From Ilumatobacter coccineus YM16-304 (GTDB lineage Bacteria > Actinomycetota > Acidimicrobiia > Acidimicrobiales > Ilumatobacteraceae), in contig NC_020520.1 in assembly GCF_000348785.1 (NCBI RefSeq), positions 4,588,001 through 4,652,000 on the forward strand: a stretch of DNA of 64,000 bases, in the 5' to 3' direction. Below are positions 1 to 64,000 of the stretch, in pieces; the first letter of the stretch is position 1; every line of letters starts with the position of its first letter. The notes below the pieces were generated by a model. It did not search any database, was not told the origin of the DNA, and worked only from the letters and a program-made list of their open reading frames with translations. Both the position numbers and the translations under genes were made by a program.

Positions 1-704
1 GCGGTCGACTTGAACGGCTTTTCGAGAGCCCGAATCGATTGCCAGAGCGTGCGCTCGCCCGCGCCGACAAGCTCGGTGTTTCGCTGCGAGATGAGCTGTC
101 GAGCTATCGCTACGCCTTCGTCGGCCAGCCGCTCGTCGTACTCGTCTGCCAAGTTCACGAGGCGCCGGCGGGCGTGCTCCCGGTCGTCGTCATTGATGCC
201 GTAATAGAAGATGCGCTTGCCACCGGCAAGGCGGAGAACGTCGGCACCCTGCGGCCAAACACGCCTGACCACCGCATACAGGAGGGCTCGCTCGCTGAAC
301 CTGCCGCTCCGATGACCGAACTTGAACGAGGTGCCCGGCGTCAGCGAGATGACATTGACACCCTTCTTCCGAAGGCCAGATGCGGCGATCAACTTGGTCA
401 GTCGGTCGGCGGACTCCTCGGCGCCATCGGCGAAGTCACGGAACTTGCGGAGGTTCTGACGTGCGATCGATTGGCTCGAGCAGATGTAGACGATGTCGAT
501 CCGTCGATCGCCAAGGTCGTGCAGGTGCTCGATGGTCTTGGCAACCACGCCTTTCGCCACGAGGGTCTTGCCGAGTCCGACTTCGTCGGCAACCAGGAAC
601 CGAGAGCTGGACGACTCGCGGAACAACCCGTCGAACACGGCCTCGACTGTGTTGGCTTGGAACGGCTTGAGTGTCGGGCGAACATCGTCCCATGTCGGTG
701 TCAT
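1..704 (-). CDS. SNF2-type DEAD/DEAH helicase, N-terminal part (truncated by window edge)
   Basis: Reading leftwards from an ATG at 704, the frame stays open to base 1, about 234 codons with no stop. The protein begins MTPTWDDVRPTLKPFQANTV and soon reaches VADEVGLGKTLVAKG, the Walker A (motif I) form typical of SNF2-like superfamily 2 translocases, followed by a motif-Ia-like segment YICSSQSIARQNL. The start overlaps the stop of the upstream phospholipase-D gene by the ATGA junction at 701-704, so the two are translationally coupled. It is inferred to be the motor subunit of a three-gene system with the PLD and DUF6361 proteins. The C-terminal helicase motifs lie outside the window, so intactness cannot be judged. 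Confidence 0.85.
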   Translation of the reverse strand, partial: MTPTWDDVRPTLKPFQANTVEAVFDGLFRESSSSRFLVADEVGLGKTLVAKGVVAKTIEHLHDLGDRRIDIVYICSSQSIARQNLRKFRDFADGAEESADRLTKLIAASGLRKKGVNVISLTPGTSFKFGHRSGRFSERALLYAVVRRVWPQGADVLRLAGGKRIFYYGINDDDREHARRRLVNLADEYDERLADEGVAIARQLISQRNTELVGAGERTLWQSIRALEKPFKST

Positions 705-2509
705 GACGCGACCTCCTGGTCGATGTACGGCTGGAGCGCTGCCCAGAGTTCGCCGAAACCGGCAGGCAGCACGTCGGGGTCATCGGCAACGAGGTCGGCG
801 AGCACGGCATCGAGGTGCCGGAGCTCGGCGGGGTCTTGGGCCAGCAGCCGAAGGAGCTGTTCGAGGATCGGCCCGTCGTGCAGCCGGGATGAGCGCGACC
901 GGCGCTTGCTGGGCACTGCGGTGTTCACCTCGTTGCCATCTGGGACCACGAACGGTTCTCGCGAGTTCTCCAGGAGGAAGCGGAGGAACCGTCGAAACTT
1001 CTCCTCGTCGGTGAGCAGCGACCGAAGCGCTCGCCGCTGGCGCCCCTGGGGCATGTCGATGTCGCCGACCAGAACGACGTCGATCGCGTCGAGGCGGCCA
1101 GTCGGGTCACTGACGCGTGCCACGACGAACCTCGTGACGTCACCAAGGTGGAGTTGGGTGGTGACCGGCTCACCGTCGAGCAGTTCGTTCGAGAGCGGTT
1201 CGTGTCGGGTCAGCCATCGCAAGCTGATGTCGTACCCGCACCTGTCGATCGGGCGAGCGAACTCGAGTTGCACGGCGAAGAGTTCGCCATCGTCGTCGGC
1301 CACCGCTGCGCTCCCGGAGAGGCGAGCGCTCGACAGGTTGTGCACCGTGTCGTCGAACAACCTGCTGTCGGCGTCGGCATCATCGTCGTCGGCCGCTCCC
1401 CCGATCCAGGGTTCGAGCATGTCGCGCAGAACGAGTTCGTCGGAGTCGTCGTCGGTGGCCTCGGTGGCGACCGATTGTCCGAGCAGAGCGTGAACCCCGA
1501 GCGTGTCGAGTGAGCCGCCGAGCCTGACGAGCACTTCGTCATTGTGAGCGAGCCCTGCACCTGTCGCGTTCGCTGAGCCGAGCCAGAGCGATGCCACATC
1601 GCCAACATCGAAGGCGAACACTTTGGCGTGCAGGTCGGCTCCCAATCGAGCGTCTTCTCCCGATTCGATACCCGACAGGTCGGTGTTCATGGTGAAGGCG
1701 TCGAAGCCTTTGGCACGCTCGTCGTCGAGCGATGCCGACCGCGACACCAGGAAGGAGTCGCCGGAGGCTGGCGGTAGTTTGCGTAGCGCATCGGCCCCGA
1801 GGAACGGCGAGATCACCAGGCGGCGATCGCACTTCGGCGGGAAGCGGTCGACGAGCGAGTCTTGGCCCGAGAGCCACACGATCTCCGCGGTGTCGCATCC
1901 CGGCGGAGCGGCAAAGGATGCGGCGTCGAGGTCTGTGGCGATCGAATCGATGAGCTGTTGGCGTTGCTCGGCGACAGCGATCATCGACCTCGACGGCAGC
2001 GAGCGGAGCATCCCGGCCAACGGCTGACCAGAAGCCGTGCCCTCGGAGGCATCGGTCGAGTCGAGGCGAACGAGCACGTCCCATGACGAGCCCAGGGAGA
2101 GGTTTCGACTGCCCACGAGAACGCGGATCCCGGTCCCGCCGCTGGGCTCTCGGAACCGGAGGATCCACACCTTCGGATGGAAGGTCGAGTTCCGTGGCAC
2201 TCGCACTGGAATGACCATTTCATCGAGGAACGAGGTGAGTTCTTCGGTGCCGACGGTGAATGGCGTGGCTGCCCCCGCCTGATGGAACACGATCGTTCGT
2301 TCGGCGAATCGGCGAAGCGAATCGGCGAGCAGAATCGGGTCGGCTGCTGCCAAGGAGTCGCTCTCGTGTTGGGTCACCCACGCAGCGGGCGGAATCAGCA
2401 GCGCGTCGAGCGAGAGGGTGTAGGTCATTCCGATCGCGGCGTCGATCTGGAAGCCTGCTGGCGGGCGGAGTGCGTCGAGCAGCAGCAACCGTTCGTTGGG
2501 AGCGAACAT
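701..2509 (-). CDS. Phospholipase D-like (HKD) nuclease-family protein
   Basis: A 602-residue protein starting at the ATG at 2509, which overlaps the stop of the DUF6361 gene (TGATG). Two half-sites of the HKD/PLD fold are visible: FHPKVWILRF followed by VGSRNLSLGSS near residue 145, and LHAKVFAFDVG followed by WLGSANATGAGL near residue 300. Both carry H-x-K and the downstream G-S-x-N, so the active site looks intact. PLD-fold proteins in defence loci (for example DISARM DrmC or NgoFVII-type enzymes) are usually nucleases. An acidic stretch (GGAADDDDADADS) lies in the C-terminal half. The gene sits between DUF6361 and SNF2-helicase genes with overlapping ends, which points to one complex. A nuclease role is inferred. 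A start further upstream would lie inside the previous gene. Confidence 0.85.
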   Translation of the reverse strand: MFAPNERLLLLDALRPPAGFQIDAAIGMTYTLSLDALLIPPAAWVTQHESDSLAAADPILLADSLRRFAERTIVFHQAGAATPFTVGTEELTSFLDEMVIPVRVPRNSTFHPKVWILRFREPSGGTGIRVLVGSRNLSLGSSWDVLVRLDSTDASEGTASGQPLAGMLRSLPSRSMIAVAEQRQQLIDSIATDLDAASFAAPPGCDTAEIVWLSGQDSLVDRFPPKCDRRLVISPFLGADALRKLPPASGDSFLVSRSASLDDERAKGFDAFTMNTDLSGIESGEDARLGADLHAKVFAFDVGDVASLWLGSANATGAGLAHNDEVLVRLGGSLDTLGVHALLGQSVATEATDDDSDELVLRDMLEPWIGGAADDDDADADSRLFDDTVHNLSSARLSGSAAVADDDGELFAVQLEFARPIDRCGYDISLRWLTRHEPLSNELLDGEPVTTQLHLGDVTRFVVARVSDPTGRLDAIDVVLVGDIDMPQGRQRRALRSLLTDEEKFRRFLRFLLENSREPFVVPDGNEVNTAVPSKRRSRSSRLHDGPILEQLLRLLAQDPAELRHLDAVLADLVADDPDVLPAGFGELWAALQPYIDQEVAS

Positions 2510-3744
2510 CAGGACGCCTCCGCGATGTCGTCGGCGAAGCCGCGGACGCGTCCCCAGCGGTAGTCGAGTCGGTTCGACGCGAGCATGGTCGGCTGTTTCA
2601 TCCAACGCCTGAACGGCTCACCTCCGCCGAGTCGTGCCTTGTTCTTCTTGAGTGCCCCTTCGATGCCACGGACGAGACGGTGCAGTTCTGGGTCGTCGAG
2701 ACACCCGTCGGGGTCGGCGACGACGCGATCGATCGCCGATCTGACGAATCTCCGTCGCCTTGGTTCGAGCCGAATTTCGGGATCGGCGAGCAAGCGATCG
2801 AGTGGCTCGCCTGCCCACTCCCGAAGTTGGTCGAGACGCGAATCGGTTTCGTCGCGCCATGCGGCGAAGGAATCGTTCAGCTGCGTTTCCATGTCGCCCA
2901 ACTCGAGGCCTTCGGCGCTGCGGGCGTCGTCGATCAGCAACTTGGTGTAGGCGAGCCGTGCGGGATGGATGAGTTCGCTGAAGCAGCGGGCGTCGGTCAT
3001 GGCTTGACCACCGATGGTTTCGTCGACCGACCATGGGCGGCGGCCGTGGCGAAGCCGCTCGTCGGTCAGGGCTGCATGAAGAGCAGTTCCACCGCACGTC
3101 GCTGCAACACGGTCGACGAGGTAGTCCGCCTGTTCGCGTGTCAGGCCCAATTCTTGGTCGGCGCCCGGGAAACCGGCGGAGCTTGGCGGAAAGTCCGACG
3201 GGAGAATCCCCACCGCCTTCGACTCCGCCATGAGTCGCGCGTCGTCACTCAATTGCGCGGCATGGCCCGAGGAAACTCCTGGCGCAAGCGCGCTCAGGTC
3301 GTCGAGTCGGAACCCGTTGGGGATGAGGCCCCAGCGGTCGAGCGTCGACCAGTAGACCGAGATCGGTGTGGTTCGGATGTTCTCGCGACTGCGCCGACCG
3401 AACAGCCCTCGGTGGTCGTCGCTGTCGAGGAGCGAGCGCATCAGTTCGAGTTCATCGTGCCGGAGGCGCGCCGACAGCGAGGCCGACCCACCTGTGGCAG
3501 CGATCCGCTGGAGATGCCAACCGCAGAAGAGGACGTATTTCGCTCGCGTGTGCTGGGTGGTCACACCTGGAAACAGTCGATCGGACAGTGCAATCAGGAT
3601 GGGCAAGATGCCGTGAGGGTCGACCGCTTCGGGAGCGGTGAGCATGCCGAGCATCTCTCGAACTCGGCGCGCTTCGTCTCGATCGACGTCGATCCATCCG
3701 ACGGAGCTATCCGGCTCCCAGACCACAGATTCTGTCCGCAACAT
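2509..3744 (-). CDS. DUF6361 family protein, first gene of the PLD/helicase operon
   Basis: A 411-residue protein. The N-terminal part contains GWIDVDRDEARRVREML and later DRLFPGVTTQHTRAKYVLF. This pattern (GWID, then an lFPG..t.qtRakY block) matches what I know of the DUF6361 family, whose biochemical role is unknown. No membrane segment or signal peptide is visible. The gene heads a coupled minus-strand operon with the PLD protein and the SNF2-like helicase. The 156-base gap to the divergent nuclease gene at 3901 should hold both promoters. Family assignment is by recognition only and needs a profile search. Function may be recognition or regulation for the helicase-nuclease pair (inference). 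Confidence 0.8.
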   Translation of the reverse strand: MLRTESVVWEPDSSVGWIDVDRDEARRVREMLGMLTAPEAVDPHGILPILIALSDRLFPGVTTQHTRAKYVLFCGWHLQRIAATGGSASLSARLRHDELELMRSLLDSDDHRGLFGRRSRENIRTTPISVYWSTLDRWGLIPNGFRLDDLSALAPGVSSGHAAQLSDDARLMAESKAVGILPSDFPPSSAGFPGADQELGLTREQADYLVDRVAATCGGTALHAALTDERLRHGRRPWSVDETIGGQAMTDARCFSELIHPARLAYTKLLIDDARSAEGLELGDMETQLNDSFAAWRDETDSRLDQLREWAGEPLDRLLADPEIRLEPRRRRFVRSAIDRVVADPDGCLDDPELHRLVRGIEGALKKNKARLGGGEPFRRWMKQPTMLASNRLDYRWGRVRGFADDIAEAS

Positions 3745-3900
3745 GACGCTATCCTGGCATACCCCTCGAACCCGGTCGTGCGAGAACGGGCGCCACCGCA
3801 GATCGCGCTGCGAGCTGAGGCCCGACGCGCCTCGTCATCGATCGAAATCGGGACGTACTGTCGATGGGATCAACGCCCGAACGACGCCCCGGAGGCCGTC

Positions 3901-4695
3901 CTGCCGAAGCACGCCAACCCGCCGTGGTCTGAGTCCGAACGCATCCTTGCCCTGGAGCTGTATCTCCGGCGCGGGATGGTGTCGAAACGCGATCCTGAAC
4001 TGATCGCGTTGTCGGAACGCCTTCGCGATGCACACCTCGCTGCGACCGGTGCCGTTAGCGAGACCTTTCGCAACCCGACTGGCGTGTCGCTCAAGCTCGC
4101 CAACTTCGCCGCGCTCGATCCCGAGCATGTCGGCGTCGGAATGCAGCGGGGCAGTCGCGGTGACGTGGAGACGTGGAACCAGTACAGCGGAGACACTGAT
4201 GCGCTGGCCAGCGCCGCTGATCGAGCTCTGGTCAAACTCCCCGCGACGAACAGTCCTGGGTCCCAGCCGCTGTTCCCGCTCGAAGAGTCGTCCGGTCACG
4301 ACTTCCAGGTGTCCGTTGACTCGGCCGTGCGCACGGCTACCCGGCGTGAAGCTGCGCTGGTCCAGCGATTCGGTTCCTGGCTTCGCGCACAGGGGCATGA
4401 GGTCGGCAGCCACCGTTACGAGCTGGAGTCGAGCGAGCTCCGATCGGACCTGGTCGACACCACGACGACCACGCTTTGGGAAGCAAAGAGCGAGGTCGGG
4501 CGGAACGCGGTCCGGCTCGCCATCGGCCAACTGTTCGACTATCGACGCCACGCTGTTGGAGAGTGGTCGATCGGTGTGCTGCTTCCGCGCCAACCCCACG
4601 ACGACTTGATCGCTCTCTGTGCATACGTCGGAGCGAGCGTGGCGTGGCAGAAGTCTGGCGAAACGACAGACTTCACCGTCACGACGGCCGTGTAG
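3901..4695 (+). CDS. PD-(D/E)XK-type restriction endonuclease-like protein
   Basis: About 264 residues. The N-terminal domain (PPWSESERILALELYL, then FRNPTGVSLKLANFAALDP) is a module I associate with HNH and McrA-like restriction enzymes. The C-terminal domain contains SDLVDTTTTTLWEAKSEVG followed by RLAIGQLFDYRRH, a D...E-x-K signature plus the typical 'GQL.dY' helix of PD-(D/E)XK nucleases. The start is uncertain. The frame has no ATG near the conserved domain. A CTG at 3901 is preceded by GGAGG at 3891-3895 with a 5-base spacer, and a GTG at 3778 lies further up without a ribosome site. It is divergent from the DUF6361 operon and convergent with sbcC. Base use resembles the neighbours. Confidence 0.75.
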   Translation: MPKHANPPWSESERILALELYLRRGMVSKRDPELIALSERLRDAHLAATGAVSETFRNPTGVSLKLANFAALDPEHVGVGMQRGSRGDVETWNQYSGDTDALASAADRALVKLPATNSPGSQPLFPLEESSGHDFQVSVDSAVRTATRREAALVQRFGSWLRAQGHEVGSHRYELESSELRSDLVDTTTTTLWEAKSEVGRNAVRLAIGQLFDYRRHAVGEWSIGVLLPRQPHDDLIALCAYVGASVAWQKSGETTDFTVTTAV

Positions 4696-4734
4696 ACCCC
4701 GCCGAGCATCAGCTGCACAGCGCTCGCCGTGTCG

Positions 4735-7700
4735 CTAGGTCGTCAGGCCTGCCTGCATGTCGTCGGAGAGCAGAGCATCTCGTTCGCCCTCGGTGAGCAG
4801 TGTGAGTGAGGATCCAAGAACGTCGTCACGACTGACGTGGATCACGGTGTCGACGTACTCGGCCACGGAACGCAGGTGGGAGATCAGCGCGACCATCTTG
4901 CCTCCGCCAGCCACCTTGCCGAGCGCATCGAGCGCGTCGTCGAGCGCGTTCGCATCGAGTGACCCGAATCCTTCGTCCACGAACACGGCATCGAGGCGGC
5001 CGCCGCCACGAGATGCAATTTCGACGAGCGCAAGCGCGAGTGCAAGGGACGCCTGGAACCGTTCCCCACCAGAGAGCGCGTCGGGACTTCGCACCTGCCC
5101 TGAGGCCGTGCTCACGACACCGAATTCCGGCGCGAACGCGAATCGATCACCCGAGATGTCGCGTAGGCGGCGAGATGCTTCGGCGAGCAGTTCGGCCTCG
5201 CGCAGGTTGAGTAGGTGGTCGACGAACTGACGGTTGGCGAGCGACGCGACGAGCACATCGAGGTTCTCGCGCAGCGGCACGACCACGGCCAGCTTGGCGT
5301 CGATCGCTTCGGCCTCGGTGGCCTGAGCATCGATGGCGTCGAACTCGTCGCGTCGGCGTTCGAGGTGGTTCTCGGCAAGCGAGAGCGCCGTGTGCAGCTC
5401 ACCGGCAGACGCGCAGTCGGTTGCATCGAGGGCTGCGGTCACGGCCGCTGCCGCATCGTCATGGGCTACACGGGCTCGCTGTGCGAGGTCCCGGGCGGAG
5501 TCGAGCGCCGACGTTGCGCGCTCCAGGACGGCGGCCACCGCTGGTGGGAGTGTCGGGATCGCCGACGGCGTGACATCGGCCGGGAGTCCGGCGGTGCCGG
5601 GAACGTCGATCGCATCGACTTCGAGAGCGGCGGCAGCAGAGTTCGCGGTCCGGCAGGCGGCGGCGACAGCAGCGACATGGTCGACCGTGGAGCGCACCGA
5701 GCGTTCTGCCGGTCGGACGACGTGCTCGGTCATCTCGGCGGCGATCCGCGATGCGTCGCTCTCGGCAGCGACCACTGCTGCCTGCGCCTCGTCTCGTTCC
5801 CCGCTCAGGCGATCGATCTCCACCAGCGTGTCGTCGAGCCGTCCGGCGATCGCTGCGAGCATCTCAGCATCGAGACGGTCCGAGTCGCTCGGCGCCCATC
5901 GGAGTGGCAGTCCTTCACATCGTTGTGTGTGACGTGCCACGCGTTCTTCGGCCGCGGCCACCGCGCTCCGAGCGCGAGCGAGTTCCTGTTGGTAGCTCTC
6001 GACGCGGTGCTTCCGTTCCCCCTCAGCGCCGTCGAGAGCACTGCGAGCAACCCGCTCTGCTTCTGCAGCGGCGTCGACAAGCGCTTGCGACGCCGACACC
6101 TCGGTGAGCAGACGATGCAGGGCCTCGTCCTCGGTCTCGGCGCTCGTGTCCACACCGAGTGACTCGGCCCGCTCGAGCGTTGCGGTCACGGCCTGAGACG
6201 CGTCGGCCTGTCGCCGTGAGGCGTTCGACGCACGTTCCACGGCGGCCACGTGATCGGCGACGGCAGCACGCGCCGCCGCGTCTGCGTTGCGGTGCGCCCC
6301 GACCAGGTCGGCGAGTTCCAGCTTGATTGCGTCGAGGTCCGCCGCGCCGGCGACGTGGAAGCCCTCGGGCAGTTCCTGCGAACACACCGGACAGTCGTCA
6401 CCCGGTCGGTGATCGCCAGCGATCGCTGCCACGCGGTTCGCCTGCTCGGCGTGCGAAACAGCCGTGCGAGCGCGTTCGACGAGCCCTGCGCACCGCTCGA
6501 CCTCCCGCTGCGACGTTGCCGCTGTCTCGGCCTTGGCTGCCTCGTCGGCATCGAGTTCGGTCGCCGCTGCGGCCGCGGTCGCCTCATCGCTGCGGGCCTG
6601 CACCAGGTTCTCCCACGACGCTCGGGCCGCTGCCACGTCATGGTGAGCGGTCTGCAGGGCGGCTTCAGCGGTTGTGCGCTTGGCTGTGGCTTCAGAGAGC
6701 TCGACAGCGAGCTCCGGGTCGACCGTCGGCGACGGTGGGTCAGCCTCGAGTTCAGCCACGACTCGCTCCGCATCGGCAAGGTGCGAGAGATCGCCGGGGA
6801 GATCTCGGGCTGCCTCATCGAGTCGGAGCTTGGTCGTGAGAACGACGTCACGATCGCTGAACCCGGCAAGCGCTTCGGTGATCTCGCTGTCGCATGAGCT
6901 CACGCGTGTGCGCTCGGTCTCTGCCCTTCGACGGGCATCGGTGAGCTGGACCTCGAGTTCACCACAACGCGTTGCCAGTCCCGTGACTTCGGCAGCCGGG
7001 TCGACGGAGAACGCCGGGACTGCGGCAAGAGCAGCGGCCAATGTCGGCAGCGCTGCTGCGAGCGCGCTGGCGCGTCCCGCTGGTTCAGCGAGCCGACCGG
7101 ACCGTTCAGCGAGAAAAGCTCGACGGGCCTCAGCGTCATCGACCGCCATCCGAGCCGCGTCGCGAGCGGCCGTCGGGTCGGCCGGCAGTTGACTTCGAGC
7201 ACCCTGGAGAACATCTGCTCGGGGCGCGACGACGTCGCGGATGTTTCGCGCCTCGCGCTGCACCGCTTCGAGGTCGCCATGGCCGAGGATCGACGCGAGG
7301 ATCTTGTTGCGTTCGGTTTCCGTCGCCTGGAGTAGTTCGTCGAAACGGCCTTGCGGCATGACGACAGCGCGGGTGAACTGCTGCAGGTTCAACCCGATCA
7401 GCTCTTCGATCTTGTCGGTGACCGGCCGGGATTGGTCGACGTTCGGCGCCGATCGATCGAGCGATTCGAGCTTGTCGACTGGCGAGGATCCGTTGCGTTG
7501 CCGAGCGCGGGTGACCTTCCACGGGTGGTCGTCAGCGACGAACTCGAGCTCGATGCGCATCACGTCTTGACCGTCCGCGATCAAGTCGGTGGTGCTGATG
7601 CCTCCGGACCACGACTTCTTCCCGTAGAGAGCGAGGCAGAGTGCCTCGATGATCGTCGACTTGCCGGCGCCGGTGTCGCCGATGATGGCGAACAGGTCGA

Positions 7701-7773
7701 GGTCGGCGAAGTCGATCTCGGCATCCGAACGGTACGAACGGAGGCCGGAGAAGCGAAGTTTGACCGGGCGCAT
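4735..7773 (-). CDS. sbcC: SbcC/Rad50-type SMC-like ATPase of the SbcCD complex
   Basis: A 1012-residue protein starting at the ATG at 7773. It has the head-coil-hook-coil-head layout of Rad50/SbcC: Walker A GDTGAGKSTIIEAL near residue 35, long alanine- and glutamate-rich coiled coils, a zinc hook DDCPVCSQELPEGF near residue 460, the ABC signature LSGGERFQASLALALALVE near residue 898 and Walker B AVFVDEGFGSLD near 930. With SbcD it forms a nuclease that opens and trims DNA ends and hairpins. The stop of sbcD (7775) lies one base from this start, so they are co-transcribed. It is the last gene of a nurA-herA-sbcD-sbcC operon. The frame continues upstream to 8034 but that part overlaps sbcD and is not used. 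Confidence 0.92.
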   Translation of the reverse strand: MRPVKLRFSGLRSYRSDAEIDFADLDLFAIIGDTGAGKSTIIEALCLALYGKKSWSGGISTTDLIADGQDVMRIELEFVADDHPWKVTRARQRNGSSPVDKLESLDRSAPNVDQSRPVTDKIEELIGLNLQQFTRAVVMPQGRFDELLQATETERNKILASILGHGDLEAVQREARNIRDVVAPRADVLQGARSQLPADPTAARDAARMAVDDAEARRAFLAERSGRLAEPAGRASALAAALPTLAAALAAVPAFSVDPAAEVTGLATRCGELEVQLTDARRRAETERTRVSSCDSEITEALAGFSDRDVVLTTKLRLDEAARDLPGDLSHLADAERVVAELEADPPSPTVDPELAVELSEATAKRTTAEAALQTAHHDVAAARASWENLVQARSDEATAAAAATELDADEAAKAETAATSQREVERCAGLVERARTAVSHAEQANRVAAIAGDHRPGDDCPVCSQELPEGFHVAGAADLDAIKLELADLVGAHRNADAAARAAVADHVAAVERASNASRRQADASQAVTATLERAESLGVDTSAETEDEALHRLLTEVSASQALVDAAAEAERVARSALDGAEGERKHRVESYQQELARARSAVAAAEERVARHTQRCEGLPLRWAPSDSDRLDAEMLAAIAGRLDDTLVEIDRLSGERDEAQAAVVAAESDASRIAAEMTEHVVRPAERSVRSTVDHVAAVAAACRTANSAAAALEVDAIDVPGTAGLPADVTPSAIPTLPPAVAAVLERATSALDSARDLAQRARVAHDDAAAAVTAALDATDCASAGELHTALSLAENHLERRRDEFDAIDAQATEAEAIDAKLAVVVPLRENLDVLVASLANRQFVDHLLNLREAELLAEASRRLRDISGDRFAFAPEFGVVSTASGQVRSPDALSGGERFQASLALALALVEIASRGGGRLDAVFVDEGFGSLDANALDDALDALGKVAGGGKMVALISHLRSVAEYVDTVIHVSRDDVLGSSLTLLTEGERDALLSDDMQAGLTT

Positions 7774-7774
7774 C

Positions 7775-9166
7775 TCAGTTCCCCAGTTCCGCGTCGAGGG
7801 CGCGCATCTGCTCGAGTTCGGCGATGGCGATGTCGGTGTCGGTGCCGACAGCGTGGTGGATCTCGTCAAAAAGTTCCGCCACCCGTTCGCCGGAGGCGGC
7901 GCCGGTCGTGGCATGCCGCTCGAACAGTGGTCCGCCGCTGTCGTGCAGCCACCCTCGGAACATCTCGGACACGGTCTCGGTGTTCTCGGGGATCTCGATC
8001 TGGTCGGCCGTGTCAGACCGTGGACGTCGTGCATCGATCACACCGACGATGGTCGCGTCGGGCAATGCCGCGGCGACAGCACTGGACAATGAGTCGTGTT
8101 CTCCGAGCTCAGCATTGGGGTTGAACACCACAGCGGTGCTGTCGGGTTCGGCGGTGACGGTGACCTCGACGATCGCATCGCCCAGATCGTCGGACAGTTT
8201 GGCGAGCGAGCCGATGGGGCTGGACACGCGACGAAGTCGGCGGCCTGCGCTCAGCTCGACGTCGTGGATACGCGTCGGTCGCCCCGGCGTGAGATCGGCC
8301 ACGACGACCTGCTTCGTCTCACCGGCCTCCCCGAAATCGACCTGGATGATCGACCCGGCGTAGCGACCTCGGCCATCAGCGATGGCCTGTGGAATGTGGA
8401 TGTGCCCGAACGCCAGGTAGCCGTAGCGAGCTTCGAGGTGCGCTGGGTCGGTCGCATAGGCGTCGGACACGTGCACTTCTCGTTCGCTCGATGTTCGTGC
8501 CCCGTCGACGTGGATGTGCGAGGCGAAGACCGCTACGTCGTTGGCCGTGTCGAACGATTCGAAGGCGCTGTTCGCAAGCAGGTCGCAGATCTTCCGGATG
8601 CCGTCGGTGTACGTCGCGTGTTGGGCGAGGATGTCAGCCCAATCTCCGACGATCCGGTTCTGGTGGACGAAGGGCAGGCCCGTGAAGCGCAGCTTTCCGC
8701 CGGCAGCGGTCGGATACGTGGCGACGCCACCGTTGGATGCGTTCGCTGCTCGGGCAACCACGCGGATCCGGGCCGGGCTGGGTGCGTTCGGGTCGTAGCG
8801 ACCCTCGGCTGCGAGCTCGGGAACGGGGTCGCTCACCGCGGTGCCGAGCGTCTCGAGTGCGATCGCCGAGTCGTGGTTGCCGGCGAGGACGACGACCGGT
8901 GCGATGTCGCCGAGCGCTCGGAGCGCTCTGATCGCCCGACCGAAGTCCGCCATGCCCGGACGCCCGCCGTGGAAGAGGTCGCCGGTGTGCACGATCAGGT
9001 CGGGCTGTGCTCGCGCCGCGATGGCGACGATCTCATCGACGACGGCGTCGTGGTCGGTGTGGCGAGACTCGTTCCGGACGGTGACGCCCAGATGCCAGTC
9101 GGATGTGTGGAGAATGCGTGTCGCGGCGTCGGGCCGCGGCGTGATGTCGCTGCTCGTGTTCATCAC
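7775..9166 (-). CDS. sbcD: SbcD/Mre11-type exonuclease subunit
   Basis: A 463-residue calcineurin-like phosphoesterase with the Mre11/SbcD motif series: ILHTSDWHLG near residue 18, DLIVHTGDLFHGG near 55, VVLAGNHDS near 93, ASHIHVDG, and the two-histidine motif FGHIHIPQAIADG near 255. These residues bind the two metal ions of the nuclease site. The C-terminal part is longer than the bare catalytic core and should carry the DNA-binding and SbcC-binding regions. The GTG at 9166 overlaps the herA stop by four bases; an ATG at 9163 is an equally good start one codon later. Its partner SbcC follows at once. Length and motif order are normal for the family. Confidence 0.93.
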   Translation of the reverse strand: MMNTSSDITPRPDAATRILHTSDWHLGVTVRNESRHTDHDAVVDEIVAIAARAQPDLIVHTGDLFHGGRPGMADFGRAIRALRALGDIAPVVVLAGNHDSAIALETLGTAVSDPVPELAAEGRYDPNAPSPARIRVVARAANASNGGVATYPTAAGGKLRFTGLPFVHQNRIVGDWADILAQHATYTDGIRKICDLLANSAFESFDTANDVAVFASHIHVDGARTSSEREVHVSDAYATDPAHLEARYGYLAFGHIHIPQAIADGRGRYAGSIIQVDFGEAGETKQVVVADLTPGRPTRIHDVELSAGRRLRRVSSPIGSLAKLSDDLGDAIVEVTVTAEPDSTAVVFNPNAELGEHDSLSSAVAAALPDATIVGVIDARRPRSDTADQIEIPENTETVSEMFRGWLHDSGGPLFERHATTGAASGERVAELFDEIHHAVGTDTDIAIAELEQMRALDAELGN

Positions 9167-11112
9167 ATGCCGTCCAGCAACGATTCGGCCCGTTCGGCAT
9201 CGTCAGCGCCGCCGAGAACTTCTGCGTAACGCGTCGCGTATGGCGGGTAGGGGAACCGGATCGGAACGGGAGCGGGGAGCAGCGGCTGGTTCGTGATCAT
9301 CGTTCCCGGCGCGATGATCTGGGCGCGAGCGCGCATCGTCGGCGGCAGGAACCCCAGCTCGGATGCTTCCGACGCCTTGATCTGCCCGACGACTTCGAGC
9401 GCGGCATTGTTGGTGATGTCGCGGTCGACGCCCGACGGGTTCTGTTGCGCGCCGATGAGGATCACGCCGAGGCTGCGGCCGCGCGCCGCGACGTCGACGA
9501 GCAGCGACTTGATCGGCGACGAACTGTTGCGTGGCGCGTACTTGTTCAACTCGTCGAGCACGACGAACGTCCGCCCCGGTGCCGTGGAGTTCTCGTGTTG
9601 CGACCAGACCCGTGCGAGAACTGCGGCCACGACGAACCGTTGCGCGTCGGTGTGCAGGACGTGGACGTCGATGACCGACACCTGTTGTTCGAGTTCGACT
9701 TCGGTGAGGCCAGCGCGGATCAGGCGACGCAACCGAGGAGTCGACTTCCACAGCCGACGCACGAATGCCTGGCACGTTCCCTGGCTCACTCCACCAACCC
9801 AGGCAGGGTCGAATGCTGCGGAAGAATCGAGGACACGATCGGCGACGAATTCGACGATGTCGTCGAGGGACGTGACCACGAGGCCATCACCGGCCGGGAG
9901 GCCGTCACGCTTGACGGTGCGCCAGTGGCGAGAAGCCGACTCCCAGGTGGAGGGGACGGGATCGCCGGGCTGCAGGTCGGGGTTCGCCAAGACGATCCGA
10001 CCCTGTGTGTCTCCGGCGAGCGGCCACGCCCACCGCAGTAGTTGGAGGCGCACGACCTGTTCGATGAACGACAACTGGCCCGACTCGAGGTCGTCGAAGA
10101 CGAACTCGAGCAGCCCCTGGGTGACGAACGAAGCGGGGGACCACCCGTACGCGTGGGTGTCGCGTCGGTCGCGAACCGAGATCTCGGCGACGGCTTCCGC
10201 ACCAGGCGCCGCGTCCTGGGCGGGAGCGAACACGCCGACATCGGAGAACGGCGCCGGGTTGCGGGTGCCGATGAGGGCCTCCCACTGGTCCATCGCTTCT
10301 GCGCCCATCTCGTCGTCGGCGTGAAAGCGGTTGTTCGCCTTGTCGATGACGCACAGGTCGGAGCCCTTCACCGAGAAGAGGAGGGCTCGGTCGTGCGGGT
10401 TGCCGGCTCGGGCGGTCACGCCGTTGTTCGTCTCGAACAGCATGTAGAGCAGGAACAGCGCGTAACTGGTCTTCGTGGCGACGCCCGACTTGCCCGAGAT
10501 CGACGCATGCGCGCCGCGATCTCCATTGAGGAAGCTGTACGGGAGGAACACCGGCTGGTTGTTCATGTCGAGGCCGATCGGAATGGCTTCGTTGGCGTCC
10601 ATCTTGTCGACGAAAAGGGCGCGGCGCCGATGCAGGTCCTCGGCGATCCAGATCGGCGAACCCGAAGCCGGCGGCAGGTACTTCTCAGGGTGCGTGCGAA
10701 TCCAGGTGACCTCGGCGCGCCGGAAGCGCTGCCCGGGCAGCGTGGCGGCGGCGAAGCGGGCCGTGTCGGTGGTCATCTCGGCGCCTTCGATGCGCCCGGA
10801 CACCTCGCTGATGATCCCGTAGTGGAACAGGACGCTGCCGTCGACGAGGCGCTGTGCCGAGACGACAAAAGTGTCGAGTGCGAGATCGCAGCTCTCGTCG
10901 ATGAGCACGTTGGCTGTCTGCGTCGACGCGTCGGTGGACGCGTCGATGAGCCCAACCCGGTTCGTTGCGGGGATGCCCTCCAGTCCATCGAGCAGGTTGC
11001 GCCGGTCGCTACCCGTCAGATCATCAACTGTCGACAGCGGCACCACTTCACGTTCGCCGTTGTCGGTCGCAGGCACGTCGTGGCCTGCTGAGGGGAAGTC
11101 GTTGTCGGTCAC
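9163..11112 (-). CDS. herA: HerA-like hexameric DNA translocase ATPase
   Basis: A 649-residue HerA/FtsK-superfamily ATPase. The P-loop region reads HASISGKSGVATKTSYALF (residues 201-220). It keeps K-T/S but has T-K where the standard Walker A has G-K, a variant I recall from actinobacterial DUF87 proteins. Walker B is RTFVVLDELNKYAPR near residue 525, and an arginine-rich segment VDVAARGRSLGVILIGAQQN follows, as in HerA sensor regions. HerA works with the NurA nuclease to move along and resect DNA ends after Mre11-Rad50 has opened them. The GTG start at 11112 overlaps the stop of the upstream nurA-like gene by four bases, and its own end overlaps sbcD. The pairing with NurA and SbcCD supports a resection role rather than a HerA-effector defence pair. 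Confidence 0.85.
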   Translation of the reverse strand: MTDNDFPSAGHDVPATDNGEREVVPLSTVDDLTGSDRRNLLDGLEGIPATNRVGLIDASTDASTQTANVLIDESCDLALDTFVVSAQRLVDGSVLFHYGIISEVSGRIEGAEMTTDTARFAAATLPGQRFRRAEVTWIRTHPEKYLPPASGSPIWIAEDLHRRRALFVDKMDANEAIPIGLDMNNQPVFLPYSFLNGDRGAHASISGKSGVATKTSYALFLLYMLFETNNGVTARAGNPHDRALLFSVKGSDLCVIDKANNRFHADDEMGAEAMDQWEALIGTRNPAPFSDVGVFAPAQDAAPGAEAVAEISVRDRRDTHAYGWSPASFVTQGLLEFVFDDLESGQLSFIEQVVRLQLLRWAWPLAGDTQGRIVLANPDLQPGDPVPSTWESASRHWRTVKRDGLPAGDGLVVTSLDDIVEFVADRVLDSSAAFDPAWVGGVSQGTCQAFVRRLWKSTPRLRRLIRAGLTEVELEQQVSVIDVHVLHTDAQRFVVAAVLARVWSQHENSTAPGRTFVVLDELNKYAPRNSSSPIKSLLVDVAARGRSLGVILIGAQQNPSGVDRDITNNAALEVVGQIKASEASELGFLPPTMRARAQIIAPGTMITNQPLLPAPVPIRFPYPPYATRYAEVLGGADDAERAESLLDGM

Positions 11113-12149
11113 GATGCTGCCTGTCCGTTCGGTGTGTTGGTCGGCCGCGTTCGGCCAGCGACTGCTTCTCGCGCTGCACGCTCGGCAAGCGAGGATCGTC
11201 CGAGTTCACGGGCGAGCCGCATCTCGAGGTTGCGCACCGGCGTCAGGTTGACGGGCGCTCTTGGGTCTCGGTGCGGGACGCCGGCATAGGTGGGGATGAG
11301 CGACGCGAATTGCGATGCGCGCGCAACGACGGCGTCGAGGCCCTCGTTGGTGGGGAACTCGAGGCGGGCAATTCCTGTCCACGGCGAGGTCGTCGGGGCT
11401 GGATTGCCGACCCGCATGTAGCACGTGTAGCGGTCGGTTCCGGCTGCGAACACGCGAGTGCGCTCTCCCACGCCGAGGCCTGGTACCCGTGCGTGTTCAT
11501 CGGGCGGGAGAAGACGCCGGTGATGCGATTTCACGTAGCCGGTGACGTTGCCGTGCGGCGATCGGATGCGATTCAGCGGGCCGTCCAAGATGACGTTCCA
11601 ACCATTTGCTGCCGCATGGAGAGCGAGGTCGCCTTCGGCCAACCGCATTCTGTTCTGAAGGTGCGCAGCGCACGACTCGAGGTCGAGTGCAGCGATCGGA
11701 GTGGAGGCCCACCGGTACTTGCTGCGCGGTGCGTCGATGTCGCCGGTGTGTCCGCCACCCCAGATTGCTATGCGACCGACCCTGATCCCCGCGATGCCTG
11801 CGGTTCCGTTCGGTCGGACGATTGCCGCGCCAACCGCGTAGGCGCCGGCGACACCAGGGACACGATCACCGGTCGTCGCATGCTCTGCCCACATGGTCAA
11901 CTCCACACGGCGAGTCCCATCGACGAACGCGAGCGGAACCGAGGTGGCGGCACCACGAGCGACGATGAGGTCGCCGGGCTCAGCACGTGTGACGGAGTCC
12001 GAACCGTCGAGCTCGAAGTCGCCTGAGCTGCCGTGCGCCGGGTCCCACGCCTCGGTGACGACGCGCCACGCGGGGTCGGTCGATGGCGGAAGCGCCTCGG
12101 TGCCGTCGTCGGGGGCGGTGTCGTCGGTGATGGTGTCGTCGTGGTTCAT
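11109..12149 (-). CDS. nurA: NurA-like DNA end-resection nuclease
   Basis: A 346-residue protein, first gene of the nurA-herA-sbcD-sbcC operon. The motif order fits the NurA family (5'-3' exonuclease with an RNase-H-like fold): LAFVDGTRRVEL near residue 73 with the first catalytic aspartate, ILDGPLN near 187 with a second acidic site, and GYVKSHHRRLLP near 204. The first 50 residues are acidic and low-complexity. Its four-base overlap with herA is the key context, because NurA and HerA act as a complex. The ATG at 12149 has no clear ribosome site upstream, so it may be leaderless. A divergent member of the family is possible; a structure-based search would settle it. Confidence 0.78.
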   Translation of the reverse strand: MNHDDTITDDTAPDDGTEALPPSTDPAWRVVTEAWDPAHGSSGDFELDGSDSVTRAEPGDLIVARGAATSVPLAFVDGTRRVELTMWAEHATTGDRVPGVAGAYAVGAAIVRPNGTAGIAGIRVGRIAIWGGGHTGDIDAPRSKYRWASTPIAALDLESCAAHLQNRMRLAEGDLALHAAANGWNVILDGPLNRIRSPHGNVTGYVKSHHRRLLPPDEHARVPGLGVGERTRVFAAGTDRYTCYMRVGNPAPTTSPWTGIARLEFPTNEGLDAVVARASQFASLIPTYAGVPHRDPRAPVNLTPVRNLEMRLARELGRSSLAERAAREAVAGRTRPTNTPNGQAAS

Positions 12150-12509
12150 GGTTCGTGGGGTTCCGAACCAGGCGATGGGTCGGACTCGACACGGTACCCA
12201 TCGGGTGTCACAGGGTTGACACCCGTTGTAGCCGAGGCAACACAGATCATCCAGGCTCTACGGCGGCGAATTGCCGCGTGGTCTTCAGCGAAAGCTCGCT
12301 GGGAGCAAACCTTTCGGACGCCCGATCGGCGTTCGACGACGTAACCCGTCCGACACCGCCGACGCGCTAGCCAACCGGCTCAGGCCAGGCTCTCATCTCG
12401 CGCCAGTGCCGGGCCACCGCATGGTCACTCGTGACCGGAGCACGTGACGATCCTTCTGGCAGTATTCATTGGCATTCGCACGGCCAATGGACACGAAGAG
12501 GAGTTGCAA
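12150..12509. other. Intergenic region between the nurA operon and the 12510 gene
   Basis: About 360 bases without a convincing gene. It must hold the divergent promoters of the nurA operon (leftward) and the 12510 gene (rightward). The only clear structure is the inverted repeat at 12202-12225. A purine-rich ribosome site (gaagaggag, 12495-12503) precedes the rightward gene. Confidence 0.6.
12202..12225. promoter_or_regulatory. Inverted repeat, candidate operator of the nurA-herA-sbcDC operon
   Basis: Perfect 9-base arms CGGGTGTCA and TGACACCCG separated by six bases, 53-76 bases upstream of the nurA ATG. The right arm contains TTGACA (12216-12221). The arrangement suits a dimeric regulator in a divergent promoter region. 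No regulator is known; the call is from symmetry and position only. Confidence 0.4.
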
Positions 12510-13409
12510 ATGTCAGCGAGTCAAGGTGCTCCCCAGGTCGACTCCGCAACGGCAGCGGACGTTGCCGAGTACATGCGTGAGATGGACTCCAAGTGGGAGG
12601 GTGCTTCGCGACGGGCGTCGGCAGCCATTGCCGCGTCTTGCGGGGTAGCGAGCGACAGCATCGGCTTTCAGAGAACAAGCGACGGCTGGGTTGCAATCGT
12701 GCAGCTCGGCCCGAACCCGGCCAACGTCACCGACAATGGAACGGTTGCGATCATCGATGATTCGGCCGGGGTCAAGACCGGACCATGGGTTGAGGTCTTC
12801 GAAGATCCCAGTCTCCATCTATCCCGGGAGACGAAGCTGATTGGTCCTATCTGGGAGGAATGCTTCGATGACGCTGCGCCGCCACTGCACATCAACGCGG
12901 AGAGTTGGGTCGGTGCGATCCAACCGTACGACGAGAACGGCGACTGGCAGGTTTGGGTCGACGGCGAGATGTGGTGCTTCAGCGTCGATGATCATGACTT
13001 GTGGGGCACAGGACCAGCCCTCATACCTGCCAGGGACTGGCTCACAATCGCGTCCGATTACACCGGCATCGTGATTCGGAGCGACGACTTTGGGTGCCTG
13101 TGGGGCGATTTCGCAGAACGAGCCACCGTCTTCTTCGGTCGTCCCCCGTCCGTCGGAGAGAATGCGGTTGATTACTTGTGGGAGCTGCTTTCCACGGACT
13201 ACACCGACTGCGACTACACGGCCTGGTCCGTCGAGTGCGACAGCCTCGCTCCGGGCGCAATGATGGATCTTGTCGCCGCCGTAGGGAGTCGAGACCCGAA
13301 CTTCGACGAAGCCAACACCAGCGTCTGGTGTCAGGGATTCTCGGGTACAGCTGAAGAACTCCGCCTCCAGGTTCTTGATGACGGCGATTCCGCCGCTTCG
13401 GACCGATAG
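12510..13409 (+). CDS. Hypothetical protein, 299 residues
   Basis: I do not recognise a family. The ATG at 12510 has a good ribosome site (GAAGAGGAG, 6-base spacer), which argues against the longer open frame from 12444. The product starts MSASQGAPQVDSATAADVAE, is acidic and rich in tryptophan and aspartate in the middle (DGEMWCFSVDDHDLW), and lacks signal peptide or membrane helices, so it is probably cytosolic. Codon third positions are less extreme than in the flanking operons, which hints at separate acquisition. It lies alone between the nurA operon (divergent) and a convergent small gene, in the spacer between two defence-type modules, so it could be an accessory or an independent defence gene (weak inference). 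Confidence 0.7.
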   Translation: MSASQGAPQVDSATAADVAEYMREMDSKWEGASRRASAAIAASCGVASDSIGFQRTSDGWVAIVQLGPNPANVTDNGTVAIIDDSAGVKTGPWVEVFEDPSLHLSRETKLIGPIWEECFDDAAPPLHINAESWVGAIQPYDENGDWQVWVDGEMWCFSVDDHDLWGTGPALIPARDWLTIASDYTGIVIRSDDFGCLWGDFAERATVFFGRPPSVGENAVDYLWELLSTDYTDCDYTAWSVECDSLAPGAMMDLVAAVGSRDPNFDEANTSVWCQGFSGTAEELRLQVLDDGDSAASDR

Positions 13410-13632
13410 GGGCAGCAACCGCGAGGTCAGCGCGCCCGAGCTCAGCAAAGGTCGTTTCGCGTGGTGTCAGTGGACGGTGTCGCAGTACGGGCAAGGTGCG
13501 TCGGGAGCGATCTCGATCGTGCTGGCCGCGAAGAACCAGCCGGCGTCGACGAACAGTGCCCAAGAACCCGCCACGGGCCGACTATAGAAGTGGTTCCGAC
13601 GCTCCACGCAAGCCGAGGAAGAATAACAAGCG

Positions 13633-14142
13633 CTACTTGTCGGGGAACTCCTGCAGGTCGAGGGCCATGAATTCGTCGAAGAAGTCCCAGCCCTCGGAAG
13701 CGGTGACACACTGTTGCGTCGCCTCGTCGTCCCAGGGGTGCAGTTCGAGCTGGTCCGCCGCCATTCTCAGCGTGGCGTCAATCAGGCTCGCCGCATCATC
13801 GACCTCGTTGAAGTCGAAGTCGAGGTCTTCAAAGTCCTTGAATACCAGGGGTTCGCCGTAGCTCTCGAAGTTGTAGAAATTGTCGTCGACGGTGATGACC
13901 GACTGCATCGAACCGTCACCAACGATCACACCGCCCACAGGCCAAAACGGGAACGAGCTGTCGCTGGGACCAACCGCTCCGATCACGTAGACCGCTGATC
14001 CGAGGGCTCTATGCGTCGGCATGTAGTGCGCGACGAGCACACACGGCACCATCGAGCCACTGGTGCCCAGCGAGCTTGCCAAACGTCCGGACACCTGTGT
14101 CTCGGGCATGGCGACGAATCCGGGAATCTTCTGGTCACTCAT
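13633..14142 (-). CDS. Hypothetical protein, 169 residues
   Basis: No family recognised. The ATG at 14142 has a strong ribosome site (GAGGAG with a 7-base spacer on the minus strand), which makes translation likely. The product (MSDQKIPGFVAMPETQVSGR...) has a hydrophobic middle part containing AVYVIGAVG and then a strongly acidic segment with FKDFEDLDFDFNEVDDAAS near residues 100-118. The C terminus is also acidic. There is no signal peptide. It converges on the 299-residue gene and is divergent from the BREX-2 cluster. AT content is a little higher than in the neighbouring operons. An immunity-type or DNA-mimic-like role would fit the acidity but is speculation. Confidence 0.65.
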   Translation of the reverse strand: MSDQKIPGFVAMPETQVSGRLASSLGTSGSMVPCVLVAHYMPTHRALGSAVYVIGAVGPSDSSFPFWPVGGVIVGDGSMQSVITVDDNFYNFESYGEPLVFKDFEDLDFDFNEVDDAASLIDATLRMAADQLELHPWDDEATQQCVTASEGWDFFDEFMALDLQEFPDK

Positions 14143-14409
14143 TCGAATCTCCTCATGGTTCTGGCGTGTGGGCAGTGCGAGCAGTGCTACGCAGAGTCGG
14201 TGACGAAGTCACCCGAGGAGTCCCGGGTGATGATCTCCGTCTCGAACTCGTCGAATCCAGACGCCTCGGTCGGCTCCGGGTTCGACCGTGATGGTGATCA
14301 CGGATGGTTCGAGGCTGGTTCATCGTTCGTGTGCTCCATAGCGATGGCGCAATCTAGCCAGGGCCTGAACTACCACACACGAATGTCGTGAAGGGAAGGC
14401 GAACACCCG
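14143..14409. other. Upstream region of the BREX-2 cluster
   Basis: No clear gene. It separates the divergent 169-residue gene from pglW and should contain the BREX-2 promoter. A short inverted repeat, CCGTGA and TCACGG with a six-base spacer, lies at 14286-14303. I could not identify a convincing -35/-10 pair. Confidence 0.5.
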
Positions 14410-14589
14410 ATGAACTTCACGTGGAAGCTGCATCACCCGCTGCCTCAGCGCTATCCGGGCCTCGTCGATCTTGCTGAAATTCCTACGGCAAACGCCGCAG
14501 GGCACCGATTGAACGACAGATGTCCGGGCCACGTCCGGTACTGTCGGTCCCTGGTCAGCACAGTTTCGAGAGGCGAAGTAACAGAGTGA
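14410..14589 (+). CDS. Possible leader peptide of pglW, 59 residues
   Basis: An open frame from ATG 14410 (MNFTWKLHHPLPQRYPGLVD...) to a TGA at 14587-14589 that overlaps the GTG start of pglW by four bases. This GTGA junction is the same coupling used elsewhere in the cluster. A purine stretch (aagggaagg) lies 10-12 bases upstream. Against it: the amino-acid sequence has no recognised domain, and codon bias is weak. It could be a translated leader that couples or throttles pglW translation, or simply chance. Confidence 0.28.
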   Translation: MNFTWKLHHPLPQRYPGLVDLAEIPTANAAGHRLNDRCPGHVRYCRSLVSTVSRGEVTE

Positions 14590-17500
14590 CAACAAGCGCG
14601 CCCCGATGGGTGACTGTTTCCGATTCTCCGCATGACCATGAGCGCGAGGCCTTGGCCTGGCTGCGCAGCCGGCTGCCCGACCGCGAGCCGTATCACGTGT
14701 GGACCAACTTCGAGTTCACGACGCACAACGGCCAGATGTACGAGGTCGATGCGTTGGCCATCACCGACAATGGCGTACATCTCATCGAGTTCAAGGCGTA
14801 CCCGGGTCGCATCGACGGTGACGGCGGTACCTGGCAGTGGCGTCGGCCCGATGGCAAGTTCCGCCAGATCGACAACCCGCGCCAGCTCGCGAACCGCAAG
14901 GCCAAGGCGCTCAAGTCGCTCATCGAGAACACGAAGACGTTCAAGGGTCGCCGCAACGAGGTGCCGTATCTCTCGGAGTGTGTGTTCCTGTCTGATCCGA
15001 AGCTGATCAGCGGACTCAACCCGCAGGGCCGACATCAGGTGTTCGGCCGTGATGCCGACGGCAAGGGTGAGCTGCCGCCTGAACGCAAGTCGCTGGGTGG
15101 CATCGTCGACCACCTCGTTTCGCTCAACCCGGACGATTCGGGCCGGGCCCGCAAGCGACTGCCGCGTCCGGTCGCTGCAAAGCTGGTCAAGGCGATCGGC
15201 GAGATCGGCATTCGTGAGCGGTCGAGTCGTCGCACGATCGGCGATTACGAGGTCGGAGCGTTGCTGAGCGACGTCGAGTCCGACCCGACGACTGCCGTTA
15301 CGTATCAAGATTTCCTCGGCACTCATCGCAGCGCCGACGACGTGCAGCGCCGGTTGCGGGTGTATCCGCTGGAGCACAACGCCACCGCCGAGCAGCGGGA
15401 AACGGCGGAGCGGGCGGCGCGGCGCGAGTTCGAACTGCTGAGCAAGCTCGAGCATCCGGGCATCATCAAGCCGCTCGACTTCACGATCAGCGATCGCGGC
15501 CCGACGCTGTTCTTCGGCTACGACCCCGACGAGGTCACGTTGCCCGAGTTCTTGGCCGATCCGGCCAACGCGTCGCTGTCGGTCGACCACCGACTCTCGA
15601 TGGTTCGTGACATCGCCGAGGCGGTCGCCTACGCGCATCGGCAGGGCGTGTTCCATCGTTCGATCAGTCCGTCGGGAGTGATGGTTCGTCCGTCGACGGT
15701 CGAGGGCGGCTCGCCGCGGGTTCGGGTGACCAACTGGCACACGGGCGCTCGGGTCGTGGAGGGTGGAACGACCACGCAGTTCACCGGCACGATTCATCAT
15801 CACGTCGAGGCGTTGGCCGCCGGCGATGCCGATCTGTATCGGGCGCCGGAGTTCAATCAGCCGAACGCTCGCCCGCCGTTGCTCGATGTGTTCAGCCTTG
15901 GTGCGCTCGCCATGTTCGTGTTGACCGGCAAGCCGCCGGCTGCGGGTATTCGGCAGTTCCGGGCCGTGCTCAGCCACGTTGGTTTCCTCGATCCGAGCAC
16001 GGTGGCCGACGGCGTCGACCCGACGTTGGCCGATGTGGTCATCTCGTCGACACAGGCCGACCCGGCGCAACGCCCGACGTCGGTCGAAGATCTGATCGCC
16101 CACCTCGATCTCGCCGAGGAGCAGTGGAGTCTTCCGTCGAGCGCCGAGATCAGCCCGCTCGAGGCTCGGCGAGGCGATCGGCTCGTCGACGATCGTTTCG
16201 AGGTCGTGCAGCGCCTCGGTCGCGGGTCGACGGCGATTGCGCTGCTGGTCAAAGACAGCGCGAATCACAACCAGTTGTGTGTGTTGAAGGTTGCGGAAGA
16301 TCCGGCAAACAACGATCGCATCACCGACGAGGCGTTGGCGCTCGACGGCATCAAGCATCAGACGATCGTGTCGCTGCTCGATGCGCAGATCGATGTGAGC
16401 GGGCACGCCGCGATTCTGATCAGCTATGCCGGCCCGAAGGTCAACACCGACAAGCCGGTCGAGGGGCAGGGCCGCACGCTGGCGAGCCGTCTCACGGGCG
16501 GGCCTGTCGGTGCCGAGTTGGCCGAGCGTTGGGGTCTCGACCTCCTCGATGCGCTCCGCTATTTGGAAGATGCGGGTCGGGCGCATCGTGACATCAAGCC
16601 CGAGAACTTGGGTGTGGCACCGCTCGGCGAGAACAACGTGTTGCACTTGGTGCTGTTCGATTTCTCGCTGTCGTTGGTGCCGATCGACCGGATCGAGGCG
16701 GGCACGCCTGGCTACGTCGACCCGTTCTTGGAACGCCGCGGCCGCTGGGACACGGCAGCCGATCGCTATGCGGCGACGGTCACGCTCTACATGCTCACGA
16801 CGGGCACGAAGCCTCGCTACGGCGATGGCAGCGTCGACCCGACGATGGTCGATGCGCCGCCGAACGTCGACCCCGATCTGTTTGACAGTGCTGCCCGACC
16901 GGGGTTGGTGAGCTTCTTCACGAAGGCGTTGCAGGCTGACGTTGCCGATCGTTTCGACACGGCCGACGAGATGTACTTCGCGTGGCATGAAGCGTTCAGT
17001 GCGTCTGCCGCTCCGTCGACGCCGTCGACTCATCCGGAGGCTGACGACGATTTCACGATTCCCGACGGTTCGACCTTGTCGTCGCCGCTGCTCTCGCTTC
17101 CGCTGTCGAAGCGTGCGGTCAGTGCGCTCGAAACAGCCGACGTGGTCACCATCGAGCAGCTGTTGGCGTTCCCGTTGATGCAGTTGTCGTCGCTCACCAA
17201 TGTCGGCTCGAAGACTCGGGGCGAGATTCGTGAAGCGTTCGATGTGCTCAGCAACCACTTCGGTCCGCTGAAGTCGAGCCCCGACGAGACACCTGCAGCA
17301 GGTGTGGTGAGCACCGAGCCCGATCCGGCCGACCATTCGTTGGCGGCGTTGGCTGCGCTGATCGCGCCGCCCGCGCGCACGAAAGATCTGCAGACGCGAG
17401 CAGGTCTCGCTCGGATCTTGGCGGGGCTCGAAGTCGACCGTGATCCGTGGGCATCGCAGAGCGAGTTGGCGGAGTGGCTCGATGTGACTCCGGCTCGTGT

Positions 17501-18881
17501 GTCGCAGTTGGTGAGCAAATTGCGCCAGGCGTGGTCGAAGGTGTCGCGCATCACCGAGTTGCGTGATGTGGTTCGTGACGATCTGCGGCAGTTGCAGGTG
17601 GCGAGTGCACCGCAGCTCGCTGCTCGGTTGCTGCGCACCGCTCCTGACGAGTTGAACGAGTCATCGGTTCGACTGGCGTCGGGTTTGTTGCGTGTGGCAA
17701 CGCTGACCGAGGAGCAGTTGAGTGAGCCGGGCTGGATGGTGCGGCGACGCCAGGGTTCGGTGGTGTTGTCGACGATGCAGGGCACGGGCGGCGCCGATCT
17801 GGCGCAGGAGCTTGCCGATTACGCGTCGGCACTCGACACCGCGACCGAGGCGTTGATGGCACGCCACGAGGTGATCGCCCGTCGCGAGCTGGTCGATGCG
17901 CTTCGCACGGTCGATCCGCCGGCCGAGGCACAACCGTTCACCGACAGTCATCTGGCCGATCTTGTTGCCGATCTGTGTGATGGCGCTGCGGTCAACGCTC
18001 GCTTGGAGCTCTACAGGGTGGGGCTTGCGCCGGTGCCGGCGTTGCGTGCTGCGCGGCGTTCGTTCGTGTCGAATGAGCCGATGACGGTCGAGGCGATTGC
18101 CAAGAAGATCGCGGCTCGTTTCCCCGAGGCGAACAGTTTGCCTGGCCGCCCGCAGCTCGACACGTCGTTGAGCGATGCCGGTGTCGACCTGAAATGGGAT
18201 GACGCGGCGAAGGCGTATGTGAGCCCGCAGTACACGCCGCACGGCACGAGTGCGTACAGCGCGTCGATCACCCGGTACGACACTGCTGCGCCTGGCCCGG
18301 TCCCTGCGGTGGAGGTCGACAATGCGGCCGAGTTCGAAGATCGGTTGCGCAAGGCGCGCACGAGTGGCGGGTTGATGGTGTTGGTGCAGTCGGCGAGTGG
18401 GCTTGCGCACGCCGAACGCCAGCTCGAACGGTTGGCAACGTCGACGGTGAATCTCGATGTGTGGCTGGTCGAAGAACTCGAGGCGTTGACCGCCGATGGC
18501 AAACCGCCGTGGACGACACTCGCTGCTGCCGATGCTGCCGGCGACGGCGGTTCGGCGTGGGCGAACGTGAAGAAGATGGTCGACGTTGCGCTCACCAAGG
18601 TCACCGCTCGACTCGCTGCGCTCGAAGGCACGGTGTTGGTCACCAACTTGGGTCTGCTTGCTCGGTACGAGCGATTGAACGTGGTTGCCGAGTGGCGTGA
18701 CCTGTTGCATTCGAAGTCGACGTCGTTGTCGGCGGTCTGGTTGTTGATGCCGTCGGCGTCGGCGACCGAAGTGCCGTTGCTCGATGGGCGCGCCGTGCCC
18801 GTGATTTCTCGGAACGAATGGAGCCAGATTCCCGCTGATTGGCTCCGCAATGCTCACCGCACAGGAGTTGTGTCTGCATGA
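14586..18881 (+). CDS. pglW: PglW: BREX-2 NERD and tandem protein-kinase protein
   Basis: A 1431-residue protein from the GTG at 14586. Layout: NERD nuclease-like domain near residues 35-120 (YEVDALAITDNGVHLIEFKA, with D and E-x-K); a first kinase-like domain near 260-500 whose catalytic loop reads VFHRSISPSGV, lacking the aspartate of HRD; a second kinase near 535-790 with a glycine loop (RLGRGSTAIALLV), VLKV lysine, intact HRDIKPENLG and DFS in place of DFG; an alpha-CTD-like helix-hairpin-helix near 837-880 (LTNVGSKTRGEIREAF); then helix-turn-helix segments. PglW is the regulatory kinase of the phage growth limitation (BREX type 2) system. Its end overlaps pglX by ATGA. Third-position base use favours G/T, unlike pglX. 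Confidence 0.95.
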   Translation: MTTSAPRWVTVSDSPHDHEREALAWLRSRLPDREPYHVWTNFEFTTHNGQMYEVDALAITDNGVHLIEFKAYPGRIDGDGGTWQWRRPDGKFRQIDNPRQLANRKAKALKSLIENTKTFKGRRNEVPYLSECVFLSDPKLISGLNPQGRHQVFGRDADGKGELPPERKSLGGIVDHLVSLNPDDSGRARKRLPRPVAAKLVKAIGEIGIRERSSRRTIGDYEVGALLSDVESDPTTAVTYQDFLGTHRSADDVQRRLRVYPLEHNATAEQRETAERAARREFELLSKLEHPGIIKPLDFTISDRGPTLFFGYDPDEVTLPEFLADPANASLSVDHRLSMVRDIAEAVAYAHRQGVFHRSISPSGVMVRPSTVEGGSPRVRVTNWHTGARVVEGGTTTQFTGTIHHHVEALAAGDADLYRAPEFNQPNARPPLLDVFSLGALAMFVLTGKPPAAGIRQFRAVLSHVGFLDPSTVADGVDPTLADVVISSTQADPAQRPTSVEDLIAHLDLAEEQWSLPSSAEISPLEARRGDRLVDDRFEVVQRLGRGSTAIALLVKDSANHNQLCVLKVAEDPANNDRITDEALALDGIKHQTIVSLLDAQIDVSGHAAILISYAGPKVNTDKPVEGQGRTLASRLTGGPVGAELAERWGLDLLDALRYLEDAGRAHRDIKPENLGVAPLGENNVLHLVLFDFSLSLVPIDRIEAGTPGYVDPFLERRGRWDTAADRYAATVTLYMLTTGTKPRYGDGSVDPTMVDAPPNVDPDLFDSAARPGLVSFFTKALQADVADRFDTADEMYFAWHEAFSASAAPSTPSTHPEADDDFTIPDGSTLSSPLLSLPLSKRAVSALETADVVTIEQLLAFPLMQLSSLTNVGSKTRGEIREAFDVLSNHFGPLKSSPDETPAAGVVSTEPDPADHSLAALAALIAPPARTKDLQTRAGLARILAGLEVDRDPWASQSELAEWLDVTPARVSQLVSKLRQAWSKVSRITELRDVVRDDLRQLQVASAPQLAARLLRTAPDELNESSVRLASGLLRVATLTEEQLSEPGWMVRRRQGSVVLSTMQGTGGADLAQELADYASALDTATEALMARHEVIARRELVDALRTVDPPAEAQPFTDSHLADLVADLCDGAAVNARLELYRVGLAPVPALRAARRSFVSNEPMTVEAIAKKIAARFPEANSLPGRPQLDTSLSDAGVDLKWDDAAKAYVSPQYTPHGTSAYSASITRYDTAAPGPVPAVEVDNAAEFEDRLRKARTSGGLMVLVQSASGLAHAERQLERLATSTVNLDVWLVEELEALTADGKPPWTTLAAADAAGDGGSAWANVKKMVDVALTKVTARLAALEGTVLVTNLGLLARYERLNVVAEWRDLLHSKSTSLSAVWLLMPSASATEVPLLDGRAVPVISRNEWSQIPADWLRNAHRTGVVSA

Positions 18882-21800
18882 TTGATCGTTTGGAGTTGAC
18901 GTCTGCGTTGCAGCGCGAGGTCGTGTCGCTGATCGACGATCTGCGTGTCCGCGCCGATGAGGTCGAGGAAGTCCGCGACCTGATCCACACCCAGTGGCAG
19001 ACGGCGTTCAACGCTGAGCGCACCGCGCATGATGTTGATGTGTGGCGCGAAGGCCTCCTCGCACAAGTCGCCGTCTCGTGGGTGTTGGGCTGTGTGTTCA
19101 TCCGGTTCTGCGAAGACAACGCCCTCGTTACCGACCCCATGATCTCCGGACCAGGCGACTGGCGCCGCTGGGCCACCGACAACCAACGCGACTACTTCCG
19201 CGAACACACCGACGCCGGCGAACGCCGCTACCTCACCCACGTCTTCCAAGAGGCAGCGCAGGTCCCTGGCCTCGACGAAGTCTTCGGCACCCACAACCCA
19301 CTGTGGCAATTCGGACCTTCCGACGACGCCGCCCGCCACCTCATCAACATCTGGCGAGCCACCGACCCCGACACCAACCAGCTCATCTGGGACTTCACCG
19401 ACCCCGACTGGAACACCCGCTTCCTCGGCGACCTCTACCAAGACCTCTCCGAACACGCCAAGAAAACGTTCGCGCTCCTGCAGACCCCAGACTTTGTCGA
19501 GGAGTTCATCCTCGACCGCACCCTCGACCCCGCCATCGAAGAATTCGGACTCAACGGACCAGACAACGCCGGGTTCCGCATGATCGACCCCGCCTGCGGA
19601 TCCGGCCACTTCCTCCTCGGCGCCTTCCACCGCCTCGCCAACCGCTGGCTCACCAAAGAACCCGAAGCAGGCCGACGCTCAGCCGCCGCCAAAGCACTCG
19701 ACTCCGTCTACGGCGTCGACATCAACCCCTTCGCCGCATCCATCGCCCGCTTCCGACTCCTCACCGCCGCACTCCGCTTCGCCGACGTCAACACCCTCGC
19801 CGACGCACCAGCACTCAACGTCCACGTCGCCGTGGGCGACAGCCTCCTCCACGGACCACGGCCCGGGCAGTTCACCAGCCTGCTCGACGAAATCGACAGC
19901 CAAAGCGAAGCATCCAAACACCTCTACGAAACCGAAGACCCCGAACGCATCAACCGCTACCTCTCCCAGCATTACCACGCCGTAGTCGCCAACCCGCCGT
20001 ACATCACCCCCAAAGACCCCGCCGCCAACGCCGCATACCGAGACAGGTACGCAACTTGCCATCGCAAGTACTCGCTGTCAGTTCCGTTCATGGAACGACT
20101 CTTCGACCTCGCCGAACGAGGCACGAATGGCCATCCGGCAGGCTTTGTCGGGCAGATCACTGCGAACTCATTCATGAAGCGCGAGTTCGGCAAGAAACTC
20201 ATCGAGAACTACCTCGCCAACGACATCGACCTCACTCACGTCGTCGACACCAGCGGCGCCTACATCCCCGGCCACGGCACACCCACCGTCATCCTCTTCG
20301 GCCGCAACAGGTCCCCGATCCAACTGCAAATCCGGTCAGTACTCGGTATCGGCGGTGAGCCGAACAAGCCAGACGATCCAAGGCTCGGCCGTGTATGGTC
20401 CTCGATCCAAAGGCAGATCGACAACCCAGGTTCAGAAAACGAATATACCAGTTGCTCTGATCTTAAACGAGTTCATTTTTCTAGTCACCCGTGGTCACTT
20501 CAAGGCGGCGCATCTCCGGACGTTCGTGCACGGATTGCATCGATGTCTACCTCCTCACTTGGTGAAGAAGTGAGCGGAGTAGGGTATCCATTTATCACTG
20601 GCGAGGACGACGCCTTCACAGTCCATTCCGCTGCCCACGCCCGCCGGATGGGAATTCCCGCCACGATGATCCGTCCCGCCGTTTCCGGTGAAGGAATTCG
20701 GTCCTGGTGCTCCACAGCTGAGTCACTTCTTCTATTCCCATACACCGACGATGGACTACCGAGCGACGATCCTGCGGTTGATCGATACCTCTGGCCTCTG
20801 CGAACCACGCTACGTTCGGGCCTCTTCTTCGCGAAGACAAAGACTCAGCGGGGCTTGAGGTGGCTCGATTACGCAGTCGTGATCCAAGACCGCCTCCGGG
20901 AGGTAGGGCGGGCCATCGCTTTCGCAAACGTCTGCACCGCCAACGAGTTCGCACCGCTATCTCCGGGGGTTTTGCCGCAGATGACAGCGCCGGTTGTCAC
21001 GCTTCATTCGCGGGACGCTCGATTCACAAGAGACGATTTACTTGGACTGCTCAACAGTTCCATCTGCGCCTTTTGGATGAAGCAGACATTTCACAACAAG
21101 GGTTCCTCGACCGACTCGGCAGGAGCGCGAATTAGTGGCGCCGAGTCGTGGGACAATCACATACAAATTGACAGCACCAAGATGAAGGAATTTCCTCTAT
21201 CGGCTGCACCAGACAAGCAATGGGTGAAGGACCTGACCGTTGGCGCTCAGGAAATCGCTTCCATCTGCACTGACTTGGGATCTTTGCGTGCCCTGAGCCG
21301 CGAGCAGGTGCAGTCGCTGGAACGTCGCCTTGCCCGTATCCGAAATGAGATGCGGTGGAGTCAGGAAGAACTGGACTGGCACTGCCTGTATTCGTACGGC
21401 ATCACCGATGCCGACCTGTCGTTCTCGCCAGACCAAGTCTTCGAACTCGCCAAGGGTGAACGCGCTTTCGAGATCGCCCTTGCCCGTCGCGTCGCCGCGG
21501 GAACCGCGACGTCCACCTGGTTTGAGCGGCATGGTTCGACACCGATCACTGAGCCGCCTGCGCATTGGCCGGATTGGTATCGCGAGCGTGTTGAGCAGCG
21601 TCTCGAGTTGATCGAGAACGACAAGTTCATCAACCTCCTCGAACGACCCGAATACAAACGACGCTGGAACTGGGAATCATGGGACGACCTCGCCCACGAC
21701 GCCCTCCAAAAATGGTTACTCACCCGCCTCGAAGACAACCGCTACTGGGCCAACAACACACCCCAATCCATCGCCCAACTCGCCGACATCGCACGAGAAG

Positions 21801-22453
21801 ACACCGACTTCGTCCAAGTCGCCGCCCTCTACCGCGACACAACCGACGTCGACCTCGTCGAACTCATCGCCGAACTCACCAAAGCCGACGCTGTCCCCTA
21901 CCTCGCCGCATGGCGCTACAAAGACTCCGGCCTCCGCAAACGCTCCGTCTGGGAACGCACCTGGGACCTCCAACGCCGCGAAGACGCAGGCGAGAACGTC
22001 GGCAAAATCGCCGTCCCACCCAAATACGCCTCCAGCGACTTCCGCAACACCGTGTACTGGAAACTCCGCGGCAAACTCGACGTCCCCAAAGAACGCTTCA
22101 TCAGCTACCCCGGACTCGAACGCGACACCGACAACACCCCCATCATCGGATGGGCCGGCTGGGACCACCTCCAACAAGCCCAAGCCCTCACCACCCTCTA
22201 CAACACACGCCGCAACGAAGAAGCCTGGCAACCCGAACAACTCACACCAATCCTCGCCGGACTCAACGAACTCATCCCCTGGCTCCGCCAATGGCACAAC
22301 GACATCGACCCACTCCGCGGCCAAGGCCTCGGCGACTACTTCGCCAACTACCTCGCCGGTGAACTCCAACGCAACAACACCACCACCGAACAACTCACCA
22401 CATGGCGCCCACCAACCACCACCCGCGGCCGCAACAAGAAGGCAACCACATGA
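18878..22453 (+). CDS. pglX: PglX: BREX-2 adenine-specific DNA methyltransferase
   Basis: A 1191-residue methyltransferase. Motif I is IDPACGSGHFLLGAF near residue 237 (SAM binding) and motif IV is VVANPPYITP near 370, the NPPY typical of N6-adenine enzymes. It starts with an ATG overlapping the pglW stop. The protein marks host DNA so that the BREX system spares it. The ends of the gene (about 19.06-20.04 and 21.62-22.45 kb) use almost only C-ending codons. The middle (about 20.33-21.57 kb, expected to hold the target recognition domain) is clearly less GC-rich and less biased. This suggests that the specificity domain was exchanged by recombination. No long G tract of the kind that phase-switches Streptomyces pglX is present. 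Confidence 0.96.
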   Translation: MIDRLELTSALQREVVSLIDDLRVRADEVEEVRDLIHTQWQTAFNAERTAHDVDVWREGLLAQVAVSWVLGCVFIRFCEDNALVTDPMISGPGDWRRWATDNQRDYFREHTDAGERRYLTHVFQEAAQVPGLDEVFGTHNPLWQFGPSDDAARHLINIWRATDPDTNQLIWDFTDPDWNTRFLGDLYQDLSEHAKKTFALLQTPDFVEEFILDRTLDPAIEEFGLNGPDNAGFRMIDPACGSGHFLLGAFHRLANRWLTKEPEAGRRSAAAKALDSVYGVDINPFAASIARFRLLTAALRFADVNTLADAPALNVHVAVGDSLLHGPRPGQFTSLLDEIDSQSEASKHLYETEDPERINRYLSQHYHAVVANPPYITPKDPAANAAYRDRYATCHRKYSLSVPFMERLFDLAERGTNGHPAGFVGQITANSFMKREFGKKLIENYLANDIDLTHVVDTSGAYIPGHGTPTVILFGRNRSPIQLQIRSVLGIGGEPNKPDDPRLGRVWSSIQRQIDNPGSENEYTSCSDLKRVHFSSHPWSLQGGASPDVRARIASMSTSSLGEEVSGVGYPFITGEDDAFTVHSAAHARRMGIPATMIRPAVSGEGIRSWCSTAESLLLFPYTDDGLPSDDPAVDRYLWPLRTTLRSGLFFAKTKTQRGLRWLDYAVVIQDRLREVGRAIAFANVCTANEFAPLSPGVLPQMTAPVVTLHSRDARFTRDDLLGLLNSSICAFWMKQTFHNKGSSTDSAGARISGAESWDNHIQIDSTKMKEFPLSAAPDKQWVKDLTVGAQEIASICTDLGSLRALSREQVQSLERRLARIRNEMRWSQEELDWHCLYSYGITDADLSFSPDQVFELAKGERAFEIALARRVAAGTATSTWFERHGSTPITEPPAHWPDWYRERVEQRLELIENDKFINLLERPEYKRRWNWESWDDLAHDALQKWLLTRLEDNRYWANNTPQSIAQLADIAREDTDFVQVAALYRDTTDVDLVELIAELTKADAVPYLAAWRYKDSGLRKRSVWERTWDLQRREDAGENVGKIAVPPKYASSDFRNTVYWKLRGKLDVPKERFISYPGLERDTDNTPIIGWAGWDHLQQAQALTTLYNTRRNEEAWQPEQLTPILAGLNELIPWLRQWHNDIDPLRGQGLGDYFANYLAGELQRNNTTTEQLTTWRPPTTTRGRNKKATT

Positions 22454-25400
22454 CCCTCATCCGCGACCTCATCGACATCCCCACCCAAGTCCAAGACGGC
22501 GACTTCGTTCTCAAGCTCACCCAGGGCATCGGCGACAACTCCGCCAACGAAACCATCGACAACTACGTCGTCACCGACCAACTCGCCGGAGCCTTCGACC
22601 AGGCACTCGGCCTCGTTGCATCGGCAGTGAGCGACTCGTCGTCGAAAGCCACCTTCCTCCAAGGCAGCTTCGGTTCCGGTAAATCGCACTTCATGGCGAT
22701 GCTGCACCTGCTGCTCAGCCACAACACGCACGCCCGCTCCAAAGCCGAACTGCACGGCGCCGTCGCCAAACACAGCCACGTGCTCGACGGCAAGAACTTC
22801 CTCCTCGTGCCCGTCCACTTCCTCGACGCCACCTCGATGGAACAGAAGATCCTCGGCGGCTACGTCGACATCATCCAGACCGCACACCCAGACTCGTCGC
22901 TGCCCGGTGTGTACCTCGGCGACGAGATCGTCTCGACCGAACTCCCCAAGACACGCGAGCAACACGGCGACGACAAGTTCCTCGAACTCCTCAACGGCAC
23001 CGCTGGCAGCGACGACGAATGGGGCGACTTCGGCAGCACCTGGACCACCGCCACACTCGATGCAGCCCTCGCCGCACCCGCCACCGCCGAAGCACGCCAA
23101 GACCTCGTCGCCGCGTACATCGCCGCGTTCCGCCAAGGAACCGTGCTCGAGTCGGCATCGACCGGACGCGGCTTCATCGACCTCGACCGTGGGCTCGCCG
23201 CCATCAGCACCCACGCCCAATCACTCGGCTACGCCGGTGTGGTCCTCTTCCTCGACGAACTGATCTTGTGGCTCGCCTCCAACATCGGCAACCTCGACTT
23301 CGTCCAACGTGAATCCCAGAAGCTCACGAAACTGGTCGAAGCGACCGACGCCGGCCGGCCCGTGCCGATCATCAGTTTCATCGCCCGCCAGCGCGACCTG
23401 CGCGACCTCGTCGGCGCCAACATCGGCGGCGAGCAGCAGAAGAGCTTCTCCGACAACCTCGAACTCCAGCAAGGCCGCTTCGGCAAGATCGAACTCGCCT
23501 CCGGCAACCTTCCCGTCGTCGCCCGCCAACGCTTGCTCCGACCCGTTGACGACGAAGCCTCGAACGCGTTGCGCGCTGCGGTCGACCAATCGCTCGCCGG
23601 ACGCGAAGACGTCAAACGGATGCTGCTCGGCTCCGACGCCGACATCGAGATGTTCCGGACCGTCTACCCGTTCTCGCCGGCACTCGTCCAGGCCCTCGTC
23701 GACGTCTCCGAAGCGCTGCAACGCGAACGCACCGCGCTCAAAGTGATGCTGCAACTGCTCGTCGATCAGCGCGATGACCTCGAAGTTGGACAGATCATTC
23801 CGGTCGGCGACCTCTGGGACGTCGTTGCCGGACGCGACGAGCCCTTCTCCAGCGAACTCAAGACGCTGTTCGAAACCGCCAAGAAGTTGTGGCGTGAGAA
23901 GCTCGAACCGGCACTGCGGGCCATCAACAACATCGACGACTCCACTCCAGCCGACGCGCTCGAACGGCGGGCACTCGCCACCGACGCTCGACTGATGAAG
24001 ACCGTCCTGCTCGCGTCGCTCGTTCCGGAAGTCGAAGCATTCCGCGGCCTCGACGCCGAACGGCTTGCCGCACTCAACTGGGGCAGCATCAACACCCCCA
24101 TCCCCGGCACCGAAGGGCAAGACGTCGCCGCCAAGCTTCGACGCATCAACGGTCGCGTCGGTGAACTGATCCTCAGCAACGACATCAGCAACCCGACCGT
24201 CGGCCTCCGCCTCGCCAACGTCGACACCGATGACATCATCAAGCGCGCCACCGACAGCTTCGACAACCAGGGCACCCGCAAACTCAAACTCCGTGAGCTG
24301 ATCGCCCGGTCGCTCCAAGACCGCATCGGTGCCGACCTCCGCGGAACCTTCAACCACATCTGGCGAGGCAGCGAACGTCAGGTCGACGTCGTGTTCGGCA
24401 ACGTGCGCGACACCGCCGAGATCGCCGATCACGCCCTCGCCGCCGAAGCCGACCGCCCGAAACTCGTCATCGACTTCCCCTTCGACCAGAGCGGCAAATC
24501 GCCCGACGACGACCTCGAACGCCTCGACGCCTGGACCGACGCCCACGACCCGTCACACACCGTGTGCTGGCTGCCGTCGTTCTTCAACAACGAGGGGCTC
24601 ACGGCGCTCCGCAATTACGTCGCCGTCGACGAGGTACTCAAGCTCGACCGATTCGAACAGCACACGAGCCACCTGTCGGCCAGCCAACGCGCCGAAGCCA
24701 AACCGATCATCGAGAACCTCCGCAACCAGTTGGCCGCCCAGCTCAGCGAAGCGATCCTCTCCGCATACGGCGTGGTCAACACACCGAGCTCGTTCGTCGA
24801 CACCGCTCACTCGCTCACGCAGCACTACCGCAGTCTCGCCCCCGCCGTGTCGGTCAGGCCGACGACCGAACCGTCGATGAGTGGCGCGCTCGGCCAACTC
24901 TGCGACCAGATCTTCACCGCCCTGTATCCCGGCCACCCGCACTTCGACTCCAAGGTCACCACCGCCCAACTCCGCACGACGTGGGCCGAAGCCAAGCGCG
25001 CCCTCGCCGACGATGACGGCCGCGTCGTCGTCGAAAGCGGCAACCGTCCCGCGCTCCGCAACGTTGCCAACGCACTGCAACTCGGCACGATGCACGAGTC
25101 GCACTTCCAGCTCGACGACTTCTGGCGAAACAAGCTCGACCGCCACCTCGCCGACGCCACCTCCAACGATGGCACGGCAACCGTCGGCGACATGCGGGCC
25201 TGGATCGATGCTGTTCCGGGCGGACCACGGGGACTCGACGCCAAGGTCGCCGACCTCGTGATCGCCACCGTCGCCGCACAGTCCGACCACCGGCTCACCG
25301 ATCACGGAGCCGCCGTCGAACCAGACTTCTCGCGTCCGCTCCCCTCCGACACGCGCATCGTTCGCGAAGAACTGCCCACCAAAGAACGGTGGGCAGCGGC

Positions 25401-26061
25401 AGCCGAACAAGCAGCCATCATCTTTGGCATCACCGTGAGCCAACGAGTCAACGGCCCCGAAGTCGCCTCGCTCGCACGGCAGGCAAAAGCCAAGGCCAAC
25501 GACCTCGCTACGCCCGCCGAAGAACTCGTCGCTCGATGCAGCGAGGCGTACTCCACGTGGGGCCTCCCCTCCGGAGATCGGCTCGACACCGCCATGGCCG
25601 CCCGCGACCTCGTTCTCGGCCTCAAGTCGGCCGACGACGCACACGTGGTCGAACTGCTCGCCTCGTTCTCGGCCCCGACAAGCCGCGAGGCGATCGCCAA
25701 GAGCCTGAGCAACGCTCGCACCGTCGCTGCAGCGCTCAGCAGGGCGAACCTGTCGCTGTGGAACACCGCCCGCCCAGCGGTCGAAACGGCCGCGACCGAT
25801 GCGCTCACGTCGGACGAAATCGTCACGGCATTCGAGCCCGCCGAACAGACGATCGAAGCCCAAGCCACGCGCTACGTGTCGACCATCACGACACAGCCAC
25901 CAGCCGAGGCTCCGGTCCCGACGACGACGCCGACACCGAGCGCGACATCACGAACGATTGCGTCGGAGGCCGATCTGAACGACGTCTTCGATGAAGTCCG
26001 CCAACAGGTGCAGGCCAACAAGACGATCACCGTGACCTGGACGGTCGAGGACGCCACGTGA
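22450..26061 (+). CDS. pglY: PglY/BrxC-type BREX P-loop ATPase
   Basis: A 1203-residue ATPase starting with an ATG that overlaps the pglX stop (ATGA). Walker A is LQGSFGSGKSHFMAML near residues 72-87, and Walker B is VVLFLDELILWLAS near 264-277. The rest is long and helical, as in the BrxC/PglY family of BREX P-loop proteins, which form large ring-like assemblies with PglZ and PglX. The C terminus carries a proline- and threonine-rich linker (PTTTPTPSATS) before a short last domain. The end overlaps pglZ by GTGA. The length matches known PglY proteins. No frameshift or G tract was seen. Essential for BREX-2 defence by family knowledge. Confidence 0.94.
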   Translation: MTLIRDLIDIPTQVQDGDFVLKLTQGIGDNSANETIDNYVVTDQLAGAFDQALGLVASAVSDSSSKATFLQGSFGSGKSHFMAMLHLLLSHNTHARSKAELHGAVAKHSHVLDGKNFLLVPVHFLDATSMEQKILGGYVDIIQTAHPDSSLPGVYLGDEIVSTELPKTREQHGDDKFLELLNGTAGSDDEWGDFGSTWTTATLDAALAAPATAEARQDLVAAYIAAFRQGTVLESASTGRGFIDLDRGLAAISTHAQSLGYAGVVLFLDELILWLASNIGNLDFVQRESQKLTKLVEATDAGRPVPIISFIARQRDLRDLVGANIGGEQQKSFSDNLELQQGRFGKIELASGNLPVVARQRLLRPVDDEASNALRAAVDQSLAGREDVKRMLLGSDADIEMFRTVYPFSPALVQALVDVSEALQRERTALKVMLQLLVDQRDDLEVGQIIPVGDLWDVVAGRDEPFSSELKTLFETAKKLWREKLEPALRAINNIDDSTPADALERRALATDARLMKTVLLASLVPEVEAFRGLDAERLAALNWGSINTPIPGTEGQDVAAKLRRINGRVGELILSNDISNPTVGLRLANVDTDDIIKRATDSFDNQGTRKLKLRELIARSLQDRIGADLRGTFNHIWRGSERQVDVVFGNVRDTAEIADHALAAEADRPKLVIDFPFDQSGKSPDDDLERLDAWTDAHDPSHTVCWLPSFFNNEGLTALRNYVAVDEVLKLDRFEQHTSHLSASQRAEAKPIIENLRNQLAAQLSEAILSAYGVVNTPSSFVDTAHSLTQHYRSLAPAVSVRPTTEPSMSGALGQLCDQIFTALYPGHPHFDSKVTTAQLRTTWAEAKRALADDDGRVVVESGNRPALRNVANALQLGTMHESHFQLDDFWRNKLDRHLADATSNDGTATVGDMRAWIDAVPGGPRGLDAKVADLVIATVAAQSDHRLTDHGAAVEPDFSRPLPSDTRIVREELPTKERWAAAAEQAAIIFGITVSQRVNGPEVASLARQAKAKANDLATPAEELVARCSEAYSTWGLPSGDRLDTAMAARDLVLGLKSADDAHVVELLASFSAPTSREAIAKSLSNARTVAAALSRANLSLWNTARPAVETAATDALTSDEIVTAFEPAEQTIEAQATRYVSTITTQPPAEAPVPTTTPTPSATSRTIASEADLNDVFDEVRQQVQANKTITVTWTVEDAT

Positions 26062-28667
26062 CACTTCCTGTCGTTACGCGGGCACAACTCGAGCCCCTGC
26101 TCGATCGGTTGATCGACGTCGCCGACGACCCCGCGCCGCTCGTACTCGTACGCGCCGACCCGGAATCAGCCCCCGCCGAAGCATCAGCAGGCGGACAGAC
26201 CGTCCGCATCGTTGCCAGCTCATCGCCGCTCGAGATCCGGGCCCACGCTTCGCGACAGCGGGACCAGCCGCTCGTGGTGCTGACCGGGTGCGACACCACA
26301 ACACTCGGCGATGACCTGCTCGCCCGCGCCGTCCGACGCAAGCTGCACACCGTCAACCGTTGGGAAACCGTCTCGCAACTGTTCGGCGCCGAGCACGTTT
26401 CGCAGTCGCTCGCCCAGCACAAGTACCTCGCCGATGCGCTGATCGAAGCCCGTCCACTCGTCGGCTATCCGGCCATCACCAACAAGATGCTCGACCTCGA
26501 AACTGCGCTCGAAGCGCTGATCGAGCCGCACCTCGGGCTCGTCGCCACATCGCTTGCCGACGTACTGCTCTGGGGCACCCACTCCACCGCCGCACGAGCC
26601 GTCCGCGAATCATCTAACGACGTCATCGAGCAACTCGAACAACACCTCGCCACGCAGTACGGACCCGGCATCAGCGTCGTGTTCGCCGCGCTCCGGGCCG
26701 GCAAGAGCGCCGAACTGATGGCACTCTGCTTGGCAGCCGACGTCATCTTCAGCACCGACACCCCGGCACCCGACGCTCGACTCCGGTTGGAACTCGAACT
26801 CGGCGAACCCGGTCTGACCGACGAGATGTACCGCAACGCCGCGCAGGCCGTGGTCAGCTACATCTCCGGGCAACGCACCGACGAAGCGCGGACCGCCTCG
26901 TGGCTCACAGCAGGCGACCGACTGGTCCAACAGTGGGGCCTCGCTGAGAGTTCCACCCGGTCATCGGTTCTGCCAAGCGGCTTCACCGCCCGCATCGGTC
27001 TCGCTGCCACCGCACTCGCCTCGTGGAAGGCAAAGTCTGCCAACCCCTCGCTCCAAGCCGAGGCCGACCGCTCAATCGTGGCCGTCGAAGACCACGTCGC
27101 CGCACGCGCCGAACCGCGTCGAGTGGAGCGACTCCGCATGGCCCAACGAGTCATCCGCCGCGGCTTCGAGATGCAGACCGCAACGACGACGGCCGACGCG
27201 TTCATCGACTACACCCTCGACGGCGCATGGCTCGACCGAGCACGAATCGCCCTGTCGCAGAGCGACACCGAGCCGGCCGCGGCCGCTCTGTACGCAGCAC
27301 TGAGCGCCGAAACCGATGCCGCGGTGCTCGCCAACGCCGGCGCGCAGGCGCCCATGCTGGCCGGAGCAGCACAAGCTCTCGGCGACCGCCTCATCGGAAT
27401 CGAAGACGTGCTCGACACTGTCGTCGCCCCGCTCGCGGCAACCGCTCCAACACTCGTCGTCGTCCTCGACGGAATGAGCTGGCCCAACTTCACCGACGTG
27501 CTCGACGCCCTCAGCCGGCAGGGTTGGGCCCCCTACATCGACGAGGACGCGGTCGTCGCCAAACCCGTCGTCGCTGCCCTCCCCACTGTCACCGAACTCA
27601 GCCGCACCAGCCTGCTCTGCGGCACCCTCCGAAGCGGCGACAAGAGCAGCGAGACGCGAGCCTTCACGAAGTACCCGAGCCTCGTCGCCGCCAGCGACGC
27701 CGAACATCCCCCAACGCTCTTCCACAAGACCGACCTTCGTTCGGGCGGGCTCGACACGATCCCGCACGAACAGCTCGCAACGATCAGCGACCCGCGAGTG
27801 CGCGTTGTGGGCATCGTCCTCAACAACATCGATGAGCGGTTGAAAGACGTCGCACACCCACCATCTGGTTGGGGGCTCGATGAGCTGTCACCGCTCCGTG
27901 AGATTCTCGAAGCGGCACGAAGCGCCGGGCGGGCCATCGTGCTCACGAGCGATCACGGACACATTCTCGAACGCAAGTCCGAGTCGCGAGTGGGTGGCGG
28001 CGGCGAGCGGTGGAGAGGCACCGACACCGGCCCCGCAGCCGACGGCGAGATCCTCGTCAGCGGACCCCGCGTCGTCAACGACGAACACGCCGTCGTGCTC
28101 CCCTGGATCGAACAACTCCGCTACGGGCCGAGCAAGAACGGCTACCACGGCGGCCTCACACTCGCCGAGGCAACCGTTCCCCTCGCTGTGCTCAGCACCG
28201 AAGACATCGAAGGTTGGGAACCCACGTCGATCACCCCACCCGATTGGTGGCACGCCGCTCCTCCCGTAGCGCCCGCTTCAGACGATGTGGCGCCGAAGGC
28301 CGCCCCACGCAAGAAGGCACCCGAAGTCGTCGTGCCGTCGCTGTTCGACCCCGAGCCCGAGCCGGCGGCCACCACCACGGGCATCGAGGCCGTCATGGCA
28401 AGCGACCACGTGCAGTCGAACCTCGCCGCACTCCGCCTCGACGCAGCGGTCGTCACCACCATTCTCAGCGTTCTCGACGGCACCGGCGGAACCTCACTCG
28501 CCGAAGACCGCGTCGCCGAACGAGCATCGGTGCCGAAGGTCCGAATCGGCCGAATCATCACGCAGATGCAACGGCTCCTCAACATCGACGGGTATCCAGT
28601 GATCGAAACCAGCAACGGCCACATCAAGTTCGACCGGGCCCTCCTCGAACGACAACTGGGGTTGTGA
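26058..28667 (+). CDS. pglZ: PglZ: BREX-2 alkaline-phosphatase-superfamily protein
   Basis: An 869-residue protein from the GTG at 26058, overlapping pglY. The PglZ domain sits near residues 460-720. It shows PTLVVVLDGMSWPNF with the metal-binding aspartate, TELSRTSLLCG with the nucleophile-type threonine/serine, and IVLTSDHGHILER with the D-H-G-H metal ligands. In BREX this is the core effector-associated metal-dependent hydrolase. The last 100 residues, after a proline/alanine linker with KKAPEVVVPSLF, look like a winged helix (VAERASVPKVRIGRIITQM) that may bind DNA. It converges tail to tail with the NYN gene with a 14-base gap, which breaks the usual direct run into brxD. Confidence 0.95.
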   Translation: MTLPVVTRAQLEPLLDRLIDVADDPAPLVLVRADPESAPAEASAGGQTVRIVASSSPLEIRAHASRQRDQPLVVLTGCDTTTLGDDLLARAVRRKLHTVNRWETVSQLFGAEHVSQSLAQHKYLADALIEARPLVGYPAITNKMLDLETALEALIEPHLGLVATSLADVLLWGTHSTAARAVRESSNDVIEQLEQHLATQYGPGISVVFAALRAGKSAELMALCLAADVIFSTDTPAPDARLRLELELGEPGLTDEMYRNAAQAVVSYISGQRTDEARTASWLTAGDRLVQQWGLAESSTRSSVLPSGFTARIGLAATALASWKAKSANPSLQAEADRSIVAVEDHVAARAEPRRVERLRMAQRVIRRGFEMQTATTTADAFIDYTLDGAWLDRARIALSQSDTEPAAAALYAALSAETDAAVLANAGAQAPMLAGAAQALGDRLIGIEDVLDTVVAPLAATAPTLVVVLDGMSWPNFTDVLDALSRQGWAPYIDEDAVVAKPVVAALPTVTELSRTSLLCGTLRSGDKSSETRAFTKYPSLVAASDAEHPPTLFHKTDLRSGGLDTIPHEQLATISDPRVRVVGIVLNNIDERLKDVAHPPSGWGLDELSPLREILEAARSAGRAIVLTSDHGHILERKSESRVGGGGERWRGTDTGPAADGEILVSGPRVVNDEHAVVLPWIEQLRYGPSKNGYHGGLTLAEATVPLAVLSTEDIEGWEPTSITPPDWWHAAPPVAPASDDVAPKAAPRKKAPEVVVPSLFDPEPEPAATTTGIEAVMASDHVQSNLAALRLDAAVVTTILSVLDGTGGTSLAEDRVAERASVPKVRIGRIITQMQRLLNIDGYPVIETSNGHIKFDRALLERQLGL

Positions 28668-28681
28668 TGGCTGCAGCCTCT

Positions 28682-29308
28682 CTACGTCCACCCCTCGGGT
28701 GCATGCAACGGACGTTGCTTCCGACCTCCCCGAAAGGACTCCATCACCGGGTTCGGAAGTTGGGCCTTCCGCATCGCTACGTCGTCCATGTGCAAGAGAC
28801 CATCGCAAGCACTCGCCAACTCGTCGCCCTTCCGCCGCGGAGGGGCAACATTGACCACCTCAATCCCCAAGTCCTGGACGTACCGCACCGCGGGCACGAG
28901 GTCAGAGTCTCCGGAGATCAACATCGCGCGGTCGAGCGACCCCTCCCGGGCGTCATGCGTCATCGCTATAGCGATGTTCACATCAGTGAACTGCTCCTTT
29001 GGGCGCTTCCACGAGTGCCCGCAGTCAGGACACTTCATGCTCCGCGCCATAAAGCTCCCCTCGATGATGTCCAAGCCTCCGTTCGCCCGCAGAGCACGAA
29101 GGTAATGGCTCTGCCGTTCACGGGCGTCGAGCGGAGAGTTCACCACCGCGGTGAAGTAGCGGACCGTCAACACGTCGTCGCCCACAAGACCCGATACGTA
29201 GGCCACCCAATCCAGCCAACGACAGTTGCGAAGCCCTGCGGCTTTCATCCCGTTGTACGCGTTGAAACCATCGATGTAGACCGTGGTGCGGCGCTTCGTT
29301 GTTTCCAT
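28682..29308 (-). CDS. NYN-domain (PIN-like) ribonuclease candidate with inserted zinc motif
   Basis: A 208-residue protein on the minus strand, inside the BREX-2 cluster. NYN/DUF88 motifs are clear: TVYIDGFNAYNGM near residue 9, FTDVNIAIAMTHDA near 107 and AMLISGDSDLVPAVRYV near 128, giving the acidic PIN-like metal site. Between them lies MKCPDCGHSWKRPKEQ, a two-cysteine motif that may be half of a zinc ribbon. NYN proteins are usually metal-dependent RNases. The ATG at 29308 has no ribosome site; TTGACA lies 25-31 bases upstream (29334-29339), so the transcript could be leaderless or the start slightly off. NYN genes are not part of the canonical BREX-2 set, so this is a cargo or an accessory toxin-like effector (inference). 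Confidence 0.85.
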   Translation of the reverse strand: METTKRRTTVYIDGFNAYNGMKAAGLRNCRWLDWVAYVSGLVGDDVLTVRYFTAVVNSPLDARERQSHYLRALRANGGLDIIEGSFMARSMKCPDCGHSWKRPKEQFTDVNIAIAMTHDAREGSLDRAMLISGDSDLVPAVRYVQDLGIEVVNVAPPRRKGDELASACDGLLHMDDVAMRKAQLPNPVMESFRGGRKQRPLHAPEGWT

Positions 29309-29381
29309 TCGTTCAACGATGTGATTAAATGTATGTCAATCACCGCCGGACATACCGTGTTCACTCCCGGTCTGCCGGTCC

Positions 29382-29421
29382 AGACGGCCCTCCGCTTCGG
29401 CAGAGGGCCTGTCTCCTTTTT
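29382..29421 (+). terminator. Rho-independent terminator or attenuator upstream of brxD
   Basis: The stem arms AGACGGCCCTC (29382-29392) and GAGGGCCTGTCT (29403-29414), with one bulged base, enclose a CGCTTCGGCA loop with a UUCG-like tip, and are followed by CCTTTTT. It ends 39 bases before the brxD ATG and reads in the brxD direction. It would stop transcripts coming from pglZ or from a promoter in 29309-29380, so brxD either has its own start or is attenuated. Confidence 0.7.
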
Positions 29422-29460
29422 CGGACCAGTGCAGTCTCGTCCGTCCGGGGGTCCGGGTTG

Positions 29461-30783
29461 ATGATCGAAATCTCGCCACAGCGCCGCACCGAAATCCTCG
29501 ACGCCCTCCGCCGCGGCACCGTGCCGGCCCAAGGCCTCGATGCGCTCGCCGTCGGGCTCGATCGGTTCGTCGACACCTTCGACGAAGAACTCGATCGCGT
29601 GGCATCTGGCGCCGGAGTGTTCAAGGCAATCCGCGGTGAGTACGGCGCCGGCAAGACATTCATCACCCGATGGCTCGCCGAGCGGGCCAAAGCTCGCGGG
29701 CTCGCCACGTCGGAGGTACAGATCTCCGAGACCGACACCCCGATGCATCGCTACCAAACGATCTATCGGCGACTCGTCGAACAACTCTCCACGTCGACCG
29801 TGCGGACCGGCGGGCTCAGAACCGTCATCGACTCCTGGTTCTTCGCGCTCGAAGACGAGGTGCTCGCGGGTGGCGACGTCGACCCCAACAACGCCGAACT
29901 GTTGACCGCCCGCACCACCGAGCTCATGGAGCAACGACTCGGCTCGGTGACGCGGACAGCACCGGCATTCTCCGCGGTGCTGCGCGCCTACCTCGCTGCA
30001 ACAAACGCCGACGACCGGCCGACCGCCGATGGGCTCATCGCCTGGCTCGGCGGCCAACCGCATGTCGCTGCGGCCGTCAAGAAGTCGGCCGGCGTCAAAG
30101 GCGACCTCGATCACGACGCAGCGCTGTCGTTCCTCGCAGGCCTGCTGACCATCCTGCGCGACGCCGGCTTCGGCGGGCTCGTCCTCGTCCTCGACGAAGT
30201 CGAGACGATGCAACGCATGCGTTCCGACACTCGCGACAAGGGCCTCGAAGCGCTCCGCAAGTTCATCGACGATCTGTACGAAGGCCGATTCCCCGGCTTG
30301 TACCTGGTCATCACCGGAACACCCGCGTTCTACGACGGGGCCCAAGGCGTGCAACGTCTCACCCCGCTCGCGCAACGCATGCACACCGACTTCGGAGGCG
30401 ACCCGAAGTTCGACAACCCGCGGGCGGTTCAGGTTCGACTGCAAGGGTTCGACCTCGATGCACTCGTGAGTGTTGGCGCCCGAGTCCGAGACCTGTTCGC
30501 TGCCGGCGCAGCCCACCCCGAACGAGTCAACGAACTGTGCGACGACGCCTACCTCCTGGCGCTTGCCCAGGCCGTGACCGGAGAACTCGGGGCCAAGGTC
30601 GGAATCGCACCACGCCTCTACGTCAAGAAGCTCGTCGGCGAAGTGCTCGACCGGGTCGACCTGTTCGACGACTTCGACCCACGGCGCGACTACAAGCTGA
30701 CCGTGGCCGACACCGAACTCACCGTCGTCGAACGAAACGCCCGGGCCGCAACATCGCCCGACGACATCGAGCTGGAGCTGTAG
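29461..30783 (+). CDS. brxD: BrxD: BREX ATP-binding protein
   Basis: A 440-residue AAA-type ATPase from the ATG at 29461. Walker A is IRGEYGAGKTFITRWL near residues 57-72, and Walker B is LVLVLDEVETMQRM near 240-253. The sequence IRGEYGAGKTF is typical of the DUF2791/BrxD family, which pairs with the BrxHI helicase in BREX type 2. brxHI follows after three bases, so the two form an expression unit that is separated from pglZ by the NYN gene and a terminator. The ribosome site is weak. The longer open frame from 29329 runs through the terminator and is not used. Role in BREX is known only genetically. Confidence 0.93.
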   Translation: MIEISPQRRTEILDALRRGTVPAQGLDALAVGLDRFVDTFDEELDRVASGAGVFKAIRGEYGAGKTFITRWLAERAKARGLATSEVQISETDTPMHRYQTIYRRLVEQLSTSTVRTGGLRTVIDSWFFALEDEVLAGGDVDPNNAELLTARTTELMEQRLGSVTRTAPAFSAVLRAYLAATNADDRPTADGLIAWLGGQPHVAAAVKKSAGVKGDLDHDAALSFLAGLLTILRDAGFGGLVLVLDEVETMQRMRSDTRDKGLEALRKFIDDLYEGRFPGLYLVITGTPAFYDGAQGVQRLTPLAQRMHTDFGGDPKFDNPRAVQVRLQGFDLDALVSVGARVRDLFAAGAAHPERVNELCDDAYLLALAQAVTGELGAKVGIAPRLYVKKLVGEVLDRVDLFDDFDPRRDYKLTVADTELTVVERNARAATSPDDIELEL

Positions 30784-30786
30784 CCG

Positions 30787-32895
30787 GTGAGCGACTTCGA
30801 TCGCCTCCATCCGTCCATCCGCCACCACATCGTCAACACACTCGGCTGGCCGGCGCTTCGCCCGCTGCAAGAGGAGGCCATCGCCCCCGTGCTCGACGGC
30901 GAGCACGGCATCTTCCTCGCTCCAACAGCCGGCGGCAAGACCGAGGCCGCAACATTCCCCGTGTTAACCACGGTGGCTAACAATGGCTGGAAGCCCGTCA
31001 GCGTGCTGTACCTGGCGCCGCTGCGGGCACTGCTCAACAACCTGCGTCCCCGCCTCGAGCTGTACTGCAGTTTCGTCGGGCTGCGCGTCGGGCTGTGGCA
31101 CGGTGACACCACGCCCGGGGAGCGAACACGGATGATCGCCGACCCGCCCGACATCTTGCTCACCACGCCCGAATCTCTCGAGGCGATGCTCATCTCACGG
31201 CGCGTCGACCAAGACTGGCTGTTCCCGAACCTGCACACCGTCATCGTCGACGAGGTTCACGCGTTCGCCGGCGCCGACCGAGGTTGGCACCTCCGGGCGG
31301 TGCTCGAACGACTCACCCATGTCGCCGGTCGAGATCTGCAACGCATCGGGCTCTCCGCAACCGTCGGAAACCCCGACGAACTCCTCGAATGGCTGTGCGG
31401 ATCGAGCACCGCGCCGCGCCGCATCGTCAATCCGCTAGCCGAAGTGCTCGCCGAACCGGAGGTGACCCTCGACTACGTCGGCACGCTCGACAATGCAGCC
31501 ACGGTCATCAGCCGACTTCACCAAGGAGAGAAGCGGCTCGTCTTCGTCGACTCCCGCAAACGCGCCGAAGAGCTTGCTCTGGCGCTGCGAGCGCTCGATG
31601 TCACCACGTACCTCTCGCACGGGTCACTCGGACGGGACGAACGCCGCCGGTCGGAGGAAGCATTCGCCGAAGCCACCAACTGCGTGATCGTGGCCACCAG
31701 CACACTCGAACTCGGCATCGACGTCGGCGACCTCGACCGAGTCATTCAGATCGACAGCCCGCCGACGGTCGCCGGATTTCTCCAACGCATCGGCCGTACC
31801 GGGCGGCGACCCGGTTCGAGCCGCAATGCGCTGTTCCTCGCCACCTCACACGAGTCGCTACTCACCGCGGCCGGCCTCCTTCGGCTCTGGGCGACCGGAT
31901 ACGTCGAGCCCGCAACTCCACCCGAGTTCCCAGCGCACCTCCTCGTTCAGCAGTTGCTCGCGCTTACCCTGCAGGAAGCCGCTCTCGGCATCGGGGAAGC
32001 GACCTGGACCGAATGGCTCGGCGACCCGCCGGCTCTCGGTGCTGATGCAATGGCCGAGGCCCCGGCGCTGCTGAGCCACCTGAAGGAAACCGGGTGGATC
32101 CACAGCGATGATGGCGTGTTGAGCCCCGGGCAAGAAGCCGAGCGAACGGTCGGCAAGAAGAACTTCCTGGAACTGACCTCGGTGTTCGTCGCCGACCCGT
32201 TGCTCTCTGTTCGACACGGGCGAAACGAGTTGGGACAGGTGCCCGACATAGCGATCACGGCCGCGTTCTCACAGAAGAGTGGCCCGCCAGCGCTGCTGCT
32301 CGGCGGCCGGTCGTGGAAGATCAACGACGTCGACTGGAAACGAAGAATCGTCCGAGTTGAACCCACCGACCAACGATCGAGCGTCCGCTTCTCAGGAGGC
32401 GCCCAATCGCTCGGCTACGAGCTGTGCCAATCGATCGCAGCAGTGCTCGACGGCGCGTCACTCGAGCCGGCGACGCTCACTGGGCGTGCCATCGAAGCGC
32501 TCGACGACGCCCGCGGCGAGATCCCTGGCGCCCGACTCGGCCGCAGCGTGATCATCCGGAGCGGCAAGGGCCAGCGGTGGTACACGTTCGGTGGGCTCAA
32601 GGCCAACCTCGAACTCGCCGCACGTCTCACCAACCTTCGCACCCACGTCAGCCAGAAGGACAACCTCTACATCACATTGGACGACGACGTGTCGAAGGAA
32701 CAGGTTCGAGCGGCGATCAGTCAGCCGACTCCACCGGAGGAACTCGCCGAGCTCGCCGGAACCGTGAGCGGGGCATTGAAACTCGAACGGGTCCTGCCAC
32801 CCCAACTGGTCGAAGACATCGCAGTGCGCCGCCTTCGAGACCGGAAGTCGTGCGAGCTCATCGCCGACGCGCCCATCGACACCGCCGAAGCCTGA
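30787..32895 (+). CDS. brxHI: BrxHI: BREX-2 DEAD/DEAH-box helicase
   Basis: A 702-residue Lhr-like superfamily 2 helicase starting with GTG three bases after brxD. Motifs in order: LAPTAGGKTEAATF (motif I, near residue 45), YLAPLRALLNNL (Ia), LLTTPESLEAM (Ib), VIVDEVHAFAG (II, near 153), IGLSATVGNP (III), VATSTLELGIDVGDLDRV (V) and LQRIGRTGRRPG (VI). It is therefore a complete ATP-dependent helicase. It is the last recognised BREX-2 gene. After it come 188 bases before the next gene on the same strand, enough for a separate promoter. Length and order match known BREX-2 loci. Confidence 0.93.
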   Translation: MSDFDRLHPSIRHHIVNTLGWPALRPLQEEAIAPVLDGEHGIFLAPTAGGKTEAATFPVLTTVANNGWKPVSVLYLAPLRALLNNLRPRLELYCSFVGLRVGLWHGDTTPGERTRMIADPPDILLTTPESLEAMLISRRVDQDWLFPNLHTVIVDEVHAFAGADRGWHLRAVLERLTHVAGRDLQRIGLSATVGNPDELLEWLCGSSTAPRRIVNPLAEVLAEPEVTLDYVGTLDNAATVISRLHQGEKRLVFVDSRKRAEELALALRALDVTTYLSHGSLGRDERRRSEEAFAEATNCVIVATSTLELGIDVGDLDRVIQIDSPPTVAGFLQRIGRTGRRPGSSRNALFLATSHESLLTAAGLLRLWATGYVEPATPPEFPAHLLVQQLLALTLQEAALGIGEATWTEWLGDPPALGADAMAEAPALLSHLKETGWIHSDDGVLSPGQEAERTVGKKNFLELTSVFVADPLLSVRHGRNELGQVPDIAITAAFSQKSGPPALLLGGRSWKINDVDWKRRIVRVEPTDQRSSVRFSGGAQSLGYELCQSIAAVLDGASLEPATLTGRAIEALDDARGEIPGARLGRSVIIRSGKGQRWYTFGGLKANLELAARLTNLRTHVSQKDNLYITLDDDVSKEQVRAAISQPTPPEELAELAGTVSGALKLERVLPPQLVEDIAVRRLRDRKSCELIADAPIDTAEA

Positions 32896-33083
32896 GGAGG
32901 GCACCGTCGACGCCGAGTTGACACCGCTGCTTGTGCCGAAATCGTCAAGATCTTCCCAAGACCTGCCGATGTTGGCTCCATGGCAGTGGTGATCGGTGAT
33001 GAGGCGAACGAGACAACGCCTGCTGACGTCGCCGTGCCATTCGATGCACGGCGCTCCTGCTCGATCGAGGCGGTATCACTCGG

Positions 33084-36080
33084 ATGAACCCACCCGCCGG
33101 ATACACCTTGATTCCACGGTCGAAGTACGACGACTCCTGCAGGCGTTGTGGTTCGTTCATCCCGGCCGGATCGGCGATCTTCTGGTCCAGATCGACGCGA
33201 GAAGTGCTCGACACGCACTGTTCGCACCCGGCGACGACCAACCATGCGGAAGCAGTCGCTCCTGAAGGCGATCCAAACGCCGAGTGGCGACGACTGGTCT
33301 CCTATCTCAAACGCTGCGTCGCTCTGGAGGCGGCAGATGGGCTGGTCGACCGTTCCGACGCTCGATGGATATCGATGAAAATCGGCACCGAGACCCTCAT
33401 CAGCGGTGCCGACTCCGCACTCCAAGTGTCGAAGGAACTCCGGGAGATCTCAGAGAGCCTCCGACCCGGCGAGGTCCTTCAATACGGCTGGCCAACCGTC
33501 GTGGTCATCGACAAGAGCGGCGTCCAGCGTCTCGCCCCACTACTGGTCACCGAACTCGAGGCATCGGAAGCCGATGCTTCTGCGCTGCACGCTGCCGACG
33601 ATCCGTATCTCAATCCCTCACTTCTTTCGAGTAGTCGCTTCGATCCTGCTGATGTCGACGCTGTCGTCGCCGAGTTCGACGACGGGATACCCACCGATCA
33701 GCCAGACCTCCTCGCAGCGCTCCTTGACCGCACGGCCGAAGCCCTCGGGCTGCAGTCGTATGGGGTCAACCGCACTCGACTCGAAATGACCGTTCCGAAC
33801 GAGGAGGGGGTCCACAACGTCGCGGTGGTCATTCGAACGCAGAACTCGGCAATCACAAGGTCGCTGCTCCAAGAACTCACGGAACTCGAAGGCCGAACCG
33901 ATTGGCGTGCAACAGGCGCCGCCCACCTGTTCGAGGCATGGAGCGAGCCGGCACCGCGCGAGTACACGTCTGATCCTCCGTTACTCGCACCACTCGCGTT
34001 GAACGACTCGCAGGAAGCTCTCACTGCACGAACCGCCAGCGCTCCGATGACGGTGGCGACCGGTCCGCCAGGAACTGGCAAGAGCCAAATGGTGGTGGCA
34101 GCCGTCTCCAACTCTTGGGTTCGTAGCGAATCGACCCTGCTCGTCTCGACCAACAACGCCGCAGTGGACGTCGCCGTCGAACGCGCCGCCACGATCGCAC
34201 CGCCAATGATCATGCGAACAGGGAACAAGACGTTTCGAACGGGGCTCCCGACGCTCGTGTCGAACGCGATCGAGTACTCCCGGCGCCAACACGGCGACGA
34301 AGCCACGATTCGCCGAGACCTGGCCAGCGTCATCGCCCGTCGCACCGACGCTCTGGAAAGCTTCGCTCGGCTTCGAGAGCTCGACGTCTCCTTGATCGAT
34401 CGCATCGTGCAGATCGAGGGTGCATCGAGTTCGATCTGGGGTTCGACCGACGCTCCTCCTTCGGCCAGTCCAGACGTCATCGCACCGAGAGCCGAGAAGA
34501 TGTTTCGCATCCGGTTCTTCCGCCGCTATCGACACCGACGGTTTCTTCAATCCCTCAACACCCAGCCGGGTGCCACCGTCGACATCGTGGCACTGTGGGC
34601 ACGTCAGTCGATCGAGTTCGAGGCAGAGAGGGACGAACACGCCGAGATCTCAAGCCGTGTGGTCTCGGTGGATTTGGCCGCTCTCGACGCTGAATGGAAC
34701 GAGTTGAGCACCGCACTGGTTCGTTCGCGCATCGCAGCGAGTATCGACGCGAACGATTCGAAGATCTCGCGGTTGTGCACCGCTCCAGATGGCGGGCCTG
34801 GACTGGCGAACGCCATCGGCCAATCGCTCGATGGATTGAAATCATGGGCCTGCACCGCATTGGCGCTGAAACCGAACTTTCCGCTCAAGGCCGGCTTGTT
34901 CGACCACGTGATCGTTGACGAAGCAAGCCAGTGTTCACTCGCAACGATCTTGCCAGCCGCCTATCGGGCACGACGCCTGACGATGGTTGGAGACCCCAAC
35001 CAACTCAACCCCATCGTGAAGCTGAACGAGTCGTTGGGCCGAGACGTCGCCGAATCGAGTGGATTCGAACACAACGACCTCGTTCGGCGCGGCCTCGACC
35101 ACCTCCACGGGTCGGCCTTCGCCGCATATGCCGAGGCTGTCGGTCCTGACGACGTTCAACTCCTCGACGAGCACTTTCGGTGCCACCCATTGATTGCACG
35201 ATGGTTCAACTCCACGTTCTACGGAGGTCGCTTGACAGTGCTGACCGACCCGAGCCATTGGCCGACGGGCCAACGTGGGCTTCAGTGGATCGACACGTGC
35301 GGCACGGTCGAACGACCAAACCAAGGAAGCCTCATCAATCGATCTGAAGCTGAGCAGGTCGTGGAGCAACTCGACGAACTCCTCGATGGCTCATCCACGG
35401 TCGGCGTGGTGACCCCCTTCGCCGCCCAGGCGAGGCTGATCGAGAGTCTCGCCCACAAGCGGCTCGACCGCGAACGTCTCGCGGAAGCCGACTTCACCGT
35501 GGGAACCGCACATCGGTTCCAGGGCAGCGAACGCGACGTCGTCGTATTCTCCACAGTCATCGCACCGGGAGCTCCTCCGCGCAGCGCCCGCTGGGTCGAG
35601 CGGGAGCGCAATCTGCTGAATGTGGCTGCGAGTCGTGCACGCAGAGCCCTTGTCGTCTTCGGCCATCCAACTGCCGCAGACGAACACAACCCGACGCTCT
35701 CATCGTTGCGACGTGCAGCGATCGACGGGCCCCCAACGCAGGACGCGTCCTGGGCACTGCATAGCGAATCGGAGGCTCGCCTCTACGACGCGCTACATCA
35801 GGCCGGCCTCGCTCCTGCGGTCAAACCGTACGAAGAAGGTTTCGAACTCGATTTCGCCATTATCACTCCGTCGATCAAACTCAACATCGAGGTTGACGGA
35901 TCGCAGCATCGCGATAAACGCGGACGCCAACGACGCAGAGACATCGCACGCGACCGGATTCTCTCAGAGCTCGGCTGGACGGTTCTCCGATACTCCTCGT
36001 GGGAGTGCATGAAGACACCCGACGTTGTGGCGAATGACATCGCCCTCCACATCAGAACCGAGTCGTTGGGAAGATGGTAA
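33084..36080 (+). CDS. SF1 (Upf1-like) helicase fused to a C-terminal PD-(D/E)XK nuclease
   Basis: A 998-residue fusion. The N terminus has a cysteine pair (DDSCRRCGSFIPAG) and another Cys/His at DTHCSHP, possibly a small zinc-binding domain. Helicase motifs: ATGPPGTGKSQMVVAAV near residue 325, VIVDEASQCSLATILPA near 609, MVGDPNQLNPIV, VGTAHRFQGSERDVVVFS and NLLNVAASRARRALVVFGHP. The last 100 residues (EARLYDALHQAGL ... ELDFAII ... KLNIEVDGSQHRD ... LGWTVLRYSSWEC) match the DUF559/Vsr-like endonuclease fold with D...E-x-D. Similar helicase-nuclease fusions occur in defence islands. The gene stands alone between BREX-2 and a convergent helicase operon. Target and trigger are unknown. Confidence 0.88.
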   Translation: MNPPAGYTLIPRSKYDDSCRRCGSFIPAGSAIFWSRSTREVLDTHCSHPATTNHAEAVAPEGDPNAEWRRLVSYLKRCVALEAADGLVDRSDARWISMKIGTETLISGADSALQVSKELREISESLRPGEVLQYGWPTVVVIDKSGVQRLAPLLVTELEASEADASALHAADDPYLNPSLLSSSRFDPADVDAVVAEFDDGIPTDQPDLLAALLDRTAEALGLQSYGVNRTRLEMTVPNEEGVHNVAVVIRTQNSAITRSLLQELTELEGRTDWRATGAAHLFEAWSEPAPREYTSDPPLLAPLALNDSQEALTARTASAPMTVATGPPGTGKSQMVVAAVSNSWVRSESTLLVSTNNAAVDVAVERAATIAPPMIMRTGNKTFRTGLPTLVSNAIEYSRRQHGDEATIRRDLASVIARRTDALESFARLRELDVSLIDRIVQIEGASSSIWGSTDAPPSASPDVIAPRAEKMFRIRFFRRYRHRRFLQSLNTQPGATVDIVALWARQSIEFEAERDEHAEISSRVVSVDLAALDAEWNELSTALVRSRIAASIDANDSKISRLCTAPDGGPGLANAIGQSLDGLKSWACTALALKPNFPLKAGLFDHVIVDEASQCSLATILPAAYRARRLTMVGDPNQLNPIVKLNESLGRDVAESSGFEHNDLVRRGLDHLHGSAFAAYAEAVGPDDVQLLDEHFRCHPLIARWFNSTFYGGRLTVLTDPSHWPTGQRGLQWIDTCGTVERPNQGSLINRSEAEQVVEQLDELLDGSSTVGVVTPFAAQARLIESLAHKRLDRERLAEADFTVGTAHRFQGSERDVVVFSTVIAPGAPPRSARWVERERNLLNVAASRARRALVVFGHPTAADEHNPTLSSLRRAAIDGPPTQDASWALHSESEARLYDALHQAGLAPAVKPYEEGFELDFAIITPSIKLNIEVDGSQHRDKRGRQRRRDIARDRILSELGWTVLRYSSWECMKTPDVVANDIALHIRTESLGRW

Positions 36081-36191
36081 CGATGCGACCGAGTCCGGCG
36101 CTACGTCGGCACCCGTTCCTGAGCAGCCGGCGGAGAATGGCGCGTCCCTGCTGGGACATCAGCGAGTAGAAGCGAAGCTGCCGACCTGCCC

Positions 36192-39100
36192 CTAGTGAGA
36201 GATGCGGGGGCTCGCCGCGTCGGCGAACTGGCTCAACACGTCGATGGCAGCTTGCCGGACGAGGAGGTCGTGTTGGTGCTGATTCTGATAGCTCCGCAAG
36301 CATCCGTAGCAGGAGGTTTCAGCACCGCAGGTGCAACTCGAAGCCCGTTCGAGAGCGATTCTGACGAACTCCTCAAGGTTCTCACGAAGAAAGCGGGTGT
36401 GCCCGGCACCACCTGGCACGTCGTCAAAGATCACGCCAACAAGGTCACCGTGCGGGCCCACGGAGAGGCTGCCACCGATGTCACCGTTGGCGATACCGAG
36501 TGCTGGCGCTGCGCCAATGAGCGCGTGCAACGCACTGAGCGCCGCCTGCTCAGGCGTCCAGGGGAGCCCCGCGAACGGAAGGTGTAGCTCGATGACGTTC
36601 GTGATGAATCGATGCCCGAGATCGACCGGGCGCAGACTCCCTTCGCACTGCACATCGCCACTCCACGGCTTCGCGTGCTTCGGTGGTGGGCCACTTCTGC
36701 GCGTGCGACGCTGTTCGTTGGGATTCGTGGCGTAACCACACCAGCTGCAGTACGAGAAACCTCGTCCGGACTTCCCGCGATTGAACACTGTGATCCAACC
36801 ACGACGACTCGACCGCAATGCGAGGTCTCGTCCACCCACCGTTTCGATCTCGATCTCCGGAGGGGGACCGTCGAACTCAGCGAAGTGGGTCTCCAGATGC
36901 CCCTCGCGCGGCGGCCGGCTGTCGCCTGGCTTCTCGTCACAGAGATCGCCGACGAACCCGAACAGCGGAATGATGAATCGACCACGTTTCCCCCGTGCGA
37001 AATCTTCGCTCTTGCAGTGCTCGCAGGGTTCCTTGAACACCTCAGCGGGGTCTGTGCCAGCGATCGTGATCTGCGTTCTCAGCACGCCGCATCCATCGCA
37101 GATGCCCCATTCATAGAGCGGAAGATCTCGCCCTTGCACCTGCTTGATGCCTTTCGACTCCCAGAGGCGGTTCGATGCGACGACCTTCGCGCCAGGCGCA
37201 TAGTCGAGAATCCCCAAACGAAGATCTCGGCTCAGGTCGATCGCGCTCGAACTCGCAGACCGAGAAACGTCGAGTTCGACCACGTCGACCGGAAATCCGT
37301 ACTTCGGAAGAACTCCGCGCTGCGCCAGCTTGTTGAGAAGGAGCTGACGGTCGAGCGTGGTCCGTGTCCGCTTGAACGCCTGCGCGCGGCGATAGTTCTT
37401 CGCTTCCGACGCCTCAGCTTCGAGTTCGGTGAGTTCCTCGTGATCTCGACGAGCACCGCGAACGAGCAGAGCGAGCCAGCCTCCGAAGCCCTCGCTGTTC
37501 GGCTCATGGAGGCGCTCGACCCAGTCCCACGTACGAAGGCCGATCGACTCGGCCGCAAGAACTGGGACAAGGCGTTCGAGAGCGTCGCGAAGCGATTGCG
37601 GATGGCTGCGCAGCCATTCGCTGAATCCATCGGCCACCGAATCTGGATCGCCTTCGAGGAAATCGAACATGCTCTTCACGATCGATCCACCACGGTCGAC
37701 CCGGGCTCGGTCGTACTCCGCCCAGGCAACAGCGTGAACATGTCGGCGCACGATCGCCTCGTTGTCGGAGACGACGATGGGCGGGCTGATCACGCCATCG
37801 ACCATCTTCTCGGGGTTGTCGTAGTAGCTGCGATCGTGGTTCCGCCGCTGCGCGAATGTGACAACGAGCGCCGCGCTTCCGAGCCGTCGCCCGGCCCGAC
37901 CAGCACGCTGCACATAGTTCGCTGGGGACGGCGGAACGTTCTTCATCAGGACCGCCTGGACCTCTCCGACGTCGACGCCCAGCTCGAAGGTCGTCGAGCA
38001 GCTCAGAGCGTTCAGCTCCCCGCGCGTGAACTGCTCTTGCAGAATGGCCGCCTGGTCCGATGCGAGTTGCCCGGTGTGTTCCTCGATTGCCAACGGGAGA
38101 GGGCTCAGTCGTTGATATAGCGACGAGTAGTGGTTCACATCATGCGCAGTGTTTGGACTGAGCCTGCCGTTGCATCGGAACGTGGGGCAGACGTCGCTGA
38201 CCGACGTCCATGTGATCTGTTGACAGACCGAACAGGTGAATGCCACTGCACCGTCTTCGGCTGTCCTGAAGACGAACCGTTCGTGGTTGAGCACGAAGAC
38301 GGTGCCCCATTGTTTGTGGGTGGTCGGGAGTACGAGGTCGGCGAGCGGGCCGGCCGGTTCGGTGATGTCGTCCCAGATCGCTTCGAGCGCTGACAGCGGA
38401 TCGACATCAACGGATCGAGCCTTGAAGAGCTTTTCGAGATAGTCGAGTCGGCGATTTCTTCCGCGTCCTGGAGTCCAAGCGAGCACACCCGGTTCCGATT
38501 TCGAACCTCTCATCGCGGTCGTGGTGTTCCGAGGCCCGAACCGCGGGTCTTCCTTGACATCGACGTTGTCGGGGACCGAGACGGCTGCGCCGTGACGCAG
38601 ACTGTCGAGCAGCACTCGCGTCACTGCGAGCGCCTCCTCCTCGTTGAAGCCGGCCGCGGTGAGAACGCTCGGCGGGTCGAACGCTCGCGGGAGTTTTGGC
38701 GCAATTTCCGCTAGGCCGAGACCATCGAGACTCTGTCGTCGATCAGTGGACAGGATCTCGGCGAGAATCCAGCTCGACACGGTGGCGGCGTTCCCTCGCC
38801 CCGCTTCGTCATCGAGCAGGCCCGCTCGTTCCGCATCCCGTCGCAGTGGTTGGACGAGATCGTTGAACAAGAACGGCTCAGGATCCGCGCTCAGCCGCTG
38901 CCAGATCATGTGTCGCTCGACCGCCCGGTTGTAGGTGCGTCGGAGGTACGGAGCGAAGAAGGCGGCGTCCTGGCGACTGTCCGAGAACATCAGCAACTTG
39001 CGACCGGCCGCCGAAATCCGGCGGCCCTGCTCTGTGACGGGGGGAAGGCACTGGTACAGGCTGGTCGCGACGACCGCGACGGGTGCTTCAGAACCCGACA

Positions 39101-40928
39101 GGAACCGCTGGACGACGCCGGTCGGGGATTGGCGTTCGCAGGCGACGCAACGCTTGAGGACCTCACCCGCGCTGTCTTTGCCCGCCTGGGTGACGACGAC
39201 GAAGCGTGGCTCGTCGCAATCGCACCCTTTTCCATCGCCGAGGCGGCCGCAAGAAACACACAACGAACCGCTACGAGCACCGATGTCGCCACTGCTGGAC
39301 AAGGCCTCCTCGTCCTCGTCGAAGTCCATCTCGCTCAACGTGAGTTCGTCGATCAGAAGGTGTACGAGTTCACGTTGAAACGACGGAGCGGAGACGAACT
39401 GGTTCCCCTCGAGCGCTCCGACCAAGTAGTGCTGTCGACAATGCCGGCACACGCCGATCTCGAACATCTGCGAAGTTCGACCCACGCCGTCGCACGACGG
39501 ACATCGTTCGTGGCGGTCGAGGAGCAACCGGCTGGTGGTGGCGTCGTGGTCAGGGTGGAAACACGCAAACGATCCTTCCGAGGCTCGAAGCCACAAGTGA
39601 TAGCGCGCAGGGATCAGCGGCGCCGACGACTCGTCCTCCTTGGCGGCGATACACAAGTCAATGAGTTCGGTGGTGGCACGCTGGGGCGAGGCGAATCCGG
39701 TCAGCACACCCGCGAGTTCGTCGAGGTCGGCACTGCCGTTCTCGAGCGCTCGTTGCAACTCGACCACATGTGCTTCGCGATGAAGTAGTTCAAACAGTGC
39801 GCGGCTCACCGTGGCTGCGTGAGTCGTCCGTTCACACGACTCCGCGAGTCGGCTTGGAGCTTCGCCCTCGAGCCACGCTTGGTGCAAACGGCTCAACTGA
39901 CTCTCGGTCATCTCCCACGTGGCGTCACTGCGGCGTAGTGACTGCCGCTGGGGATGGACCACGTTCGCCGCGTCGAACTTCTCGTCGAACAACGCGTTTG
40001 CGAAGTTCGCAACATTGTCAGAATCGGCCACCCCGCGTCCCAGGGTTGCTGATGTTCCAAAGCACATAAGCGAACCTCGACGGCTTTCGTTGACTCGATC
40101 TCTGACCCTCCGGAGCAGCATGGAGATCTCTGCTCCCTTCGCGCCGTCGTAGACGTGCACCTCGTCGAGCACCAAGAACTTCCAGTGGCGCCCGGTCGGC
40201 CCGTCGAAGAGCGTGCTGTCCTGAGGCCGCAGGAGTAGGTACTCGAGCATCGCGAAGTTGGTGAGCAGCACATGCGGAGGTCGCGTCTGCATGGTCTCCC
40301 GGTCGATGAGTTCGCCCGGTATCGGGTCGGCGCCCACCTGCTGGCGGTGTCGCTCCAGCGCGTCACTGCGGCGGTGCTTGGTTTCTCCGGTGTACCGACC
40401 GAACGTGATGTCGGGGAATGGCGCGAACATCGACCGGATTCGCTTCATCTGGTCGTTCGCCAAGGCGTTCATGGGGTACAGCAGCAGCGCTCGAACGCCC
40501 GGTTTCGAGATCGTGCCGGCGGCCCGCTCTTCGAGCAAGTGATTCAGAATCGGAAGCAAATAGCACTCGGTCTTACCGCTGCCCGTGCCGGTCGCGATGA
40601 CGAGATTGTTGCCGGCACTCGACTGGCGGATGGCATTCTCCTGATGGGCATACAGCGCTCGCCTCGGCGGAAATGACTCCGGATCGAGCTGCAAGATCGC
40701 TGGGTTGAGTACCTGCTCGGCGACGAGGTCGGCAAGCGATGCGCCAGGGGTGTAAGGAGGCGTCGCTTGGACGATCGGACCTTTCCTCGTCCGACCAGGA
40801 AGCGAGAGCTGCGCCTCGAACTCCTGACGGAGTGACGTGTCGGCAGGAGCGAACGCTGTGGACAGGTAGGAGCGGTAGTCGGCGTCGATTCGCTCCGACG
40901 CCGCGAGCGGGTCAAGAATCTTCTTCAC
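36192..40928 (-). CDS. Large DEAD/DEAH helicase with DUF1998-like C terminus (Druantia DruE-like)
   Basis: A 1578-residue superfamily 2 helicase. Motif I is IATGTGSGKTECYLLPIL near residue 111, motif II LVLDEVHVYDGAKGAE near 253, motif III CFGTSATLGRG, motif V LSCSTTFELGVDVGEVQ and motif VI YVQRAGRAGRRLGS near 1060. Several CxxC pairs (for example RHCRQHY, CVSCGRLGDGKGC) suggest zinc modules in a long insertion between the helicase lobes. The C terminus (CTCGAETSCYGCLRSYQNQ) is the four-cysteine DUF1998/MrfA-type cluster. Such giant DUF1998 helicases are DruE (Druantia) or DrmA/B-like proteins. No methyltransferase or PLD gene is next to it, which disfavours DISARM. It is second in an operon with the 1212-residue protein; the gap is 10 bases. 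Confidence 0.85.
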   Translation of the reverse strand: MKKILDPLAASERIDADYRSYLSTAFAPADTSLRQEFEAQLSLPGRTRKGPIVQATPPYTPGASLADLVAEQVLNPAILQLDPESFPPRRALYAHQENAIRQSSAGNNLVIATGTGSGKTECYLLPILNHLLEERAAGTISKPGVRALLLYPMNALANDQMKRIRSMFAPFPDITFGRYTGETKHRRSDALERHRQQVGADPIPGELIDRETMQTRPPHVLLTNFAMLEYLLLRPQDSTLFDGPTGRHWKFLVLDEVHVYDGAKGAEISMLLRRVRDRVNESRRGSLMCFGTSATLGRGVADSDNVANFANALFDEKFDAANVVHPQRQSLRRSDATWEMTESQLSRLHQAWLEGEAPSRLAESCERTTHAATVSRALFELLHREAHVVELQRALENGSADLDELAGVLTGFASPQRATTELIDLCIAAKEDESSAPLIPARYHLWLRASEGSFACFHPDHDATTSRLLLDRHERCPSCDGVGRTSQMFEIGVCRHCRQHYLVGALEGNQFVSAPSFQRELVHLLIDELTLSEMDFDEDEEALSSSGDIGARSGSLCVSCGRLGDGKGCDCDEPRFVVVTQAGKDSAGEVLKRCVACERQSPTGVVQRFLSGSEAPVAVVATSLYQCLPPVTEQGRRISAAGRKLLMFSDSRQDAAFFAPYLRRTYNRAVERHMIWQRLSADPEPFLFNDLVQPLRRDAERAGLLDDEAGRGNAATVSSWILAEILSTDRRQSLDGLGLAEIAPKLPRAFDPPSVLTAAGFNEEEALAVTRVLLDSLRHGAAVSVPDNVDVKEDPRFGPRNTTTAMRGSKSEPGVLAWTPGRGRNRRLDYLEKLFKARSVDVDPLSALEAIWDDITEPAGPLADLVLPTTHKQWGTVFVLNHERFVFRTAEDGAVAFTCSVCQQITWTSVSDVCPTFRCNGRLSPNTAHDVNHYSSLYQRLSPLPLAIEEHTGQLASDQAAILQEQFTRGELNALSCSTTFELGVDVGEVQAVLMKNVPPSPANYVQRAGRAGRRLGSAALVVTFAQRRNHDRSYYDNPEKMVDGVISPPIVVSDNEAIVRRHVHAVAWAEYDRARVDRGGSIVKSMFDFLEGDPDSVADGFSEWLRSHPQSLRDALERLVPVLAAESIGLRTWDWVERLHEPNSEGFGGWLALLVRGARRDHEELTELEAEASEAKNYRRAQAFKRTRTTLDRQLLLNKLAQRGVLPKYGFPVDVVELDVSRSASSSAIDLSRDLRLGILDYAPGAKVVASNRLWESKGIKQVQGRDLPLYEWGICDGCGVLRTQITIAGTDPAEVFKEPCEHCKSEDFARGKRGRFIIPLFGFVGDLCDEKPGDSRPPREGHLETHFAEFDGPPPEIEIETVGGRDLALRSSRRGWITVFNRGKSGRGFSYCSWCGYATNPNEQRRTRRSGPPPKHAKPWSGDVQCEGSLRPVDLGHRFITNVIELHLPFAGLPWTPEQAALSALHALIGAAPALGIANGDIGGSLSVGPHGDLVGVIFDDVPGGAGHTRFLRENLEEFVRIALERASSCTCGAETSCYGCLRSYQNQHQHDLLVRQAAIDVLSQFADAASPRISH

Positions 40929-40938
40929 GTTGTGGTCC

Positions 40939-43900
40939 TCATCCTCTGGTGATCAGGTGTAGCGCGATCCCGACGATCGCTGCATTTCTCGCAGCCGCAG
41001 GATTCGCCCGAAGCGCAGCGAGCACCATGCGCCGGGCCTCCACGGCGAGAATGTCGTCTGCGAGCATTCGCTCCGTTGCGAGAGCGACGTTGATGAACGC
41101 CGTGTCGACGCCGTGCGACAGCAACCTCTCTCTCGCCACGCCGACGAGAGGATGGCTGTGAGGCGGGCCTGCGGCATACGTCCACGTCTGAGATGTGATC
41201 TCCAGGCCATCCGACTGCTGTAGGGCCCATGACACGAAGGTCCCCAGCGTGGAGGCCGTGGGCTCGAACGGGGCCGCCGCGGGCCACCCGACCGGCGCCC
41301 ACTCATGGGGAGTCCGTGGGGCGAGACAAACGTAGAGCAGGCGCCGGTCTCTCAACTCGTGGAGCCGGGCCTGAGAGACTCCGAGCCACGAGAAGAGGAA
41401 CAGAGACGGCGCTGTCGCGGCGGCAACGAGATTCATGATCGCAGGGTCTTCGATCCGATCGGCGAGGCGAACAAGCGCTGCCGCTGCTGCCTGCTCATCC
41501 TCGAAGAGCGCTTCGATCAGATCGTCGAACGCAGCACCCGCCGTGATCGAGTCGACGATTCGGTCGACAAGCTGGTCAGTCATCGCCGTCGCCAGTTCAC
41601 TCAGCGTCTCGACGCGTTGTGGCTTGCCTGCAGACCCCGGTCCAGAGCTGACGTCCAAGGCCAGATCCGAGCGCGGTCGCCGCGGCGCAGACAGGTCCCC
41701 GGTGACGAGCTCCGGAGTCAGACAGCCAGCGAGATCCGTGGGCAACTCGGCCACGTACATATCGTCATCCTGCGTCAGCTTGAGCACGGCAACTGCTCGA
41801 TTCCGTCGGAGAAGACGAACGCTCGGGGGCCGCACCGGACGGTCCGGGAGTAGTTGGATCATTCGTCCATCGATGTCAAGAACGCACTCATCCAAGCTTG
41901 CGAGCTCGTCGAGTTCCTCCTCGTCATCACCCGCGTCGGCGCTCTCCACCGCTGCGAGCGCCTCGGTGCTGGAATCGATCGCTTCGAGCGAGTTTCGGCG
42001 ACGTACAACCTCCGTCAGGAACGCACCCGCACCGATGACGACGACCTGGTCGATCTCGGCCGCCTGGGTAACAGCGGCAGCTGAAGTCTCGTCCCCCGCC
42101 GCGAGTCGCACACAGTGGTAGAGCACCGTCGCCGGAAACAACAACTCAGGTGCGTCCGAGGCCGTCGGGAGACACGCTTCGACCCAGCCCCTGTGTGCCC
42201 AGGATTGGGTCGCTGCAGAGGAGATCGTGTTGCCGACCAGCCACTCTCTGAGCACCCGAGCTTCGCGATCAGACATCCGCAGGATTCGACGGTGGTGACT
42301 CACGGCCCAGATGGCAAGGGACCGTCCAAGGTCACTCCTCTCCACGAAGTCACGCAGGCGAATACCGTTCATGTTCCAGGCCTGCCGAGCAGCTTCGTTC
42401 AGCTCTGTCCATTCAGCCGAGCCAGCATCGGTCGACACTTGATCGGGTTGCGACCGTGAGACTTCGCCGAGAGCTCGAAGAAACATCGAGAATCCGGCCG
42501 CACCCTCGACCAGGAACTCGACCGCCATGCTGTGGTCGCCGAGGCCAGCCTCGATCGCTGCTCGACGTCGCGCCTCCTGGCGTTCTCGGACCGGAGGCGC
42601 AGGTGCGAGCGGAAACTGTCTGGCTGCAACTGCAGCGGACGCTGGTCGATCACCACACTCGATGGCCGTCATGCGCTGACCGTCGAGATCGAGATCGAGT
42701 GTCACATACGAGGTGTGCTGATGCCGCAAGGTGTCTCGGAATACAGCGAGATCGACCGAGACGTTGTGGTGGACGTCATGAATGGCGCTCGTCTTTCGCG
42801 CTGGGGTCCGTTGCACTTCGTCGCCGTCGACGCTCAAGATCAGCGAAACCGTTGCAGGCGTATTCAGCCGCACAAGCAGCTCGATACGACCGGCCGTAAG
42901 ACTGTCGACATTCGTACGGATGAGTCCCGGTGCAAGTTCGAGTCGCCGATGAGCATCCGACCGAATACCCCACTGGACCCGGGGCACACGAGCCGACACG
43001 ACACCGAACTTCAAACCGTTGACTGACAACGGAACCATGCTCACCTCGCGCTGCACGGGGATGGTTCCGCTCTGGTCCAACACCCCCTCGTCGGCGGCGA
43101 TCTCGATGACCGACTCCTGATCCGGCCGCAAGAACTGCCGGTCGACGTCGACGATCAGGCCGGGAACGACAGTGACGTGTTCAACCAGGGTCTCCCCCGC
43201 CCCACGAACTTCTAGGCGACCGGAATGGGCACCCGCCGGAAACACGCTCGACATCGAGACGACGCCGTCGGCGCCCACCACCAGCGTGGCTCTGTTGATC
43301 GTTCCATCGTCGGCCGAATAGCGGACCTGGATCGCTTCGTTCGCTGAGTGAGGTGCCCTGATCGAGGGGTTGGACGCGAACACGTGGCGACCGTCAGCGC
43401 CGATGGCGTCGAGGACGACCTCGCCAGCCAGTTCCGGCGCCACCCGAACATTGACCTGTCGCCGCACGACCGGCTCGCCACCAGCTCGAGGGGCGACGAG
43501 GAGTTCTGTCACGCCGACGAGATCGATGCGCACGGCATGATGCTTGCTCCAGCTCCCGCTGAGCGGGACGCCCTCTTCAATCACACGGATTGGCTGGCCC
43601 GTGGGGTCACAGACGCCGAATCCGAGGGGCAGCAAGACAACGCAGTCGGTGGGGACAAGTTCGCCAACTTTCAGGGGGCGACCGTCCGCATGGAAGAACC
43701 AGGCGGGCGCCGGTTTCCAGAGCTCGAATCGCCGATCACGCGCCTCTGTCTCTGCCCGATCGGTCGGTGTCAGCTCGACGGGTTCAGTCCCCGATGTGCG
43801 TACCTCCTTGCCACCGATTCGAATGCGCCAATACGTATCGGGATCGTTGATCGTGATCTCGGGACCGAAGCCGGTCCAGTACTCGAACCACACTTCGGGC

Positions 43901-44577
43901 GGCCGAATCCGTTTGAGCTTGGTGCGCTCAGCTGGTCGTTCGTTCAATGCTTGTCGAATGTGGTGGGGCAGTGCACCGAGCGCCGCACCCGACGGGTCTT
44001 CGATGTACTCGAAGACCGTCTCGATGAGGGACTCCGCATATTCCGGAGCCCACTGGATGAGGCGGCTCGCTGGTCGTCCGAGGTCCTTGACGAGATAGGG
44101 GTCACGCTCGAGCCGACCTCGAGCTTCAGACGCATCAACGACGCCGCGCCGTAGCGACATCTCGAGCCGCTCGACAAGCGTTCGCGCCTTCGACGACGGG
44201 ATCGCTCCATGAATCAAGAGCGGAGCGACGTAGCGACGAGCATTGGCCATCGTGGTTTCGTCTTGGAACGTGCGTAGACCAAGATTGACGAGTGCTCGGA
44301 GGAATGCAGCACCCGCCAGCGAAGTGTTCCCGACGACACCGAGCTCTGACCAGATCGAGTTCCTTTGGTAGCGCTCTGGACCGCGCAAAGCAAAGTAGGC
44401 GACAAGCGTCGCCGGTCGGCGACGCCCGAACTCGGTGATGGTGTCACTGTTGCTGGCTTCGCGCACCTGCTGCTCCGCCGCATCGAGCATCTCCGACGGG
44501 ATCGCCGCATCACAAACGAGATCGACATCGCGCAGTAACCGTCTGAGTTGACCTTCAAGGTCGATGGCGCCCACCAT
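40939..44577 (-). CDS. Large uncharacterised protein, putative DruH-like partner of the helicase
   Basis: A 1212-residue protein with no motif I can name. The start is taken as ATG 44577; a GTG at 44586 is possible, and the longer frame to 44655 has poor sequence. The N-terminal 200 residues are helical (YFALRGPERYQRNSIWSELG...). The middle (about 330-640) looks rich in beta strands, with repeated short hydrophobic stretches. An acidic stretch (ESADAGDDEEELDELASLDE) lies near residue 900. It precedes the DUF1998 helicase by 10 bases in one operon. Druantia type III is a two-gene system of a large unknown protein (DruH) and DruE, so order and sizes fit. The link rests on architecture, not on sequence matching. 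Confidence 0.7.
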   Translation of the reverse strand: MVGAIDLEGQLRRLLRDVDLVCDAAIPSEMLDAAEQQVREASNSDTITEFGRRRPATLVAYFALRGPERYQRNSIWSELGVVGNTSLAGAAFLRALVNLGLRTFQDETTMANARRYVAPLLIHGAIPSSKARTLVERLEMSLRRGVVDASEARGRLERDPYLVKDLGRPASRLIQWAPEYAESLIETVFEYIEDPSGAALGALPHHIRQALNERPAERTKLKRIRPPEVWFEYWTGFGPEITINDPDTYWRIRIGGKEVRTSGTEPVELTPTDRAETEARDRRFELWKPAPAWFFHADGRPLKVGELVPTDCVVLLPLGFGVCDPTGQPIRVIEEGVPLSGSWSKHHAVRIDLVGVTELLVAPRAGGEPVVRRQVNVRVAPELAGEVVLDAIGADGRHVFASNPSIRAPHSANEAIQVRYSADDGTINRATLVVGADGVVSMSSVFPAGAHSGRLEVRGAGETLVEHVTVVPGLIVDVDRQFLRPDQESVIEIAADEGVLDQSGTIPVQREVSMVPLSVNGLKFGVVSARVPRVQWGIRSDAHRRLELAPGLIRTNVDSLTAGRIELLVRLNTPATVSLILSVDGDEVQRTPARKTSAIHDVHHNVSVDLAVFRDTLRHQHTSYVTLDLDLDGQRMTAIECGDRPASAAVAARQFPLAPAPPVRERQEARRRAAIEAGLGDHSMAVEFLVEGAAGFSMFLRALGEVSRSQPDQVSTDAGSAEWTELNEAARQAWNMNGIRLRDFVERSDLGRSLAIWAVSHHRRILRMSDREARVLREWLVGNTISSAATQSWAHRGWVEACLPTASDAPELLFPATVLYHCVRLAAGDETSAAAVTQAAEIDQVVVIGAGAFLTEVVRRRNSLEAIDSSTEALAAVESADAGDDEEELDELASLDECVLDIDGRMIQLLPDRPVRPPSVRLLRRNRAVAVLKLTQDDDMYVAELPTDLAGCLTPELVTGDLSAPRRPRSDLALDVSSGPGSAGKPQRVETLSELATAMTDQLVDRIVDSITAGAAFDDLIEALFEDEQAAAAALVRLADRIEDPAIMNLVAAATAPSLFLFSWLGVSQARLHELRDRRLLYVCLAPRTPHEWAPVGWPAAAPFEPTASTLGTFVSWALQQSDGLEITSQTWTYAAGPPHSHPLVGVARERLLSHGVDTAFINVALATERMLADDILAVEARRMVLAALRANPAAARNAAIVGIALHLITRG

Positions 44578-44723
44578 TGACCTCACAATGCCACTTCTCT
44601 GAACGGGCTCGCAAAGTCGAGAGCGCTCACATGGTGCACGCCGACACCCGGGCATGCACTGGATCAGCGCCGACCTTCACCGCAGTTCCGTTTCCGCGCA
44701 TGCAGCGGTCCGAGCGCCGCTCG

Positions 44724-45566
44724 CTACGTGGCGGTATATCGACCTACCGCAGCACGCAGTAGATCCGTTTCGTCGGCGTTCGGTGGGCCGGCACTTCCCA
44801 TGTGCTTCTCCGCGATGACTGTCACCCCGGTCTGTTCGTCGCGCAGCACCAGCACGGCTCGTGACTCGACGGCCGATCCGTAGTCTTCTCCACCCGGGCC
44901 CAGGCGTGCCACCACCCGAAGACCAAGACCGTGCTCGAGCACGTCGAACCAGGCGGCTCCGAACGCAAAGACCGGCGCGTCGAGTTCTGCAATGGGTTCC
45001 CACACCCACTCACGCACGTACGCAGCCGGCGGCCGCATGGCGCCCTTCACCGCCTTGCTGTGCCACGGATACAACTCGAAGCCGACCATCGCGCTCGCAG
45101 GAAGGGTGGGTTCACCAACCCAACGCCTCAGAAACTTCAGCCGGCTCCGATGATGCCGATTGGGCCCGACCACTTCGACCCACGGGTCGCGCAGGTACGC
45201 CCAACTCGACGCCCAGTCGCTGTACGAGCCGAATCCACGGATCTCGTCGGCGAACACACCGTCGCGGCCTTGGAACTCGAGGACGGCTTCGCCGGGATTG
45301 AGCGCGAGAAACACGCCACGGACATCGCCTCGAAGATCACCGAGGTACGGCTCGGGCAGCGCGTCCCACTCGACCGCGCCCGTTCCCGTCCCCTGGTAAC
45401 TCTCCGCCCAACGCTCCAGATCAGGCGGCACGGCCCCGCCACCGGAGAGGAATCGTTCGATGTACTGGTTCCACCCAGCCTGAATGCGCTCGACCGCTGA
45501 ACCGAACGGTTGCCGGTTGTCCGCAGTGGCGGGCGATGTCGCCCGGTCGTCGTGCCAGCTCATCAC
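44724..45566 (-). CDS. Hypothetical protein, 280 residues, with a uracil-glycosylase-like NPG motif
   Basis: Family not firmly recognised. The product starts MMSWHDDRATSPATADNRQ. A motif GVFLALNPGEAVLEFQGRDG near residue 85 recalls motif A of the uracil-DNA-glycosylase superfamily (x-N-P-G), and LPASAMVGFELYPWHSKAV resembles a motif further on; the histidine/serine motif B is not obvious. Many UDG-fold proteins in prokaryotic genomes have no known activity. It is upstream of the DruH-like gene on the same strand with a 146-base gap, and divergent from the methyltransferase gene at 45774. It could be a third gene of the minus-strand cluster or an unrelated island gene. No signal peptide. Confidence 0.65.
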   Translation of the reverse strand: MMSWHDDRATSPATADNRQPFGSAVERIQAGWNQYIERFLSGGGAVPPDLERWAESYQGTGTGAVEWDALPEPYLGDLRGDVRGVFLALNPGEAVLEFQGRDGVFADEIRGFGSYSDWASSWAYLRDPWVEVVGPNRHHRSRLKFLRRWVGEPTLPASAMVGFELYPWHSKAVKGAMRPPAAYVREWVWEPIAELDAPVFAFGAAWFDVLEHGLGLRVVARLGPGGEDYGSAVESRAVLVLRDEQTGVTVIAEKHMGSAGPPNADETDLLRAAVGRYTAT

Positions 45567-45773
45567 CCCATCAATACCATGATCGAACGGCGCCCGATTT
45601 ATCTGTCACCAGCATCGTGCCGGTCGGACTGCGATGCACCGTCAGTCGCACGACTCACGCCCCCGCCGATCGCTACGCTGCCGCGACAGTGCTCTGGCCA
45701 CTCGAACCCGCCCATCATCGTCACGAGCGAAGCTTGGTTCGACCGCCACATCCCTAACGAGAGGAGCTGGAGC

Positions 45774-47009
45774 ATGGGTAAACAGGCACGAAAGAAGCGA
45801 CAGCAGGACCCGATCGGGCGTCTGCGATCTGACGCTGAGCGGGCAGCACGCTCCTACCTATCCGGACTCGCCATCAATCACCGGATGACCGCACCCCAGT
45901 TCTGGGCCCAGCTCGAGCAATCGCTCGGCAAGCGGTTTGCTGACGACTTCGAGGCTGCCATCGAGCGCCGGGAGCAGGACGAGTCTGACGCTGCCGTCTA
46001 CGACCTCATGTATCGCGACGTCGAGACCGTCAAGAGGACCGCGCCCATCCTCAATCCGATGGCATTCGACTGGCTCACCCACTTCGCCGCTGCCAAAGTC
46101 CCCGAGGGGGATATTGTCGATCTGGGCAGCGGCGCAGGTCTCCTGACCTGCTTCTACGCGATGCGGCGGCCTGCATCGCAGGTCGTCGGAATCGAGTTGA
46201 ACGCAGCCGGAGTCGATCGCGGACGAGAACTGGCCCGCGAAATGGGGCTCACCAACGTTGCGTTCGAGCAGGGCGATCTCCGAGATGTCGATCTCGGAAG
46301 GCGATTCGATTGCGCCGTGTCGACGCTCGCGCTGACAGAGGTCGACTTCAGTCGCAGTACCGATCAGGAGAGCTTCGACTTCAGCACGCTCGCGCGGGGG
46401 AGACGTCGATTCGAATCCGAGACAAGCGATCTCGCTGGTGTGGCGAGTCGCCACCTCACAGACGAAGGTGCGTACCTCTCCTTCGAACGCCTGCCCCGGT
46501 TCGATGACTTCGCCGGTTGGGTCGGAGCACAGCAGAGGCATGGCCTTGGGATCGAGCTCGGCAGCGCCGGCCGTATTGTCTGGCAGGATCCGATGGTGGG
46601 GCGCCAGTCGAGTCAGGCGCTCGTGGCGAGGCCGAGTGCTCGAGCATGTGCGCTCACGCAACTCGAGGATTGGTACCTCAGCGAAATCCCCACGGAGGAG
46701 TTCGAATGTGAGGTCCGGCTCAATCGGTCGCAAGAGATCGCCTTTCACGCTGGCACTCACCTCGAGGTGAGTGATCAGTTCGGCAGTGGCGCAACAAGGA
46801 TCTACCGGTTGCAGGACCGCTCCGATGAGGTGATCTACCTCACGACAAGCCGGGGGTTCCGACAGGAGATTGCACGCGTTTCCGCAAGCTCCGGCGGGTT
46901 GCGCGACGACTTCGAAGCAATGATCGACAACTTCACCCAGGACCCCGAGGTGACGAGCAGCCGACCTCTCGAGGAGAACGACCTCCTACAGGACCTCGAC
47001 CGTACCTGA
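45774..47009 (+). CDS. SAM-dependent class I methyltransferase, 411 residues
   Basis: The ATG at 45774 has a clear ribosome site (GAGGAG, 45761-45766). A basic N terminus (MGKQARKKRQQDP) is followed by a helical region, then the Rossmann methyltransferase core: DIVDLGSGAGLLTCFYA near residue 113 (motif I), VVGIELNAAGVDRGREL (motif II acidic residue), VAFEQGDLRDVDLGRRFD (motif III/IV). There is no NPPY or DPPY, so it is not a standard DNA N6/N4 methyltransferase; the substrate may be protein, RNA or a small molecule. The C-terminal 200 residues are unassigned. It is divergent from the 280-residue gene and followed by a gene-poor stretch with transposase remains. Confidence 0.8.
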   Translation: MGKQARKKRQQDPIGRLRSDAERAARSYLSGLAINHRMTAPQFWAQLEQSLGKRFADDFEAAIERREQDESDAAVYDLMYRDVETVKRTAPILNPMAFDWLTHFAAAKVPEGDIVDLGSGAGLLTCFYAMRRPASQVVGIELNAAGVDRGRELAREMGLTNVAFEQGDLRDVDLGRRFDCAVSTLALTEVDFSRSTDQESFDFSTLARGRRRFESETSDLAGVASRHLTDEGAYLSFERLPRFDDFAGWVGAQQRHGLGIELGSAGRIVWQDPMVGRQSSQALVARPSARACALTQLEDWYLSEIPTEEFECEVRLNRSQEIAFHAGTHLEVSDQFGSGATRIYRLQDRSDEVIYLTTSRGFRQEIARVSASSGGLRDDFEAMIDNFTQDPEVTSSRPLEENDLLQDLDRT

Positions 47010-47614
47010 AGGCGGCCATCGCTGATCACCGCTCGGATGATCCGCCCGGCGATTGCCGATGTTGCAGACTCTGAGTCCGTAGGGGGCGTAGGAACACTTC
47101 CTCTAGGCCGTCTCCGCACGCTCCACGAACGAACACAAGGCTGCGCTCCGGCGCATGTCCTCCACGTCCCCGGCGCGGGCGTCAAGCAGCCGATCGGTGC
47201 ACGCCGATCCGCTAGGTGTGATGACCGGGGACGTTGTCCCTTGAGCGTTGACATCGGTGTTGACCATCCAAGTGCGCCGTGTGCTCGGTGGTGATTGTAG
47301 AAGTGGACGAAGTGCTCGTAGTGATCTGAGCGTTCACGGCGAGCGTCCAGGAACCGCTCGTGAGTAGTGACTGCTCCTCACCGGTTCAGGAGATCGTGGT
47401 CTCGCGAGACCCACTCGGCAAGGAATCGATCGACACAGATTGTCCGGCACGTGGCCAGGATCTGCGGCTACCGGCCGATGGTTCGCCACTACGTGGGACA
47501 AATCAAGGACGCCGTTCCGCATTTGAGTGCCCTCAACGCCAAGCGAGATCAGTTCTCGGAGAATCGATCACCAACGGGCGCTGGCTCACCGTCCGTTCCT
47601 ACGAACAAGTCGAC
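47010..47614. other. Gene-poor spacer with transposase remains
   Basis: About 600 bases between the methyltransferase and the convergent 747-residue gene. The only interpretable content is the IS481-type transposase remnant at 47215-47362. I found no inverted-repeat ends or target duplication, and nothing convincing in the rest. Confidence 0.6.
47215..47362 (-). pseudogene. C-terminal remnant of an IS481-type (DDE) transposase
   Basis: Read on the minus strand from 47362, the frame gives HERFLDARRERSDHYEHFVH followed by FYNHHRAHGALGWSTPMSTL. The YNHHRxHGALG block is the hallmark near the C terminus of IS481/IS3-like integrase-type transposases, just after the catalytic glutamate region. Upstream of the remnant the frame is closed by a stop, and the DD part of the active site is missing, so it is a dead fragment. 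It marks a past insertion within the island. Confidence 0.7.
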
Positions 47615-49858
47615 TCAGGTCGACCAGAATCGCGCGCGTTCCTCAGCGTCGATCTGAGCGATCAGATCGAGGAGTTCCTGTTCGCCGCGCGCTTCGAGCC
47701 GGCCGACCACCTGCTGCCGAGACGGCATCGAGGCCCCACCCAAGCCCAGCGCCGCGCCGAGCCATTGCTCGAGGCTCGAATTCGTCTCACTCTGGCCTGC
47801 CAGCTGCCTCAGCTGCGCCTCTGGCCCCCGGCCAACGAGGGCGGCGGACCTGACGACACGAACGTCGAGGGTCGACGGCGTTGCTCGGCGAACGAGGAGT
47901 CGGTCTCCTTCGACAAGTCTGTGCTCGTCGGCCACCCACTTCAAGGATCCGATATAGGGCCTCATCGACCAGCCAAATCGAGTCGGCCGATCCCCCGTCA
48001 TCATCGAACCTTCTCGTCCGGGCGAAACACCGAGGTGCACTGCGAACGCTTCCGGGATAGCCCGCCCGCTGCCGCGGAGCAGATCGCTGTCCACGACGGT
48101 CGACCACGCCCACACGCCGTCGATGACGTAGCAACCACCGGTCAGCTCGAGACTGACGTCAGGAACGTAGGGATCGTCTTCCGGGCGGACCCGAACGACT
48201 CCGCCATCGGCGATGAAGGCAGGGTGCATCGTTGCGTACATGTTGATCGAGTTCATCGACACGCCGTAGGCCTCGTGCAACGAATGCGCGAGTCGACCGA
48301 TCTCCTGCGACCCTCCGCTCAGCTCGTCGAGCATGTGCTCCACGATGCTCCGATACTCCTCGCCATCGGAGTTGGCAAGGCCCCAACGATCCTTGCCCAG
48401 TCGCTTCGTATAGCTCGATTCGTGGAGATGATTCCTGACCGATCGCTCACTGTCCGCCCCGATGGCGTCGACCAACTCGGTGACCGAGTGCGGGCGACCT
48501 GTCGCGGCCAACACTCCACCGATCTTGTCTTCGAGGAATCGCCACCTCACCACGTGCGAGCCGAGCACTCGGAACTTCGGAGCCTCCATCGTCAACGACT
48601 CAGCACTCGTCCGACTCAAGCCCATCGATTCCAGCTCGTCGAGCAGCGCGTCGAGTGGAGCGGCGTATCCGTCGGCAGTTTGTTCGAAGGCAGCCAAGAC
48701 GATCCCGTCGAGATCGCCAGGGAGAGACTCGTCAATGAACCATTGGTCGACCAATACGAACGGCCCCGAGAGATAGGCGAACAACTCGTCGACGAGATCA
48801 CCCTCGGCGACCGGTTGAAACTCGGGAGGCGCGACCCGAGCAGGAAACGCCGTTCCCAGCTCTTCTCGCAGGGTCCGCGCATGCGCCGTGACGCTCTCGA
48901 AGGCGGGCGTACGCAGCGCCGAATCGAGTCGCTCCTTGATCCGGCTCTCCATTCTTCTGATCGCTTCGCCGGTCACTGCATGGCGCTCCCCGAGCTCGGC
49001 CAACGTGGGGACGCGCCTGACGCCCTTCGCCAGCAGCCTCTCGAGAATGTCCTCCTCCCGGCCGGTGAACTGCCCCACCAACAACCGGGCCGCCTCGATC
49101 GGATCGAATCGCGACCGCAGCTCGGAGCTCGTCAGCACCGCCAGATCGACGTAGTCGAGGAAGTCGACCGCCGAGGCAACCTCGAGCGGAGCATCTGGAC
49201 GACGAGCGAGCTCAGACGCCGCACCCATACCCGTTCGCACCCCATTGGCGAGCGCCCATGCCGCAACGACCGAGGCGGCACGGGCGAACTCACTGCTGTC
49301 TTCATCGGTCGACACATCCGAACTCGCGCTCGACATGTCGCTGACGAAATCGAGCAACACCGAGACTTTCTGGGTCCCGACCCCTTGCCAGTTCGAAATG
49401 CTCGCCGGTGTCGAATCGCATAGCTCTTCCCATGTCGGTGCGTACTTCTGCACCGCCCGTCGACAGAGACTGGGGAGTAGCGGTGGATCGATCAGGCCAC
49501 TCAGCTCTTGCAGGCTCGGATAGGTGTCTCCGAGCCGCACATCGTCGGCCGCAGCCAGCTCTTCGTCGCCGTGGGGTGCTGCGGCGAACATCAGGATCTG
49601 CGTGGCCCGTCGCGAACCGACACCACGCCAGTCGAACACCTCTCGCGGCGTCACCGCTCGCAGCTGTTCCCAGGAAGGAGCATTCGTGCTGACCGCAAGC
49701 CGACAGGACGTCGGAATCGCCGACTCTCTGATCCTCCCGGAGAGATGCTGGAGCCCAGAAATCTGCTTGCCGAGCGGTACGTGCTCGTCGAGCGTCTGAA
49801 TATCCACCTGGGCTGCGCCGAGTCCATCGATTTCCGTCGCGCCATTCATCGGCGACAT
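47615..49858 (-). CDS. Protein with RNAP alpha-CTD-like repeats and a sigma-region-4-like helix-turn-helix
   Basis: About 747 residues from ATG 49858 (GTG 49876 is an alternative). Two copies of a helix-hairpin-helix of the RNA polymerase alpha C-terminal type occur in the first 130 residues: TPREVFDWRGVGSRRATQIL and TPASISNWQGVGTQKVSVLL. Near residues 255-290 comes a sigma-70 region-4-like helix-turn-helix: VPTLAELGERHAVTGEAIRR followed by MESRIKERL. The middle and C-terminal parts have winged-helix-like segments (VTELVDAIGADSERSVRNHL) and no catalytic motif I recognise. DNA binding is likely; whether it regulates transcription or is a defence sensor is open. The combination also occurs in the C-terminal half of PglW in this window. 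Confidence 0.78.
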   Translation of the reverse strand: MSPMNGATEIDGLGAAQVDIQTLDEHVPLGKQISGLQHLSGRIRESAIPTSCRLAVSTNAPSWEQLRAVTPREVFDWRGVGSRRATQILMFAAAPHGDEELAAADDVRLGDTYPSLQELSGLIDPPLLPSLCRRAVQKYAPTWEELCDSTPASISNWQGVGTQKVSVLLDFVSDMSSASSDVSTDEDSSEFARAASVVAAWALANGVRTGMGAASELARRPDAPLEVASAVDFLDYVDLAVLTSSELRSRFDPIEAARLLVGQFTGREEDILERLLAKGVRRVPTLAELGERHAVTGEAIRRMESRIKERLDSALRTPAFESVTAHARTLREELGTAFPARVAPPEFQPVAEGDLVDELFAYLSGPFVLVDQWFIDESLPGDLDGIVLAAFEQTADGYAAPLDALLDELESMGLSRTSAESLTMEAPKFRVLGSHVVRWRFLEDKIGGVLAATGRPHSVTELVDAIGADSERSVRNHLHESSYTKRLGKDRWGLANSDGEEYRSIVEHMLDELSGGSQEIGRLAHSLHEAYGVSMNSINMYATMHPAFIADGGVVRVRPEDDPYVPDVSLELTGGCYVIDGVWAWSTVVDSDLLRGSGRAIPEAFAVHLGVSPGREGSMMTGDRPTRFGWSMRPYIGSLKWVADEHRLVEGDRLLVRRATPSTLDVRVVRSAALVGRGPEAQLRQLAGQSETNSSLEQWLGAALGLGGASMPSRQQVVGRLEARGEQELLDLIAQIDAEERARFWST

Positions 49859-49881
49859 GGTTACTACACCCACCACGTCAG

Positions 49882-50241
49882 ATGACGACCTCGATGGTCG
49901 AGTTCACGGCGGTCCTTCACCTACTCGACACCAAGCGAAGGACACGATCACCTCTCGGCCGCGACGACCTTGAAATGCAGATTGACCCGCGTGCGATTCG
50001 CCGACACGCCCACTATTCATGGGCCTTTGCGTGCGAACGCGAGATGAAAGAGGAGGAATGGGAGCGGATCCTGTGGGCCGCTGACGAACTGGGCGTCGGG
50101 ATCGTCACATTCTCGCGATCTCACGTGTGGGGCGACTACACGACTCACCTTCGAGCGAAAGCAGCGCCCGCGAGATCGATCATCCGCCGGGCCTTTCTGG
50201 ACGATGCCGGCCTCCCAACCGACCTCTGCCGCCAACGGTAG
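49882..50241 (+). CDS. Hypothetical small protein or gene fragment, 119 residues
   Basis: An open frame divergent from the alpha-CTD-like protein gene (starts 23 bases apart). Residues 30-100 read like real protein (HYSWAFACEREMKEEEWERI, then LGVGIVTFSRSHVWGDY), but I recognise no family, and the N terminus is less convincing. There is no ribosome site. The end (LDDAGLPTDLCRQR) is abrupt. It could be a complete small gene or the tail of a larger nuclease-type gene lost at its 5' end, which would fit the neighbouring transposase remains. Confidence 0.4.
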   Translation: MTTSMVEFTAVLHLLDTKRRTRSPLGRDDLEMQIDPRAIRRHAHYSWAFACEREMKEEEWERILWAADELGVGIVTFSRSHVWGDYTTHLRAKAAPARSIIRRAFLDDAGLPTDLCRQR

Positions 50242-50267
50242 GGCTTACGCCCGGCGAGACTCACGTG

Positions 50268-50444
50268 TCAGTCCTGCCGTCTCATCCAGTCGAGAGCCGC
50301 TGCCGCATCCGACTCCGAGATCTTGGTCCGAACATCTGGGGCTGTGTTGACGATGTACCGAGCGAACTCGAACCGCTCCCCGTCGGACTCCAGCGCGTCC
50401 CGACCCGACTCGTCCTCGCCCAACATCGAACCCATCTCAACCAT
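50268..50444 (-). CDS. Small acidic hypothetical protein, 58 residues
   Basis: A short minus-strand frame (MVEMGSMLGEDESGRDALES...) that ends MRRQD at a TGA. Codon third positions are mostly G or C, and the composition (acidic, with FARYIVNTAPDVRTKISESD) looks like protein rather than noise. There is no strong ribosome site, and no partner gene is adjacent, so an antitoxin role cannot be argued. It fills most of the otherwise empty space between 50241 and 50679; the rest (50445-50678) contains only the ribosome site of the next gene. Confidence 0.4.
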   Translation of the reverse strand: MVEMGSMLGEDESGRDALESDGERFEFARYIVNTAPDVRTKISESDAAAALDWMRRQD

Positions 50445-50678
50445 GTCTCAGACTGAGTTCTCCGAGTGGTTTCCAGCGGCGGGTTTCTCACAATCCTCTG
50501 CACCGAGGTCCGATACTCGATGGCCGGGCGGCGACGGTCACCGAAGTGGTGCCGTCGACTTCAGGGTCCGGTCTTCGGTATGGTCCCGCTCGCAGCGCGA
50601 TGATGGGCGGACTAGCAAAGCTGCGGAATGGTCGTCGCAACCACGTGATCTCCGATGTTCCCCGAAAGGTGGCCCGTC

Positions 50679-51422
50679 ATGAACGTCCCTGAGTACGTGG
50701 CCGACATGATCCGCACGCCGGCACCCGAAGGGGTGGGCGTCCTGGCCGGATCGACGCCCGTGGTCAGTTTCGGCGACGCCTCCACAGCTCGCGTCGCAAC
50801 GCTCGGTATCAATCCGTCGTGGGCCGAGTTCGCGAACCAGAAGGGCGTGCTGCTGACCGGTGCCGAACGTCGCCTCGCCACGCTCGAGTCCGTGGGTGCC
50901 GCGAGCTCGACGGAGATGAACGACGAGCAGGTCGAGGAGGTCGTCCGCGACTGCTACGGCTACTTCCAACGGCGCCCGTTCGGTTGGTTCAGCAAGCTCG
51001 AGGATCTCATCCATCCGGGCCTCGGAGCGAGCTACTACGACGGCACGGCCTGCCACCTCGACCTGTCGCCCCGAGCGACCGACCCGATCTGGGGTGGGCT
51101 GACCTCTGCCCAGAAGACCGCCCTGCTCGACGAAGGCGCCGAGTTCCTCAGCCGGCAACTCCGCTCGGAATCGATCCGAACCGTCTACGTGAACGGAGCA
51201 AGCATGTGGGAGCAACTCCGCGCGCTCGGACTCACCGACTTCGAGGACGTGGGAGTCGGCCACTTCTCCGACGCCGACAGGACGTACAAGCTCCGAATCG
51301 GCGAGGGAGACGGAGTCCGCTACGTGGGCACCTCGATGAACCGTCAGGCCGCCCGCGGATTCCGCTCCGAAGACCGCCAGCCACTCATCGATTGGCTCAG
51401 TCAGGTCGCTCGACAGCGCTGA
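50679..51422 (+). CDS. Hypothetical protein, 247 residues, UDG-superfamily-like
   Basis: The ATG at 50679 has a ribosome site (GAAAGGTGG, 50664-50672), which favours it over the ATG at 50655. The motif ARVATLGINPSWAEFANQKG near residue 35 resembles motif A of uracil-DNA-glycosylase-fold proteins (G-I-N-P). Further conserved-looking blocks are GTACHLDLSPRATDPIWGGL near 125 and IRTVYVNGASMWEQL near 165. The catalytic residues of known UDG families are not obvious, so only fold-level similarity is suggested. It converges with the 131-residue gene with 12 bases between. Codon use is that of the host background. Unknown function. Confidence 0.72.
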   Translation: MNVPEYVADMIRTPAPEGVGVLAGSTPVVSFGDASTARVATLGINPSWAEFANQKGVLLTGAERRLATLESVGAASSTEMNDEQVEEVVRDCYGYFQRRPFGWFSKLEDLIHPGLGASYYDGTACHLDLSPRATDPIWGGLTSAQKTALLDEGAEFLSRQLRSESIRTVYVNGASMWEQLRALGLTDFEDVGVGHFSDADRTYKLRIGEGDGVRYVGTSMNRQAARGFRSEDRQPLIDWLSQVARQR

Positions 51423-51434
51423 CGTCGGTGCCCG

Positions 51435-51830
51435 TCAGACGACCTGCGCTGATCGCACCTCATCGATGAGATAGCAGTACCACCCAGGCGTCGCAGTTCC
51501 GTCGGTGGTGAACACCACCTTGTTGAACCGGCCTCGGGCGTTCGAGACCACCTGCCAGTCGTGGTCTGCGCCTCGCTCCGCAACGGCACGCAGATACTCG
51601 ACCACCGCTTCACGTTTGGTGTCGGCGTTCAGCACCGCCGTGTGCCCACCGCCGAGATCGATGCGCAGCAGCGGTCGCCGGCCGAACCCCTCGATGTCGC
51701 CGATGGTGGGAGCCGCCGGGCCGGCCATCCAGTCTGAGAGCAGGGCAGCCAGCTCATTCTTCGACCCGAGCGTCTGGGCTTCCAAGAACTGCTCGCCGCC
51801 ACCAGATTCGCCACCTGAAATACCGTCCAT
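51435..51830 (-). CDS. Hypothetical protein, 131 residues
   Basis: No family recognised. The product (MDGISGGESGGGEQFLEAQT...) has a glycine-rich start, a central block containing LRIDLGGGHTAVLNADTKRE, and a C-terminal half with NARGRFNKVVFTTDGTATPG then WYCYLIDEV. It is probably a small cytosolic alpha/beta protein. On the minus strand TAGAGT lies 7 bases before the ATG, in the position of a -10 box for a leaderless transcript. Good codon bias supports it as real. Confidence 0.65.
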   Translation of the reverse strand: MDGISGGESGGGEQFLEAQTLGSKNELAALLSDWMAGPAAPTIGDIEGFGRRPLLRIDLGGGHTAVLNADTKREAVVEYLRAVAERGADHDWQVVSNARGRFNKVVFTTDGTATPGWYCYLIDEVRSAQVV

Positions 51831-51883
51831 ACTGCGACTCTATGCGGATCCTGCGTCAGACGCCCCGAGCCGATCGCTCCTGT

Positions 51884-52252
51884 TCAACCGGGGATCGGGT
51901 CGCCCGACACGACCTGTTCGAGCAGTTCGGGTAGGTCGATCACGACGGCCGGCACCGGCTCGAACCCGTCGACCGGAACGAGTTGCAACGGCACCTTGGG
52001 TCGGACGACCAGCACGTGGGTCGCCTGCTTCGCAGCGTTGTCGACGACCGTCTCGAACACCCGCTTGACGAACGTGACGTTGCGTGCCTTGGCCTGTGCC
52101 GCCGCAGCCACCGCCACCGCCTGGTGAAGCGGAATGGCCTCAGGTGTCTCCGGATCGTTCAGGAAGTCGAGGCGGACGTACTTCCGAATCAGCTTCGCGT
52201 CGACGGGCAACCGGCCGAACAAGTCACCGGTGTCGATCCAACCCTCGGGCAT
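51884..52252 (-). CDS. Hypothetical protein, 122 residues
   Basis: No family recognised. It begins MPEGWIDTGDLFGRLPVDAK with ATG 52252 or GTG 52255; the stop of a small upstream frame overlaps here (GTGATG). The rest reads as a compact alpha/beta protein: KYVRLDFLNDPETPEAIPLH, an alanine-rich helix AVAVAAAAQAKAR and strands THVLVVRPKVPLQLVPVDG. Third-position GC is high. It is divergent from the DUF222-HNH gene, next to which it may share control. Function unknown. Confidence 0.62.
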   Translation of the reverse strand: MPEGWIDTGDLFGRLPVDAKLIRKYVRLDFLNDPETPEAIPLHQAVAVAAAAQAKARNVTFVKRVFETVVDNAAKQATHVLVVRPKVPLQLVPVDGFEPVPAVVIDLPELLEQVVSGDPIPG

Positions 52253-52395
52253 CACAGCCCACCGCTCTCGTCGTCGTCACCGATTTCAGGTGGTGCGTCG
52301 TCCATCGAGCGCGCACCGGGCAGCGCACTCACCACCAGTGCGTCTCGGCGCGCGGCGACCATCAGTTCCGCCGACTTCTTCGACCGCCGCAGCAT
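52252..52395 (-). CDS. Small hypothetical protein, 47 residues, coupled to the next gene
   Basis: A short frame from ATG 52395 (MLRRSKKSAELMVAARRDAL...) to a TGA that overlaps the start of the 122-residue gene. It has a basic N terminus and an acidic C terminus (MDDAPPEIGDDDESGGL). The overlap and codon bias support translation. No ribosome site was found. Two tiny coupled genes recall toxin-antitoxin pairs, but neither product shows a known toxin or antitoxin motif. Confidence 0.42.
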   Translation of the reverse strand: MLRRSKKSAELMVAARRDALVVSALPGARSMDDAPPEIGDDDESGGL

Positions 52396-52545
52396 CAGAC
52401 CGACACTAGGAGTTCGCTCAGGCCGCTCCGGCCACCGGTCGAGATCGATCGGCCGAGAGACGACCGAACGAGCCGACGCAACAGAGATATTCTTCGAGAT
52501 CTTTCTGATTGTTGCTCGCATCGTCCCAACTCTGAGGCACCCCTG

Positions 52546-52561
52546 TCGTACACTTGTTCGT
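52546..52561 (+). promoter_or_regulatory. LexA/SOS-box-like operator at the HNH gene start
   Basis: TCGTACACTTGTTCGT lies directly before the ATG at 52562. It matches 13 of 16 positions of the mycobacterial-type SOS box TCGAACACATGTTCGA. SOS boxes upstream of DUF222-HNH (13E12-type) genes are known in mycobacteria. A repressor bound here would cover a leaderless start. Confidence 0.6.
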
Positions 52562-53782
52562 ATGACAGGTTCGTTGATCGCCGAGTGTGTGGAGGAGCTC
52601 GACCGGCTCGCCGACCCCACACCCGCGGTCACCGCCGCCACCCGCGCAATACGCGCGCAGCGGGCCGAGCAACTCGACGAAGTCGACGCCATCGTTCGGC
52701 GCGGCGAGTTCTACACACTCGGCTACCGCTCGGCCACCGACTGGCTCTACCAAACCACCGGCGAAGGCATCGGCCACTGCAAAGTCACCCTGCAACTGGC
52801 CGAACGCATCCAACACATGCCACTCATCAAGACGGCATTCGCCGCCGGACACATCCCCGAAACCAACCTGCGCTCACTCGCCGACGCCTGGACGTTGGAT
52901 GTGGCCGACGTGTTCGAACGCGACGAGACGATGCTGCGGTCATGGGCGGTCGACCTGCCGCACAAGGACTTCCGCTTCGTGCTCGACACCTGGCGCATGC
53001 GCGCGGATCCCGACCGTGAAGAACGCACCAGCCAAGAGCAGTTCGACTCACGCGCTCTGCACTTGTCGAGCCTGCTCGACGGGATGGGACGCCTCGACGG
53101 CACCCTCGACCCCGAAGCACTCGCCTTGGTTCGCGAAGCGATCCGCGCGTTGTCCCAGCCGTCGGACGGTGAGACCCGCACGGCGAGCCAACGCCGCGCC
53201 GACGCCCTCACCGAAATGGCGCGCATCGCACTCGCGAACCTCGAGATCGTTCCCGGCAAGAAGCGCCGCAAGCCCAAAGTCATCGCCACCATCGCCTACA
53301 ACGACCTCAACGATGGCACCGGTGGCGGGGTGATCGACACCGACCTGGATACGACCGTCGTGCCGGCCGAAACGATCCGGCGGATGGCGTGTGACTGCAA
53401 CGTGCACCGCTACATCACCAACCCGCTCGGCACCGTCATCGACTACGGACGTTCCCAACGAGTCGTCAGCGACCCGCTGTTCGACACGCTGCTCGTTCGT
53501 GACCACGGCTGCCGGTGGCCCGGCTGCTCGATTCCCGCCGGCTCCTGCGACGCCCACCACGCCCAACACTGGCTCGACGGCGGTGACACAGAGCCCGACA
53601 ACCTGGTGCTGCTCTGCTGGTTCCACCATCATCTCCTCCACGAGCAGCACTGGAGTATCGAGCCCCTCGGGGGCGGTCACTTCACCTTGAACTCACCACA
53701 CGGCACGTCGCAGATACTGCGACCACCCCTGGTCGGCCTCGCCCCACCGACCCAACCGACGCTGCCACTCCCGCCAGCCTGA
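52562..53782 (+). CDS. DUF222 domain HNH endonuclease
   Basis: A 406-residue protein from ATG 52562. The N-terminal DUF222 region (AEQLDEVDAIVRRGEFYTLG...) is followed by a C-terminal HNH nuclease: RDHGCRWPGCSIPAG with the zinc cysteines, CDAHHAQHWLDGGDTEPDN with the catalytic histidines, and LLCWFHHHLLHEQHW. These are repeated-family genes in actinobacteria (13E12-type in mycobacteria). The physiological role is unclear; mobile-intron-like or damage-inducible behaviour has been proposed. The SOS-like box touching the start supports damage induction. It stands at the border between the defence-rich part and the ordinary chromosome. Confidence 0.92.
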   Translation: MTGSLIAECVEELDRLADPTPAVTAATRAIRAQRAEQLDEVDAIVRRGEFYTLGYRSATDWLYQTTGEGIGHCKVTLQLAERIQHMPLIKTAFAAGHIPETNLRSLADAWTLDVADVFERDETMLRSWAVDLPHKDFRFVLDTWRMRADPDREERTSQEQFDSRALHLSSLLDGMGRLDGTLDPEALALVREAIRALSQPSDGETRTASQRRADALTEMARIALANLEIVPGKKRRKPKVIATIAYNDLNDGTGGGVIDTDLDTTVVPAETIRRMACDCNVHRYITNPLGTVIDYGRSQRVVSDPLFDTLLVRDHGCRWPGCSIPAGSCDAHHAQHWLDGGDTEPDNLVLLCWFHHHLLHEQHWSIEPLGGGHFTLNSPHGTSQILRPPLVGLAPPTQPTLPLPPA

Positions 53783-53906
53783 CCGCAGCTGCTCGGCGCC
53801 ACCACGTGAGCGCTGGCCGTCTCGATCGTCCGACCGCACCTCACTGCGCGCTGCACTCGACTCCGCCACCTCGCGGCCTGACTGCACAGGCAGGCATACT
53901 CCGACC

Positions 53907-54869
53907 GTGACGGGATACGACATCATCGGAGACGTGCACGGGTGTGCCGACAAGCTCGAGACCTTGCTGAAGCAGCTCGGTTACGAGAACCGCAACGGCG
54001 CGTACCGGCACGCCGAACGGCAGGCGGTGTTCGTCGGCGACCTCATCGATCGCGGTCTGTTTCAACTCGAATCGGTGGCGATTCCTCGGGCGATGGTCGA
54101 CCACGGCACCGCGCACATGGTCATCGGCAATCACGAGTTCAACGCGGTCGCCTTCGCCACGCGCAACGCCGACGACACCGACTGGTGCCGCCCGCACACC
54201 CCGAAGAACCGAAACCAGCACCAGGCCTTCGTCGATGCCATCGAGTTCGGGTCGACGACACATCGCAGCCTCCTCGACTGGTTCATGTCGCTCCCGCTCT
54301 GGCTCGACCTCGAACAGAACGGCAACCGGGTCCGCGTCGTCCACGCCTGCTGGCACGACGAATCGATCCAGCACCTCCGCTCGCTCGTCGGACCCGACGA
54401 CAACCTGACCGACGAGATCGTCCGCGCCGGCACCGACAAGCAGAGTGAGACCTACCACGCGATCGAGACCGTGCTCAAGGGTCCCGAGATCGCCATGGAG
54501 GGCTACACCTACATCGACAAAGACGGCCACGAGCGCGATCAGGGTCGCGCCGAATGGTGGAAGACCGAGGCGACGACACTGCGCGACCTCGTCCGCATCG
54601 ACTCGAAATGGAAGCTCTCCGACGGGGACGGCAACGCCGCCGACCGACTGCCGGCCACGCCGCTGTCTGACATCGCTCACTCGACGCCGACCTACCCGGC
54701 CGACGCCCCACCCGTCCTGTTCGGCCACTACTGGTTCAACGGCAGGCCAAAACGGTGCAGTCCGACCACCGCCTGCGTCGACTACAGCGCCGTGAACGGC
54801 GGACCGCTGGTCGCCTACCGGTGGAGCGGCGAGGCCGAACTCGACGACGACAAGTTCGAAGCCGTCTGA
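53907..54869 (+). CDS. Metallophosphoesterase (calcineurin-like)
   Basis: A 320-residue protein starting with GTG. It has the full motif set of PPP-like/ApaH-like phosphoesterases: DIIGDVHGCADKLETLL at the N terminus, AVFVGDLIDRG near residue 40, VIGNHEFNAV near 71, VRVVHACWHDE near 148 and VLFGHYWFNGRP near 270. The metal ligands D, H, D, N, H, H are all present. Candidate substrates are phosphoproteins or dinucleoside polyphosphates. It stands alone and converges with the small gene downstream. Host-type codon bias suggests a core gene. Confidence 0.88.
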   Translation: MTGYDIIGDVHGCADKLETLLKQLGYENRNGAYRHAERQAVFVGDLIDRGLFQLESVAIPRAMVDHGTAHMVIGNHEFNAVAFATRNADDTDWCRPHTPKNRNQHQAFVDAIEFGSTTHRSLLDWFMSLPLWLDLEQNGNRVRVVHACWHDESIQHLRSLVGPDDNLTDEIVRAGTDKQSETYHAIETVLKGPEIAMEGYTYIDKDGHERDQGRAEWWKTEATTLRDLVRIDSKWKLSDGDGNAADRLPATPLSDIAHSTPTYPADAPPVLFGHYWFNGRPKRCSPTTACVDYSAVNGGPLVAYRWSGEAELDDDKFEAV

Positions 54870-54872
54870 GCG

Positions 54873-55436
54873 CTACTCCTCCACCGGGAGGCGCGTGAAG
54901 CGGATCCGCTCACGGCACTCGTCATCGGCGAGGCCGCGTGATGCCAACTCCGCGACCAACCCCTCCACCTCGACTGCCGTGAGCGTCGGACCGTCGACCT
55001 CGAGCGTCGGGGTCACCACCACTCGACCGGCCGGCGATGACCCGACCACTCTCGCTCGCACCGGCCGTTCTTCGAGTCGCGCTGCCATCGAACGATGGTG
55101 CCCGGCGAGGATGATCTGGCGGCCCCGCGCATCGACGTACACGAGCGGATACCGGTTCGCCCGACGATGCATGTCGGCCGACGTGCGGCCCGTCGCCTCC
55201 CACTCCCCCGACAGGTAGTACGACACGTGCCCGCGCAGCACCCAGTTCTGCGTGCAGTACAGATCCGCCGGATCGACGTCGACGAGACGAGGCGGCTGAG
55301 CGACGAACTCCTCGACTGCCGCCGCATCGAACAGCGGCCGATGCTTGGTGCGCGGCGCTCGCGGCCAGGGCGTGAGGATCTGCGAATGCTCACCGAACGC
55401 CGCGTCGAGCAGCCCCGCCGAACACGACGCGCTCAC
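54873..55436 (-). CDS. ParB/Srx-like domain protein, 187 residues
   Basis: The GTG at 55436 overlaps the TGA of the upstream TPR gene (GTGA). The longer frame to 55634 overlaps the TPR gene and has poor composition. The middle part, LVDVDPADLYCTQNWVLRGH then GRQIILAGHHRSMAARLEER, matches the ParB/sulfiredoxin-like fold with its GHHR box (ParB-family nucleotide-binding motif). The C-terminal part has a short strand-rich extension. It may be a stand-alone ParB-like CTPase or nuclease, or a DNA-modification accessory. Coupled translation ties it to the TPR protein. Confidence 0.7.
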   Translation of the reverse strand: MSASCSAGLLDAAFGEHSQILTPWPRAPRTKHRPLFDAAAVEEFVAQPPRLVDVDPADLYCTQNWVLRGHVSYYLSGEWEATGRTSADMHRRANRYPLVYVDARGRQIILAGHHRSMAARLEERPVRARVVGSSPAGRVVVTPTLEVDGPTLTAVEVEGLVAELASRGLADDECRERIRFTRLPVEE

Positions 55437-56446
55437 GGCAGCAGCGTCAGCTCGTCGGCGACACACTCCTCGGTCTGCCGCTCGATGAACCCGGCGCGAG
55501 CCTCCGCAGCCTCGACCCGGCGGCCCAATCCGTCGAGCGCAGCGGCCTCCACCATCGCCGGATCGAGCGACGAGCCCGGCACGCCGGTCGCGAGCCGCGC
55601 GGCATCGAGCGCTGCGGCGTGGTTGCCACGCCACACCTCGGTGATCGCCAGGTTGTAGCGAGCGACCGCCTGATCGACATCGTGATCACGGCCTTCGTAC
55701 ATCGAGATCGCCTGCGTGTGCATCGACGCCGCGAAGTCGAGCAACCCCTCGTTGCGAGCGATCACGCCGAGCGCGTCGAGACAGTCGGCTTCCTCGGTCG
55801 GCAAGCCGAGCTTGCGGTACAGATCGAGCGCTTCGATGAGCGCCACCCGAGCCGCCTCCACGTCTCCGTGTCGACGCTCGCAGTGAGCGAGGTTCGTGAG
55901 CGCATCAGCCAGTCGGCGCGGCTCCTCGACCTCGCGCAGATCGTCGACCGCCAAACGACCGACTCGCATCGCATCGTCGTGACGCCCGGCCGAACGCAGC
56001 GCGGGCACCAGGTTGATGCGACACGCGTCGATCTCGTGGCCGATCCCACGCTCTTCGAACACGACACTCGCCCGTTCGAGCAACTCGACCGCTTCGTCGT
56101 GACGCCCGAGCTGACCGAGCGCGATCGCCATGTTCATGTCGACGTGCGCGAGACCCGCCACGTCGTTCTCCACGACGAACCGATCGCGAACGAGCCGATA
56201 GCAGTCGAGCGCCGCCTCGCTCTCGTACAGATCGCTGAGCGCGTAGCCGAGATGCAGCATCGCATCGCTCGGCATCACCTCGCTGTTGGCCTCGGCGAGT
56301 GCGAGCGCTTCTCGCGCCAGCTCCACCGCTTCACGCGGCTGATGACCGAGCATCCGGTCTTGCGACGCATCGATCAGCCGATCGATCTCGTCTCGCAGAG
56401 CTGACTTCTGGGCGCGCACCCACGCCTCGTCACTGGCTTCGAACAT
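55433..56446 (-). CDS. Tetratricopeptide-repeat protein
   Basis: A 337-residue protein; the ATG at 56446 has an excellent ribosome site (GAGGAGGAG, about 6-base spacer). The sequence is a chain of TPR-type helical pairs, with recurrent A-L-x-x-L-G/A patterns such as HLGYALSDLYESEAALDCY, NMAIALGQLGRHDEAVELL and ALTNLAHCERRHGDVEAAR. It shows no signal peptide or membrane segment and is likely a cytosolic scaffold or a peptide-binding regulator. Its end overlaps the ParB-like gene. No catalytic domain is present. Confidence 0.88.
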   Translation of the reverse strand: MFEASDEAWVRAQKSALRDEIDRLIDASQDRMLGHQPREAVELAREALALAEANSEVMPSDAMLHLGYALSDLYESEAALDCYRLVRDRFVVENDVAGLAHVDMNMAIALGQLGRHDEAVELLERASVVFEERGIGHEIDACRINLVPALRSAGRHDDAMRVGRLAVDDLREVEEPRRLADALTNLAHCERRHGDVEAARVALIEALDLYRKLGLPTEEADCLDALGVIARNEGLLDFAASMHTQAISMYEGRDHDVDQAVARYNLAITEVWRGNHAAALDAARLATGVPGSSLDPAMVEAAALDGLGRRVEAAEARAGFIERQTEECVADELTLLP

Positions 56447-56689
56447 GATCTCCTCCTCATCGTTCCCGGCGTTGGCACCGTGGTCGCCGAATGGCAAACC
56501 GGTTGCCTGACTCTCGACGAGCCGGGTCTCTCAAGTCATCTGGATGATTACGAAACTCATGGTACGCGAGCCCTGTCACAGAGTTCGCGGGTCGACACGT
56601 GCCCAGTTGGTTACATCGCTCCGGGAGGTCCGTGAAACAACTCGTGTCGACCGTGTCAAAGCGCGGTCGAAAGGCAGTAGACCTGCGCA

Positions 56690-57436
56690 ATGAAAAAGAC
56701 CACGACCACCTTCGCCGCAGTTGCCGTTCTCGTCCTTGCGGCGTGCGGTGGCAGCGATTCCGGGTCCGGCGAAGCTGCAACCGATGACGAGCCCGGCCTC
56801 ACGACCGAGGAGATCGGCGACGACACCATGGCCGTCCTCGGTTCGTACGACATCGACGGCGACACCCTCGAAGACGGCATCGACGGCCCGCCCGACCCGG
56901 CGGCCGTCGCCACCTTCGAGCTCTACACCGACCTGATCCCCGCCGAGTACCGCGACGGCGTCATCGCGTTCGTCGCCATCGACCAGGAGGAGAGCGGCGG
57001 CACCGACGGCGCACTCCAAGACGTCATCGGCCCCGACGGTGAACCGACCGGCGACCGCTACATCGCACTCGACATCTCCGGCTCGAGCACCGAGTTGGAG
57101 CGCACCATCGTCCACGAGACCGGGCACCTCATCTTCGGCAAGCCGGGTGGCGAGCCATCCGACTACTTCATCGCCTTCAACGAGATGTTCCCTCCCGGCG
57201 CCGAGTACACCCCTGACGACTTCGTCACCGAATACGCCGCCAGCGTCGACGACGGCGGCGAAGACATCGCCGAGTCGTGGGCGATGTTCGTCTACGCCGA
57301 CACCGAATACGCCGGTGACGCCGACGACGACGGCGAACTCGATGTGGTCCCCGACGGCACGCTCGCAGCCGAGAAGGTCGCCTTCTTCGAGGACTACCCC
57401 GAACTGGTGCAGCTCAAGGCCGACATCCTCGGCTGA
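56690..57436 (+). CDS. Lipoprotein with zinc-protease motif, 248 residues
   Basis: It starts MKKTTTTFAAVAVLVLAAC, a lipoprotein signal with lipobox LAAC and lipidated Cys-19, so the protein should be anchored outside the cytoplasmic membrane. A glycine/serine/acidic linker follows. Near residue 145 ERTIVHETGHLIFG contains HExxH (H-E-T-G-H), the zinc ligands of gluzincin/metzincin-like peptidases, and acidic residues follow. A secreted metallopeptidase is likely; a substrate-binding relative without activity is possible. The gene is a single transcription unit, divergent from the TPR gene. Confidence 0.82.
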   Translation: MKKTTTTFAAVAVLVLAACGGSDSGSGEAATDDEPGLTTEEIGDDTMAVLGSYDIDGDTLEDGIDGPPDPAAVATFELYTDLIPAEYRDGVIAFVAIDQEESGGTDGALQDVIGPDGEPTGDRYIALDISGSSTELERTIVHETGHLIFGKPGGEPSDYFIAFNEMFPPGAEYTPDDFVTEYAASVDDGGEDIAESWAMFVYADTEYAGDADDDGELDVVPDGTLAAEKVAFFEDYPELVQLKADILG

Positions 57437-57457
57437 GCCGTGCCCGCCCCGCCGGGC

Positions 57458-58396
57458 TCAGGTGCCGGCGAGGGCGGCGACGACGGGGGCGAACGACTCG
57501 AGGGCGTCGGACTGCACGGTGACGTACGAGCCCTGCCAGCGCTCGCGCTGCTCGATGAGTTCGTCGGCCAGTTGCTCGGCCGAACCGACGAGTGTGTGCG
57601 GGCTGGCGATGAGCGACGCGGCGTCCATGCCCATGCCGGCGCCGACCTTCTCGGCGACGGCTTCGCGCTGATCGGTCACCATCGTGACGAACTTCAACAG
57701 GCTGATCTCGATGTCGTCGAAGCGATCACCGGCAGCGTCACGCACCCAACCGAGCTTCTCCTCGGTGGCGTCGGCCGACATCGACGCAACGGCTTCCGGG
57801 CCGAACTTGCCTTCGCCGACGTTCGGGTTGACACCGACGATGTCGGCGAGACGCGCCGCGGTCGACAGCACGCGCTTGCCGCCGCCACCGATCACGATCG
57901 GGGGGCCGCCCGCCTGCACCGGCTTGGGCAGGCCGTCCATCTCGGTGATGTTGTAGTGCTCGCCGTCGAACGAGAACGCACCCTCACCCCACAGACCGCG
58001 GAGCACCTCGATCGCCTCGATCATCCGGTCGATGCGCACACCGGCCCGGTCATGCGCGATGCCGGTCGTCGCGTAGTCATCGGTCATCCAGCCGGCACCG
58101 ACGCCCACTTCGAGGCGACCTTCGCTCAACAGGTCGAGCGTCGCCGTCTCCTTCGCCAGCACCGACGGATGACGGAAGTCGTTGGCGAACACCAGCGTGC
58201 CCACGCGCAGTGACGTGGTCACGGCCGCCGCGGTCGAGAGCGCCGAGATCGGCGCCAACTGCTTGCCGAAGTGGTCGGGCATGAGCAGCGCCGAGTAGCC
58301 GAGGTCTTCGGCCTTCTTCACGGTGTCGGTCCATTCGGCTCCGGACGCAGCGTTGGCTGCCATCACGCCGAATCGGAAAGGTCGAGGGTGAGTCAT
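57458..58396 (-). CDS. F420-dependent LLM-class oxidoreductase (TIGR03621-like)
   Basis: A 312-residue luciferase-like monooxygenase-family protein from ATG 58396. Features: FRFGVMAANAASG at the start, GYSALLMPDHFGKQLAPISA, LRVGTLVFANDFRHPSVLAK, LSEGRLEVGVGAGWMTDDY and GGPPIVIGGGGKRVL near residue 170. These give the TIM-barrel fold with the coenzyme F420-type phosphate site. The pattern fits the TIGR03621 group of actinobacterial F420-dependent enzymes; the substrate is unknown. The longer frame to 58564 overlaps the divergent secreted-protein gene and is not used. Presence of F420 enzymes suits an actinobacterial host. Confidence 0.9.
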   Translation of the reverse strand: MTHPRPFRFGVMAANAASGAEWTDTVKKAEDLGYSALLMPDHFGKQLAPISALSTAAAVTTSLRVGTLVFANDFRHPSVLAKETATLDLLSEGRLEVGVGAGWMTDDYATTGIAHDRAGVRIDRMIEAIEVLRGLWGEGAFSFDGEHYNITEMDGLPKPVQAGGPPIVIGGGGKRVLSTAARLADIVGVNPNVGEGKFGPEAVASMSADATEEKLGWVRDAAGDRFDDIEISLLKFVTMVTDQREAVAEKVGAGMGMDAASLIASPHTLVGSAEQLADELIEQRERWQGSYVTVQSDALESFAPVVAALAGT

Positions 58397-58493
58397 GGCG
58401 CGAGCCTGGCACATCACCACCAACCGACTCCGAACCGAAGGCCCCGACCCGACCATGTCCGACGACCTCCGCCCCGATCGACATACTTCGGAG

Positions 58494-59816
58494 ATGACCC
58501 TCCGACGACGAGACACGCGACGCGCCGCCGGACCCGTCGCGCTGGTCGCCGCCGTCGCAAGCATCGCCTCGCTGTCGATCCCACGGCCCGATCACGGCGA
58601 CACCTCACACGCCGCGGCGCCACTCCCCCACGCGCGCCTCGCCATCAGCGACCTCACCTACCGCGGTGCGTTCCGACTCCCGAGCGGCACGTTCGGCGAG
58701 TCGAGCACCAACTACGCCGTGGGCACGCTCGCCCACCACCCCGCCAACGACTCGATCTTCATCGCCGGCCACGCACAGCAAAACGCGGTCGGTGAGTTCG
58801 CCATCCCCACCCCGATCGGCACCGGCAACGACGTCGACGACCTTCCCGTCGCCGAGTCGCTCCAACCGTTCGCCGCCTTCCTCGGCGACGCACCCACCGG
58901 CAATCCCGACGGCATCGACCGCATCAACGGCCTCCACGTCGACGACGGATCGCTGATCGTCAACGCCGAGCGCTGGTACGACGCGGCAGGCACCGCCGTC
59001 GACACCACCCTCGTCCTCGACGCCGACGATCTCGACGGAGACGTGAGCGGCTACTTCGAACTCGACGGCCGCACGCACGCCGGCGGCTACATGTCGGACG
59101 TGCCCGACGAATGGCGCGACGCGCTCGGCAACCGCCTGCTCACCGGGTGGGCGTCGAACACGTCGATCATCAGCCGCCACTCGATCGGCCCGACGCTCTT
59201 CACCTTCGACCCCGACGACCTCACCGACCGCGACGCCACGATCGACCCGACGATCAGCACCGACGTCCACATGGACTTCCCGTACGCCGGGCAACGCTGG
59301 ATCACCCCCGATGCGCTCGACACCCAGCCCGGCAGCGCGTCGCCACTCTGGAACCACCTGTCGCGAGCGCGCTACGGATTCATCGCGCCCGGCACCTCGA
59401 CGTTCGTCGTGCTCGGCAGCACCGGCGGCGTCGACAGCGGCATCGGCTACAAGATCACCCAAGACAACGACAACCTGTGCGGCGGCTACTGCGCCTACGC
59501 GGCCGACGACTACAGCAACGCCTACTGGCTGTTCGACGTCAACGACATCCTCGCCGCCGACGACGTCCACCTGCCGCAGCCCTACGCGTACGGCGAGTGG
59601 TCGGTGCCGTTCGACGACGGCGGCCGCCACGGCATCATCGGTGGATCGTTCGACCCGGCGACCTCCACCCTCTACCTCGCGCTCGACGGTGCCGGCCAGG
59701 TCGGCACGTACGACCGCCCGCCCCTCGTCGTCGTGTTCGACGTGCCGACGACACCGAACGGCTTCTCGATCACCGAGTTGGCGAGCGCGCTACGCCGCGC
59801 CGAGCGAGTCGACTGA
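58494..59816 (+). CDS. Secreted protein of unknown function, 440 residues
   Basis: Start chosen at ATG 58494, which gives a basic N terminus and a hydrophobic stretch (MTLRRRDTRRAAGPVALVAA...) like a secretion signal with a twin-arginine-like RR. ATG 58455 is an alternative. The mature part shows aspartate-rich, repetitive strand-like segments (DRINGLHVDDGSLIVNAERW, TFVVLGSTGGVDSG, GIIGGSFDPATSTLYLALDG) that suggest a beta-propeller-like fold. No catalytic residues are recognised. It is probably exported to the cell surface or medium. It is divergent from the F420 oxidoreductase gene, 97 bases away, and followed by a dioxygenase gene on the same strand. Confidence 0.75.
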   Translation: MTLRRRDTRRAAGPVALVAAVASIASLSIPRPDHGDTSHAAAPLPHARLAISDLTYRGAFRLPSGTFGESSTNYAVGTLAHHPANDSIFIAGHAQQNAVGEFAIPTPIGTGNDVDDLPVAESLQPFAAFLGDAPTGNPDGIDRINGLHVDDGSLIVNAERWYDAAGTAVDTTLVLDADDLDGDVSGYFELDGRTHAGGYMSDVPDEWRDALGNRLLTGWASNTSIISRHSIGPTLFTFDPDDLTDRDATIDPTISTDVHMDFPYAGQRWITPDALDTQPGSASPLWNHLSRARYGFIAPGTSTFVVLGSTGGVDSGIGYKITQDNDNLCGGYCAYAADDYSNAYWLFDVNDILAADDVHLPQPYAYGEWSVPFDDGGRHGIIGGSFDPATSTLYLALDGAGQVGTYDRPPLVVVFDVPTTPNGFSITELASALRRAERVD

Positions 59817-59860
59817 CCGCGTTCGTTTACAGTCGCGCCCACCGAAGAAATGGGGACTGG

Positions 59861-60700
59861 ATGATCATCACCGAAATCACCGAACACGTCGGCGCCGAAC
59901 TCTCCGACGTCGACCTGTCGTCGCTGTCCGACGCCGAGGTCGCCGAGATCCGCGAGGCGTGGGCTCAGTACGGCGTGCTGTTCTTCCACGACCAGCACCT
60001 CACCGAAGACCAACACATCGAGTTCGCCGAACGCTTCGCCGACATCGACATCAACCAGTTCTTCACGCCCGTCGACGGCTACCCGAAGATCGCCCAGGTG
60101 CTGAAGGAAGCCGACCAGACCACCAACATCGGCGGCGGCTGGCACACCGACCACAGCTACGACGAGATCCCCGCCAAGGGGTCGATCCTCCTCGCTCACG
60201 AAGTACCCCCGACCGGTGGCGACACCTGCTTCCTCAGCGTCGCCGCCGCGTTCGACGCCCTGTCGGACGGGCTGAAGGAGACGCTGCGCGGCCTGCGCGC
60301 CCACCACAGCAACGAGCACATCTTCGGCAAGGGCGGCCTCGCAGCACGCGACGCCGAAGGCCGAATCGGCAACCCCGAAGGCGTCGGCGGCACCACCCAT
60401 CCCGTCGTCGTTCGTCACCCCGACACCGGCCGGGAGCTGTTGTACGTCAACGGCGCGTTCACGACGCACTTCGTCGGCTGGACCGTCGAGGAGTCGAAGC
60501 CGCTGCTCGACTTCCTGCTCGGCCACACGGCCTCGGGCCCGTTCAGCCACCAGTTCAGTTGGAAGCCCGGCTCGATCGCCATGTGGGACAACCGCTCCAC
60601 CTGGCACTGGGCGCTCAACGACTACGACGGCCACCGCCGCCTCATGCACCGCATCACCATCCAGGGCGAACCACTCAGCGGCGCGGTGGCCACGGGGTGA
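59861..60700 (+). CDS. TauD/TfdA-family 2-oxoglutarate-dependent dioxygenase
   Basis: A 279-residue protein; ATG 59861 agrees with the TauD-type N terminus (MIITEITEHVGAELSDVDLS). The iron facial triad is visible as WHTDHSYDE (His and Asp near residue 90) and the distal His in RRLMHRITIQGE near 268; the Arg in HRITI should bind 2-oxoglutarate. GQYGVLFFHDQHL and AMWDNRSTWHWALNDYDG are family blocks. Such enzymes hydroxylate sulfonates, aryloxyalkanoates or amino acids; the substrate here is not clear. The end overlaps the convergent glycosyltransferase gene by 26 bases. Confidence 0.92.
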   Translation: MIITEITEHVGAELSDVDLSSLSDAEVAEIREAWAQYGVLFFHDQHLTEDQHIEFAERFADIDINQFFTPVDGYPKIAQVLKEADQTTNIGGGWHTDHSYDEIPAKGSILLAHEVPPTGGDTCFLSVAAAFDALSDGLKETLRGLRAHHSNEHIFGKGGLAARDAEGRIGNPEGVGGTTHPVVVRHPDTGRELLYVNGAFTTHFVGWTVEESKPLLDFLLGHTASGPFSHQFSWKPGSIAMWDNRSTWHWALNDYDGHRRLMHRITIQGEPLSGAVATG

Positions 60701-61904
60701 GCGACGGGGCGAGCGGACGCCAGGTGCGGAGCTCGAACATGCCCTTCCAGATGCCGGTGCCGAAGGCGACGTCGACCGGCAACGTGCGCGGCGACACCAG
60801 CATCGCCAGCGCGGCGGCGCGCCGCACGCGGCGCGACACGAGGCATCCCGCCAGCACCAGCGGCCACCACGCTCGGCGAAACGCGAGCGCCAGCTCACGC
60901 CCACCCGCCAGGTGACCGCGCAGCGCCAACTCGACCGACAGCTTCGGCGGCACGCCGGGCAACTTCGGGATCAGCGCCGCCGAACTTCCGGCAGCCAACG
61001 CCAGCGCCGCTGGTAGCCGACCGGCGATCGCGAGCAACCACACGCCGGCCGTCCACCCGTTCGACCGCAGCGGCGCGACACCACCGGCGTGACGCAGTGA
61101 CAGCGGTGCCGACGACGAGCCGTAGTCGACCTGCCGCGCCAGCCGCGCACCCCACGTCGGCAGCGGCGGATGGCTGACCGTCACCGACGGTTCGTAGCGA
61201 CATCGCCACCCCGCCTCGTCGAGCCTCCACACGACGTCGACGTCCTCACCGAAGCGCAGCGCCTCGTCGAAGCCCCCCACCTCGTCGAACGCCGACGCGC
61301 GCACGAGCATCATCGCGGCGGGCACGTACGCCACCCGCGTGCCCGCCCGCACCCGCGCCGGTTCCGCGCCGAGGTCGAGCGACGAGCCGTCGTCGCCCAG
61401 CACCCGCGGCGCGACGAGACCCACACGGTCGTCGTCGAAGTGCGCGAGCAGCGGCGCCCACCACGCGTCATCGGTGGGCAGGTCGACGTCGGCGTCGACG
61501 AACGCGATCAGCTCGGTGTCGACGTGGCGACGACCGGCGTTGCGCGCCGCGGCCGGACCGGCGTTCACGTCGAGCCGCTCGGTCGCACCGGCCAGCGCGG
61601 GAACGCTCCCGTCGTCGATCGTGACGCGGCCGTCGCGACGCACCTCACCGCCGAGCTGCGGCGTGACGACGGTGACGTCGGCGAGCGTGCAGCGCGCCGG
61701 CGCCGACACGACCGGATGGATCATCCCACCGTCGAGGAGCTCGTCGATCAGTGCCGAGTCGGCGACATCGTGACCCTCCTCGACCTGCGCCACGATCTCG
61801 ACCTCGCCAGGCGACAAGTGGACGACGCGATACGGCGAGCCCGCCAGCAGCACGTCGCCGGTCGGGCCGACCCGGGTCCAGCTGCCGTCGACGCGATACC
61901 GCAT
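60675..61904 (-). CDS. MftF-like mycofactocin-type glycosyltransferase
   Basis: About 409 residues from ATG 61904 (GTG 61919 is an alternative start). A short N-terminal domain (VLLAGSPYRVVHLSP) leads into a GT2 domain with NAGPAAARNAGRR, FVDADVDLP (DxD metal site) and PAAMMLVRASAFDEVGGFDE, GEDVDVVWRLDEAGWRCRYE, HPPLPTWGARLARQVDYGSS and LRHAGGVAPLR. These blocks match MftF, the enzyme that glucosylates the mycofactocin cofactor. The C-terminal part has membrane-type hydrophobic stretches. No other mft genes are in the window. It lies 23 bases after the ABC permease stop, so it may be co-transcribed. Confidence 0.75.
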   Translation of the reverse strand: MRYRVDGSWTRVGPTGDVLLAGSPYRVVHLSPGEVEIVAQVEEGHDVADSALIDELLDGGMIHPVVSAPARCTLADVTVVTPQLGGEVRRDGRVTIDDGSVPALAGATERLDVNAGPAAARNAGRRHVDTELIAFVDADVDLPTDDAWWAPLLAHFDDDRVGLVAPRVLGDDGSSLDLGAEPARVRAGTRVAYVPAAMMLVRASAFDEVGGFDEALRFGEDVDVVWRLDEAGWRCRYEPSVTVSHPPLPTWGARLARQVDYGSSSAPLSLRHAGGVAPLRSNGWTAGVWLLAIAGRLPAALALAAGSSAALIPKLPGVPPKLSVELALRGHLAGGRELALAFRRAWWPLVLAGCLVSRRVRRAAALAMLVSPRTLPVDVAFGTGIWKGMFELRTWRPLAPSLTPWPPRR

Positions 61905-61927
61905 CGCAGCATTCAACACGCCGCCGA

Positions 61928-63019
61928 CTACTTGAGCGAACCGGACAGGTCGATGCCGCCGAGGAAGATCTTCTGCAACGACAAGAACACGAGGATCGGC
62001 ACCGCCATCGACAGGATCGCACCCGCCTGCACCAGCGGGATCGCCGTGTCGTACAGACCGAGGAACTCGTACAGCCCCACCGAGATCGGTTGCAGGTCAC
62101 GACGACCCGACAGGTAGATCAGCGGTTCGAGGAAGTCATTCCAGGCGAAGAAGAAGTGGAACAGCGCGATCGCCAGGATCGCCCCCTTCGCCTGCGGCAG
62201 GATCACCGTGATCAGCGTCTTCAGCGGTCCGGCCCCGTCGATCTCCGCCGCCTCGTCGAGGTCGCGCGGGATCGTCAGGAAGAACTGGCGGAGCAGGAAC
62301 ACGTTGTACGCGTTGGCGAAGAAGTGCGGCACGATCAGCGGCCACCACGTCCCCACCCAACCGATCTTCGAGAACAGCGCGTACGTCGGGATCAGCGTGA
62401 CGAAGCGCGGCAGGATGATCGTCGCCACCAGCGAACCGATGATCAGCCCTTTGAACCGCATCCGGAAACGCGACAGCCCGTAGGCGACCAACGTCGACGA
62501 GATGACCGTGCCCGCCATGCCGAGCCCGGCGATGATGCCGGTGTTGCGCAGCAGGCGGAGGAACTCGAGGCGATCCCAGGCTCGACCGAAGTTCTCGAAC
62601 GTCGGGTCGATCGCGTAGCTCGGCTCGAGCGTGCGCCAACGACCTTCCCACTCGATGAGTACGTCGGGGTCGGCCGGGTCGACGAAGCCACTCGACTCGC
62701 GACCCGGCTGCACCAACGCCAGCGACGACGACGTGCCATCGGGCAGGGGAACCGTCAGCAGGTCGTGGTCGCCGGCGAACTCGCCCGAGGTGATGGTGAC
62801 CGTCGCCTGGGTCTTGGGCAGGATCTGCTGGTTGGCGAGTTGGTCTTCGGTCTTGAGCGACGTGACCCCCATGAACACCAGCGGCAACAGGAACCCGACC
62901 ATGAGGATCACCGCGAACAGGGTCACGCCGGCCTTGCCGATGAAGCGGCGGGTCTGACCGTCGAGGTCGCGGAATCGTTGCTTCGGCTCCTTGGCGAGCG
63001 CGATCGAACCGATACTCAT
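61928..63019 (-). CDS. Sugar ABC transporter permease, MalG type
   Basis: A 363-residue membrane protein. The ATG at 63019 overlaps the stop of the upstream permease by one base. The first membrane helix (GVTLFAVILMVGFLLPLVFM) is followed by an unusually long extracytoplasmic insertion of about 90 residues (TITSGEFAGDHDLLTVPLPD...) before the usual core helices. The ABC-docking EAA loop is EAAEIDGAGPLKTLITVILP near residue 255. Partner of the MalF-type permease; substrate-binding protein and ATPase must lie outside the window. The length, about 80 more than usual, is due to the insertion. Confidence 0.93.
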   Translation of the reverse strand: MSIGSIALAKEPKQRFRDLDGQTRRFIGKAGVTLFAVILMVGFLLPLVFMGVTSLKTEDQLANQQILPKTQATVTITSGEFAGDHDLLTVPLPDGTSSSLALVQPGRESSGFVDPADPDVLIEWEGRWRTLEPSYAIDPTFENFGRAWDRLEFLRLLRNTGIIAGLGMAGTVISSTLVAYGLSRFRMRFKGLIIGSLVATIILPRFVTLIPTYALFSKIGWVGTWWPLIVPHFFANAYNVFLLRQFFLTIPRDLDEAAEIDGAGPLKTLITVILPQAKGAILAIALFHFFFAWNDFLEPLIYLSGRRDLQPISVGLYEFLGLYDTAIPLVQAGAILSMAVPILVFLSLQKIFLGGIDLSGSLK

Positions 63020-63990
63020 CAGCGTTCCTCGTATTCGTAGTGGACCCAGTACTTCGCCGACCAGAACAGCAACGACGTGATGGCGAAGACGACGACGAAC
63101 ATGCCCCACGCCAGAGCCGCGCCGTAGCCGCCCTTGAAGAACTTGAAGGTCTCACGGAAGAAGACCATCGTGTAGAACTTGCTCGCCCCGTCGGGCGGAC
63201 CTTCCGGGCCGAGCAGCACGAACGGCACCAGGAAGTACTGACCGAGCCCGACGAGGCTGATGATCACGTTGTAGAAGGTGATCGGACTGATCATCGGCCA
63301 GGTGACGTCGCGGAACAGCCGCCACTTGCTCGCGCCGTCGATCTTCGCCGCTTCGTAGAGCTGCGTCGGCACACCGTTGAGCGCGGCGATGAAGATGATG
63401 ATCGAGTTGCCCACGCCCCACATCGCCATGAACACCAACGCCGGCAACACCCAGTTGCGGTCGTTCAGGAAGTTGGGCGTGCCGTCCCATCCGGCGGCGC
63501 GCAGCAGACGGGGCAGCCAGCCGGACTGGCTGTTGAGGTAGAACCGCCAGACGATCACCGCGGCCACGAACGGCACCATCGACGGGAGGTAGAACATCAC
63601 CCGGAAGAAGCTGCGTCCCCACAGCCGTTCGGAGGTGAGGAGATAGGCGAAGCCGAGCGGCACGAAGATCGACATCGGCACGAACAGCAGCCCGAACTTC
63701 GCGGTCACGAGCAGCCCGTTGCGGACGTTGTCGTCGCCGAGCATCGTGCGCCAGTTGTCGAGGCCGACGAACGTGGTGGTCTCGCCCTCGCCGGTGACGA
63801 GTCGATAGTCGGTGAAGCTCATCGCGAGCGACGCGACGAGGGGAAAGAGGAAGAACAGGCTGAGCCCGAGCAGCCACGGGGAGACGAAGAGCAGTCCGCG
63901 TCGACGTTCGCGTCGAGCGAGGGTGCCGTCGCCCGCGTCGACGCTGTCGTCGATGTCGTCGGGGGCGCCGGCGAAGAGTGTGCTGGCCAT
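63019..63990 (-). CDS. Sugar ABC transporter permease, MalF/UgpA type
   Basis: A 323-residue permease from ATG 63990. A charged N-terminal tail (ARRERRRG) precedes the first helix LLFVSPWLLGLSLFFLFPLV, then five more helices. The EAA loop YEAAKIDGASKWRLFRDVTW near residue 220 contacts the ATPase. With the MalG-type subunit it forms the channel of a binding-protein-dependent sugar importer. It ends one base into the partner gene, so both are co-translated. Ten bases of the window lie upstream, so promoter and substrate-binding protein are not visible. Confidence 0.93.
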   Translation of the reverse strand: MASTLFAGAPDDIDDSVDAGDGTLARRERRRGLLFVSPWLLGLSLFFLFPLVASLAMSFTDYRLVTGEGETTTFVGLDNWRTMLGDDNVRNGLLVTAKFGLLFVPMSIFVPLGFAYLLTSERLWGRSFFRVMFYLPSMVPFVAAVIVWRFYLNSQSGWLPRLLRAAGWDGTPNFLNDRNWVLPALVFMAMWGVGNSIIIFIAALNGVPTQLYEAAKIDGASKWRLFRDVTWPMISPITFYNVIISLVGLGQYFLVPFVLLGPEGPPDGASKFYTMVFFRETFKFFKGGYGAALAWGMFVVVFAITSLLFWSAKYWVHYEYEER

Positions 63991-64000
63991 GTGAGAGTTC

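What the first reader, a model, noticed from the sequence alone, without database searches (positions are those of the whole stretch)
1..3744. Three-gene DUF6361 / PLD nuclease / SNF2 helicase operon: possible undescribed defence system
Seen: three overlapping minus-strand genes (DUF6361, intact HKD phospholipase-D-fold protein, SNF2-type helicase beginning VADEVGLGKT). Known: PLD plus helicase combinations form defence systems such as DISARM, but DISARM needs a methyltransferase and a DUF1998 protein, neither of which is here. Inference: DUF6361 is the recognition or control part of a helicase-nuclease system that I cannot assign to a named type.
Basis: partly seen in the sequence, partly recalled or inferred. 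Interest (0 to 1): 0.75.

Follow-up and report, generated by a model that had tools for sequence, protein, structure and literature searches.

The report
An Azaca anti-phage defence operon
This three-gene bacterial operon is a divergent copy of Azaca, an already named anti-phage defence system made of a helicase, a PLD-type nuclease and a helper protein, so it is a real defence system but not a new one.

Summary
The trio is real and complete, but it is a known system. All three proteins match the PADLOC models ZacA (DUF6361), ZacB (PLD) and ZacC (helicase) nearly end to end (E = 6.6e-75, 4.8e-129, 5e-274). The Hachiman paper lists ZacC under 'Azaca' (PMC12278908); other papers trace Azaca to Millman et al. 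2022. The window cuts the helicase: the full gene is 1045 aa and runs 2.4 kb past the window edge.

All 16 DUF6361 matches in 296 genomes of the class lie in A-B-C order (14 on one contig, 2 split by contig ends). Of the 80 best loci elsewhere, 69 show A-B-C, 8 are cut by contig ends and 3 are broken copies.

ZacB's predicted structure holds a two-motif PLD fold, closest to Tdp1 and phospholipase D, then PLD3. ZacA is all-helical without a convincing match.

Best mechanism, inferred: ZacC senses abnormal DNA and ZacB cuts it, with ZacA as adaptor. The mechanism of Azaca stays open, above all the trigger and ZacA. Interest is low.

The parts
2509..3744 (-). zacA: DUF6361 protein, 411 aa, all-helical by prediction
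   Evidence: PADLOC ZacA 6.6e-75 over residues 13-410; PF19888 5.6e-25; AlphaFold2 model pLDDT 85.4, residues 1-40 poor
701..2509 (-). zacB: PLD-fold protein, 602 aa; starts at ATG 2507-2509, 1-nt overlap with zacA
   Evidence: PADLOC ZacB 4.8e-129; both HxK motifs, N314 and E325 conserved; model residues 1-382 match Tdp1, phospholipase D and PLD3 at Z 17.6-20.1 among the 50 rows shown
1..704 (-). zacC, 5' part (234 of 1045 codons) of an SF2 helicase with RapA/SNF2-like motifs; the gene continues beyond the window to genome 4585567; 4-nt ATGA overlap with zacB
   Evidence: full ORF L003:13567-16704; PADLOC ZacC 5e-274 over 10-1036; core motifs conserved in 71 sequences

Best explanation
The operon is an Azaca (ZacA-ZacB-ZacC) anti-phage defence system, a sequence-divergent member (identity confidence about 0.97). 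Proposed mechanism (confidence about 0.5): ZacC is an ATP-driven SF2 translocase that patrols DNA and is triggered by a phage-associated DNA structure such as an end or a replication or recombination intermediate. ZacB, with one PLD active site formed by its two HxK motifs, then cleaves or trims that DNA (without a metal, as recalled for PLD enzymes). ZacA is an adaptor or specificity subunit that holds or licenses the other two. Shown here: gene order, coupling, co-inheritance, conserved catalytic residues, predicted PLD fold of ZacB. Inferred: complex formation, the trigger, DNA as substrate, and every role of ZacA.
For: Identity: near-full-length PADLOC matches of all three proteins; 'Azaca (ZacC)' in PMC12278908 (passage); PLD-like domain listed for Azaca, citing Millman et al. 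2022, in PMC10952713 (passage). One machine: ZacA and ZacB overlap by 1-17 nt in 14 of 15 copies measured and abut in the other, ZacB and ZacC overlap by 4 nt in 11 of 13; distance matrices of A, B and C correlate at r = 0.91-0.95 over 67 loci, 0 of 2000 permutations reaching it (at least two duplicate pairs). Helicase: core motifs nearly invariant in 71 ZacC; weak profile match to RapA in motif V-VI (3.2e-5). Nuclease: H111, K113, H294, K296, N314, E325 at 0.98-1.00 in 83 ZacB; Tdp1 Z 20.1, PLD3 Z 18.8. Defence context: 105 flanking ORFs hit 58 PADLOC families against 7 for 119 control ORFs at E <= 1e-20; a PDC-S11 nuclease-like gene and a NERD-helicase lie downstream of the window's zacC. 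Precedent: Hachiman, a sensor helicase plus effector nuclease (PMC12278908, Discussion read).
Against: ZacB's fold fits a phospholipase D as well as Tdp1 (7e0m_A Z 19.8 against 20.1, a tie), and polyphosphate kinase is also among the Foldseek hits, so DNA as substrate is not shown by fold. The ZacC-RapA link rests on one stretch of about 43 positions. The ZacA model matched nothing convincing (best Z 3.9). The flank enrichment counts redundant models, not proteins, and one of the 58 is a leftover piece of ZacC. No activity data on this copy; a 2026 review lists Azaca's mechanism as unknown (PMC12926258, passage).
Confidence: 0.6

Rival explanations
1. Azaca acts by abortive infection: ZacB is a true phospholipase that attacks the membrane when ZacC and ZacA sense phage nucleic acid.
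For: ZacB model matches phospholipase D 7e0m_A (Z 19.8) and phosphatidylserine synthases (Z 17.8-18.0).
Against: Tied match to the DNA enzyme Tdp1 and close match to PLD3; profile match of the second PLD motif region to a chain called 'putative helicase', 7clg_A (1.8e-5); weak matches to DISARM DrmC; pairing with a helicase.
Confidence: 0.1
2. An end-processing rather than restriction machine: ZacB works like Tdp1 or PLD3 on ends or on protein-linked DNA ends, ZacC feeding them in; host repair could be the primary role.
For: Tdp1 tops the structural list, tied with a phospholipase D, and PLD3/PLD4 follow; the first PLD motif has HxK without the D, as recalled for Tdp1; the window copy lies near SbcC/SbcD-like genes.
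Against: Patchy presence (no DUF6361 match in the same genus or family except the window's genome; 20 such genomes are listed), plasmid carriage (45 records) and defence-rich flanks fit defence better than core repair. SbcCD adjacency was not tested in other copies.
Confidence: 0.15
3. A DISARM or Dpd derivative that borrows a modification gene elsewhere in the genome for self/non-self discrimination.
For: ZacC's motif V-VI stretch matches DpdE (1.5e-16) and DrmD (7.9e-13) models far below their cut-offs; ZacB touches DrmC weakly; some copies do have methyltransferase-like neighbours (one member each for DrmMI, PglX and type II/IIG models among 105 flanking ORFs; by eye an HsdM-like cluster in 4 of 96 loci).
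Against: Equivalog cut-offs missed by about an order of magnitude (59.6 of 500 bits, 47.6 of 610); no flanking family of any kind recurs in more than 11 of 96 loci, so no constant methyltransferase partner within the stretches held.
Confidence: 0.08

Closest known systems
Azaca (ZacA, ZacB, ZacC; Millman et al. 2022, known here through other papers)
   Same: All three components nearly full length, same order, same motifs
   Different: Sequence-divergent: median ZacA identity to the 66 other loci compared is 25%, against 40% between loci overall; PF19888 score 88 bits against 162-244 for the other 15 matches of the class
DISARM (DrmC PLD, DrmD SNF2-like helicase)
   Same: Helicase plus PLD-fold protein in one operon; short similarity of ZacC to DrmD and of ZacB to DrmC
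   Different: No methyltransferase and no DUF1998 protein in the trio; equivalog cut-offs not reached
Dpd (DpdE helicase; a PLD protein DpdK is recalled)
   Same: Motif V-VI similarity to DpdE
   Different: 59.6 bits against a cut-off of 500; the trio has no modification gene
Hachiman (HamAB)
   Same: Same proposed logic: sensor helicase plus effector nuclease
   Different: HamA is DUF1837 and HamB a Ski2-like helicase; no Ham model among the PADLOC matches of the trio; Azaca has a third protein and a PLD fold
Mokosh / PLD_Helicase
   Same: PLD-like domain and helicase (Mokosh in the table of PMC10952713)
   Different: Only a 38-residue match of ZacC to the PLD_Helicase model (E 1.9e-4)

Membership tests
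Azaca / Zac | ZacA (DUF6361) homologue | tested here: met
   PDLC03828 6.6e-75, residues 13-410, profile 3-393/396
Azaca / Zac | ZacB PLD protein with intact catalytic motifs | tested here: met
   PDLC03829 4.8e-129, profile 1-583/586; both HxK motifs present
Azaca / Zac | ZacC helicase, full length, intact motifs | tested here: met
   PDLC03830 5e-274, residues 10-1036; motifs intact
Azaca / Zac | contiguous co-directional A-B-C operon | tested here: met
   same order in 16 of 16 class matches, two of them split by contig ends
Azaca / Zac | protects against phage | not testable with these tools
   needs plaque assays
DISARM | DrmD / DrmC at equivalog level | tested here: not met
   47.6 of 610 and 16.4 of 133 bits
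DISARM | DUF1998 (DrmB) and methyltransferase in the operon | tested here: not met
   no such match for the three proteins; not every neighbouring ORF was scanned
Dpd | DpdE at equivalog level | tested here: not met
   59.6 of 500 bits
Hachiman | HamA/HamB homologues | tested here: not met
   no Ham model among the matches of the three proteins at E <= 0.1 (24, 6 and 1 families, all shown)

The most novel reading that the evidence does not exclude
ZacA (DUF6361) is an all-helical recognition subunit of a fold not yet solved, and ZacB is a Tdp1/PLD3-like end-processing enzyme, so that Azaca would recognise and trim free or protein-linked DNA ends made during phage replication or packaging: a chemistry that I do not know of in another helicase-nuclease defence system.
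Probability: 0.1. Interest if true: 0.5.

Novelty: new member of a known kind. Interest (0 to 1): 0.15.

Why it matters
It takes a claimed new defence system off the list and files it correctly, linking Pfam's DUF6361 to the ZacA subunit of Azaca (no paper in the library searched holds the word DUF6361). It also gives Azaca a frame for a mechanistic study: conserved residues to mutate in all three proteins, a structural assignment for ZacB, and copies in bacteria, archaea and plasmids.

Tried and rejected
A single-sequence search for ZacA relatives in genome contigs found none among 49 candidate stretches; an alignment of class homologues then confirmed 314 of 341, of which the best 80 were kept and 234 not examined. 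Viral contigs: none of 36 candidate stretches. Phage records: 1 of 50,697. E. coli genomes: no match by distant blastn with 4 kb of the Enterobacter copy L119; this is DNA-level only, and PMC10121019 lists Azaca among the systems identified in its E. coli data set (passage). Solved structures by sequence: nothing credible for ZacA; only RapA motif matches for ZacC. Fold search of ZacA: 0 matches at E <= 0.001 and no Z of 5 or more; this does not prove a new fold.

The first literature searches showed nothing on this system in the rows listed (20 of 504, 0 of 0, 14 of 14, 0 of 0, 25 of 170), because it goes by 'Azaca'; the name came from a passage of PMC12278908. Passages of PMC12458937, PMC13379101, PMC12479173 and PMC11756799 held nothing on it. 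My first guess that Zac meant 'Zorya-associated' has no support. The Millman et al. 2022 paper is not held, so its phage data were not read.

Recurrent neighbours: no flanking family occurs in more than 11 of 96 loci; the largest cluster contains pieces of ZacC from two loci, so 11 is an upper bound. Base composition as a sign of transfer: GC of the trio (0.64-0.65) is that of the surroundings (0.65), so it shows nothing. A DNA search of the stretch beyond zacC in 40 relatives gave only partial matches in 17 (the own genome among them); no empty-site comparison was made.
Full report
What is there. The window is bases 4588001-4652000 of a 4.83 Mb genome held as one contig. At its left edge lie three minus-strand genes. 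ZacA (2509-3744, 411 aa) is DUF6361 (PF19888, 88.6 bits against a cut-off of 25). ZacB (701-2509, 602 aa) is a PLD protein. ZacC starts at 704 and runs off the window; the neighbouring stretch shows a complete 1045-aa ORF, L003:13567-16704, genome 4585567-4588704. ZacA and ZacB overlap by one base (TGATG) and ZacB and ZacC by four (ATGA).

What it is. Against PADLOC-DB the three proteins match ZacA (6.6e-75, residues 13-410), ZacB (4.8e-129, residues 33-630 of the TTG-started form) and ZacC (5e-274, residues 10-1036), each over nearly the whole model. A methods passage in the Hachiman paper lists 'Azaca (ZacC)' among defence systems with an SF1/SF2 helicase (PMC12278908, passage). PMC10952713 lists a PLD-like domain for Azaca, citing Millman et al. 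2022 (passages). PMC12629846, PMC10121019 and PMC11680222 name Azaca among the defence systems of Pseudomonas, E. coli and Stenotrophomonas collections (passages). PMC13321033 cites Millman et al. for 2 of 382 archaeal genomes (passage). The Millman paper is not held; that it tested Azaca against phages is recalled, not read. A 2026 review lists the mechanism as unknown (PMC12926258, passage).

In 296 genomes of the class, DUF6361 has 16 matches in 14 genomes, all over the cut-off, and none in 14 control genomes. Each of the 16 is followed by ZacB and ZacC: 14 on one contig and one strand, while in G137 and G129 the operon is split by contig ends. G174 has ZacC in two frames and G237:C13 has one stop in ZacC. 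The ZacB and ZacC models are less specific than DUF6361: they also ring in 5 and 6 of the 14 control genomes, and ZacC matches 63 of 296 genomes at E <= 0.001. ZacC matches of 300 bits or more occur in 15 genomes: the 14 with DUF6361 and G158, where ZacC lies on a 5-kb contig without ZacA. The other 48 have partial matches of at most 73 bits; two of these (G295, G181) cover only ZacC's C-terminal end and may be remnants. No genome of the same genus or family other than the window's own has DUF6361 (20 such genomes are listed), so presence is patchy.

Wider set. With an alignment of class ZacA, 314 of 341 candidate stretches in the genome collection encode a relative; the best 80 were kept, so 234 more distant ones were not examined. 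By their record titles the 80 include cyanobacteria, Acidobacteria, Planctomycetota, Verrucomicrobia, Anaerolineae, several proteobacterial groups, Desulfobacteraceae and methanogenic archaea. Of the 80, 69 have A-B-C in order; 8 end at a contig end within the operon; 3 are broken: in L094 and L133 the zacB frame ends early and other sequence follows (a transposase-like ORF by eye in L094), and in L137 the zacA frame is cut while B and C follow. In 79 of 80 at least a piece of zacB follows zacA; L125 ends 162 bases after zacA. No locus of the 80 shows DUF6361 with another partner. On plasmids 45 records hold a ZacA relative, 33 of them over at least 80% of its length and 19 from Cronobacter. 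Two of the 45 were examined: both have the annotated trio, one beside a tyrosine integrase and one, an archaeal plasmid, beside an HNH endonuclease, and all six proteins match the Zac models over nearly full length.

Parts and mechanism. In 83 ZacB sequences H111, K113, R129, N136, W143, D144, H294, K296, N314 and E325 are present in 98-100%. In 71 ZacC sequences the motifs DEVGLGKT, DEFQRF, SATP, TSIGQEGLDFH and QREGRVHR are nearly invariant, apart from positions 900 and 933 (both sets contain duplicate pairs). The window copy keeps them. The ZacB model (pLDDT 86.1) aligns over residues 1-382 with Tdp1 (Z 20.1, rmsd 3.9, 285 aligned), phospholipase D (19.8), PLD3 (18.8) and phosphatidylserine synthase (18.0). 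So one chain holds both halves of a PLD active site, but the fold alone does not choose between DNA and lipid. The ZacC profile matches RapA only in motif V-VI (3.2e-5). The ZacA model (pLDDT 85.4, residues 1-40 poor) is all-helical without a convincing match. Distances between loci for A, B and C correlate at 0.91-0.95 over 67 loci, 0 of 2000 permutations reaching it, as expected for parts inherited together. By analogy with Hachiman, where a sensor helicase restrains and then activates an effector nuclease (PMC12278908, Discussion read), I propose sensing by ZacC and cleavage by ZacB; ZacA's role as adaptor or specificity subunit is inferred.

Context. The 105 flanking ORFs of 150 aa or more around 14 class loci (of the 16; the two split ones were left out) hit 58 PADLOC families at E <= 1e-20, one of them through a leftover piece of ZacC; only the first 25 families are shown. 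119 control ORFs from 16 other stretches of 14 class genomes (12 of which supplied the flanks) hit 7. These are families, not proteins, and the models are redundant. Downstream of the window's zacC are a PDC-S11 candidate with a NucS-like domain and a NERD-UvrD helicase; the ORF between zacA and the SbcC-like gene has a weak HNH-model match. No methyltransferase is a constant partner: by eye an HsdM-like cluster occurs in 4 of 96 loci, and single flanking ORFs match DrmMI, PglX and type II/IIG models.

Verdict. It is a sequence-divergent Azaca. What is open is Azaca's mechanism, above all the trigger and ZacA.

Noticed in passing
L003:12145-13518 (genome 4584145-4585518), + strand, convergent with zacC: Nuclease-like protein with a NucS C-terminal domain, strong match to PADLOC candidate PDC-S11 (3.7e-148).
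   Followed up: partly
L003:9288-10922, - strand: NERD domain fused to a UvrD-like helicase, resembling the RTasNERD-Hel model (1.5e-31); no reverse transcriptase was looked for.
   Followed up: no
L003:11392-12309, - strand: DUF7662 domain protein of unknown function between the NERD helicase and PDC-S11 genes.
   Followed up: no
window 3880-4692, + strand: Open frame between zacA and the SbcC-like gene with a weak match to an HNH model (1.7e-9); no Pfam family.
   Followed up: partly
L056, L095, L106, L116, L118, L127 upstream of zacA: A helicase-like protein (by eye, not scanned) clusters in 8 of 96 loci, upstream in six and 50 bases from zacA in three: a possible accessory gene.
   Followed up: no
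L094 and L133, zacB region: zacB frame ends early and other sequence follows (transposase-like by eye in L094) while zacA is intact.
   Followed up: no
G295:C201:3196-3444 (L036) and G181:C2:112393-112584 (L037): Short matches to only the C-terminal end of ZacC (73 and 69 bits); possible remnants of Azaca.
   Followed up: no
L156 (MT835621.1, unverified phage scaffold from human faeces): Unannotated record with a partial ZacA relative and a ZacC relative about 2 kb apart; may be a bacterial fragment or a mobile element.
   Followed up: no
L138 and 18 further Cronobacter plasmid records: ZacA relatives recur on Cronobacter plasmids; in L138 the trio lies beside a tyrosine integrase.
   Followed up: partly
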